Part shown: piece by piece, positions 1-40,590 of the stretch
Layout of the letters: each line of letters starts with the position of its first letter
Position numbering within the stretch: the first letter of the stretch is position 1
Assembly: GCA_016779125.1 (NCBI GenBank)
Contig: JADHOF010000005.1
Span: 1 to 40,590 of the forward strand
From: Verrucomicrobiia bacterium
GTDB lineage: Bacteria; Verrucomicrobiota; Verrucomicrobiia; Limisphaerales; JAYPXF01
DNA: 40,590 bases
Direction of reading: 5' to 3'
The notes under the pieces: generated by a model
Told to the model about the DNA's origin: nothing
The model's database searches: none
Seen by the model: the letters and a program-made list of their open reading frames with translations, nothing else
Position numbers and translations under genes: made by a program

Positions 1-1584
1 TACAAGAACAAGGGCAGCTTCGGTGAGGACGTGGATGAAAACCTGGTGGCGACCGCACAGATCGTCATCCGCAAATACGACTCCGCGCTCAAGGCGTGCA
101 ACGCGGTTGATTTCGACGATCTGATCGTGCTGACCCTGCAACTGTTTCGCGAACACGCGGATTGCCTCGCGGCCTGCCAGGCGAAGTACAAATTCGTGAT
201 GGTGGACGAGTATCAGGATACCAACGCAGCGCAGTTTGAACTCGTCAACTCGCTGACCAAGGAGCACCGCAATCTTTGCGTGGTCGGCGACGATGACCAG
301 AGCATCTACGGCTGGCGCGGCGCGGAGGTTGCCAACCTGCTGGATCTCGAAAAGCACTATCCCGAGGTCAAGGTGGTGAAACTCGAGCAGAACTATCGCT
401 CCACAAACAACATTCTCGACGCGGCCAACGCGGTGATTCGCAACAACGCCCGGCGGCGGGGGAAGACGCTCTGGTCCGCGAAGGGCAAGGGCGAACGGAT
501 CATTTTGAACGCGTTTGAACACGACGAGGAGGAAGCCCGCGAGATCGTGGACGAGATCGAGTTCAACCGTCTGGGCAAACGCATCGCCTGGGGCGATCAC
601 GCCATCCTGTTCCGAACCAACCAGCAGAGCCGGATGCTTGAGTTGGAACTCCGGCGCCAACAGGTGAAATACAACCTTATCGGAGGCCAGAGCTTTTTTG
701 ACCGGCGCGAGATCCGGGACTTTCTGGCCTATCTCAAGATGTTCATGAATCCGCACGATGACATGAGCCTGCTGCGGATTGCGAATACGCCCACCCGCGG
801 GTTGAGCGACGTCACCATGCAGCGGCTCTTGGGGCACAGTCAGGATCGCAACTGCTCTGTCTACGCCGCCATGCGCCACAGCGACGTGCAGGAATCCCTC
901 CTCACCCGCACCTGCAATTCGGTTCAGGCCTTTCTCGAACTGATCGAGGAATTCCGCGCGGAGCTGGAGGACCCGGAGGCGGCCGACGATCCTGCCGGCC
1001 TGCAGAATTGGGCGACGCGACTCATGGCCGAGGTGGGTTATTTCGACGAAATCCGCCGCACGGAAAAGAACGAGGAAAATGCCGAAAACCGCGTCCGAAA
1101 TCTCAAGGATTTGATGGGCAATCTGGACGGCGAGCACGAGCGCTGGACCCTGATGAAACGACTGGAGCGCTTTCTCGAAGACGTGGCGCTGGATCAGGAT
1201 CGACTGGAAGACAAGGAGCAGAGCGGCGGAGACATGGTCACCTTGATCACCATGCACGCGGCAAAAGGTTTGGAGTTCCCCCATGTCTTCATCGTCGGCG
1301 CGGAGGATGGATTGCTGCCGCATTCGCGGTCCAAGGTGGAAGGCACAATGGATGAGGAACGCCGACTGTTCTACGTGGCCATCACGCGTGCGCAAAAGAC
1401 CCTGACGATCAGCCACTGCGAAGCGCGGAAGAAGTACGGCGAAATGCTGGGTTGCCACCCGTCACCCTTCCTCAAGGAAATACCGGCGGAACTCATCGAG
1501 GACGCTGCGGAAAAAGGAAAGACGCCCGTTGCCGCAACCCAGGGCGGAGACATGTTCGCCGCCATGCGCGCGGCTTTGGAATGA
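1..1584 (+). CDS. UvrD/Rep/PcrA-family superfamily 1 DNA helicase, 5'-truncated by window edge
   Basis: Frame open from base 1 (YKNKGSFGEDVDEN...). SF1 helicase motifs: VDEYQDTN, VVGDDDQSIYGWRGA, LEQNYRST, ITMHAAKGLEFPHVFIVG, EERRLFYVAITRAQ. Confidence 0.96.
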   Translation, partial: YKNKGSFGEDVDENLVATAQIVIRKYDSALKACNAVDFDDLIVLTLQLFREHADCLAACQAKYKFVMVDEYQDTNAAQFELVNSLTKEHRNLCVVGDDDQSIYGWRGAEVANLLDLEKHYPEVKVVKLEQNYRSTNNILDAANAVIRNNARRRGKTLWSAKGKGERIILNAFEHDEEEAREIVDEIEFNRLGKRIAWGDHAILFRTNQQSRMLELELRRQQVKYNLIGGQSFFDRREIRDFLAYLKMFMNPHDDMSLLRIANTPTRGLSDVTMQRLLGHSQDRNCSVYAAMRHSDVQESLLTRTCNSVQAFLELIEEFRAELEDPEAADDPAGLQNWATRLMAEVGYFDEIRRTEKNEENAENRVRNLKDLMGNLDGEHERWTLMKRLERFLEDVALDQDRLEDKEQSGGDMVTLITMHAAKGLEFPHVFIVGAEDGLLPHSRSKVEGTMDEERRLFYVAITRAQKTLTISHCEARKKYGEMLGCHPSPFLKEIPAELIEDAAEKGKTPVAATQGGDMFAAMRAALE

Positions 1585-2255
1585 AGATCGAAGATGGGGA
1601 CATCCGGGCGGTGACGTTTGATGTCGGCGGGACGTTGATCAATCCGTGGCCGTCGGTCGGGCATGTGTACGTCGAGGTGGCCCGTGAATTTGGGGTCGAA
1701 GCCGAGCCCGATTTTATCAACTGGCGCTTCAAGGACGCCTGGAAATCCGCGCACAACTTCGACTATTCACGCACGGCCTGGTTCGAGATTGTCCGGGAGT
1801 CCTTCGGCATCGAAGGCGCTGAATTGCCGGATGAATTTTTCCCGCGCGTCTACGAGCGATTCGCGGATCCGGATGTCTGGATCGTCTACGGCGACGTGAT
1901 GGGAACCTTGGAGGAGCTGGCCGCCCGTGAGTTGAAGTTGGCCGTCATTTCGAATTGGGACGATCGGCTGATTCCGCTGCTGGAACGGCTCGGTCTCACC
2001 CGCTATTTCGACACCATCGTCGCCTCCTGCAATGTCGGTTTCACGAAACCGTCCCCGGTCATCTTCGAGCAGGCCCTCCGCTGGCTGAAGGTTCGCCCGG
2101 AACAGGTGCTGCATATCGGGGACAGCCCGATCGAGGATTGCCAGGGCGCCCGCAAAGCCGGAATGCACGCGCGTCTGATCGCCCGGGGTCGTTTCACCAA
2201 GGCCGTCGATGACCTGTCGTCACTCCGGGAAGTATTGGACCTGCTTCCCGCGTGA
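1581..2255 (+). CDS. HAD-superfamily hydrolase (HAD-IA type)
   Basis: ATG at 1581 overlaps the upstream stop (ATGA). Motifs VTFDVGGTLINP, VISNWDD, HIGDSPIEDCQGARKAGM. The longer track ORF from 1452 overlaps the helicase and is not needed. Confidence 0.92.
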   Translation: MKIEDGDIRAVTFDVGGTLINPWPSVGHVYVEVAREFGVEAEPDFINWRFKDAWKSAHNFDYSRTAWFEIVRESFGIEGAELPDEFFPRVYERFADPDVWIVYGDVMGTLEELAARELKLAVISNWDDRLIPLLERLGLTRYFDTIVASCNVGFTKPSPVIFEQALRWLKVRPEQVLHIGDSPIEDCQGARKAGMHARLIARGRFTKAVDDLSSLREVLDLLPA

Positions 2256-2263
2256 TCCGGCCG

Positions 2264-3679
2264 TCAGGCGAGAATGCCTTGCACGACCTTGCCCGCGATG
2301 TTTGTCAGGCGCATGTCAAGCCCCTGAAACTTCACCGTCAACCGTTTGTGATCAACGCCGAGCAGGTGCAGCAGGGTCGCCTGCAAATCGTTTACGTGCA
2401 CGACGTCCTCCACCGCGTTGTAGCCGAGTTCATCCGTGCTGCCGTAGGTGGTGCCGCCCCGGATGCCCCCTCCGGCGAACCACATTGAGAACCCCTTGAT
2501 GTGATGGTCGCGGCCGGATCCCTGCGCCATGGGGGTGCGACCAAATTCACCGCCCCAGATGATGAGCGTCTCGTCAAAAAGGCCCCGCTGTTTGAGATCC
2601 TTGATCAGCGCCGCGCAGGCCTGATCCACCTCGCCGGCCGTTCCTTTCACCTTGTCCTTCACGCTGCCGTGATGATCCCAGCCCCGATGATAGAGCTGCA
2701 CGAAACGCACTCCGCGTTCCACCAGTCGTCGGGCGAGCAGGCAGTTGGCGGCGAACGAGCCGTCCGCGCCCTTCGTGCCGTACATCTCCTTCACGGACTC
2801 CGGCTCGTTGGCGAGATCCACCAGATCCGGCACACTGGTCTGCATGCGGAAGGCCATCTCATACTGGGCGATCCGGGTACGGATCTCCGGATCGCGTGTT
2901 GTCCGCTCGTGCAACAGGTTCAAGCGATTCACGGCCTCCACCACGTCCCGCTGTCGCCCGGCGCTCACGCCGCCGGGACGCCCGACGTAGAGAACGGGAT
3001 CGCCGACGGAGCGAAGCTCGACCCCCTGAAACCGGCTGGGGAGAAATCCGCTATGCCATTGCCGGGCCGAGATCGGCTGCGACTGGCCGTGTTTTCCGAT
3101 GGAACTGAGAACAACGAAGCCGGGCAGGTCATGGGTCAACGATCCCAGACCGTAGAGCATCCACGAACCCATCGAAGGCCGGCCCGAAATGAGCGTGCCC
3201 GTGTTCATCAGGGTGTGGGCGGGATCGTGGTTGATGGCGTCCGTTCGCATCGAACGAACAATCGCGAGATCATCGGCCACCGTCCCGAGGTGCGGAAAGA
3301 TTTCGGAGATTTCCTGACCGGACTGGCCGCGGGACAGGAAGTCGTGCTGTGGACCGAGGCACTTCAGCTCCTTGTTCTGCAACTGGGCGATCGGCTGCCC
3401 CTTGGTGAAGGATTCGGGCATGGGCTTTCCGTCCATCTTTCTCAGCTCCGGCTTGAAGTCGAAGGTCTCCAGATGCGTGGGACCGCCCGCCATGTAGAGA
3501 TGGATCACGCGCTTCACCCGGGGTCGGTGGTGCAGACGATCCAGCACCCCGTCGTCGCCCGGGAGCAATCCCGGTCGCAACAACGACGCCAGCGCCATCG
3601 ATCCGATTCCAGCCCGTCCGAGAAAGGCGCGGCGGGGCAGCGGGTGATCACCAAATTCAAGCGGGTTCGATTTCTTCAT
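2264..3679 (-). CDS. DUF1501 domain-containing (sulfatase-fold-like) secreted protein
   Basis: 471 aa with N-terminal Tat-like PLPRRAFLGRAGIGSMALASLL; family-typical YMAGGPTHLETFDFKPEL, DHHIKGFSMWFAGGGIRGGTTYGSTDELGY, LLHLLGVDHKRLTVKFQGLDMRLT. Confidence 0.95.
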   Translation of the reverse strand: MKKSNPLEFGDHPLPRRAFLGRAGIGSMALASLLRPGLLPGDDGVLDRLHHRPRVKRVIHLYMAGGPTHLETFDFKPELRKMDGKPMPESFTKGQPIAQLQNKELKCLGPQHDFLSRGQSGQEISEIFPHLGTVADDLAIVRSMRTDAINHDPAHTLMNTGTLISGRPSMGSWMLYGLGSLTHDLPGFVVLSSIGKHGQSQPISARQWHSGFLPSRFQGVELRSVGDPVLYVGRPGGVSAGRQRDVVEAVNRLNLLHERTTRDPEIRTRIAQYEMAFRMQTSVPDLVDLANEPESVKEMYGTKGADGSFAANCLLARRLVERGVRFVQLYHRGWDHHGSVKDKVKGTAGEVDQACAALIKDLKQRGLFDETLIIWGGEFGRTPMAQGSGRDHHIKGFSMWFAGGGIRGGTTYGSTDELGYNAVEDVVHVNDLQATLLHLLGVDHKRLTVKFQGLDMRLTNIAGKVVQGILA

Positions 3680-4176
3680 GGCTGGGTCAACTCGTTTGCT
3701 TCCAAGAGTATTCGGTTCATCAGTCTTTCGGCGATCCAGTAGCCGTTGGAGCGGATTTGATCGAGCAACGGCTTTACCGGTCCGATCAGGCCCCGCCGTT
3801 TGCCCTCGACCAGCACGCGACCCGTCCCGATCACCCGGAGTCGATAGACATCACGGGCGATGCGGCGGGCCCTCTGGTCGTCCAGTAACACCAACGACGC
3901 GGAGCGTTCCAATGCCAACGAAATGACCGCCGCCTCACCCAGGTCCAGAAACGCGGAAAGCAACTGGTCGGGCAGACGGTTCGGATCCGCAATACGAATC
4001 CAATCGGCCTTCAAAAACGCTCCCGTCCCCAGTCCTGCCACTCCACCAGCGACAACTTCATCCCGCACCGCCGCCGGCACCCACACGTGACCGAACAGAT
4101 CACGCAGCAGCTCCAGCCGCGCGACACCGCCCAAGGCGATGAGAGGCCCGGCGTTGCAGATGATCGCGTCACTCAT
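3676..4176 (-). CDS. DUF3368-type PIN-domain protein, putative toxin
   Basis: MSDAIICNAGPLIALGGVARLELLRDLFG...LDLGEAAVISLALERSASLVLLDDQRARRIA...VIGTGRVLVEGKRRGLI pattern. ATG at 4176 overlaps the stop of the upstream small gene. Confidence 0.88.
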   Translation of the reverse strand: MSDAIICNAGPLIALGGVARLELLRDLFGHVWVPAAVRDEVVAGGVAGLGTGAFLKADWIRIADPNRLPDQLLSAFLDLGEAAVISLALERSASLVLLDDQRARRIARDVYRLRVIGTGRVLVEGKRRGLIGPVKPLLDQIRSNGYWIAERLMNRILLEANELTQP

Positions 4177-4430
4177 GGAAGGGCCGTCAAGAACTCCGCC
4201 TCGCATTCGCTGTCGTCCAACGTCACCGACGGAACTCCCCATTCATGGCAGGAAAGCAAAAACTGAACCCGATTCATGCCCGCCAATTGGGCGGCCTGGC
4301 CGCTGGACAGCCTTCCGAGCTCATAGAGCTTCATCGCCGAGGCAGTTTTCGCGTCCCGGGCAAACTGTTCGGGGCTGCTCCCCATTGCCGCCAACCAGCC
4401 TTCGGGAACGTCGAGTACGATTTCACTCAT
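4173..4430 (-). CDS. UPF0175-family protein, putative antitoxin
   Basis: 85 aa: MKLYELGRLSSGQAAQLAGMNRVQFLLSCHEWGVPSV is the UPF0175-like HTH pattern; directly upstream of and overlapping the PIN gene. Confidence 0.87.
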   Translation of the reverse strand: MSEIVLDVPEGWLAAMGSSPEQFARDAKTASAMKLYELGRLSSGQAAQLAGMNRVQFLLSCHEWGVPSVTLDDSECEAEFLTALP

Positions 4431-4472
4431 GAGTTCAGTCTATCCTTTCACGCTCGTTTCGCAAAGCGGCCG

Positions 4473-7400
4473 TCAATGTCGGGTGATGAATTCGTGGAGG
4501 TTCAGAACGACGCGGGTGACCGAGGTCCAGGCGGCCAGCTCGGCTTTTTGCAGATCACCGGGCGTTTCGCGTTGCCCGTTGGCGAGCAGGGCGATCGCGG
4601 CATCGTCGTCCGCTTCATAGTCGGACAGGTGTTTTGCGTGAATCTCCGAGAGGATCTTCAACTCCTCGGCGGAAGGTTCCCGTGACAAGGCTTCACGGTA
4701 GGCGAAACGAATCCGGTCCGACGTCGTCGCGCCGCCATCCCGCAGCAGTCGTTCCGCGAAAACTCGGGAGGCCTCGACGTAACTGGGATCATTCAACATC
4801 ACCAAGGCCTGCTGAGGCGTGTTGCTGCGGACACGCTCCACCGTGCACTCCTCGCGCGGGGACGCGTCAAAAGCAGCCAGGCTCGGATGCAGGAAGGTGC
4901 GGCACCAATAGGTGTAGAGGCCGCGCCGATACAATCCGTCACCCTCGTCGTTTTCGTAGGTGCGTTTTGGAAAATTGAGGTGCACCCAGTAGCCTTCCGG
5001 CTGGTAGGGCTTCACGCTCCGGCCGCCCACGGTGTCCACCAGCAATCCGCTGACCTTCAACGCGTTGTCGCGCACCATCTCGGCATCGAGGCGGAAGCGG
5101 CCCTGCCGGGCGAACAGGTCGTTGTAGGGATCCCGCGCGCGCAAGGCCTCGTCGGCGAACGAGGTCTGACGATAGGTTTTCGAGAGCGCGATCAGTTTCA
5201 CCATGTGCTTCACGTCCCAGCCGCTGGCGATGAACTCCATCGCGAGCCAGTCGAGCAGTTCGGGATGGGTGGGATTTGTCCCCTGCATTCCGAAATCGTC
5301 CAACGTCGAGGCGAGTCCGCGACCGAACAGGATCTTCCAGAGGCGGTTCACGAAGACGCGGGCGGTCAAGGGATTGTCGCGTGACGTGAGCCAATTCGCC
5401 AGATCCGCCCGGGTGGCGCGACGTTCGCCGATGGAGAGGCGACCCAGGCTGACCGGCACGGCGGGTGGAAGCTCGTTGCCGGATTCGTCCTGCCAGTTGC
5501 CGCGAGGAAGCACGCGCGACATACGGGGCTCGCTCAGGCGTTCCGTGACCATGGTCCGCAGAATGCCCGCGTCGGTTTTTTCGCGTTCCTTCTTCAAGGG
5601 ATCAAGCCGGTCACGCAGGGACTTGAAGTAGGGGCGCTGTACTTCGTAGACGTTCTCAACGTAGTGATCCAGCGCCGTCCGCGCGTCCTTGTCCCCGCGT
5701 TTGTCGGCCGCCTTTTGAAGGATCGCCTTGAGGCCCTTGTCGATGCCTTTGTAATTCTCCTTCTTCACCCACTTTTCCCAGGCCGCAAAAGAAATCCCGG
5801 CTTCAATCTCCAACGGCTCCTTCGGCTTTTTGGTGTCGGCGGGTTTCTCCTTCCCTTCGGCGTTGCTCGTCAGACCGAGCGCGTCCCAATGCACCGTGCC
5901 GCCGGAGATGGTGCAGGCGATGCTGTTCACGACGTCGCCCGCCTTGAGTCCAAGCTTTTCAACCGGCACCTCCAGCCGCACCCATTCGCCGGCCTTGGGC
6001 AGTTTTCCAAGATCCTTCTTTGCCGAGTTCTCCTTCGTGCCTCCGAACGGGATCGCGGCCATGTCGCCCCAGTTGGCGCGGTGACTCCAATCCTTCGTGC
6101 GGAACTGCAACATGACGGCTTTGGTTGTGTCCGCAGACTCGATCCACACGCTGACGAAAAACCGGTCGCCGCCACCGACGGTCAATGGTTTCTCAAGGTG
6201 GTCGAAGACATCCTGCCCCAACCCGCTTTCCGATCGCACCCACGAGCGTTTCCCGGCCGCGGCGCGCTCCTCGCTCCATCGGAAGGCATGATTGCCCTTG
6301 TTCGCGCGAATGGTTTTGCACGCCGGTTCCGCGTCGTCCACGAGGACGTTTTCGACCGGCTTCGCGGAGCTTTGTTGCTCACTCTTGCCGAGCGCTGCGG
6401 CCACGTGCTCCTTCAAGGCATCCGCCGTCGGCTCGACGTATTCAAACTTCGCCAAGGCTTCGCGGATCTCCTTTTCCAAGGGTTTGATCTCGCCGTCCAG
6501 CGAAGCGAGTTTCCTGGTCTCCGCATCGGTCGGCAGCTTGATGACGGAAGAAAGTCCGCCCACCGGCGTTTCTTTCACGTCCGCGAAGAAGGCGGCGAAC
6601 GAATAGAAATCCTTCTGGGTGAAGGGGTCGTATTTGTGATCGTGGCATTCCGCACAACCAAGCGTGGAGCCAAGCCAGACGGACGACGCGTTGCGCACAC
6701 GGTCGGCCGCGTATTTGGCGGTGTATTCCTTCGGTTGCGCGCCGCCCTCCGCCGTGGTCATCAGCAGCTTGTTGTAGCCGGACGCGATTTTCTGTTCCTC
6801 GGTGGGCTCCGGCAAGAGATCGCCGGCGAGCTGTTCGGCCGTGAAGCGGTCGAAGGGGAGGTTTTGGTTGAAGGCGTTGATCACGTAGTCGCGGTACGGC
6901 GTCACGTCCTGATGCTGGTCGCCGTGGTATCCGCGCGTGTCCGCATAACGAACCAGATCGAGCCAATAGGCCGCCATGCGTTCGCCGTAGTGAGGCGACT
7001 TCAAGACCTCGTCGATCAGGTGTTCCCAGGCCTGTTCAGACCCGTCGGCCACGAAGCGTTGAACCTCCGCGGACGTGGGCGGCAGACCCAGCAGGTCAAA
7101 GCTCAGTCGACGGATCAAGGTCACGCGATCGGCCTCCGCGCCGGGGGCAATCTTCTCCCGCGCCAGGCGCGAGGTCACGAAATGGTCGATCGCGTTGCGC
7201 GCGGCATCCGGGTTTGCGGGGGGCGGTTGGATCCACTCCAGAGAGCGATACGCCCAATGCCGGTCATACTTGGCCCCTTCGCCAATCCACTCCCGAAAGA
7301 CTGAAATCTCCGCCGGCTTCAACTCCTTGTGAAACTCGGGCGGCGGCATGAGTTCGTCGGGATCCGTCGAAACGAGCCGCGCCATCAGCGCGCTCTTCTC

Positions 7401-7628
7401 GGGTGAGCCGGGCACGATCGCGGCGCGGCCTTCAGCGTTGGGTCGAATCGCGCTTTCCCGGAGATCGAGCCGGAGATCGCCCTTCACCTGCTTGGCGTCG
7501 GGTCCGTGACAGGCGAAACACTTGTCGGAAAGCAGGGGCCGGACATCCCGGTTGAAGTCCACGGCTGAGCCGAGCGCCGTGGAGGCGACCAGCAGGGCCA
7601 GGGTTCGCGGAAGTTGAAAGTTTGTCAT
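4473..7628 (-). CDS. PSD1/planctomycete cytochrome C domain protein (DUF1549 + DUF1553)
   Basis: CxxCH motifs CFACHG and CAECHD; HWAYRSLEW, DRFTAEQLAGDLLP, NRLWKILFGRGL, NTPQQALVMLNDPSYVEASRVFAERLL. Start placed at MTNFQLPRTLALLVAST (signal peptide) rather than the track start at 7682. Confidence 0.94.
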   Translation of the reverse strand: MTNFQLPRTLALLVASTALGSAVDFNRDVRPLLSDKCFACHGPDAKQVKGDLRLDLRESAIRPNAEGRAAIVPGSPEKSALMARLVSTDPDELMPPPEFHKELKPAEISVFREWIGEGAKYDRHWAYRSLEWIQPPPANPDAARNAIDHFVTSRLAREKIAPGAEADRVTLIRRLSFDLLGLPPTSAEVQRFVADGSEQAWEHLIDEVLKSPHYGERMAAYWLDLVRYADTRGYHGDQHQDVTPYRDYVINAFNQNLPFDRFTAEQLAGDLLPEPTEEQKIASGYNKLLMTTAEGGAQPKEYTAKYAADRVRNASSVWLGSTLGCAECHDHKYDPFTQKDFYSFAAFFADVKETPVGGLSSVIKLPTDAETRKLASLDGEIKPLEKEIREALAKFEYVEPTADALKEHVAAALGKSEQQSSAKPVENVLVDDAEPACKTIRANKGNHAFRWSEERAAAGKRSWVRSESGLGQDVFDHLEKPLTVGGGDRFFVSVWIESADTTKAVMLQFRTKDWSHRANWGDMAAIPFGGTKENSAKKDLGKLPKAGEWVRLEVPVEKLGLKAGDVVNSIACTISGGTVHWDALGLTSNAEGKEKPADTKKPKEPLEIEAGISFAAWEKWVKKENYKGIDKGLKAILQKAADKRGDKDARTALDHYVENVYEVQRPYFKSLRDRLDPLKKEREKTDAGILRTMVTERLSEPRMSRVLPRGNWQDESGNELPPAVPVSLGRLSIGERRATRADLANWLTSRDNPLTARVFVNRLWKILFGRGLASTLDDFGMQGTNPTHPELLDWLAMEFIASGWDVKHMVKLIALSKTYRQTSFADEALRARDPYNDLFARQGRFRLDAEMVRDNALKVSGLLVDTVGGRSVKPYQPEGYWVHLNFPKRTYENDEGDGLYRRGLYTYWCRTFLHPSLAAFDASPREECTVERVRSNTPQQALVMLNDPSYVEASRVFAERLLRDGGATTSDRIRFAYREALSREPSAEELKILSEIHAKHLSDYEADDDAAIALLANGQRETPGDLQKAELAAWTSVTRVVLNLHEFITRH

Positions 7629-7925
7629 GGCGTAAGGTGCAACTCTGCCCCGCGGGTCCGGCAAGGCAATGCGATTTTCCAAAGGGTTCCGGGCGCGAAA
7701 CCGCCCGACTCTCCAGAATCCGCTGCGCGATCTCCGCTCGATCCGTTTCCGGGCGGTTCAAGGTGGCAGTCACAGGTGCCGAAATGCTCATGGCGACAAT
7801 CGAACACGGGGGACGCCGCTGACAAGCGGGGAAAGGCCAGACTGAATCTCGAACTTTCTCCCGACGGGCAAAAATGAAACTTTCCGTGTAACCTCGACCC
7901 ACGGAATCCTCAGGAAACGGCAGAC

Positions 7926-10850
7926 ATGAGCAACACGATCAAATCCTGCCCCCAATGCGCCGCACCTCTGCCGGCGGACGCGCCCCGGGGTCTGTGCCCA
8001 AAATGCCTGATGGAAGGCGTCCTTCGAGGCACGGAGACCGGCGCGCCGGTCACAACCCCGATTCCGAAGCCGGTCGCGCCGTCCCCCGAACAGCTGGCTC
8101 CGTTCTTTCCCAATCTCGAAATACTGGAACTGATCGGTCAGGGCGGCATGGGCTATGTTTACAAGGCACGCCAGCCGCAACTGGACCGGCTGGTCGCGTT
8201 GAAGATCCTTCCCGCCGCGCTGGCGGACGATCCCGCCTTCGCGGAGCGATTCAGCCGCGAGGGCAAACTGCTCGCGAAACTCAACCATCCGAACATTGTC
8301 ACCGTCCACGATTTCGGCGTGGCGGAATTGACGCTGCCGGCCGGCACGTCGGAAACGGTCGCCACGGGTTCTGTAGCCGCGGCCCCGTCCCCGGCCGCCC
8401 AGCCGGTCACCGCCCGGCGGTTCTTCCTGCTGATGGAGTTCATGGACGGAGTGAACCTCCGTCAGGCGATGCATGCCGGGCGCTTCACGCCGGAGCAGGC
8501 GCTGGGCGTTGTGCCGAAGGTTTGCGAGGCCTTGCAATACGCCCACGATGAAGGTGTTCTCCATCGCGACATCAAGCCGGAGAACATTCTTGTGGACGCC
8601 AAGGGCCGGGTGAAGATCGCCGATTTCGGCATCGCCAAGATGATGGGTTCGGGCGACCCCGGCGACATCGCTCTGACGGGGGCGGGTGCCACGCTCGGCA
8701 CACCGCACTACATGGCTCCCGAGCAGATCGAGCGGCCCGCTTCGGTGGATCATCGCGCGGACATCTACTCTCTCGGGGTTGTCTTCTACGAGATGCTCAC
8801 CGGTGAGCTGCCTCTCGGCCGTTTCGCGGCTCCGTCCGCCAAGGCCGCCGTCAACGCGCGCATCGACGAAATCGTGATGCGGGCTCTGGAGAAGGAGCGC
8901 GAACTCCGCCAGCAAAGCGCCACCGAAATCAAAACCCAGGTCGAGGGTGCGGGAACCCAACCGGCCGCCGCGCCCCGCGTCGGCAAGGTGTTGAAGTCGG
9001 CGCAATGTTTCACCACGACGCCCGCTCATCTTCAAACCTTCAAGGCCCGTTTCGCGCATCCTTTCACCGCGGCGGGGGACCTGATTTTGGAAAGCGATCG
9101 ACTGGTCTTCGAGAGCGGCGGCGAACGAACCCTCATCGAGCTGAAATCGATCCGGGATCTCAGTGTCGGTCATCTTGAATGGTGGTCCGCGAATGGTCGC
9201 CAGATCGCGCTGCTTTCCCTCACCTACGAGGACAAGGGCGCCGAACGGACGCTTGTGCTGCGCCCGACGGGTCCGTGGCCGGAGCCGGTCTGGGAGAGCA
9301 ACCGTCACGTCGCCGACTGGGCAAAGTCCATCCGCGAGGCCGTGCGTTCAGTTTCCAGTTCCGAACCCGCCGAAACACCCGCGAACTGTCTGCCCTTGCC
9401 GCCGGGTCCCGGCTGGATCAAGCCGGCCGTCATCGCGGCAATCCTATTCGCCCCTCTCTTTGGCTTCATGGGGGCGGAGATCGTCAGCAATGGCGAGCGG
9501 CACCAGCAGATGCCGGTGACATTGCTTGGATTCCTGATCATCGCCGGTGCCTTGATCGCCGCCTTCTCCGCGTTCCTCGGCGCGCTCGGCCTGGTCACGA
9601 CCCGATGGGCCTTGGATCGCGGCAACCTCCACGGGCTGACCACGTATTCGCGGCCTGCGGCAACGCCCGGAGCGGTTCCGTTCTCAGAGCACGGGGTCAC
9701 GACCGGTGTTCGTCTTGTTGTTTTGTACGGTGGATTCATTCTCGCCATGGTGGGATTAAGTCTCCTGCGATCCCTTCCGATTCGAAGCGATCTCACGCTC
9801 GTGATCGGAGTGTTCGTGTTCCTTCTCGTGATGTTTCAAGGCATGAAATTCCTCGGGCACGGACCGCTCAAGACCGGCACGCTGCGTCTCTTTGCCTGGT
9901 TGGCCACCCTCATGTCCCTGCCGGTCATCGCCTTCGGCCTGTTCTTCGTCTTCGCGCTCATGAACGAATCCGGCGGTTGGAATCCCGCCCCGGCCGAGGC
10001 GATCATGGTTCCCTGGATCTGGCTGGGCTGCATCGGTCTGCCATGGTCGGCCGTGCGATTGCATCGGGCGTATCGGGCCCGTGTTCAGGCCCAACCCGCC
10101 GCGCCGCCCACCGGCAACCCATGGCCGCGCCGCGTCTATTATCTGATCATCGGCCTCATCGTCGTGCCGATCGCCTTGTTTGTGATCATGCTGCTCGTTC
10201 CCTATCTCGCCTGGCGTCAATCAGCGCAGCCACACCCCACACAGGTGGGTCTGCAATCTGTTTTTGTGAATTCGAACCTCGTAGTCGCTCGTTTCGATGT
10301 CTATTCGCGAAGCGGCGGATTTTCGGTCACTCCCGAATACGAGGGAATGACTCTGGACGACAATCTGATCGCCGCCACACCCACCTTTCCCGACACGGCG
10401 TTGATCGTTCCGACACCGATCGGCAAGCGCCCACTCGTTGAAAACCGTTTCGCCGCGACCTTCTACAAGAACAGCGCGGCCCGCTACAGTGCCGCCTTCG
10501 CGTTGCCGGATGAGAACTCCGCCCGATTGGCCGCGGCCCGGATTCAGGAAACCTTCGCCGAAATGCGCCAAGGGAATCCGCAGGTGCGCGCCGAACTTTT
10601 CCTCTTCCGCCTGAATGAAAACCAACCGAACGAAACCACGGCGCGGCTCCGATTTGACGAAGCCCGCAAAATCTGGGTTGTCGGGCACGTGAATCCCCGC
10701 CATTGGCCCGCCTTCGTAAGCTCGGGACCGAAAGGGAGGGAGGCCATGGAGGCAATTCAGGAAGAGATCGAGAAGACCGCCACCGTCGAGGCTGAACGGC
10801 TTCGCGATTCCCAAGAAGCCACGAACGCGGCCCCGCGGCCGCTTCGTTGA
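7926..10850 (+). CDS. Membrane Ser/Thr protein kinase with N-terminal zinc ribbon
   Basis: CPQCAAPLPADAPRGLCPKCL ribbon; LIGQGGMGYVYKARQ; VLHRDIKPENILVD; IADFGIAKM; GTPHYMAPEQ; multiple C-terminal hydrophobic segments. Confidence 0.96.
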   Translation: MSNTIKSCPQCAAPLPADAPRGLCPKCLMEGVLRGTETGAPVTTPIPKPVAPSPEQLAPFFPNLEILELIGQGGMGYVYKARQPQLDRLVALKILPAALADDPAFAERFSREGKLLAKLNHPNIVTVHDFGVAELTLPAGTSETVATGSVAAAPSPAAQPVTARRFFLLMEFMDGVNLRQAMHAGRFTPEQALGVVPKVCEALQYAHDEGVLHRDIKPENILVDAKGRVKIADFGIAKMMGSGDPGDIALTGAGATLGTPHYMAPEQIERPASVDHRADIYSLGVVFYEMLTGELPLGRFAAPSAKAAVNARIDEIVMRALEKERELRQQSATEIKTQVEGAGTQPAAAPRVGKVLKSAQCFTTTPAHLQTFKARFAHPFTAAGDLILESDRLVFESGGERTLIELKSIRDLSVGHLEWWSANGRQIALLSLTYEDKGAERTLVLRPTGPWPEPVWESNRHVADWAKSIREAVRSVSSSEPAETPANCLPLPPGPGWIKPAVIAAILFAPLFGFMGAEIVSNGERHQQMPVTLLGFLIIAGALIAAFSAFLGALGLVTTRWALDRGNLHGLTTYSRPAATPGAVPFSEHGVTTGVRLVVLYGGFILAMVGLSLLRSLPIRSDLTLVIGVFVFLLVMFQGMKFLGHGPLKTGTLRLFAWLATLMSLPVIAFGLFFVFALMNESGGWNPAPAEAIMVPWIWLGCIGLPWSAVRLHRAYRARVQAQPAAPPTGNPWPRRVYYLIIGLIVVPIALFVIMLLVPYLAWRQSAQPHPTQVGLQSVFVNSNLVVARFDVYSRSGGFSVTPEYEGMTLDDNLIAATPTFPDTALIVPTPIGKRPLVENRFAATFYKNSAARYSAAFALPDENSARLAAARIQETFAEMRQGNPQVRAELFLFRLNENQPNETTARLRFDEARKIWVVGHVNPRHWPAFVSSGPKGREAMEAIQEEIEKTATVEAERLRDSQEATNAAPRPLR

Positions 10851-10861
10851 AACCCGCCGCC

Positions 10862-11578
10862 ATGCCCGCAAGCCCTGCCTTTGTCACCACCCGCTGGACA
10901 CGTGTCGTCGCGGCGGGCGGTTCAGGCGCGACGGCAGAGGCCGCGTTGAGCGAGCTCTGCGAGCAGTATTATCAGCCGGTCGTCTCGTTCCTCCGTTGCA
11001 CCGGAAACCCCGAAGATCAGGCCCGGGAGCTGGCCCATGAGTTCTTCGCCAAGCTCCTGGCCAATCCCGCGCTCGGCAAGGCCGATCCCGGTCGCGGTCG
11101 TTTCCGCTCCTACCTGCTCGCGGCGGTGAAGCATTTCGTCTCGGACAAGCGCGCCAAGGCCAGGGCGGCGAAGCGCGGCGGAGACCGGGAGCACGTCGAG
11201 TTGCGCCCCGCCACGGACACGTCCCCCGGGATCGATCCGCCCGACGATTCCCTTCGCTCGCCCGAGCGCGAGTTTGACCGCCAATGGGCGCTGTCATTGT
11301 TGGCGCAGGCCCTGGATCAGCTCGAGGCGGAACACGCCGCGGGCGCCAGATCCGAACTCTTCGAGACGCTGAAACCCTGGCTCACCGGCGACGCCGAATC
11401 CGTCTCCCAACGCCAGGTCGCCGAACAGCTCGGCATGAACGAAGGGGCGGTGAAGGTCGCCATCCATCGGCTTCGAAAACGCTTTCGCGAACTGGTCAAG
11501 ACCGCCGTCGCCCAAACACTTCCCGATTCCGAAAACGTCGACGAGGAACTCGGCCATCTCATCTCTGCGATGGGTTAG
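10862..11578 (+). CDS. ECF-type RNA polymerase sigma factor
   Basis: FVTTRWTRVVAAG...LCEQYYQPVVSFLRCTGNPEDQARELAHEFFAKLL (sigma2-like) and RQVAEQLGMNEGAVKVAIHRLRKRFRELV (sigma4 HTH). ATG at 10862 follows the kinase stop. Confidence 0.92.
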   Translation: MPASPAFVTTRWTRVVAAGGSGATAEAALSELCEQYYQPVVSFLRCTGNPEDQARELAHEFFAKLLANPALGKADPGRGRFRSYLLAAVKHFVSDKRAKARAAKRGGDREHVELRPATDTSPGIDPPDDSLRSPEREFDRQWALSLLAQALDQLEAEHAAGARSELFETLKPWLTGDAESVSQRQVAEQLGMNEGAVKVAIHRLRKRFRELVKTAVAQTLPDSENVDEELGHLISAMG

Positions 11579-12569
11579 CGGACTCGCGCCCCGGAGCGGA
11601 CGGCTCCATTCGCAGGGTGAAGTGTTCCCAACGACCGCGATGATGGACGACGTCGATCGGGCGGTACACGGGCACCAGCTTGCGATGCTGGACGCGCATC
11701 CGATAGGTGCCCGGTGGTGGCTGCGGAATCGAAAAGGTACCGTTCGTGTCCGTGATCGAGTAATACAAATGCGGCAACACGTTCACGTAGGTGAACATCC
11801 ACGGATGCACGTCACACTTGAAACGGAGAAAGAATTCCTCTCCTTGTAGGCGAAACGAAACTGATAAACCCGCCGGCGGCATCACCATGTTCAGGGGCTT
11901 GTTGGTCTCGTTGGTCGGTGACATATGGAGAGAGTGCAGGCCTTGATCCGCGTTGACCAAGATCAGCTCCTGGCCCGTTTGGCAGGCGTTGACGTAGGGA
12001 TGGAACACGCAAGCGCGCGCCTCGATCACGATGCCCGAGATTTCGGGTCCGTTTGAGTTCCGCTCAACGCCCTCGATCATCACCAAAACGTCCGCCAAGC
12101 CTCCGGTCGTGTTTCGGAGAAAGAGGCCCGTCGTCGGGTCTCGGTCTGGAAACCGCTCGGCAAACACGGTGGCGCAATTTGGGTCCAAGGGCAGCGGCCG
12201 TTCCGGCGGAAGATTCCCCTCAAGAATGACCCGGCCGTAGATTCCCGGAGCCGGGATCGTCACGGAAGGATTCGCTGTCCTTGGTTTCGCGCCGATGGGT
12301 TGGAGCGGACGATTCGTTACCACCACCCTCTGGAACGCTGCGGACTCTTTGAATTCGCGGCCGCCATCCTTTCCGCCATCGACAGGGACATTTTCAGTCG
12401 TTCGCTGTTTCCCCTTCTTCGATACAGGATCAAACGACGGCTTTCCGTTTCGCGCGGGAGAGGGTAGCCCCGATACTCGGTCATCTTGTTGCACATGCCG
12501 TGTGACCAGGACAAACGGTAGCATCATGGCCATGACAATCAGCGCGATGGATCGCGTTCTATTCCGCAT
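11559..12569 (-). CDS. Cupredoxin-like / carboxypeptidase-regulatory-like domain protein
   Basis: Signal-like MRNRTRSIALIVMAMMLPFVLV; FKCDVHPWMFTYVNV (Cys-His-Met); TDTNGTFSIPQPPPGTYRMRVQHRK resembles a CarboxypepD_reg-like domain. Start chosen downstream of the track start at 12677. Confidence 0.78.
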   Translation of the reverse strand: MRNRTRSIALIVMAMMLPFVLVTRHVQQDDRVSGLPSPARNGKPSFDPVSKKGKQRTTENVPVDGGKDGGREFKESAAFQRVVVTNRPLQPIGAKPRTANPSVTIPAPGIYGRVILEGNLPPERPLPLDPNCATVFAERFPDRDPTTGLFLRNTTGGLADVLVMIEGVERNSNGPEISGIVIEARACVFHPYVNACQTGQELILVNADQGLHSLHMSPTNETNKPLNMVMPPAGLSVSFRLQGEEFFLRFKCDVHPWMFTYVNVLPHLYYSITDTNGTFSIPQPPPGTYRMRVQHRKLVPVYRPIDVVHHRGRWEHFTLRMEPSAPGRESANPSQR

Positions 12570-12677
12570 AAGGGAATCGGAGCACCCCCGATTCATCCGG
12601 ACAACTGTCCCAAGGAACAGTTGCCATCCGGATCGCCGCGCAGGTCCCACGAAGGGGGAGCCTGTTCTGACGAGCAC

Positions 12678-13820
12678 TTAGCGCTTGTCCGACCCCGCCG
12701 GTGGTGCAGAAGCCTTCATCTGCCTGTCGCGCGCCTTGAGGCGCTCCTCGCGCAGGCGCATCTGGCGGGTGTTGAAGGGATCGAGATCGTCCAGGGTGAG
12801 ACCGTTCTGAATCAGGATGCCTTCCTGGATGCTGGCCTGGCTGTTCTGCCCCTGTCGGACATGGAAACCGAGCGCGGAGAAGTTCGCGGCGCGTTTCTCC
12901 CGGGGCGTGGCGATCGGGCTTTGGTAGGCGGCGTTGACGGCCTCGTAGATGTAGTTCTCGGCCAGGCTGAGATTCCCGGCGGCCTCGTGGGCCTCCGAGA
13001 TGCGACGCTTGATGAAGAAGTCGGGCATCGGATAGCGCAGCTTGCCGGACAGCGTCGTCCGTGCGCCCGCCAGCGCCTCCTCGGCCTCCGCCTCGCGACC
13101 CACGCCGCGAAGGGCGACGGCATAGTCGACCAGCAATGTGACCACGTCCTCCGGGTCGGGGCGATAGACGTCGGTGGACGAGCCGGGCAGCGAAAGGCTG
13201 TTGTTGATGACGCCGGAGGTGACCGCCGAAACGCTGGTGAAGGACCGCAAACGACCCATCTGGCGGAGACTGTCCTCAAGGATCGGAATCGCCTCGGCGG
13301 GTTTTCCGGTGAGCACCAGCAACTGCCCGAGCACCGCCTTGCAGTATCCGACCGTGACCGAATAGCGGCCGGTTTTCCATCGCGCCGTGTACTCCGCCAT
13401 GGTCATCTCCCGGGCGGCTTCCTCGAACTGATAGAGGTGCATCAAGGACTGGGCGTGAATGAACATGGCCCGGGCGGTGGAAAGGTGATTTGTGCCGTGC
13501 TTGCCCGTGGCGCTTTCGACCGCCTGTCGCAGATACGGCTCGGCATTCCACCAGAGTCCGCGCCGGGCGTGGAACTTGCCGAGGTTGATCAGCGACTCGT
13601 CGAAGTAGCGGCTCGAGGGCTCCTTCTTGATCACCTCGTGGGCCGCATTGAGCTGTTTCAGGTGGTCGTCCGCCTTACCCGATTTGGCCAGCTTCTCGGC
13701 GGCCGCGGCCAGCCTGCGATACTCGCTGGTGATCTTGCTGCCAAAGAGGCCGGCACCGGCGGGAATGGCGAGCTGGGTGGTCAAAAGTGCAATGGCGAGC
13801 GTGGATCGAATGGGTCTCAT
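12678..13820 (-). CDS. TPR-like secreted repeat protein
   Basis: 380 aa; signal-like MRPIRSTLAIALLTTQLAIPAGA; degenerate helical repeats (SLINLGKFHARRGLWWNAEPYLRQAVE, LLVDYAVALRGVGREAEAEEALAGA). Confidence 0.75.
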   Translation of the reverse strand: MRPIRSTLAIALLTTQLAIPAGAGLFGSKITSEYRRLAAAAEKLAKSGKADDHLKQLNAAHEVIKKEPSSRYFDESLINLGKFHARRGLWWNAEPYLRQAVESATGKHGTNHLSTARAMFIHAQSLMHLYQFEEAAREMTMAEYTARWKTGRYSVTVGYCKAVLGQLLVLTGKPAEAIPILEDSLRQMGRLRSFTSVSAVTSGVINNSLSLPGSSTDVYRPDPEDVVTLLVDYAVALRGVGREAEAEEALAGARTTLSGKLRYPMPDFFIKRRISEAHEAAGNLSLAENYIYEAVNAAYQSPIATPREKRAANFSALGFHVRQGQNSQASIQEGILIQNGLTLDDLDPFNTRQMRLREERLKARDRQMKASAPPAGSDKR

Positions 13821-13870
13821 AATGTGATTGAATGGGTGGATGTCGAAAGGCGGTTCACGGTGTTCCGTGC

Positions 13871-14914
13871 CTAGCGATTGAATGTGTATTCAAACAGTTT
13901 CCCGCGTTGCTCTTCGACGGTTTCGGCGAGGTTGTCAGTGCGCCCTCCAAGGCCGGCGATTTCCCGGTTCACGGCATCGCGGAGTTTCGGTTCCTTTTGC
14001 CGATCGTGGAAGGCTGAGAGATGTTGCCGCGAGGACAACCGCAGATCGAGCACATCGCGATGGGTGTCGGCGATCTCCACCGCTTTGAGGAAATGCTTTT
14101 TTGCCGAGGATTCGTAGCCTCTGTCCTCGGCGTTGTAGGCGCTTCGCCATAGAACGGGAACGAGCGAGACGTTGTTCTTGCCGAACATGCGGGTCTGCAA
14201 TTCATGGAGTTCCTCGAGGCGCTTGGACTCATAGCGTCGTTTGTCCTGACGCCGGAGCAGGTTTGCGTAGTCACTCAGGTAGCCGACAATGACATGATAA
14301 TCCTCAACCTGCGCCTTGAAGACGAAAACGAAGAGACCGGTCCAGCTGGCGACGTGCATCTGTTGCAGATTTGTGGCCGCCTCACGAAGATTCTTGGCGG
14401 CCTCTTTTTCGTCGCCGGCCGCCAGCTGTGCCGAGCCAAGACTTCCTTGAACGAAGCTGATTTGAGGATGGTAAAAGCCCATCTCGCGACCCAAGAGATC
14501 CAGCGCCTCGGTCAATTCCCGGACCGCCGGTTTGAACCGGCGCAGGCGGAAGTTGAGTGTTCCCAGGCTGTTCAGGACAATGCCACGTTCGAGGCGCGCC
14601 AGTGACGAGGCACGGACCCGGCGCGTGGCGGATTCGATGTGTCCTATCGAGGAATTTGTCCATTTCGACAGGATGCACCATTGGGCCAGATTCAATTCCG
14701 CCAGCAGGATTTCCTCGGTCTTGCCGTTCTTCACCGCAAGGGCGTTCGCCTTCTCCAAAAGATCGCCCGCCTCGTCCAGTCGGTCCGTTTCGGCCGCCGA
14801 CTTGGCCTGCTCGAACAAGCCGGCCAGATCGTCGGCGCGAGACAGGTCCCCGCCGCCGACAAAAGCCAGGGCAGCGAAAACAATCAACAGGATCCTCCGA
14901 AACGTCTTCATCAT
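13871..14914 (-). CDS. TPR-like secreted repeat protein
   Basis: 347 aa; signal-like MMKTFRRILLIVFAALAFVGGG; repeats such as AGDLLEKANALAVKNGKTEEILLAELNLAQWC and IVLNSLGTLNFRLRRFKPAVRELTEALDLLG. Confidence 0.75.
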   Translation of the reverse strand: MMKTFRRILLIVFAALAFVGGGDLSRADDLAGLFEQAKSAAETDRLDEAGDLLEKANALAVKNGKTEEILLAELNLAQWCILSKWTNSSIGHIESATRRVRASSLARLERGIVLNSLGTLNFRLRRFKPAVRELTEALDLLGREMGFYHPQISFVQGSLGSAQLAAGDEKEAAKNLREAATNLQQMHVASWTGLFVFVFKAQVEDYHVIVGYLSDYANLLRRQDKRRYESKRLEELHELQTRMFGKNNVSLVPVLWRSAYNAEDRGYESSAKKHFLKAVEIADTHRDVLDLRLSSRQHLSAFHDRQKEPKLRDAVNREIAGLGGRTDNLAETVEEQRGKLFEYTFNR

Positions 14915-14944
14915 TTCTATTCCCCGCTCAGCGAAAAACCGGTT

Positions 14945-15124
14945 CTAGTCGAAATCGGAGCAGCTCATGAAGTAGTGGCATCGGGGGCAGCGCAGCTTGC
15001 ACTTCTGGTTGATCAGCTCCGTTGAGCAACGCGGACACCAACGCCAATATTCGCCCGCCACCGGTCCGGTTCCGTCTCCGGAACCCAGCACGCATTTGTC
15101 GGGTTTTGACTCCTCTTTCTCCAT
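14945..15124 (-). CDS. 59-aa zinc-ribbon microprotein, not listed in the ORF track
   Basis: My translation of the complement: [59 protein letters not shown]. Two CPRC knuckles plus further Cys; it lies just upstream of the 14914 TPR gene on the same strand. Confidence 0.75.
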
Positions 15125-15240
15125 CGCTCACCCGCCGGCGACGCTGTCGTGGCAGAGTCGATTTGTCGAGCCCGTGTTGCCAAAATTCCTTCGATTCCAT
15201 GCTTTCAAAAACGGGCCTTCGTTTCCCATGTTCCCACACC

Positions 15241-16701
15241 ATGAATCTCATTCGAAGCTCCTGCCTTGTCGCGCTCCTGCTGGGCGCGAATCCCTGCGGC
15301 GCCGCAGAGAGGGCGCGCAACGTCCTGTTCATCGCCGCCGATGATCTCGCGGCGACGGTCGGGTGCTACGGCGATCCCATGGCCAAGACGCCGCATCTGG
15401 ATCGACTCGCCGCCGGAGGGACCGCGTTTCTCAACGCCTACAACCAGATTCCGTTGTGCAATCCCAGCCGCGCCTCGGTGATGACCGGGCTGCGTCCGGA
15501 CCGGATCAAGGTGTACGATCTGGACCGGCACTTTCGGGACGAGATTCCCGATGCGGTCACCTTGTCCCAACAGTTCAAGAATCGGGGCTGGTTCACGGCG
15601 CGGGTCGGGAAGATTTATCATTACAATGTTCCCGCGAGCATCGGCACGGACGGCTTTGACGATCCGCCCTCGTGGCAGCAAACCATCAACCCCAAGGGAC
15701 GCGACAAAACCGACGAGGCGCTGATTTTCAACGCCGAGCCGCACCGCAAGATCAGCGCCGCCCTGAGCTGGCTTGCCGCCGAGGGAACGGACGGGGAACA
15801 AACGGACGGGATGGTCGCGACCGAGGCCATCCGTCTGATGCGGGAACATCGTGACAAGCCGTTCTTCATCGCCGCCGGATTCTTCCGTCCACACACGCCC
15901 TACGTGGCACCCAAGAAATACTTCGATCTCTATCCATTGGATGAGATCCGTCTGCCCTACGCGCCGGCCGATGATCGCGCCGACATTCCGGTGGCCGCCT
16001 TCGCCCACAACTGTCCGGTGCCGAACTACGGCCTGCCGGAATCCGTGCTGCGTCAGGCAATCCAGGCCTATTATGCGAGTGTGTCTTTCATCGACGCCCA
16101 GATCGGCCGGTTGCTGGACGCGTTGGATGAACTCGGCCTGGCGGACGATACGCTGGTCGTTTTCTGGAGCGACCACGGCTATCACCTCGGCGAACACGGC
16201 GGCGCGTGGCAGAAGCGGACCCTGTTCGAGCAGGGCGCACGCGCGCCGCTTTTGATCCGTGCGCCCGGCGCTGCCGGAGCGGGCCAAAGCTGTCGCCGGA
16301 TCGTCGAGTTCATCGACATTTATCCGACCGTCACCGACTGGGCGCGCTTGCCTTCCGGGAAAGGCCTGGACGGCCGCAGTCTGATGCCGCTGCTGGAGGA
16401 CCCGACACGGGCGTGGAACGGGCTGGCCGTGACACAGATCCTCCGCCCCCAGGATGACCGTTTGGCCACGCAGGTGATGGGATGCAGCATTCGCGACGCT
16501 CGTTGGCGCTACACCGAATGGGCCGACGGCAGGTCCGGAGTCGAGCTTTACGACCACCACGCCGATCCGATGGAGTTCAACAACCTCGCGATGCGGCCGG
16601 ACAAGGAGGCACTCAAGGTCATCAAGCGCCTTCAACCTCTTTTGCGGGAACGCAGCAGCGGCAAGATCCCGACCGTCCCCGTCAATCCGTCACGTCTTTG
16701 A
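15241..16701 (+). CDS. Sulfatase (iduronate-2-sulfatase-like)
   Basis: [19 protein letters not shown] metal site; [11 protein letters not shown] formylglycine motif (Cys type); [15 protein letters not shown]. Start at ATG 15241 with signal peptide [21 protein letters not shown]. Confidence 0.95.
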
Positions 16702-16743
16702 ATTGCAAAAGACCGTCACTCCCCGCATACGATTCGAAACCCC

Positions 16744-18216
16744 ATGAAAACCCTCCTCTCACTGATCCTCGTCATCGCCTGCGTCGCCGAGGCGAAACCG
16801 CTGAAGAACAGCCGCCCGAACATCATCCTCGTGATGACGGACGACCAAGGCATGGGTGACCTGTCCAGCCTCGGCAATCCGGTTCTGAAAACCCCGCATC
16901 TCGACCGCTTTTACGCCCGTTCGACGCGCTTCACGGATTTTCACGTGAGCCCCACCTGCGCGCCCACGCGGTCGGCCATCATGAGCGGCCGCCACGAGTT
17001 TCGGAACGGTGTGACGCACACCATCAAGGAGCGCGAGCGCATGGCGCTGAGCACCACCACGCTCCCGCAGCTGCTTGCAAAGGCCGGATACCAGACGGGG
17101 ATTTTCGGCAAATGGCACCTCGGCGACGAGGATGCCTACCAGCCGTACAATCGCGGATTCACCGAGACCTTCATTCACGGCGCGGGCGGGATCGGGCAGG
17201 CCTATCCGGGCAGTTGCGCAGACTTTCCGCCAAACCGGGAGAAGGACGGCAGGTATTTCGACAACGTTCTTCTGCACAATGACACCATCGTGAAGACGAA
17301 AGGCTTTTGCACCGACGTGTTCTTTCAGGCCGCGCTGGGCTGGATCAAGGAGAACCACGAGGCGGGCCGACCCTACTTCGCCTACATACCGCCAAACGCG
17401 CCGCACGGACCGATGATCGCGCCGGAGAAATACAAGAAACGCTTTCTCGAAATGGGCTTCGACGAGGGCACGGCCGGTCGTTACGGCATGATCGAGAACA
17501 TCGACGACAATTTCGGTCTGCTGGTCGCCAAGCTCGACGAGTGGAAGGCCTGGGACAACACGCTGGTGATTTTCATGACGGACAACGGGCAGGCAGGCAG
17601 CAGCGGGAAGCGGAACGGGCAGCGCGAAAAGCTCTGGACCGCCGGCTTCAAGACGGGCAAGGGCTCGCCCTACGAGGGCGGCACGCATGTGCCCTCGTTC
17701 TGGCGTTGGCAGGGCGTGCTGGGCGAGGGAGTGGACATTCCCGCGCTGACCGCGCACATCGATTTCTTCAAGACCTTCACCGAGCTGGCCGGTGTGAAGA
17801 TCCCGTCCGGCATCCAGAAGATCGACGGGCGTTCCATGCTCCCGCTTTTGGAGAACCCCAAGGCCAAATGGTCCGACCGCGAGCTGTTCGTTCATCAGGG
17901 CCGCTGGGAAAAGGGTTCGGACCCGGACAAGAGCAAGTTCAAGAATTGTGCCGTCCGGACGCAGCGCTGGCGTTTCGTGAACAACAAGGAACTCTATGAT
18001 ATTCAGGCCGATCCCTACGAAGCCAAGGACGTCGCTGGCGAGCACCCCGAAGTCGTCGCCCGGCTGCGCAAGGCCTACGACAAATGGTGGAGCGAGACCC
18101 TGCCGCTGATGGTGAACGAGGACGCGGAATACGCGCCGGTGCAACCTCAACTCGTTCGATACGAGAAGCAGCTCAAAGAGCGGGGCATTCCCGACTGGAA
18201 AGCGCCCAAGCTCTGA
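16744..18216 (+). CDS. Arylsulfatase-type sulfatase
   Basis: NIILVMTDDQGMGDLSSLGNP; CAPTRSAIMSGRH (CxPxR); TGIFGKWHLGD; VIFMTDNGQ. Confidence 0.95.
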   Translation: MKTLLSLILVIACVAEAKPLKNSRPNIILVMTDDQGMGDLSSLGNPVLKTPHLDRFYARSTRFTDFHVSPTCAPTRSAIMSGRHEFRNGVTHTIKERERMALSTTTLPQLLAKAGYQTGIFGKWHLGDEDAYQPYNRGFTETFIHGAGGIGQAYPGSCADFPPNREKDGRYFDNVLLHNDTIVKTKGFCTDVFFQAALGWIKENHEAGRPYFAYIPPNAPHGPMIAPEKYKKRFLEMGFDEGTAGRYGMIENIDDNFGLLVAKLDEWKAWDNTLVIFMTDNGQAGSSGKRNGQREKLWTAGFKTGKGSPYEGGTHVPSFWRWQGVLGEGVDIPALTAHIDFFKTFTELAGVKIPSGIQKIDGRSMLPLLENPKAKWSDRELFVHQGRWEKGSDPDKSKFKNCAVRTQRWRFVNNKELYDIQADPYEAKDVAGEHPEVVARLRKAYDKWWSETLPLMVNEDAEYAPVQPQLVRYEKQLKERGIPDWKAPKL

Positions 18217-18229
18217 GGCGCTTCCCGGG

Positions 18230-18841
18230 TCAGGTCGGAAGGAGACCCGAGCCTTCGACGGCGGCAATGGTCGTGGCGGGTGCGGTGTGGTGCACCGCGT
18301 GCCAGCCGCGTTCGCGTCCCGCGACGATGTTTTCCTCGCGGTCGTCGATGTAGAGGAGATCCGCGCCCCGAAGTCCGACCAACGCCTCCACGGCCTCGTA
18401 GATCTTCGCCGCCGGTTTCATCGCGCCGACGATGTGGGAATAAACATAGCCGTCGAATCCGGCGAAGAAGGGGAAGTTCCTCTTCACATGATGAATGGCG
18501 ACCTCATTGGTGTTTGAAAAAATATAGCAGTGCACGCCCGCGTCCTTCAGGCGGCGTTGGAGATCCACCATGGGAGGAATCTCTGCGAAGATTCCTCCGA
18601 AGGCCTCGCGAAAGGTTTCGTAGTTGCCCCGATAACCGGCGGCCTCCCGCACCGTCCGGTAGAATTCCTCCGTGGTCATCTCCCCCGATTCATAACGAAG
18701 CAGCAGGGGCGACTGGTCGATGTGAAGGCGAAGTTCCTCGGCCGGCACGGCACATTGGCCGGCCAGCGCGCGGGCGGTGATGGAGTAGTCGAAATCGAGC
18801 AGGACCTTGCCCAGATCAAAGATGACGGCGGCGGGTTTCAT
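18230..18841 (-). CDS. HAD-family phosphatase
   Basis: AVIFDLGKVLLDFDYS; CYIFSNTNEVAIHHVKRN; DLLYIDDREENIVAGRERGWHAVH. Confidence 0.92.
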   Translation of the reverse strand: MKPAAVIFDLGKVLLDFDYSITARALAGQCAVPAEELRLHIDQSPLLLRYESGEMTTEEFYRTVREAAGYRGNYETFREAFGGIFAEIPPMVDLQRRLKDAGVHCYIFSNTNEVAIHHVKRNFPFFAGFDGYVYSHIVGAMKPAAKIYEAVEALVGLRGADLLYIDDREENIVAGRERGWHAVHHTAPATTIAAVEGSGLLPT

Positions 18842-19440
18842 GACATGTTGCGGCGACCTTCAAGCGCGTGGCGAAGGGTCATTTCGTCGGCGTATTCGAG
18901 GCCGCTTCCGGCCGGCAATCCGTGTGCGATGCGGCTGACGCGGACCTCGCCCCGGGTCAATCGATCGGCGAGGTAGTGGCAGGTCGCCTCCCCCTCGACA
19001 TCGGTGCCGAGCGCGAGGATCAGTTCCGTGATGCCTTCGGCGGAAAGCCGGGTTTCCAATTCCTGAATGCGGAGATCCTCGGGACCCACTCCGTTCAAGG
19101 GTGAGATGCGCCCGCCAAGCACGTGGTACCTGCCGTTGTAAGCCTTGGATTTTTCGACGTTGAGAACGTCGGTGGGATGTTCGACGACGCAGACGGTTGT
19201 CTCCTGACGACGGGGATCGGAGCAGATGCCGCAGGGTTGCTGTTCGGTGAGCGCGCCGCAGGTTTCACAGGTGGAGACGGTTTCGCGGGCGACCGTGATC
19301 GCCTCGGCGAGGGCGGCCACGCGACCGCGTTCCTCCTGCACCAGGTGCACCGCGATCCGCTCGGCGGACCGGGGTCCGATGCCGGGCAGCTTGTTCAGCG
19401 CGGCGGTGAGACGGATGACCGGTTCGGGGAGGGCGGACAC
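18838..19440 (-). CDS. recR: Recombination mediator RecR
   Basis: LNKLPGIGPRSAERIAVHL HhH; C4 zinc finger CETCGALTEQQPCGIC; Toprim region VVEHPTDVLNVEKSKAYNGRYHVLGGRISPLNGVGPEDL; VSRIAHGLPAGSGLEYADEMTL. GTG start. Confidence 0.98.
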   Translation of the reverse strand: MSALPEPVIRLTAALNKLPGIGPRSAERIAVHLVQEERGRVAALAEAITVARETVSTCETCGALTEQQPCGICSDPRRQETTVCVVEHPTDVLNVEKSKAYNGRYHVLGGRISPLNGVGPEDLRIQELETRLSAEGITELILALGTDVEGEATCHYLADRLTRGEVRVSRIAHGLPAGSGLEYADEMTLRHALEGRRNMS

Positions 19441-19446
19441 GGGAAA

Positions 19447-19758
19447 TCACATCAGGCCCGGAAGGCCGATGCCCTGCGTGACCGAACCCATCTCGCGGTT
19501 TGAAATCTCCTTGGCTTCGGCGAGGCCCGAGTTGACGGCGGTCAGAATCATGTCCTCGAGCACCTCGACGTCTTCCGGATCCAGGGCGTCCTTGTCGATC
19601 TTGATTCCACCGAGCGTGCCGTCGCAGCGCACCGTGACCTTCACCGCGCCGCCGCCGCTGGTGGCCTCGACGGTCTTGCCGGCCAGCTCCGCCTGCACGC
19701 GTTCCATCTGCTGCTGCATCTTGGCAGCCTGCTTCATCAACTTACCGATACTCGACAT
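19447..19758 (-). CDS. ybaB: YbaB/EbfC-family nucleoid-associated protein
   Basis: MSSIGKLMKQAAKMQQQMERVQAELAGKTVEATSGGGAVKVTVRCDGTL; adjacent to recR. Confidence 0.96.
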   Translation of the reverse strand: MSSIGKLMKQAAKMQQQMERVQAELAGKTVEATSGGGAVKVTVRCDGTLGGIKIDKDALDPEDVEVLEDMILTAVNSGLAEAKEISNREMGSVTQGIGLPGLM

Positions 19759-19841
19759 GCGCGAATTGTATGCGGCGGCAAAGGGAAATCACGCTCTTTT
19801 CCCTCGCGCCCGAAATTCAGGACGGTCCAGACTCCCCCTGC

Positions 19842-20798
19842 ATGAAAATCGTGGTTCTTGACGGGCACACCCTGAATCCCGGCGACTTGAGCTGGGCGGA
19901 CCTGGAGGCGCTTGGCGAATGCGTAATTCATCCCCGGGGGACCGTGCGCGAGACGATCGAGCGTGCCGCAGATGCCGACGCGGTGATCACCAACAAGGCT
20001 CCCTTGAGCGACGAAACGATCGCAGCCCTTCCTCGCCTGAGATACATCGGCGTCACGGCGACGGGTTACAACATCGTCGATGTCGCCGCCGCGCGCGCGG
20101 CGGGAATCACCGTGACCAACGTGCCGGCCTACGGAACCCGGTCCGTCGCGCAACACACGATCGCGTTGTTGCTGGAAATGACCAACCACGTGGGCGCGCA
20201 TGGGGACGCGGTCCGGGCCGGCGAATGGGTCCGCAGTCCCGACTGGTGTTTCACCCTCAGTCCCATCTCGGAACTGGACGGGCTCACGCTCGGCATTATT
20301 GGCTGGGGGCGGATCGGGCGGGCCGCGGCGGCGATCGCGGCGGCGATGGGGATGAAGGTGATCGCATCCAGCCGGGGGACATCCACGCCGAAGCCGGACG
20401 ACAAGGTGGAACGGGTGCCTCTGGAAGAACTGCTGCGGCGTTCGGATGTCGTCTCACTGCACTGCCCGTTGACGCCCGAAACGGATCGCCTGATCAACGC
20501 CGACCGGCTGGCGCTGATGAAGTCCTCAGCCCTCCTGATCAACACCAGCCGGGGTCCGCTGATTGACGAGGCCGCATTGGCGGCCGCGTTGAACGCAGGC
20601 CGCATCGCCGGCGCCGCGCTCGACGTGCTTTCTTCCGAACCGCCCGCCCCGGACAATCCTTTGCCCGCCGCGCGAAACTGCATCGTCACGCCCCACAACG
20701 CCTGGGCTTCCCAATCCGCACGCGCGCGTCTGATGCGCGTGACCGAGGACAACCTCCGCGCCTTCATCGGCGGGAGTCCGATCAACGTCGTTTCCTGA
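19842..20798 (+). CDS. D-2-hydroxyacid dehydrogenase family protein
   Basis: LGIIGWGRIGRAAAAIAAAMGMKVIASS NAD-binding region; LHCPLTPETDRLINADRLALMKSSALLINTSRGPLIDEAALAAAL; VTPHNAWAS. Start at MKIVVLDGHTLNPGDLSW. Confidence 0.94.
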   Translation: MKIVVLDGHTLNPGDLSWADLEALGECVIHPRGTVRETIERAADADAVITNKAPLSDETIAALPRLRYIGVTATGYNIVDVAAARAAGITVTNVPAYGTRSVAQHTIALLLEMTNHVGAHGDAVRAGEWVRSPDWCFTLSPISELDGLTLGIIGWGRIGRAAAAIAAAMGMKVIASSRGTSTPKPDDKVERVPLEELLRRSDVVSLHCPLTPETDRLINADRLALMKSSALLINTSRGPLIDEAALAAALNAGRIAGAALDVLSSEPPAPDNPLPAARNCIVTPHNAWASQSARARLMRVTEDNLRAFIGGSPINVVS

Positions 20799-20804
20799 TC
20801 TCGC

Positions 20805-21980
20805 ATGACCACACCGCCGCCCGTTGACGCATTCACGACCGCCGTTGAACAGGCGCTGGAAAGCGGTTCCTTTCTTCGACTCACCCTCGGCAAATATCGC
20901 GGAGCGGCAAAGGACCTGGAACGCGTCACCCTGCGGCTCGTGACCATCAAGGGGCGCGAGCAGCTCAGTTTCGTCACCCGCCACAAGAGCCGCGACGTGA
21001 CGAGCAATGTCGAACGAACGCAGGGCATCGCGGAGATCCGCCGCCGGCTCGACGAGGGATTTCGCTCCGCGACGCTCCTCACCCATGATCACGAAACGCA
21101 GCTGCTCTTCAACAAACGCGGCGAGGCGACCTTGCGGCGCAGGCCGCTTGCGGGGAATCCATCCCGATCCGGCGGACACGACCGCGAAAAACGGCGTCCG
21201 ATCGCGGTGGATCGTCCCTTCCTCAAAGGCCTTGGCGTCACCGATGGGCGGGACCGCGTGCTCCCGTCAATGGCGGCCAAGTGGAAACAGATCAACCGAT
21301 TCTTGGAGGTCTTCGCCGTCGATTTCGCGGCGGCGTTCCCCGGCGAGGCGCCTTCCCCGCGCGTCGTCGATTTCGGATGCGGCAAGGGTTACCTGACCTT
21401 TGCGCTGCACGACTGGCTGCGCCTCCGCGATATCCGGGCCAAGGTCACCGGCATTGAGCTTCGCGAAGAACTGGTTGCGGGCGCGAACCGGCTCGCGGTG
21501 GAATGCGGCGCGGAGGGATTGACGTTTCGGGCCGGAGACATCGCGGATTTCCCGGAGGAGCCGCTCGACGTCATGATCGCCCTGCACGCCTGCGACACGG
21601 CGACGGACCTCGCCCTGCACACCGGCATTGCCGGCGGTGCCCGGCTCCTGCTCTGCGCCCCCTGTTGCCACAAGGAAATCCGCCCGCAGGTCCGGATTCC
21701 AGACATCATGCGCCCGCTGCTCAAACACGGGGTTCATCTCGGTGCGGAAGCCGACATGCTGACCGATTCCATCCGCGCGCTGCTTCTCGAAATCGCCGGC
21801 TACGACGTCAAGGTCTTCGAATTCATTTCGCTCGAGCACACGGACCGGAACCGAATGATCACAGCGGTTCGAAACGAACGCTCGACCCGGGCCGCCGCCG
21901 CCCGCGAGGAACTGGCCGCCTTGAAGGAGTTTTATGGTCTTCGTCGCCAGACTTTGGAGGACCTGCTGGGTCGCGAATGA
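20805..21980 (+). CDS. Class I SAM-dependent methyltransferase (METTL25/GSTCD-like methyltransferase domain)
   Basis: VVDFGCGKGYLTFALHDWL motif I; VTGIELREELV; MIALHACDTATDLAL; LLLCAPCCHKEIRPQ. Confidence 0.85.
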   Translation: MTTPPPVDAFTTAVEQALESGSFLRLTLGKYRGAAKDLERVTLRLVTIKGREQLSFVTRHKSRDVTSNVERTQGIAEIRRRLDEGFRSATLLTHDHETQLLFNKRGEATLRRRPLAGNPSRSGGHDREKRRPIAVDRPFLKGLGVTDGRDRVLPSMAAKWKQINRFLEVFAVDFAAAFPGEAPSPRVVDFGCGKGYLTFALHDWLRLRDIRAKVTGIELREELVAGANRLAVECGAEGLTFRAGDIADFPEEPLDVMIALHACDTATDLALHTGIAGGARLLLCAPCCHKEIRPQVRIPDIMRPLLKHGVHLGAEADMLTDSIRALLLEIAGYDVKVFEFISLEHTDRNRMITAVRNERSTRAAAAREELAALKEFYGLRRQTLEDLLGRE

Positions 21981-21982
21981 AA

Positions 21983-22010
21983 AAAGCCGGACGGTTTCCC
22001 GTCCGGCTTT
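21983..22010. terminator. Intrinsic, probably bidirectional terminator between convergent genes
   Basis: aaagccggacgg-tttc-ccgtccggcttt perfect 12-bp stem. The minus-strand copy is followed by a T tract (rc of aaaaaa), serving the 22041..22736 gene; plus-strand tail is short. Confidence 0.88.
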
Positions 22011-22040
22011 GCAAGGGTTTCGGCTTCGATCGAGTCGGAC

Positions 22041-22736
22041 TCAGTCGTCACCGCGCATCAGGAAGATGCGAAGGACGTACCAGAGCATCAGCGCGATGGC
22101 GGCGAAAAGTTCCAGCGAGGCCGCGATGTAGCGGTCTTCCGGATAGTGGTGCAGCACGTTCGACGTTGTGTAGAGGATTGAGGCACCGGCCAGTCCGACC
22201 ATGGCAACGGAGAACCAGGTGCCGAGTTGGAATCCGAAGATGAGGCCACCGAATATGGCGAGGAGCGCGACGATTCCCATCCACTTCAACAGACCACCCA
22301 AAAAGGAAAAGTCCTGCCCGGTGATGAAGACGGTCGCGGTCAGGCCCGCGAAGCCGACGAAAGTAATCAGCGCGGCGCTGCCGATGGCACCCGGCGCAAA
22401 GCGATCTGCCATCCACAGGATCGGCACGAAGATCACGGCTTCGGCGACGACGTAGGCGGCGAGGGCGGCGTATTGCATCCCGGGCGAGGTCGCCCGATGC
22501 GCGATGCTGCTGGCAAGCCAGCCGACCACGATGAACGCGCCCAGTACGAGCATCCAATTGCCACCCAGGGCCCGGACGATGTTGTCCGCGATACCCGATT
22601 TGAACAGGGCGATTTCAAGGCCGGTGAAGGCGAAAATCGCACCGGTAAGATGCGCGTAGGTGCGGTTGATGAAGCGGGATCGCGCGTCGGCGCCCAGTTC
22701 GATGACTGCCGCCCCCTGTGACAGATATTGACTCAT
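22041..22736 (-). CDS. Bax inhibitor-1/YccA-family integral membrane protein
   Basis: 231 aa, about seven hydrophobic helices; FINRTYAHLTGAIFAFTGLEIALF and YTTSNVLHHYPEDRYIAASLELFAAIALMLWYVLRIF match the family pattern. Confidence 0.92.
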   Translation of the reverse strand: MSQYLSQGAAVIELGADARSRFINRTYAHLTGAIFAFTGLEIALFKSGIADNIVRALGGNWMLVLGAFIVVGWLASSIAHRATSPGMQYAALAAYVVAEAVIFVPILWMADRFAPGAIGSAALITFVGFAGLTATVFITGQDFSFLGGLLKWMGIVALLAIFGGLIFGFQLGTWFSVAMVGLAGASILYTTSNVLHHYPEDRYIAASLELFAAIALMLWYVLRIFLMRGDD

Positions 22737-22826
22737 AAGGTGATTTTCTTCGTGTTTGGTTTGAGTGAATGCCCTTGGCTGTTCCCGGACGACGCTAGTT
22801 GCGATAAATGCTTAGTCAAGCCGGGC

Positions 22827-23705
22827 GTGAATTCACCAACATCAAAATCTGAACGACCCGGCCGCTTCCGGGCTCGCGCGCTGCGGGCACTGTTCCTAGT
22901 CTGCGCGGGCGTCATTCCGCCCCTCGTCATGTTGCGCGCGTTCGAACACAGCCAAGTTTATCATCCGTCCGCGGAATCCGAGTACTCGATCACCGACGTG
23001 CGGCGCGACGGCGAGGATCTGGAGATCGCGGGACCGGAAGGTGTTCCGCTTCACGCGTGGTTCTTCGGCGGCGACGGCGAGGGATTCGAAAAGGAATTCG
23101 TGTTCCTTTTCTGTCACGGCAACGGTGGCAATCTCACCAGCCGGCCGGGCTATTATCGCGCGATTCTGACCACCGGCGCGGGATTGTTGACCTTCGACTA
23201 TCGCGGCTACGGGCGCAGCGCCGGGCAACCCGGCGAGGAGGGCACCTACGCGGACGCCTTCGCGGCGTACGATTGGCTGCGCGGGCGGGGCGTGCCGGCG
23301 AACCGCATCATCGTGTGGGGCGAATCTCTGGGCGGGGGCATTGCCAGCAAGGTGGCGAAGGAGAGAGAGCTTGCCGGACTGGTCTTGCAGAGCACCTTCA
23401 CGAGCATCCCGGACATCGGGGCCGAGTTGTTTCCGTTCCTGCCGGTGAAGCTGCTGGCGTCGATTCGATATGACACGCTTGGGCGTCTGCCCGGGATTCG
23501 ATGCCCGGTGGTGGTGATGCACAGTCCGGTGGATGACACGATTCCCTACGAGCACGGCCGGACGAATTTCGCGGCAGCCGGCGAACCCAAGGCCTTTGTG
23601 GAGCTCGCGGGGGGGCACAATGACGCCTTGATCGCCGATGCGAGCCGCTACGTGGCCGGCGCCCGAAAGATTCTCGAAATGCAACAGGACACAAACACGC
23701 GATGA
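22827..23705 (+). CDS. Membrane-anchored alpha/beta hydrolase
   Basis: FLFCHGNGGNLTSR oxyanion region; GESLGGGIASKVA nucleophile elbow; VMHSPVDDTIPYEHG; LAGGHND. GTG start at 22827 gives an N-terminal hydrophobic segment; the exact start is uncertain. Confidence 0.88.
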   Translation: MNSPTSKSERPGRFRARALRALFLVCAGVIPPLVMLRAFEHSQVYHPSAESEYSITDVRRDGEDLEIAGPEGVPLHAWFFGGDGEGFEKEFVFLFCHGNGGNLTSRPGYYRAILTTGAGLLTFDYRGYGRSAGQPGEEGTYADAFAAYDWLRGRGVPANRIIVWGESLGGGIASKVAKERELAGLVLQSTFTSIPDIGAELFPFLPVKLLASIRYDTLGRLPGIRCPVVVMHSPVDDTIPYEHGRTNFAAAGEPKAFVELAGGHNDALIADASRYVAGARKILEMQQDTNTR

Positions 23706-24976
23706 CAACCGGCCTGTCGGAACTTGGACGCCGAACCACCGAGCCCCCCATCTCCTGGCTGATGGGCCTCGCCCTGTCGCGGCCCAACCTGATTTCACTT
23801 GCCGCGGGCTTCACGGACAACGAGTCGCTGCCGGTCGATTTCACCCGTGAGATCTTGCACGAGCTGCTCCGGCATTCGAAGCGGGGACGTCCCGCGCTTC
23901 AATACGGACCGACGGCCGGCGATCCCGAGCTGCGATCCCTGACGGCCGACCGGGTGCGGGAGCTGGACCACGGCGCGGGCGCGCGGGCTCCGAAGTCCCG
24001 CTACCCGACCGATCGCACAATCATCACCAACGGATCGCAGCAGTTGCTCTACATGCTCACCGAGGCGCTGTGCGATCCCGGGGACATCGTGCTCGTCGAG
24101 GACCCGACCTATTTCGTTTATCTCGGCATTGCGCAGAGTCACGGCGTTCAATGCAAGGGCCTGAGGTTGGAACAGGACGGCATCGACCTGAAGCATTTGG
24201 ACGGGACGCTCAAGCGGCTCAAGCGGAGCGGTGAACTGAAACGGGTCAAGTTCCTCTATCTGGTCAGCTATTTTCAAAATCCCTCCTGCCTGACCACCTC
24301 GCTGGCCAAGAAGAGGGCGGCGCTGGAGTTGTTGCGCGGCTACGAAAAGGCGGCGGGGCATCCACTTTATCTCCTGGAGGACGCCGCTTATCGGGAGTTG
24401 CGCTTCGAAGGCGACGACACGCCGTCCGCATTGTCCTTGAAAGGCGCGGAGGATCGCGTGCTTTACACCAGCACCTACAGCAAACCTTTCGCGACCGGCA
24501 TCCGCGCCGGCTATGGCGTGTTGCCGGAAGAGATCTTGAAGGTCGTCACCCGCATCAAGGGAAACCACGATTTTGGCACGGCCAATCTGGTTCAACAGGT
24601 GTTGGTGCGGGCGCTTCATTCCGGCCGCTACGAGCGGCATCTGAAGCAGTTGCGCGAGCGCTACGCCCACAAAGCCGAGGTGATGTTGGGGGCGATGCGG
24701 AGACACTTCCCGTCGGACATCACCTGGCCCGACACCCGTGGCGGCCTCTATTACTGGGTAAACGTGCCGGGTGCGGAAACCGGGCTTGAATCGGGGCTGT
24801 TCAAGGCCGCGTTGGACGCGGGTGTGTTTTTTGTACCCGGCGGACTGTGCTACGCGGATGATCCCGCCCGTCCACGGCCTCGGCACGAGATGCGCATCAG
24901 CTTTGGTGCGGCCAGCCTGAGAAACATCCGCGCGGGTGTGAAACTGCTGGGCGGTGTGTTGAAATCCGCGAACTGA
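23702..24976 (+). CDS. PLP-dependent aminotransferase (class I/II fold, 2-aminoadipate-transaminase-like)
   Basis: [80 protein letters not shown] (PLP Lys). Confidence 0.95.
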
Positions 24977-25010
24977 AAGATCGCCCGCCCGATATACTGA
25001 TTCCTTCCGC

Positions 25011-25394
25011 ATGAGCGCCACCCATCCGCTGACCACCACGACCTTCGAAATACCGAACTACCGCGTCACCCAATCCCACGGCGTGGTTCGCGGCATTGTC
25101 GTGCGGTCCCGATCGGCGGTCGGGAATTTCGCCGCCGGGCTTCAGATCTTCTTCGGAGGCAACATCACGCTCTACACGAGCATGTGCGAGCAGGCGCGGG
25201 ACGACGCGTTCAACCAGATGCTGGCCCACGCCGCCGAGCTGGGTGCCAACGCGGTGGTGGGCGTGCGTTACGACGCGAACGAAATCGGCGCGGGCGTCAC
25301 GGAAGTGCTTTGCTACGGAACGGCGGTTTCTGTAGAACCGGTCTCCGACAAGGCGGCCGACGTGACGGCCGCGGGACAACATTTTTCAAACTGA
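25011..25394 (+). CDS. YbjQ/UPF0145-family protein
   Basis: [69 protein letters not shown]. Confidence 0.92.
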
Positions 25395-25404
25395 TTCGAG
25401 ATAT

Positions 25405-26154
25405 ATGGCCGGACATAGCAAGTGGGCTAACATCAAACATCGCAAAGGTGCAGCCGACGCGAAACGGGGCAAGGTATTCGCCAAGCTCAGCCGCGAGGTC
25501 ACCATCGCGGCGAAGCTCGGCGGGGCCGATCCCGACTTGAATCCGCGCCTGCGGCTCATCCTCCTCAAATGCCGGGGGGCCAGCATGCCGAAGGACAACA
25601 TCGACCGCGCCATCGCGAAGGGCACGGGAGCGGGTGCGGACGGGGCAAACTTCGAAGACCTGACCTATGAGATCTTCGGGCCCGGCGGCGTCGCCATCCT
25701 TGCCGAAATCAGCACCGACAATCGCAATCGGACCGCTTCCGACATCCGCAGCTACGTGACGAAGTCCGGCGGCAATCTCGCGACCGCCGGCGCGGTGACG
25801 CGGCTGTTCCAGAAAAAGGGCCAGATTGTCGTCGCACGGGAAAACGCCGCTGAGGACGACCTGATGGAACTGGCGCTGGAGTCGGGCGCGGAGGATTTTC
25901 GGAGCGAGCCCGAAGGATTCACCATCATCACCGGGCCGGACGAGTTCGAGGGCGTGCTCAAGGCGATCGAGGAAAAGGAAATCGAGACGGAGCTGGCCGA
26001 GATTTCGCAGATTCCCGATCTGACCGCCCCGGTGGACGAGGCCACCGCCAAGTCCCTCTCCATCCTGCTGGAGAAGATCGAGGATCATGACGACGTCAGC
26101 GCGATCTATCACAACGCCGAGTTCCCGGAGTCCGAAGGCGGGGACGAGGACTAA
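25405..26154 (+). CDS. yebC: YebC/PmpR-family protein
   Basis: MAGHSKWANIKHRKGAADAKRGKVFAKLSREVTIAAKLGGADPDLNPRLRLILLKCRGASMPKDNIDRAIAKGTG. Confidence 0.98.
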   Translation: MAGHSKWANIKHRKGAADAKRGKVFAKLSREVTIAAKLGGADPDLNPRLRLILLKCRGASMPKDNIDRAIAKGTGAGADGANFEDLTYEIFGPGGVAILAEISTDNRNRTASDIRSYVTKSGGNLATAGAVTRLFQKKGQIVVARENAAEDDLMELALESGAEDFRSEPEGFTIITGPDEFEGVLKAIEEKEIETELAEISQIPDLTAPVDEATAKSLSILLEKIEDHDDVSAIYHNAEFPESEGGDED

Positions 26155-26209
26155 GGTGTCTTGTTTTTCCGGTCGATCCCCGAAGTGCTTCTGGTAGTTT
26201 CCGCGCCCG

Positions 26210-28990
26210 GTGACGGAACCTGAACGGCATAGCACGGGAGCGGAGCGGATTCTGTCCGCGCTGGCCGCCGCGTTGGTTGGTCGGCCGCGATGGTTCTTCT
26301 ACCCGCAGATGCTGCTGTTTCTCGGCTGCGTCTGTTTTACCGCCTCCAAGCTGGGATTCACCACCAGCCGGAACGATCTGGTCAGTTCGGAAAAACGTTA
26401 CCACCAGAATTTTCTCAACTTTCGCAAGGAGTTTCCCGTCGAGGACGATCTGGTGATCCTCGTCGAGAGCGACGACACGGAAAAGAACCGCCAGTTTGTC
26501 GAGCGTTTGGGCGCGAAGCTGGAGGCCGAGCCGGAGTTGTTCACGAATCCGTTCTACCGGGCTGATTTCAAGATGCTCGGGGACAAGGCGCTGTTCTTCC
26601 TGAAGCAGGACGAACTGGCCGCGTTTCGGGAGCAGCTGACCGCCTTCGAGCCCTTCGTCAGCAAATTCTCGCGGGCGACCAACTTCATATCTCTTTTTCA
26701 GCTGATCAACACGGAGTTCCGCCTTGCGGAGCACAAGCCACAGCAGGAGGTCGAGCAATTGATCGGATCGCTGCCCGCGTTGCGACGAATCGTCGAGCAG
26801 GCGGACGCCGCACTCCACAGGCCGGGCCCGCCGCCGAGTCCGGGCATTGCGGCGCTGTTTGGCGGGGAGGAAGCGCAGGCCAAGCTCTACATCACCTTTG
26901 ATTCCGGACGCATGTATCTCGCGACCGTTCAGGTCGCGAACGGCGACGTGGAGGCGCGGGCGGTGCGTCGTCTGGAAGAACTGGTGAGCGAGATCCGCGA
27001 CGAGGTCCCGGGCCTGAGCGTGGGCGTGACCGGCGAGCTGATTTTGGAGTTGGACGAGATGCTTCAATCACAACGAGATACGATCACGGCCTCGCTGATC
27101 GCCCTGGTGTTTGTGGGGATCATCTTCGTCTACGGATATCAGGAGACGGGCCGGCCGGTGAAGGCGACGGCCTGTCTGTTGGTGGGTCTCGGCTATACGA
27201 TGGGTTACACCACGCTGGTAGTCGGACACCTGAACATTCTCACGATCACCTTCGCTCCGATGCAGATCGGGCTCGCGATCGATTTCGGCGTGCATCTGAT
27301 CACACGATACGAAGAGGAACTGCGTCTCGGCAGGAGCCGACAGGAAGCGGTCCGGCTTTCGCTCGTGAACACCGGACAGGGGATCTTCACGGGCGCGCTG
27401 ACGACGGCGGCGGCGTTCTTCGCGATGGGATTGACGGAATTCGACGGCATTCGCGAGATGGGCATCATTGCCGGCGGCGGCCTGTTGCTCAGTCTCGTGC
27501 CGATGATGACCTTGTTGCCAATCCTGTTGCTGCGCGGTCGGCAGAACGAGATCGACGCCGAACAGAGCCGGAACAATTCGGCCCGACGGGAACGTTGGGA
27601 GCAGGCGTGGCTGTCGCGGCCGCGAACGGTGATTGTGGCCGCTGTGGTCTTGTGCGGCCTATGTGTCTCCCGCTTCGACCGTGTCTTCTTCGACTACAAC
27701 CTGCTGCACATGCAGTCCCATGATCTGCCCGCCGTCATCTACGAGGAGAAGCTGATCAAATCGGCCGGCAACTCTGTTCTGTTCGGTGCCGTGGTGGCGG
27801 ATTCCGTCGAAGAGGCGACTGAACTTGAGGCGCGGATTCGCCAGCTGCCCTCCGTCGCGGACGTACGGTCGATGGCCTCGTATCTGGCTGAAAACTCAGG
27901 GCCGAAGCTGGCGTTGATCCGCGAGATTCGCGATCTCGCGGCGAAGCTGGAATTCGCGCAGATCGACGGGCAACCCGTTTCTCCCCCGGAGGTAAGCCAG
28001 GTGATGTACTCCTTTCAGGGATACATCGGGGCGGCTTCCAGGGCGGTTCGCGAGTCGGATGGCGAAAGCCGCCTGTTTTTTGAAATTCAAAGTCTGTGGG
28101 ACGCGGTGCAAACCTTGCGTCGCTCGCTCAACGCCCTGCCGGAGGAGAAGATTTCGGCCCAACTGGCCGCTTTTCAGCGCGCGTTCTTGTCGGATCTGCA
28201 CGAAACCTTCGGTGTGTTGAAGCGGCAGCGAATCGACGGCGGTCTGACCGTGGCGGATCTGCCGAACTCGCTGCGCCAGCGCTTCGTCGGCGTCAATGGC
28301 AAGATGTTGCTCCAGGTCTTCCCGAAGGACGACGTCTGGGAAAAGGCAAATCAGGCGAAGTTCGTTGCGGAGCTGCGCGGCATTGATCCGGACGTGACCG
28401 GAACCCCCGTGCAAATGCTGGAATATACGACCTTGCTGAAGGACAGCTACGTCGAGGCGTCCTGGTATGCTCTCGGCGCCACGTCATTGATGGTGCTCTT
28501 TCATTTCCGCTCGCTTGTCTGCATGGGACTTTCGCTCCTGCCGGTTGTCATTGGAACACTCTGGCTGCTGGGCTTCATGGCCTGGTTTGGCATTCCTTTT
28601 AATCCGGCGAATATCATGACTTTGCCGCTGGTTGCGGGAATAGGAGTGACCAGCGGGATTCATATCCTGAATCGGTTTCGGGAAGACCAAAACCCGTCCC
28701 TGTTATCGAACAGCACCGGCAAGGCGGTTCTGGTGTCGGGTCTGACCACGATCGCGGGATTCGGGAGCCTCACGGTCGCGGAACATCAGGGAATCGAGAG
28801 TTTGGGATATGTGATGTCAATCGGAACAGCCACCTGCATGATTGCCGCGCTCACTTTGTTGCCGGCAGTGATCGGAATGTTGAATCGGATGGGTTGGAAG
28901 AATGGGCACGAAAAAACCCAGCGACGAGATATGCACCCTTCGTCGCTGGGCTGTGAGGAACCGAGGCCAACTAAAACCTCAATCAACTAA
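26210..28990 (+). CDS. RND/MMPL-superfamily transporter, HpnN-like
   Basis: 926 aa, duplicated TM blocks; LNILTITFAPMQIGLAIDFGVHLITRYEEELRLGRSRQEAV and FNPANIMTLPLVAGIGVTSGIHILNRFRED resemble hopanoid-associated RND proteins. GTG start. Confidence 0.88.
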   Translation: MTEPERHSTGAERILSALAAALVGRPRWFFYPQMLLFLGCVCFTASKLGFTTSRNDLVSSEKRYHQNFLNFRKEFPVEDDLVILVESDDTEKNRQFVERLGAKLEAEPELFTNPFYRADFKMLGDKALFFLKQDELAAFREQLTAFEPFVSKFSRATNFISLFQLINTEFRLAEHKPQQEVEQLIGSLPALRRIVEQADAALHRPGPPPSPGIAALFGGEEAQAKLYITFDSGRMYLATVQVANGDVEARAVRRLEELVSEIRDEVPGLSVGVTGELILELDEMLQSQRDTITASLIALVFVGIIFVYGYQETGRPVKATACLLVGLGYTMGYTTLVVGHLNILTITFAPMQIGLAIDFGVHLITRYEEELRLGRSRQEAVRLSLVNTGQGIFTGALTTAAAFFAMGLTEFDGIREMGIIAGGGLLLSLVPMMTLLPILLLRGRQNEIDAEQSRNNSARRERWEQAWLSRPRTVIVAAVVLCGLCVSRFDRVFFDYNLLHMQSHDLPAVIYEEKLIKSAGNSVLFGAVVADSVEEATELEARIRQLPSVADVRSMASYLAENSGPKLALIREIRDLAAKLEFAQIDGQPVSPPEVSQVMYSFQGYIGAASRAVRESDGESRLFFEIQSLWDAVQTLRRSLNALPEEKISAQLAAFQRAFLSDLHETFGVLKRQRIDGGLTVADLPNSLRQRFVGVNGKMLLQVFPKDDVWEKANQAKFVAELRGIDPDVTGTPVQMLEYTTLLKDSYVEASWYALGATSLMVLFHFRSLVCMGLSLLPVVIGTLWLLGFMAWFGIPFNPANIMTLPLVAGIGVTSGIHILNRFREDQNPSLLSNSTGKAVLVSGLTTIAGFGSLTVAEHQGIESLGYVMSIGTATCMIAALTLLPAVIGMLNRMGWKNGHEKTQRRDMHPSSLGCEEPRPTKTSIN
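28917..28950 (-). terminator. Minus-strand intrinsic terminator inside the 3' end of the RND CDS
   Basis: cccagcgacga (28917-28927) / tcgtcgctggg (28940-28950): perfect 11-bp stem, 12-nt loop. Preceding A6 (28911-28916) becomes a U6 tail on the minus strand; no T tract on the plus strand. Confidence 0.6.
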
Positions 28991-29136
28991 CGACGGACGA
29001 TAGGACTCGATCGATGAATGTCAATCCAATAAGTATCAAGATACGGCCAATACCTGATCGTTTAGTATTCGATAACGTTATAGTTGCCCGAAGTTTTCAT
29101 TCCTTTTCGCTCAACTGAAGGCAAGCATCACACACG

Positions 29137-30684
29137 ATGGCAGGAACAGGTGAATTTCAGGTTGTTGGACGGGTAAAAGCCATTTTTTGGGCTGTATTGG
29201 TGGTTTTTTTCCTCCAATTCGATTTCTGCGCGAAAGGGGCTGAAGTTACGGCCGGTCCGCTGGTTCATGATTTCCCCCTGACTTTGGAGTCTGGATCGCG
29301 TCGCGAGGCAGCGGGGCCGTTCTTCTACCGTCAGACGGTCGGCACCCGATCGACCTTGGCCGTTCCGCCGCTGTTCTCATGGCTCAACGATCCGGTCCTC
29401 GAATACCAGGAGTTCGACCTCCTGTATCCCTTGCTGACCTATGATCGCTTCGGATTGGAGAGCCGCGTTCAATTGCTTCAGATGCTGAGTCTGTCGGGCT
29501 CCTCCGATCAGGATTCGGACGTCAGGAGCAAATTCACGATCTTCCCGTTCTATTTTCAGCAGCGTTCGACAAATTCGGCGAAGAACTACACGGCCTTGTT
29601 CCCCTTCTACGGCACTCTGCGGAACCGGATTCTGCGGGACGAAATCTCGTTTGTGTTGTTCCCGATGTATTCCAAGACCCGCAAGCGGGACGTCGTGACC
29701 CGCAACTACCTCTATCCCTTCTTTCATCTTCGTGAGGGAAGCGCGTTGAGGGGTTGGCAGTTCTGGCCTCTGGTTGGGCGTGAAAGCCGCGAGACTCACA
29801 CGGTAACAAACCGCTTCGGCACCGAGGATCTGGTGCTCGGTGAACGCACGGATTTCGTGCTTTGGCCTTTCTTTCTCAAGCACGACAGCGGGATCGGCGG
29901 CACGAACGAAGTCCACGAGACATCGTTTCTGCCGTTCGCCAGCTTCACGCGGTCTCCCGCCCGGGACTCGTCCTCGGTGATCTGGCCCTTTTTCCGCTAC
30001 ACCGATGATCGGGAAAAAAGCTATCGGGAATGGGGATTCCCTTGGCCGCTATGGGGAATCGCGCGCGGCGAGGGTAAACAGATGAACCGCCTTTGGCCGC
30101 TCTTCAGCAAGGCCACAAACGGCGAGCTGACCAGCCAGTGGTATCTCTGGCCTTTCTGGCGGCGGGATTCAATCGATGTGCCTCCGCTGCAACGCCAGCG
30201 GACAAGGCTCTTGTTTTTCCTCTACAACGACCTTGTTGAACGAAGCACTGTGACCGGCAGGGAGATGCATCGGCGCGATCTCTGGCCGTTGTTCCACTAC
30301 CGAAAACAAACGGACGGCCGAGAACGCCTCCAGGTTTTGGCCTTGTTGGAACCGCTCCTTCCGAACAACAAGAGCATCGAACGAAACTGGTCGCCTCTGT
30401 GGTCGATATGGCGTTCCGAAAAAGACCCGTCGAACAATCGTCGCAGTGATTCCTTTTTGTGGAATTTGTGGCGGCGTGAAGTCTCCGAGGAAGGCCGGTC
30501 GAACAGTTATTTCTTCGGTCTGCTAAGCAATCGAAAAACGGCTGACGCTACCCGATGGTCGTGGTTTGATCCTCTCCAGGAAGGCTCGGAGGCGAAAGCG
30601 GAAGCGGCGCCGATCTCGATCTGGAAGATTGATCCGATTCGCTTGCGTCCCTCGGGTATTGAGACTTCTGTTGTCGGCGGTTGA
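29137..30684 (+). CDS. Secreted protein with ~17-22-aa aromatic-Pro repeats, function unknown
   Basis: 515 aa; signal/TM-like N-terminus AIFWAVLVVFFLQFDFCAKGAE; repeated motif copies LYPLL, IFPFY, LFPFY, LFPMY, LYPFF, FWPLV, LWPFF, FLPFA, IWPFF, PWPLW, LWPLF, LWPFW, LWPLF. Confidence 0.85.
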   Translation: MAGTGEFQVVGRVKAIFWAVLVVFFLQFDFCAKGAEVTAGPLVHDFPLTLESGSRREAAGPFFYRQTVGTRSTLAVPPLFSWLNDPVLEYQEFDLLYPLLTYDRFGLESRVQLLQMLSLSGSSDQDSDVRSKFTIFPFYFQQRSTNSAKNYTALFPFYGTLRNRILRDEISFVLFPMYSKTRKRDVVTRNYLYPFFHLREGSALRGWQFWPLVGRESRETHTVTNRFGTEDLVLGERTDFVLWPFFLKHDSGIGGTNEVHETSFLPFASFTRSPARDSSSVIWPFFRYTDDREKSYREWGFPWPLWGIARGEGKQMNRLWPLFSKATNGELTSQWYLWPFWRRDSIDVPPLQRQRTRLLFFLYNDLVERSTVTGREMHRRDLWPLFHYRKQTDGRERLQVLALLEPLLPNNKSIERNWSPLWSIWRSEKDPSNNRRSDSFLWNLWRREVSEEGRSNSYFFGLLSNRKTADATRWSWFDPLQEGSEAKAEAAPISIWKIDPIRLRPSGIETSVVGG

Positions 30685-30693
30685 AGCAAAGAC

Positions 30694-31440
30694 ATGTTTC
30701 GTGACATTGGACAATTGGCGATTCTGGCCTGGCGGACCCTCCGGTCTCTGCCGCTCATATTCCGTCACTATCGCAAGCTGATCGACCAGCTCTTCGAAAT
30801 CGGGAACGCAAGCCTGTTGATGTCATGCATTCTGGCCGTTTTCATCGGCGGCGTGCTGGCCCTGCAGACAGGCCCGGTGATGGTGGAGCAGGGCCTGAAC
30901 AGCGTCGTTGGCGCTGTCGTGGGACTCTCGGTCTGCAAGGAGCTCGCCCCCGTGATGATCGCCGTGCTGATCGCAGGCCGGATCGGCTCCGCGATGGCCG
31001 CCGAGATCGGCTCGATGGCTGTCTATCAGGAGATCGACGCCTTGCGTACGATGAACATCAACCCGATCCACTATCTGGTGCTGCCCCGGGTTCTGGCCGT
31101 CTGCATCGCGCTCCCCTGCCTTGTGGTTTTCGCCGACCTGATCGGATGGGTGGGCGGCGCGCTGGTGTGCATGAGCAATCCGAAGATCGGCATCCCCTGG
31201 CAGGCCTACTTCAACGACCTGTCCAAGGTTGTCGACACCCTGGACGTGCTGAACGGCCTGATCAAAAGCCTGCTGTTCGCGGCGATCATCGGCCTGGTCG
31301 GATGCCACCAGGGGCTCGCCACAATCGGAGGACCCCGCGGCATCGGCCGCTCCGTGACCAAGTCCGTCGTGAACGCGATCGTGCTCATTCTGATCACCGA
31401 CTACTTTATCACCCGCCTGCTGCTGACTCTGGATCTCTGA
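30694..31440 (+). CDS. mlaE: MlaE-family ABC transporter permease
   Basis: ILAVFIGGVLALQTG; KELAPVMIAVLIAGRIGSAMAAEIGSMAVYQEIDALRTMNINPIHYLVLPRVLA. Confidence 0.96.
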   Translation: MFRDIGQLAILAWRTLRSLPLIFRHYRKLIDQLFEIGNASLLMSCILAVFIGGVLALQTGPVMVEQGLNSVVGAVVGLSVCKELAPVMIAVLIAGRIGSAMAAEIGSMAVYQEIDALRTMNINPIHYLVLPRVLAVCIALPCLVVFADLIGWVGGALVCMSNPKIGIPWQAYFNDLSKVVDTLDVLNGLIKSLLFAAIIGLVGCHQGLATIGGPRGIGRSVTKSVVNAIVLILITDYFITRLLLTLDL

Positions 31441-31443
31441 ACG

Positions 31444-32220
31444 ATGAACGAATCCTGCACGGTTGAAAGCGGTCGCGTCTGCGTGGAGGTAAGCGGACTT
31501 CGCAAGAGTTTCGGCACCAGCGAAATCCTCAAGGGCATCGACTTCGGAATTCGATGCGGCGAGATCTTCGTCATCATGGGCCCCAGTGGCAGCGGCAAGA
31601 GCGTGTTGCTGAAACACCTGATCGGGCTTGAACGTCCGACGGCCGGCTCGGTGCGCATTGACGGCCACGAGATTGATTCCCCCGAACTGCTCAGCAAGTA
31701 CCGCATCGCAATGGTGTTCCAGTCCGGCGCGCTGCTCAGCTCCCTGTCCGTGGGCGAAAACGTCGGGCTTTACCTCCGCGAACACCGCATCCATCCACCG
31801 GCGGAAATCAACCGGATCGTCCGCGAGAAGCTCGCCATCGTCGGCTTGGCCGGCTCGGAGGAAAAGATGCCCACGGAGCTTTCCGGCGGCATGAAGAAGC
31901 GGGTTGCGATCGCGCGGGCCTTGGTCATGGATCCCCAACTGATCCTCTACGACGAACCGACCAGTGAGCTGGACCCGCTGATCTCCGTCACGATCGGGCA
32001 GGAGATTGTCAAGATGCGCGAGCGGACCCACGCAACCTCCATCGTGGTCACCCACGATCGCGATCTGGGCTTCGGCATTGCCGACCGGATCGCGCTGATC
32101 AGCGGCGGCCGAATCCTGACCTTGGGCACGCCGGACGAGGTCCGCGCATGTGACAACCCGGAAGTTCGGACCTTTCTCAACGCCAGTTACCAACCTCCCG
32201 AAGAAGCAGATAGAACATGA
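31444..32220 (+). CDS. mlaF: MlaF-family ABC transporter ATP-binding protein
   Basis: Walker A MGPSGSGKSVLLKHLIGLERPTAGSV; signature ELSGGMKKRVAIARAL; Walker B LILYDEPTSELDPL. Confidence 0.97.
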   Translation: MNESCTVESGRVCVEVSGLRKSFGTSEILKGIDFGIRCGEIFVIMGPSGSGKSVLLKHLIGLERPTAGSVRIDGHEIDSPELLSKYRIAMVFQSGALLSSLSVGENVGLYLREHRIHPPAEINRIVREKLAIVGLAGSEEKMPTELSGGMKKRVAIARALVMDPQLILYDEPTSELDPLISVTIGQEIVKMRERTHATSIVVTHDRDLGFGIADRIALISGGRILTLGTPDEVRACDNPEVRTFLNASYQPPEEADRT

Positions 32221-33272
32221 AGACCTCCCTCGAAACCCGCCTTGGAATATTCTTCGCGCTGACCGCCGTTGCGGCCGTGCTCCTGATCGAACTCTCCGGC
32301 GGTGTCGACGTCTTTCGCAAGGGCTACACGCTGCACGCCGACTTCAAGACGATCGGCCAGCTGAAAGCGGGCGATCCGATCAAGATGGCCGGTGTGCCCA
32401 TCGGCCGCGTGATCGGCTTTGATTTCATCGACGACAAGGTTCGCGTGAGCATGAAGATCGCCGAGGGCCGGAAGGTGAAGACGGACGCGATCGCCCGTAT
32501 CCAATCCGCCGGATTGGTCGGGCAGAACTACGTGGCGCTCAACATCGGCGCGGCGGATTCGCCCGCGTTTGAAGCCGACGGTGTCGTGCAGACGGAGGAA
32601 CTGCCGGACATCAACGCCATCATGAAGAAGCTCGATAACGTCGCCGGCGGAATTGAAAACCTCACAAAAAGTTTCAGCGGCGACTCGATCCAGAACGTGC
32701 TGGGTCCCCTCACCGATTTCATGAAGCAGAACAACCCAAAAATCACCTCCATTCTCGGCGACATGCAGGTGGTCTCCGCAAACCTGCGCGAGGGCAAGGG
32801 TACCATGGGGCGCTTCATCACCGACGAGCGGCTTTACACCGAGGCGGTTGAAACCGTGAAGGGCCTCAACCAGACCGCCGCAGACGCGCGCCTGCTCTTG
32901 ACCGACGCAAAATCCTCCCTGTCCAAGGTCACGGGCACCTTCGACGAGGCCCAATCCATCTTCGGCGACCTCAAGCTCACCTTGCAGGGCGCGCGCCAGA
33001 CCATGGATCGCGTCAACGCGGGCGAGGGCACCATCGGCATGCTGCTGCATGACACCGCTCTTTACACCAACAGCACCGCCGCGATGGCGACCCTTCGGGA
33101 GATCTTCGACAAGATCAATCGGGGCGAGGGCAGCGCGGGCATGCTGGTGAACGATCCCGGTTTCTACGACAACGCCAAGATGACCTTGCAGAAGATCGAC
33201 AAGGCCACGGAAGGTCTGGAGGACACCGGCCCGCTCAGCGTGTTCGGCACCGCGATCAACAGCCTTTTCTGA
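32217..33272 (+). CDS. mlaD: MlaD/MCE-domain substrate-binding protein
   Basis: MKTSLETRLGIFFALTAVAAVLLIEL TM anchor; LHADFKTIGQLKAGDPIKMAGVPIGRVIGFDF MCE domain; C-terminal helical repeats. ATGA overlap with mlaF. Confidence 0.95.
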   Translation: MKTSLETRLGIFFALTAVAAVLLIELSGGVDVFRKGYTLHADFKTIGQLKAGDPIKMAGVPIGRVIGFDFIDDKVRVSMKIAEGRKVKTDAIARIQSAGLVGQNYVALNIGAADSPAFEADGVVQTEELPDINAIMKKLDNVAGGIENLTKSFSGDSIQNVLGPLTDFMKQNNPKITSILGDMQVVSANLREGKGTMGRFITDERLYTEAVETVKGLNQTAADARLLLTDAKSSLSKVTGTFDEAQSIFGDLKLTLQGARQTMDRVNAGEGTIGMLLHDTALYTNSTAAMATLREIFDKINRGEGSAGMLVNDPGFYDNAKMTLQKIDKATEGLEDTGPLSVFGTAINSLF

Positions 33273-34197
33273 TCAGCGCGTCGATCTCCACCAGCGTCGG
33301 CAGCGCGTCCCGGTTCCCTATCCCCGCGCATTTGACCGCCGCCGCCGCCGCCGCGAATCGCAGTCGATGCTCCGCCGGCCAGCCCTTCAACGTCCCGTGG
33401 ATCATCGCCCCCGAGAAGGTGTCTCCGGCTCCGTTTGTATCAATCGCGTCGATCGGAAACGCGGCCTGATGAATTCCCGGGTGCCCGTTTCGAAAAAGCC
33501 AGGCCCCCTTGGCGCCGTCAGTCACCGTCACCTGTCGGGGCCCGTGTTCAAGCAGCTCCCGCACCCCGCGTTCCATGTCCCCGCTTCCGTAAAGCCGCTG
33601 GAAAAGGCTTGAGGGACAATTCACGAAATCCACCTCCGCGAGCAGCTTCGCGAGATCGGGTTTCGGTGAGCCAAGGTCCAAAAACACCACACCGCCCCGC
33701 GCGCGAACGATTCGCGCGGCCTTGATCGCGGCCGCGGCGGACCAACCGTCCAGATGCAGGGCGTCGTGCCCGGCGAGCAGCTCCGCCCGCACCTGATGCT
33801 CCTCAATCGGATGGCTGCCCCGGTATCCCGCGATGGAGCGCCGGCCCGTTCCTCGTTCCACCCAGACGTGCGCGAACCCCGTCCTGCCCTCCATCCGCTT
33901 CGACGCGGCGTGGAAATGAACTCCCTCCCGCCGCAGGTCGGCCTCGATCCGATCTCCGTCCCCATCCGCCGCCCAACTGCCTTGAAACGTCGTATCGTGG
34001 CCAAGACGACGGAGCACACAAAGCGCCGTCGGCACGGGCCCGCCCACCTGCCGACGATCATCGACGATCTCCCCCTTGTGGTCCGCCTCCGGCAACCGGT
34101 CCAACATCACCTGATGATCCACCACCACGGTTCCAAGGCCGAAGATCCGGAAGGTTGATTCTGACCGAGGACCTTCGTTTGATTTTCGATTCATCAA
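33256..34197 (-). CDS. PfkB-family carbohydrate kinase
   Basis: FGLGTVVVDHQVMLDRLPEADHKGEI; GGPVPTALCVLRRLG; DTNGAGDTFSGAMIHG catalytic motif. The exact start is uncertain. Confidence 0.93.
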   Translation of the reverse strand: MMNRKSNEGPRSESTFRIFGLGTVVVDHQVMLDRLPEADHKGEIVDDRRQVGGPVPTALCVLRRLGHDTTFQGSWAADGDGDRIEADLRREGVHFHAASKRMEGRTGFAHVWVERGTGRRSIAGYRGSHPIEEHQVRAELLAGHDALHLDGWSAAAAIKAARIVRARGGVVFLDLGSPKPDLAKLLAEVDFVNCPSSLFQRLYGSGDMERGVRELLEHGPRQVTVTDGAKGAWLFRNGHPGIHQAAFPIDAIDTNGAGDTFSGAMIHGTLKGWPAEHRLRFAAAAAAVKCAGIGNRDALPTLVEIDALIRKGC

Positions 34198-34257
34198 TTG
34201 CGACGGACGCTAGCCGACGAGCCGTGAATTAGAAGTCCCGCCTCGGTTGGCGAATGC

Positions 34258-35583
34258 TCACCGAGGTTCGTGGTCTTTCAGCAATTCGCGCATCTCCGGC
34301 TTTGTCGCGAACAGGATGTCGCGGATGTCGCGCCGCTCCTTTGCGGTGAGGTGGGAGTACCGGTCGGTCGGTGTGGAGTCCCGGAGTATCGTTTCCAGCT
34401 CCGCATAGAGCGCGCGCTTCAGCATCACGGGCAACAGGTCGAAGGCTTCCGAGTAGATCATGTAGCTGCAGCGATACCGAAAGAGCCTTGTCTGAAGATC
34501 GAAGTCCTTGAGGCTCCGATCCAGAGTGTCGGGTTTTCGATTCGCGAGAAACGCCGCTTCGAAGCGGCCTGCTCCGCGAATGCCGCCGTCGGGCAGTTGA
34601 ATCTCATCCCGGAAAAGAAGGTATTCGAGAATCCGGTCGCGCTCGCCGTTCAGCACTGTCAGCAAGGTTCCCGTCGGCTCCGACGGCGCGGGTTCGCCAA
34701 TACGCTTGTAGAAGTCCTCCTGATGCGCCTGCCACTTGAGGATTCGCAATTTCGCCCGGGAGAGCCGGCTGTGCATTTCGCACTGATGTTCGAGCACCAT
34801 CAGCGCGACGATGTCGCTGTCGGGCCGCAGGTGCTTCGATGTGTCAAAGCGGCCGCCCAGATCCGTTGCGTTGGCGCCCGCCTCGGTGTCCAGCACGGCG
34901 GCGGTTCCGTCCCATGTCGCGAACTCGTTCCCGAGGTGTCGGGCGGCACCGTGCTGGCCGGTGACATACCACCCTCCCCAGCGCTGCTCGATGGGGCTGT
35001 CCTGTCGCGTCACATGGCTGCCGCCCTGCCAGAGTACGTTGCCATCCGACTCCGGATACACGGAGCGGACCAGCACGCCCGGCCAGTCGCCCGTGCGCGA
35101 TCCCCCGTGACACGAGAGGCAATCGCGGTTGCGGGCAATTCGTTTCTTGTAGGGATCGATCTCGTAGAACACGAGACCCAGCCGGGGATCGTTGAGTGCG
35201 AGTTCATAAATGCCACCCGGCACCCAGCCGAAATAGGCATCGTCCGAGAAGTAGATCGCGCGGGGATTGCGCGGTTCGATTCGGGAATTCTGCAGGCTCG
35301 TCTTGCTGAACACCAAGGTCTGCGAATCGATCGGAATTTCAAACGCGGCAAGAAAGGCTCTCAACGCCGCTTTGCCGTAATCGCCGACACCCTCCAGCCG
35401 CCCCTCGAACCAGAGATTCTGAAGGCGGTCGGCGCGGTTGCTGGTGATTGTCGCGCTGTAGTGGATCGGATCTTCCTCGAATTCCGGAACCCTTTGCGCC
35501 GAGGCGGTCCCGCCCGATCGCAAAACCACGCCCATCGCCATCATCAGGAGGCAGACCTTGCGGGTGCTTGGGCGGCTTTTCAT
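34258..35583 (-). CDS. Secreted c-type-cytochrome-motif protein, function unknown
   Basis: Signal-like MKSRPSTRKVCLLMMAMGVVLRSGGTASA; single CLSCHGG heme motif in NRDCLSCHGGSRTGDWPGVLVRSVYPESDGNVL. Confidence 0.78.
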   Translation of the reverse strand: MKSRPSTRKVCLLMMAMGVVLRSGGTASAQRVPEFEEDPIHYSATITSNRADRLQNLWFEGRLEGVGDYGKAALRAFLAAFEIPIDSQTLVFSKTSLQNSRIEPRNPRAIYFSDDAYFGWVPGGIYELALNDPRLGLVFYEIDPYKKRIARNRDCLSCHGGSRTGDWPGVLVRSVYPESDGNVLWQGGSHVTRQDSPIEQRWGGWYVTGQHGAARHLGNEFATWDGTAAVLDTEAGANATDLGGRFDTSKHLRPDSDIVALMVLEHQCEMHSRLSRAKLRILKWQAHQEDFYKRIGEPAPSEPTGTLLTVLNGERDRILEYLLFRDEIQLPDGGIRGAGRFEAAFLANRKPDTLDRSLKDFDLQTRLFRYRCSYMIYSEAFDLLPVMLKRALYAELETILRDSTPTDRYSHLTAKERRDIRDILFATKPEMRELLKDHEPR

Positions 35584-35688
35584 TTCGCGACGAGCTTGCT
35601 GATCGCCTCCGCGACGGGCACGCCCGATCTTGTCGTTTGCCGGTGCTGCCTTGCCCTCGAGACTTGCGCAGCTGCGCACCGTGACGCC

Positions 35689-36348
35689 TTACGTTCCCAA
35701 CACGCGCTTGAGCACAGGCCACACGTTGTCCGCGACGCGACGGTGACCGGCGGCGTTGGGATGAATCATGTCGGCCTGATTGAACTCGGCTTGCGCGCCG
35801 ACGCCCTCCAGCAGAAACGGGATCAGTTCCACGTCCTTTGCCTTGGCGACGGCGGGGAAGATTTCACGGAACGCCTCGGTGTAGTCGCGCCCCATGTTGC
35901 CGGGCATTTGCATGCCGGCCAGAAGGATGCGTAGTCCCGGCTGACGTTTCCGGGCCTGGTCGATGATGCCTTCCAGATTTCTCCGCGTCTCTTCGGGACG
36001 AACGCCGCGCAAGCCGTCGTTCCCGCCAAGCTCGATGATCAACACGGCCGCCGGACGCTTCAGGACCCATCCGATCCGCCGCAAACCGCCGGCCGTCGTG
36101 TCGCCGCTCACCGAGGCGTTCACCATTTTCCAACCGGGATTCTCCGCGTCCAAGCGTTGTTGCAGCAGGGTTGCGAAGGCGGGCTCGCCGTCCAGTCCGT
36201 AGCCCGCGCCGATACTGTCCCCCAGCAGCACGATGTTCTTGGAATCGGTCGCCGAGGCGCTCGGAGCAAGCGCAATCAAGACAAGGACAAGAGTGATGAC
36301 CAGACGGAGGCGTGGGTGGATCGACTCAATTGGCTGTCGTTTCTTCAT
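35689..36348 (-). CDS. SGNH/GDSL arylesterase (TesA-like)
   Basis: NIVLLGDSIGAGYGLDGEPAFATLLQQRL block I; VSGDTTAGGLRRI; IELGGNDGLRGV; DMIHPNAAGHRRVADNVWPVL. Confidence 0.94.
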   Translation of the reverse strand: MKKRQPIESIHPRLRLVITLVLVLIALAPSASATDSKNIVLLGDSIGAGYGLDGEPAFATLLQQRLDAENPGWKMVNASVSGDTTAGGLRRIGWVLKRPAAVLIIELGGNDGLRGVRPEETRRNLEGIIDQARKRQPGLRILLAGMQMPGNMGRDYTEAFREIFPAVAKAKDVELIPFLLEGVGAQAEFNQADMIHPNAAGHRRVADNVWPVLKRVLGT

Positions 36349-37384
36349 TGCCGGTGTCCTTCCCTTTCGCGCCGGTTTCGACCTGTTCGTAAATCTTCGC
36401 GATCTGAATCACGATGGATTCCAGCTGCGCGTAGTAGACGTCCTCCTTGAGACGCTGCTTGCGTTCGCGATGCCGGTTGAGCGCCATTTCAAGCCGGTCG
36501 CGTTCGGCGCGTTGTTCCGGTGTGAAGCGCTTCTCAAGCTCGCTCCGGACCAGGTGAAGCTGGTGGGCGCGGAGGCCGTCGATTTCCGCGTTGCCGTTCG
36601 CCTTCTTCACCGCGCGGACGCCGCGGAACCATTCCGCCCGCGAGCCGAGTCCGTCGCCGTTGTCGTCCAGGAGCGCGTGCTCCGTCGCGAGCCGGCCCTG
36701 CTCCAGATAATAGGATTGGGCGTCCTTCGCGGCTTTCAGAAAAGCCTCCAACAACGAGACCTGCCCGTCCTTGTCGAGGTCGGCCGCGACATCGCCGATC
36801 CCGGAGGTGAAATAGGAACCAAAGCGCGCGAAGTTTTTTTCGCTGCCGCTCTTGGTCGCGGAGATCACGATTCGATCAGGCCCTTTGAGCCGGTCGAGAA
36901 AGGGCGCGCTGCAGGAGGTGCAGTTGATGATCGCCAAGGGCCGTTTGAACGGTTTCAGCCATTCGGCCAGATCGTTCGCGGAAAGGTCCGGTCCGCGCAG
37001 GTTGAGTTTCGCCAGCTTGCCGTCGAAGGTGCCGTGTCCGATCAGCACGAGCCAGAGCGGTTCGGTGGACGTCTTGGGAGCGGCTTCGAGGGCCAGACGC
37101 AGCTCATCCAAATCCGAATTCACGGCGTCCGCTCCTTGGCCGACCAGTGTGAACTCAACCCCGGCGGGTTCCGCGGCCTCCTTCAGGCGCATCGACCAGT
37201 TGGCGAACATTTCGCCAAAGCTCTTCTCGCCGGCGGCGCCGCTGACCACGACAAGCCGAGCGGACGGCGCGTTCGTCTGCGCCGCGAAAACAGGGCACGG
37301 CAACAGAGCGGCGAGCAGCGCAAACAAAAATCCGTGGCGAGTGCCAGGGACCCGGAACCGTTTCGGAGCAGTGGATGATTTCAC
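36326..37384 (-). CDS. Caspase-like (peptidase C13-like) protein with two EF-hand loops
   Basis: WLVLIGHGTFDGKLAKLNLRGPDLSANDLAEWL (His site), LAIINCTSCSAPFLDRL (Cys site), VISATKSGSEKNFARFGSYFTSGI; Ca loops DLDKDGQVSLLE and DDNGDGLGSRAE. GTG start overlaps the upstream stop (GTGA). Confidence 0.83.
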   Translation of the reverse strand: MKSSTAPKRFRVPGTRHGFLFALLAALLPCPVFAAQTNAPSARLVVVSGAAGEKSFGEMFANWSMRLKEAAEPAGVEFTLVGQGADAVNSDLDELRLALEAAPKTSTEPLWLVLIGHGTFDGKLAKLNLRGPDLSANDLAEWLKPFKRPLAIINCTSCSAPFLDRLKGPDRIVISATKSGSEKNFARFGSYFTSGIGDVAADLDKDGQVSLLEAFLKAAKDAQSYYLEQGRLATEHALLDDNGDGLGSRAEWFRGVRAVKKANGNAEIDGLRAHQLHLVRSELEKRFTPEQRAERDRLEMALNRHRERKQRLKEDVYYAQLESIVIQIAKIYEQVETGAKGKDTGNEETTAN

Positions 37385-39747
37385 GGCATTCCCCTCCAGC
37401 GACGCAGGCCCCACTCCGCCACGAAGCAGGCCAACGCGAAGGCAAACACCAGGGGCGTGTGCCACAAGGGCTGTGTCCAGGCCTCCATCACGGGTGATTG
37501 CAGGTTGGGCAGTCCGCCCACAAACGAGGCCAGGGCGTCGGCCTGGACGACCTGGCCGCCGGTACGCCGTGCGAGCTGATCCAACAGAGGGCGGTTCGGC
37601 TGTAGTGATCGAAACTCCTCGGCGGCGAGATCGGTGGTCCATCCGGTCTGGTCGCTTCCGATCTCCAGACCGGCTGCGTTGGTGACCGTCGTCTGAGCGA
37701 GAAATCCGCCCGTGCCGCGCGGGACGTAGACCGAGGTGTAGATGCCGGACTCGGTGTCGGAGGGCTCCGCCGGCAAGCGGATCGCCTTGCCGGGCTTGCC
37801 GTCTTCCCCGATGGGAAAGACCTTCAGCTCGACCGTCGCGTTGTCGAGCGCGTTGAATTTCGGGTCACGGGCCTTCACCGTGAGACGCATGGCCTGATTG
37901 GGATCCCCGGCGACCGGCTCCGATTTCAGCTCCACGCGCCGGGGCACATCCGCCACGAGCCAGCGCAACATCTGCCGCCACGCCTTCGCGAAATCCGCGT
38001 GCAGCTCGGGGTCGGCCATGGCCCACCGCCAGAAGTCCCCCAAGGTCAGTGCCGCCGTGCGTCCATACCCGAAACGTTGCACGGCCAGCGCGGGCCGCTG
38101 ATCGCCAAACTGGTCGGTCACCGTGGCCACGACACCGGCGCCCGGCTTCACCTTTGGAAGGGGATTCATGATCTCGAAGTGCGGCATCATCGCGACGCGG
38201 CCTTTTTCCTCGCTCTCCGTCTGTCGCAACCGCACCCAGGATTGCAGGAAGCCTTCGCGCGTCAGATCGAACTTCAGATCATCGAAGCCCGGCTCGGTCG
38301 GAGCACCGTCCACATAGAAGGGCATCAGATCGGCGATCGGCGTCTTGTCGTAGTTGCCGTCCTGAAACGCGTCGATGCCCCCGAGCATCATGAACCCGCC
38401 GCCGCGGCGGGAAACGAAATCGCGAACGAGCGACTTCTGGTCGGCGGTGAAAAAATCCGCCTCGATGTCGTCGAGAATGATGGCGGAGAAGCCGTAGAGT
38501 TCCTCCTCCGTCCGGGGAAACCCACCGGCGAGTTCCTCTCCGTCCTTGGTGTTCACGCGAATCAGAACCGGTTGGTCGTAGCGTTGAACCTCCTCTTCGG
38601 ATTGGTTGCCAAAACCGCGAAACAAAGGATTGCTGCTTTCGCCCGCCCGTCCGCGAAACACAAACTTGGGCTCCCGCCGCGCGATGCGGATGAGCCCGAC
38701 CAGATCGGTTTGATCATCGCCGACCACGGCCCGGTTCAGAAACTTGAACTCCCAGTTCGGCCGTCCGCCGACATAAAGAACCCGGTAGGGCCCCTGTCCC
38801 CGATCCACCGCGATGACGCGATGGTTGTTCGCCTCGGTCGCCTCGTCCGATTTCGCTTCCTTCTCCAGCCAGCCCGGTGTCCCGACCCGCAGGCGATAAT
38901 AGGTCACGCCCGCTTTGCTCGGGCGGACCTCAAAGCGAAAGGACGCGGAATCGGCGGCGTCCGCTGACGTCATCTCCCTGCGTCCAACCTCCTTGCCCGC
39001 ATCGTCAAACAACAGCGCCATCACCTTGCGGTTCTGGAATCCAGAAATGTCCACCCGCGACTCGATGGTGACGGGCGCGTCTTCGAACGCGGTCTGTGTC
39101 ACCGTCACCTTCTGGATGCTGATGTCGCGTCCCGCGTCGTCCCGGCCGATCACGACCGGATACACCGGCGGCAGCTTTCCGACGTCGAGCCCCTCTGCCG
39201 CTACATCGGTCGCGTTTCCGTCCGTCAGCACGATGATGCCCGCCAGCGGACGGCCTTCGTACCGATCCCGCACCGTGGTCAGGGCGGTGGCGAGCGAAGT
39301 CGCGCGGCCTTTGAAATCCAGGTCCGTAAAATCGTCCGTGGATCGGATTTTTGAATCAAAGGCGTAGGAGCGAAGTTTGAAATCCTCGCGCAAGGTGTTG
39401 ATCCACGCCGCCTTGCCGCCGTCGAGCAACTTTCGGAGTCGGTCCCCCCGGCTCTCCGGATCACCGAGATCGTGAATCCCCATCCCCTGGCTGTTGTCGG
39501 CCAACACGGCGAAGAGGTTCGCGCCGGGCTTGGCCCGTTGTGTGGACCACTGGGGTTCCAACACGCAGAGCACCAAGGCCGCGACTCCGATCACGCGCAG
39601 AAAAACGCAGAGCGCGCGCGTGCCCGGCCGACCCGGAGTGCCGCGATAACTGAAGGCCAGGGCCACGAGTCCGACGGCACCGAGGATCAGCACCGGCATC
39701 ATCCAATCCCGTCCCGACCAAACGATTTCAGCGGGAACGGGCATCAA
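37381..39747 (-). CDS. Membrane protein with VWA-like and class-I-glutamine-amidotransferase-like regions
   Basis: 788 aa; N-terminal TM pair LILGAVGLVALAFSY / VFLRVIGVAALVLCVLEPQWS; LFAVLADNSQGMGIHD...GIIVLTDGNATDV; FSAIILDDIEADFFTADQKSLVRDFVSRRGGGFMMLGG. Confidence 0.85.
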   Translation of the reverse strand: MMPVPAEIVWSGRDWMMPVLILGAVGLVALAFSYRGTPGRPGTRALCVFLRVIGVAALVLCVLEPQWSTQRAKPGANLFAVLADNSQGMGIHDLGDPESRGDRLRKLLDGGKAAWINTLREDFKLRSYAFDSKIRSTDDFTDLDFKGRATSLATALTTVRDRYEGRPLAGIIVLTDGNATDVAAEGLDVGKLPPVYPVVIGRDDAGRDISIQKVTVTQTAFEDAPVTIESRVDISGFQNRKVMALLFDDAGKEVGRREMTSADAADSASFRFEVRPSKAGVTYYRLRVGTPGWLEKEAKSDEATEANNHRVIAVDRGQGPYRVLYVGGRPNWEFKFLNRAVVGDDQTDLVGLIRIARREPKFVFRGRAGESSNPLFRGFGNQSEEEVQRYDQPVLIRVNTKDGEELAGGFPRTEEELYGFSAIILDDIEADFFTADQKSLVRDFVSRRGGGFMMLGGIDAFQDGNYDKTPIADLMPFYVDGAPTEPGFDDLKFDLTREGFLQSWVRLRQTESEEKGRVAMMPHFEIMNPLPKVKPGAGVVATVTDQFGDQRPALAVQRFGYGRTAALTLGDFWRWAMADPELHADFAKAWRQMLRWLVADVPRRVELKSEPVAGDPNQAMRLTVKARDPKFNALDNATVELKVFPIGEDGKPGKAIRLPAEPSDTESGIYTSVYVPRGTGGFLAQTTVTNAAGLEIGSDQTGWTTDLAAEEFRSLQPNRPLLDQLARRTGGQVVQADALASFVGGLPNLQSPVMEAWTQPLWHTPLVFAFALACFVAEWGLRRWRGMP

Positions 39748-40590
39748 TTCTTGGCGTTGCGCCCAAGGGTTTCGTAGTAGCGACGAACCAGGTCGGCGAA
39801 CCGATCGGGAACGGGATCGCGATCAATCGGGACGATGGCCTCGCGCGAATTGATGCGGGCCAGTTCGTTGGCGATCTGGTCGCGGATTTCCACGAGCGGC
39901 TTCATCACCGACTCGCTCATCAGCTGCCATTCGGGCTCCTTGCTGTGACGCTTGTGCTCGACCCGCATGGCGCGCACGTACTCCCGCACGGAAGCCAGAC
40001 GGTTCCGCATTTCATCCGAGCTGACCATTTCCTCGACGTTGCGCATGCGGTCCGCCCATTCGGCGAAACCATCCCCGGTGATGGGACCCGCGTTCTCGCC
40101 GGTTCGCTCACCGATCACGCCGGCCTCGCCGGGTAAAATATTTCCCCAACCGCCACCGCCACTGTCCGCTGATCGCGCGCCTCCCGGTTGACGACCGGCT
40201 TCGCGGCCCGCCCGTGCCGTTCCGCCGCCACCTTGACCGTTGCCTCCGCCCTGACCCTTGCCTTCGCCCTGACCCTTGCCTTCGCCTTGACCCTTGCCTT
40301 CGCCTTGACCCTTGCCTTCGCCTTGACCCTTGCCTTTGCCTTGACCTTTGCCTTCGCCTTGACCCTTGCCTTCGCCCTGACCCTTGCCTTCGCCTTGACC
40401 CTTGCCTTCGCCTTGACCCTTGCCTTCGCCTTGACCCTTGCCTTCGCCGGGCTTGCCTTGGTCCCCTTCTTTACCGGCATTTTCTCCGGCCATGGCCAAT
40501 TGGTTCGTCTGCATTTGATTGGCGCGGGCGCGTTGCAGCTCGCCGCCCAAAAGGCGCGCCAATTCCTCAACTTCACGGCGGGCGCGTTGC
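39744..40590 (-). CDS. Gly/Lys/Gln-rich protein C-terminus (DUF4175-like neighbourhood), truncated by window edge
   Basis: Frame stays open to the window end (QRARREVEELARLLGGELQRARANQ...); the track start at 40562 is an internal TTG. ATGA overlap with the 788-aa gene. Confidence 0.82.
   Translation of the reverse strand, partial: QRARREVEELARLLGGELQRARANQMQTNQLAMAGENAGKEGDQGKPGEGKGQGEGKGQGEGKGQGEGKGQGEGKGQGEGKGQGKGKGQGEGKGQGEGKGQGEGKGQGEGKGQGGGNGQGGGGTARAGREAGRQPGGARSADSGGGGWGNILPGEAGVIGERTGENAGPITGDGFAEWADRMRNVEEMVSSDEMRNRLASVREYVRAMRVEHKRHSKEPEWQLMSESVMKPLVEIRDQIANELARINSREAIVPIDRDPVPDRFADLVRRYYETLGRNAKN
40241..40448. repeat. 18-bp coding tandem repeat, about 11 imperfect units
   Basis: ccttgacccttgccttcg unit repeated head-to-tail, encoding GKGQGE hexapeptides on the minus strand with sparse C/T substitutions. 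Confidence 0.95.

Follow-up and report, generated by a model that had tools for sequence, protein, structure and literature searches.

In Proteobacteria, the six-part Mla system (MlaFEDB-MlaC-MlaA) is built around a core formed by the permease MlaE, the ATPase MlaF and the MCE protein MlaD, with MlaC acting as the shuttle and MlaA as the outer-membrane part. A minimal transenvelope MlaEFD system has been described in Veillonella parvula, where MlaA and MlaC are missing and a long MlaD is fused to an outer-membrane barrel (PMC10665443). The same 2023 study reports that the MlaDs of PVC bacteria have no C-terminal barrel and raises the question of whether non-homologous proteins replace missing envelope components (PMC10665443). 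At issue here is the way in which MCE transporters that have no MlaA or MlaC make contact with the outer membrane.

The locus lies in a verrucomicrobial window, meaning the whole stretch of 40,590 nucleotides that was analysed. ORF calling confirmed five co-directional ORFs within positions 26210-33272, and the gene order, shared direction and gaps given in the first-pass annotation all match the ORF coordinates. The features are as follows.

26210..28990, + strand: RND gene (HpnN-like, MMPL family), GTG start, 926 aa; PF03176 1e-42; optional neighbour
29137..30684, + strand: REP, ORF of 515 aa; predicted secreted all-beta repeat protein
29137..29238, + strand: REP N-terminal hydrophobic segment, signal-peptide-like from its sequence, residues 1-34 (approximate)
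29257..30576, + strand: REP repeat region, residues 41-480; hairpins of ~19 residues with invariant (W/F/Y)-P tips
30694..31440, + strand: mlaE, permease; PF02405 3.5e-71; TIGR00056 above cut-off
31444..32220, + strand: mlaF, ABC ATPase; PF00005 6.4e-33; linked to REP and mlaE throughout
32217..33272, + strand: mlaD, long form, 351 aa; PF02470 2.5e-16; TM helix, MCE domain and helical extension, no beta-barrel in the AF2 model
33228..33269, + strand: MlaD C-terminal tail GPLSVFGTAINSLF, a motif common to REP-linked MlaDs

The combination of permease, ATPase and MCE protein in one operon identifies the core of an Mla-type MCE transporter (239.6 bits for MlaE with PF02405, 60.1 bits for MlaD with PF02470). 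REP and mlaE are separated by 9 bp and mlaE and mlaF by 3 bp, while mlaF and mlaD share 4 bp. The RND gene ends 146 bp before REP, and a search of the plus strand of this gap revealed neither a terminator-like nor a sigma70-like promoter site. The core is shared with the Proteobacteria system; in contrast to that system, REP operons contain no mlaA, mlaC or recognised mlaB, their MlaD is long, and their first gene encodes an unrelated repeat protein predicted to be secreted. No earlier description of a rep-mlaEFD operon was found in the literature searched. REP is probably a dedicated periplasmic or outer-membrane partner of the barrel-less long MlaD, replacing both MlaC and MlaA. This reading is based on operon conservation, co-occurrence, alternation with mlaC/mlaA, the difference in MlaD length and tail, and the repeat pattern of REP.

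REP is a real, conserved and previously unannotated protein. Neither NCBIfam nor PDB sequences gave a credible match, nor did Pfam when searched with all 15 members at E up to 1. Homologs share 40-53% identity within the order; in other families of the class the figure drops to 23-28%. The N-terminus is hydrophobic and is followed in most homologs by A-x-A-like sites, on which grounds secretion is predicted. Lipobox-like cysteines occur in a few homologs (e.g. L006) and are absent from most, and a lipoprotein was consequently rejected. The core contains 12 [aromatic/aliphatic]-P-hydrophobic-hydrophobic motifs, whereas 1.9 would be expected from shuffled sequences of the same composition (2000 shuffles, maximum 8). 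The 13 invariant tips follow the consensus [LV]-[WFY]-P-[LF]-[YF], uncharged from -2 to +2 and with charged flanks.

The association of REP with the transporter is widespread. Of 66 testable loci from several classes of Verrucomicrobiota, 60 have REP immediately before mlaE-mlaF-mlaD, usually at a distance of -20 to 198 nt. They comprise 44 of 47 loci in the class (window included) and 16 of the 19 from other classes. Occurrence beyond the phylum was checked on 14 GTDB contigs, all of them verrucomicrobial, and a search against plasmids gave no match to REP. At six testable loci mlaE does not adjoin REP; half of these (L007, L012, L018) belong to the class and half to other classes. REP is unlinked in G013 and in the genome of L012, yet a close MlaD is encoded elsewhere in each; in the related genomes G062 and G130, REP and the corresponding MlaD are both missing. 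The first-pass annotation had made its proposal dependent on recurring linkage of the 515-aa homologs to MCE or RND genes, and linkage to MCE genes is what was found. In the MlaE tree, the window protein belongs to a clade of REP-linked MlaEs (support 100/99), and the REP-linked MlaEs as a whole form two clades that are not united with support. The four-gene transporter rep-mlaE-mlaF-mlaD is probably old within Verrucomicrobiota.

REP also alternates with the canonical partners. Neither mlaC nor mlaA occurs in any REP locus examined, while other members of the class have mlaE-F-D-C-A operons with a short MlaD. A profile search of the whole 3.8-Mb assembly that contains the window gave no MlaA or MlaC family match. 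The absence seen at the locus in the first-pass annotation therefore extends beyond the window, although without certainty, because the assembly is only 81% complete; the MlaC and MlaA of the six-part system were likewise not recovered from it. Among 141 genomes of the class, REP occurs in 34, MlaC in 18 and both in none (Fisher p 0.007, shared ancestry not corrected for). Within one family (f26), each of 13 genomes (13/13) carries exactly one of the two. Strict mutual exclusion holds in this class sample but is broken phylum-wide, where REP and MlaC occur together on different contigs in G180, G208, G247, G260, G269 and G294. Consequently, exclusion is claimed at the operon level only. Many verrucomicrobial MlaEFD sets have neither REP nor MlaC, so the core may work alone.

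The MlaD proteins differ between the two operon types. Their length is 283-464 aa in REP operons and 151-180 aa in mlaEFDCA operons. A hydrophobic C-terminal tail motif, defined post hoc on sequences already inspected, is present in 58 of 60 REP-linked MlaDs and in 0 of 34 others, and the final residue is F or L in 59 of 60 versus 0 of 34. In the AF2 model of the window MlaD, the MCE part matches MlaD and Mce1 folds. Beyond it only helices are modelled, with pLDDT below 50 from residue 130, so the model is informative on the MCE domain alone; no C-terminal beta-barrel appears in this low-confidence region.

The fold of REP is a prediction. The AF2 model, built on 15 sequences (mean pLDDT 78, pTM 0.56), contains ~44 short strands with an average of 6.1 residues (range 4-8). 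The W-P-L-F tips are placed in hairpin turns along one edge of a beta ribbon, with a spacing of 17-20 residues. The better-scoring Foldseek matches are single-layer beta sheets (OspA, MORN repeats), all with low TM-scores. Such a ribbon could be read as a periplasm-spanning lipid slide that moves lipids in parallel with MlaD. Forty-four strands in one sheet at 4.8 A each would extend ~20 nm, near the width of the periplasm, and hydrophobic residues run along one edge. However, the extended shape is uncertain at this pTM, and the hydrophobic residues are located at turns, whereas in LptA- or TamB-type proteins they line a groove; a slide is therefore unlikely.

Slightly less probable still is a conventional outer-membrane beta-barrel, which would do as a separate protein what the MlaD-fused barrel does in Veillonella. 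An all-beta, predicted secreted protein linked to a barrel-less long MlaD would fit this role, as would the lack of a barrel in PVC MlaDs (PMC10665443). The predicted structure points the other way: with a maximum of 8 residues, the strands fall short of the length typical of a membrane barrel, and the tips follow each other too closely for a hairpin crossing the membrane twice. The AF2 prediction accordingly lacks membrane-length strands closing a barrel. In addition, the hydrophobic residues come five in a row at turns and do not alternate along strands, and Foldseek favours the single-layer sheets. A classical barrel is therefore disfavoured.

REP could also be an envelope protein, for example a co-regulated structural one, that has only its operon in common with MlaEFD and does not act with it. 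The evidence for a partnership is genomic, six testable loci have no mlaE beside REP, and WP-repeat relatives are also found within longer proteins without mla genes. Against this, REP and MlaD are present together when unlinked and absent together elsewhere, the MlaD tail and length are specific to REP operons, and REP alternates with mlaC/mlaA. Mere operon sharing is accordingly considered improbable.

The RND gene has a looser connection. Its product scores 551 bits with TIGR03480 (HpnN), below the cut-off of 751.85. Among the testable loci, the gene adjoins REP in 18 of 29 from the order, in 0 of 13 from other families of the class and in 0 of 20 from other classes. This HpnN-like gene is an optional neighbour of the REP operon, and its inclusion in the locus in the first reading was not upheld. 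The genome search for squalene-hopene cyclase proposed at that stage did yield a match in the window genome (TIGR01507, 676 bits, cut-off 431.1). The cyclase has no match in 12 REP-positive genomes and is common among REP-negative ones; since REP operons occur without a detected cyclase, a hopanoid-specific role is not supported. The idea that the whole locus is a hopanoid-export machine, in which the RND protein passes hopanoids to REP and MlaEFD, is highly improbable and was rejected as a general reading: it fits the HpnN-like protein, the cyclase and the adjacency within the order, but outside the order rep-mlaEFD generally stands without the RND gene, as it does at 11 of 29 loci inside it. 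The label "export" is likewise not supported, as the direction of transport cannot be read from sequence.

What stands of the original proposal is the 515-aa protein as the missing partner of MlaEFD, strongly supported by linkage, co-occurrence when unlinked and mlaC/mlaA alternation. In the preferred reading, MlaE and MlaF would form the inner-membrane ABC motor, and the long MlaD would provide an MCE ring with a helical extension reaching into the periplasm. Secreted REP would cap or dock onto the far end of MlaD, probably through the hydrophobic C-terminal tail, and the row of W-P-L-F hairpin tips on the ribbon edge may touch the outer membrane. REP would thus take over from MlaC and MlaA, with phospholipids as the presumed substrate. 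The locus thereby supplies a concrete candidate that is conserved in several Verrucomicrobiota classes and has a specific predicted contact at the MlaD tail. A family whose members carry either rep-mlaEFD or mlaC/mlaA offers a natural comparison, and direct testing is feasible in genetically tractable verrucomicrobia.

Among known systems, PqiABC has an MCE protein that spans the periplasm and passes its C-terminus to PqiC, a dedicated partner on the outer-membrane side (PMC10897342), an arrangement like the one proposed here. PqiC differs from REP in being a small lipoprotein that assembles into an octameric ring; REP is a beta repeat protein of 515 aa and shows no consistent lipobox. No Pfam relation between them was found. 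MORN-repeat proteins and the OspA sheet share the predicted single-layer antiparallel sheet of hairpins, but TM-scores are low and the REP repeat consensus is different; whether MORN repeats bind membranes is itself a matter of dispute (PMC7725318). The HpnN and BstA lipid transporters resemble the upstream RND protein, which nevertheless remains below family cut-offs and whose gene lies beside REP in just part of a single order. The Veillonella system shares the long MlaD and the lack of MlaA and MlaC, but its barrel is fused to MlaD, while here a separate protein accompanies an MlaD modelled, at low confidence, without one. If REP is the partner, it would represent a new way of connecting the two membranes. 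More broadly, and with a little less than even confidence, this undescribed secreted WP-repeat beta family may be the outer-membrane-side subunit of a main Mla system in much of the phylum, docking to long-MlaD tails, interchangeable with MlaC and MlaA, and forming a third link beside the shuttle and the fused barrel.

The genes rep, mlaE, mlaF and mlaD make up a previously undescribed version of the Mla system, in which MlaEFD is accompanied by REP, a predicted secreted 515-aa repeat protein that had not been described as a partner. This role, suggested in the first-pass annotation, has good genomic support from linkage, from co-occurrence of the genes when they are apart, and from alternation with mlaC and mlaA; the mode of action of REP is a prediction. 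The locus in the window, in which the gene spacings first reported agree with those measured, is composed as follows.

25405-26154, plus strand: YebC gene, preceding the RND gene
26210-28990, plus strand: HpnN-like RND gene; despite its HpnN resemblance, the protein scores 551 bits, below the family cut-off of 751.85
29137-30684, plus strand: REP, no family assignment
30694-31440, plus strand: mlaE, by family model
31444-32220, plus strand: mlaF, by family model
32217-33272, plus strand: mlaD, by family model

Searches of Pfam, NCBIfam and the sequences of solved structures yielded no Pfam or NCBIfam match and no credible structure match for REP. A perfect 11-bp inverted repeat (CCCAGCGACGA/TCGTCGCTGGG) is located at 28917-28950 (plus strand) in the 3'-terminal part of the RND ORF; because an A-run lies ahead of it, it is terminator-like on the minus strand. 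The 473-aa ORF at 34258-35679 (minus strand), which has no Pfam or NCBIfam match, contains a haem-binding-like CLSCH motif and possibly encodes a c-type cytochrome or related domain. The genome also carries a second, distant mlaE (L002, 30% identity) with its own MCE gene, and REP was not detected on the 3.2-kb stretch covered there.

Relatives of REP were found on 14 GTDB contigs, and in 34 of 141 genomes of the class Verrucomicrobiia, with 21 of 23 from the order Limisphaerales among them. Linkage to MCE genes recurs among these homologs. Once BLAST and a REP profile had been used to annotate the neighbours, 44 of the 47 class loci that could be tested, with the window among them, showed mlaE-mlaF-mlaD directly downstream. 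The three exceptions are L007, L012 and L018, and L019 runs out at a contig edge. A profile built from 28 REPs gave strong matches in many genomes of the phylum's other classes, where the four-gene order is kept in 16 of 19 testable loci (20 sampled) and MlaE is only 33-39% identical to that of the window. Only one locus falls outside the range of -20 to 198 nt between the stop of REP and the aligned start of mlaE. All of these figures count loci rather than independent genomes, and close relatives may contribute some of them. One or two in-frame stop codons occur in the REP-matched stretch of four loci, L037 (G096), L025 (G122), L026 (G132) and L035 (G127), which may reflect errors of assembly, truncation of the copy, or a match that reads past the gene.

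The association extends to unlinked genes. In G013 and the genome of L012, REP stands beside other genes and an MlaD with 47-49% identity to that of the window is encoded on another contig; in G062 and G130, order members lacking REP, the search found no close MlaD of the REP-linked type. Such co-presence when unlinked and co-absence are the behaviour expected of partners, not of passengers.

Neither MlaC nor MlaA, whose genes the first-pass annotation could not see in the window, was found in its 81% complete assembly. MlaC occurs in 18 and MlaA in 21 of the 141 class genomes, and REP and MlaC occur together in none (Fisher p 0.007, uncorrected for shared ancestry). REP and MlaA coincide in two genomes, G049 and G116; there the MlaA domain is part of frames of about 700 residues with no MlaC or other mla genes adjoining. 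Three order genomes (L110, L111, L112) have an MlaA-family domain in frames of 634-734 aa with no MlaC or mla neighbours. All 13 genomes of family f26 carry exactly one of the alternatives: REP in 10, and MlaA together with MlaC in 3. Most MlaC loci have the operon order mlaE-F-D-C-A and encode an MlaD 151-180 residues long, although in L099 and L103 of f26 mlaC and mlaA are the only genes recognised, whereas MlaD in REP loci spans 283-464 residues and no REP locus contains mlaC or mlaA. Strict exclusion at the genome level is ruled out by six genomes of the wider phylum sample (G180, G208, G247, G260, G269, G294) with REP and MlaC on different contigs. Consequently, the two alternate within the operon, not strictly within the genome.

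A tree built from 98 MlaE rows gave three clades: REP-linked of the class (100/99), REP-linked of other classes (100/100), and mlaC/A-linked (100/100). Row L001 "other" represents the MlaE of the window itself, cut off ahead of REP; row L015_REP_4188 represents a paralog situated in a REP locus. No supported join unites the two REP-linked clades, and the sequences fit both a single old origin with deep divergence and two separate REP-MlaE associations.

The inclusion of the RND protein in a lipid-export locus, as initially proposed, is not well supported, and neither is the direction of export. The gene immediately upstream of REP encodes the RND protein in 18 of 29 testable order loci, but in 0 of 13 loci of the class's other families and 0 of 20 in other classes. 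Squalene-hopene cyclase is encoded in the window's genome (TIGR01507, 676 bits, cut-off 431.1) and in most order members, with or without the RND neighbour; outside the order, 12 genomes that carry REP are missing from the cyclase-positive set. A hopanoid-specific role of REP-mlaEFD is thus not supported as a general reading, given the REP genomes without a cyclase match and the loci without RND.

The core of REP is a series of units of about 19 residues. The consensus [LV]-[WFY]-P-[LF]-[YF] is common to 13 tips in a set of 28 homologs; charged residues are absent from positions -2 to +2 but frequent at -7, -6 and +6. The invariant residues of a deep alignment are almost all tip prolines and neighbouring Gly and Trp. 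From 15 input sequences, AF2 predicted an all-beta chain whose 44 strands have a mean length of 6.1 residues and whose W-P-L-F tips fall in turns; pTM is 0.56 and pLDDT 78, rising above 90 in several stretches. The best that Foldseek offered was a weak resemblance to single-layer sheets (OspA, MORN). The very short predicted strands and tips 17-20 residues apart disfavour a classical barrel; the working picture is a ribbon whose one edge would be hydrophobic and the other polar. WP-repeat matches, mostly weak or partial, were also observed in long frames of up to 1845 aa (L088, with no mla genes nearby, and G284, G279, G212, G251), which suggests a wider family of WP-repeat proteins.

The C-terminal end of the REP-linked MlaDs is hydrophobic. 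It reads GPLSVLG..xNxLF for the order, GPITAVGVVANxLF for f26, and SPITTFSSIFFGAF for other classes. The pattern, composed after the sequences were viewed, is matched by 58 of 60 (final residue F or L in 59 of 60) and by 0 of 16 short and 0 of 18 other long comparison MlaDs, a contrast independent of its exact form. One strand per subunit can shut the far end of hexameric MCE proteins, as in Mce1 and barrel-less MlaDs (PMC10665443); the tail may therefore act as a crown of this kind, or else bind REP.

In PqiABC, PqiC forms a ring on the outer-membrane side that receives the C-terminus of PqiB, an MCE protein spanning the periplasm (PMC10897342). By analogy, REP would receive the long MlaD, whose tail would dock onto it, while the hydrophobic REP tips would touch the outer membrane; together these contacts would provide a direct lipid path with no shuttle. 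PqiABC is the closest working model, with REP as the putative counterpart of PqiC but of unrelated fold.
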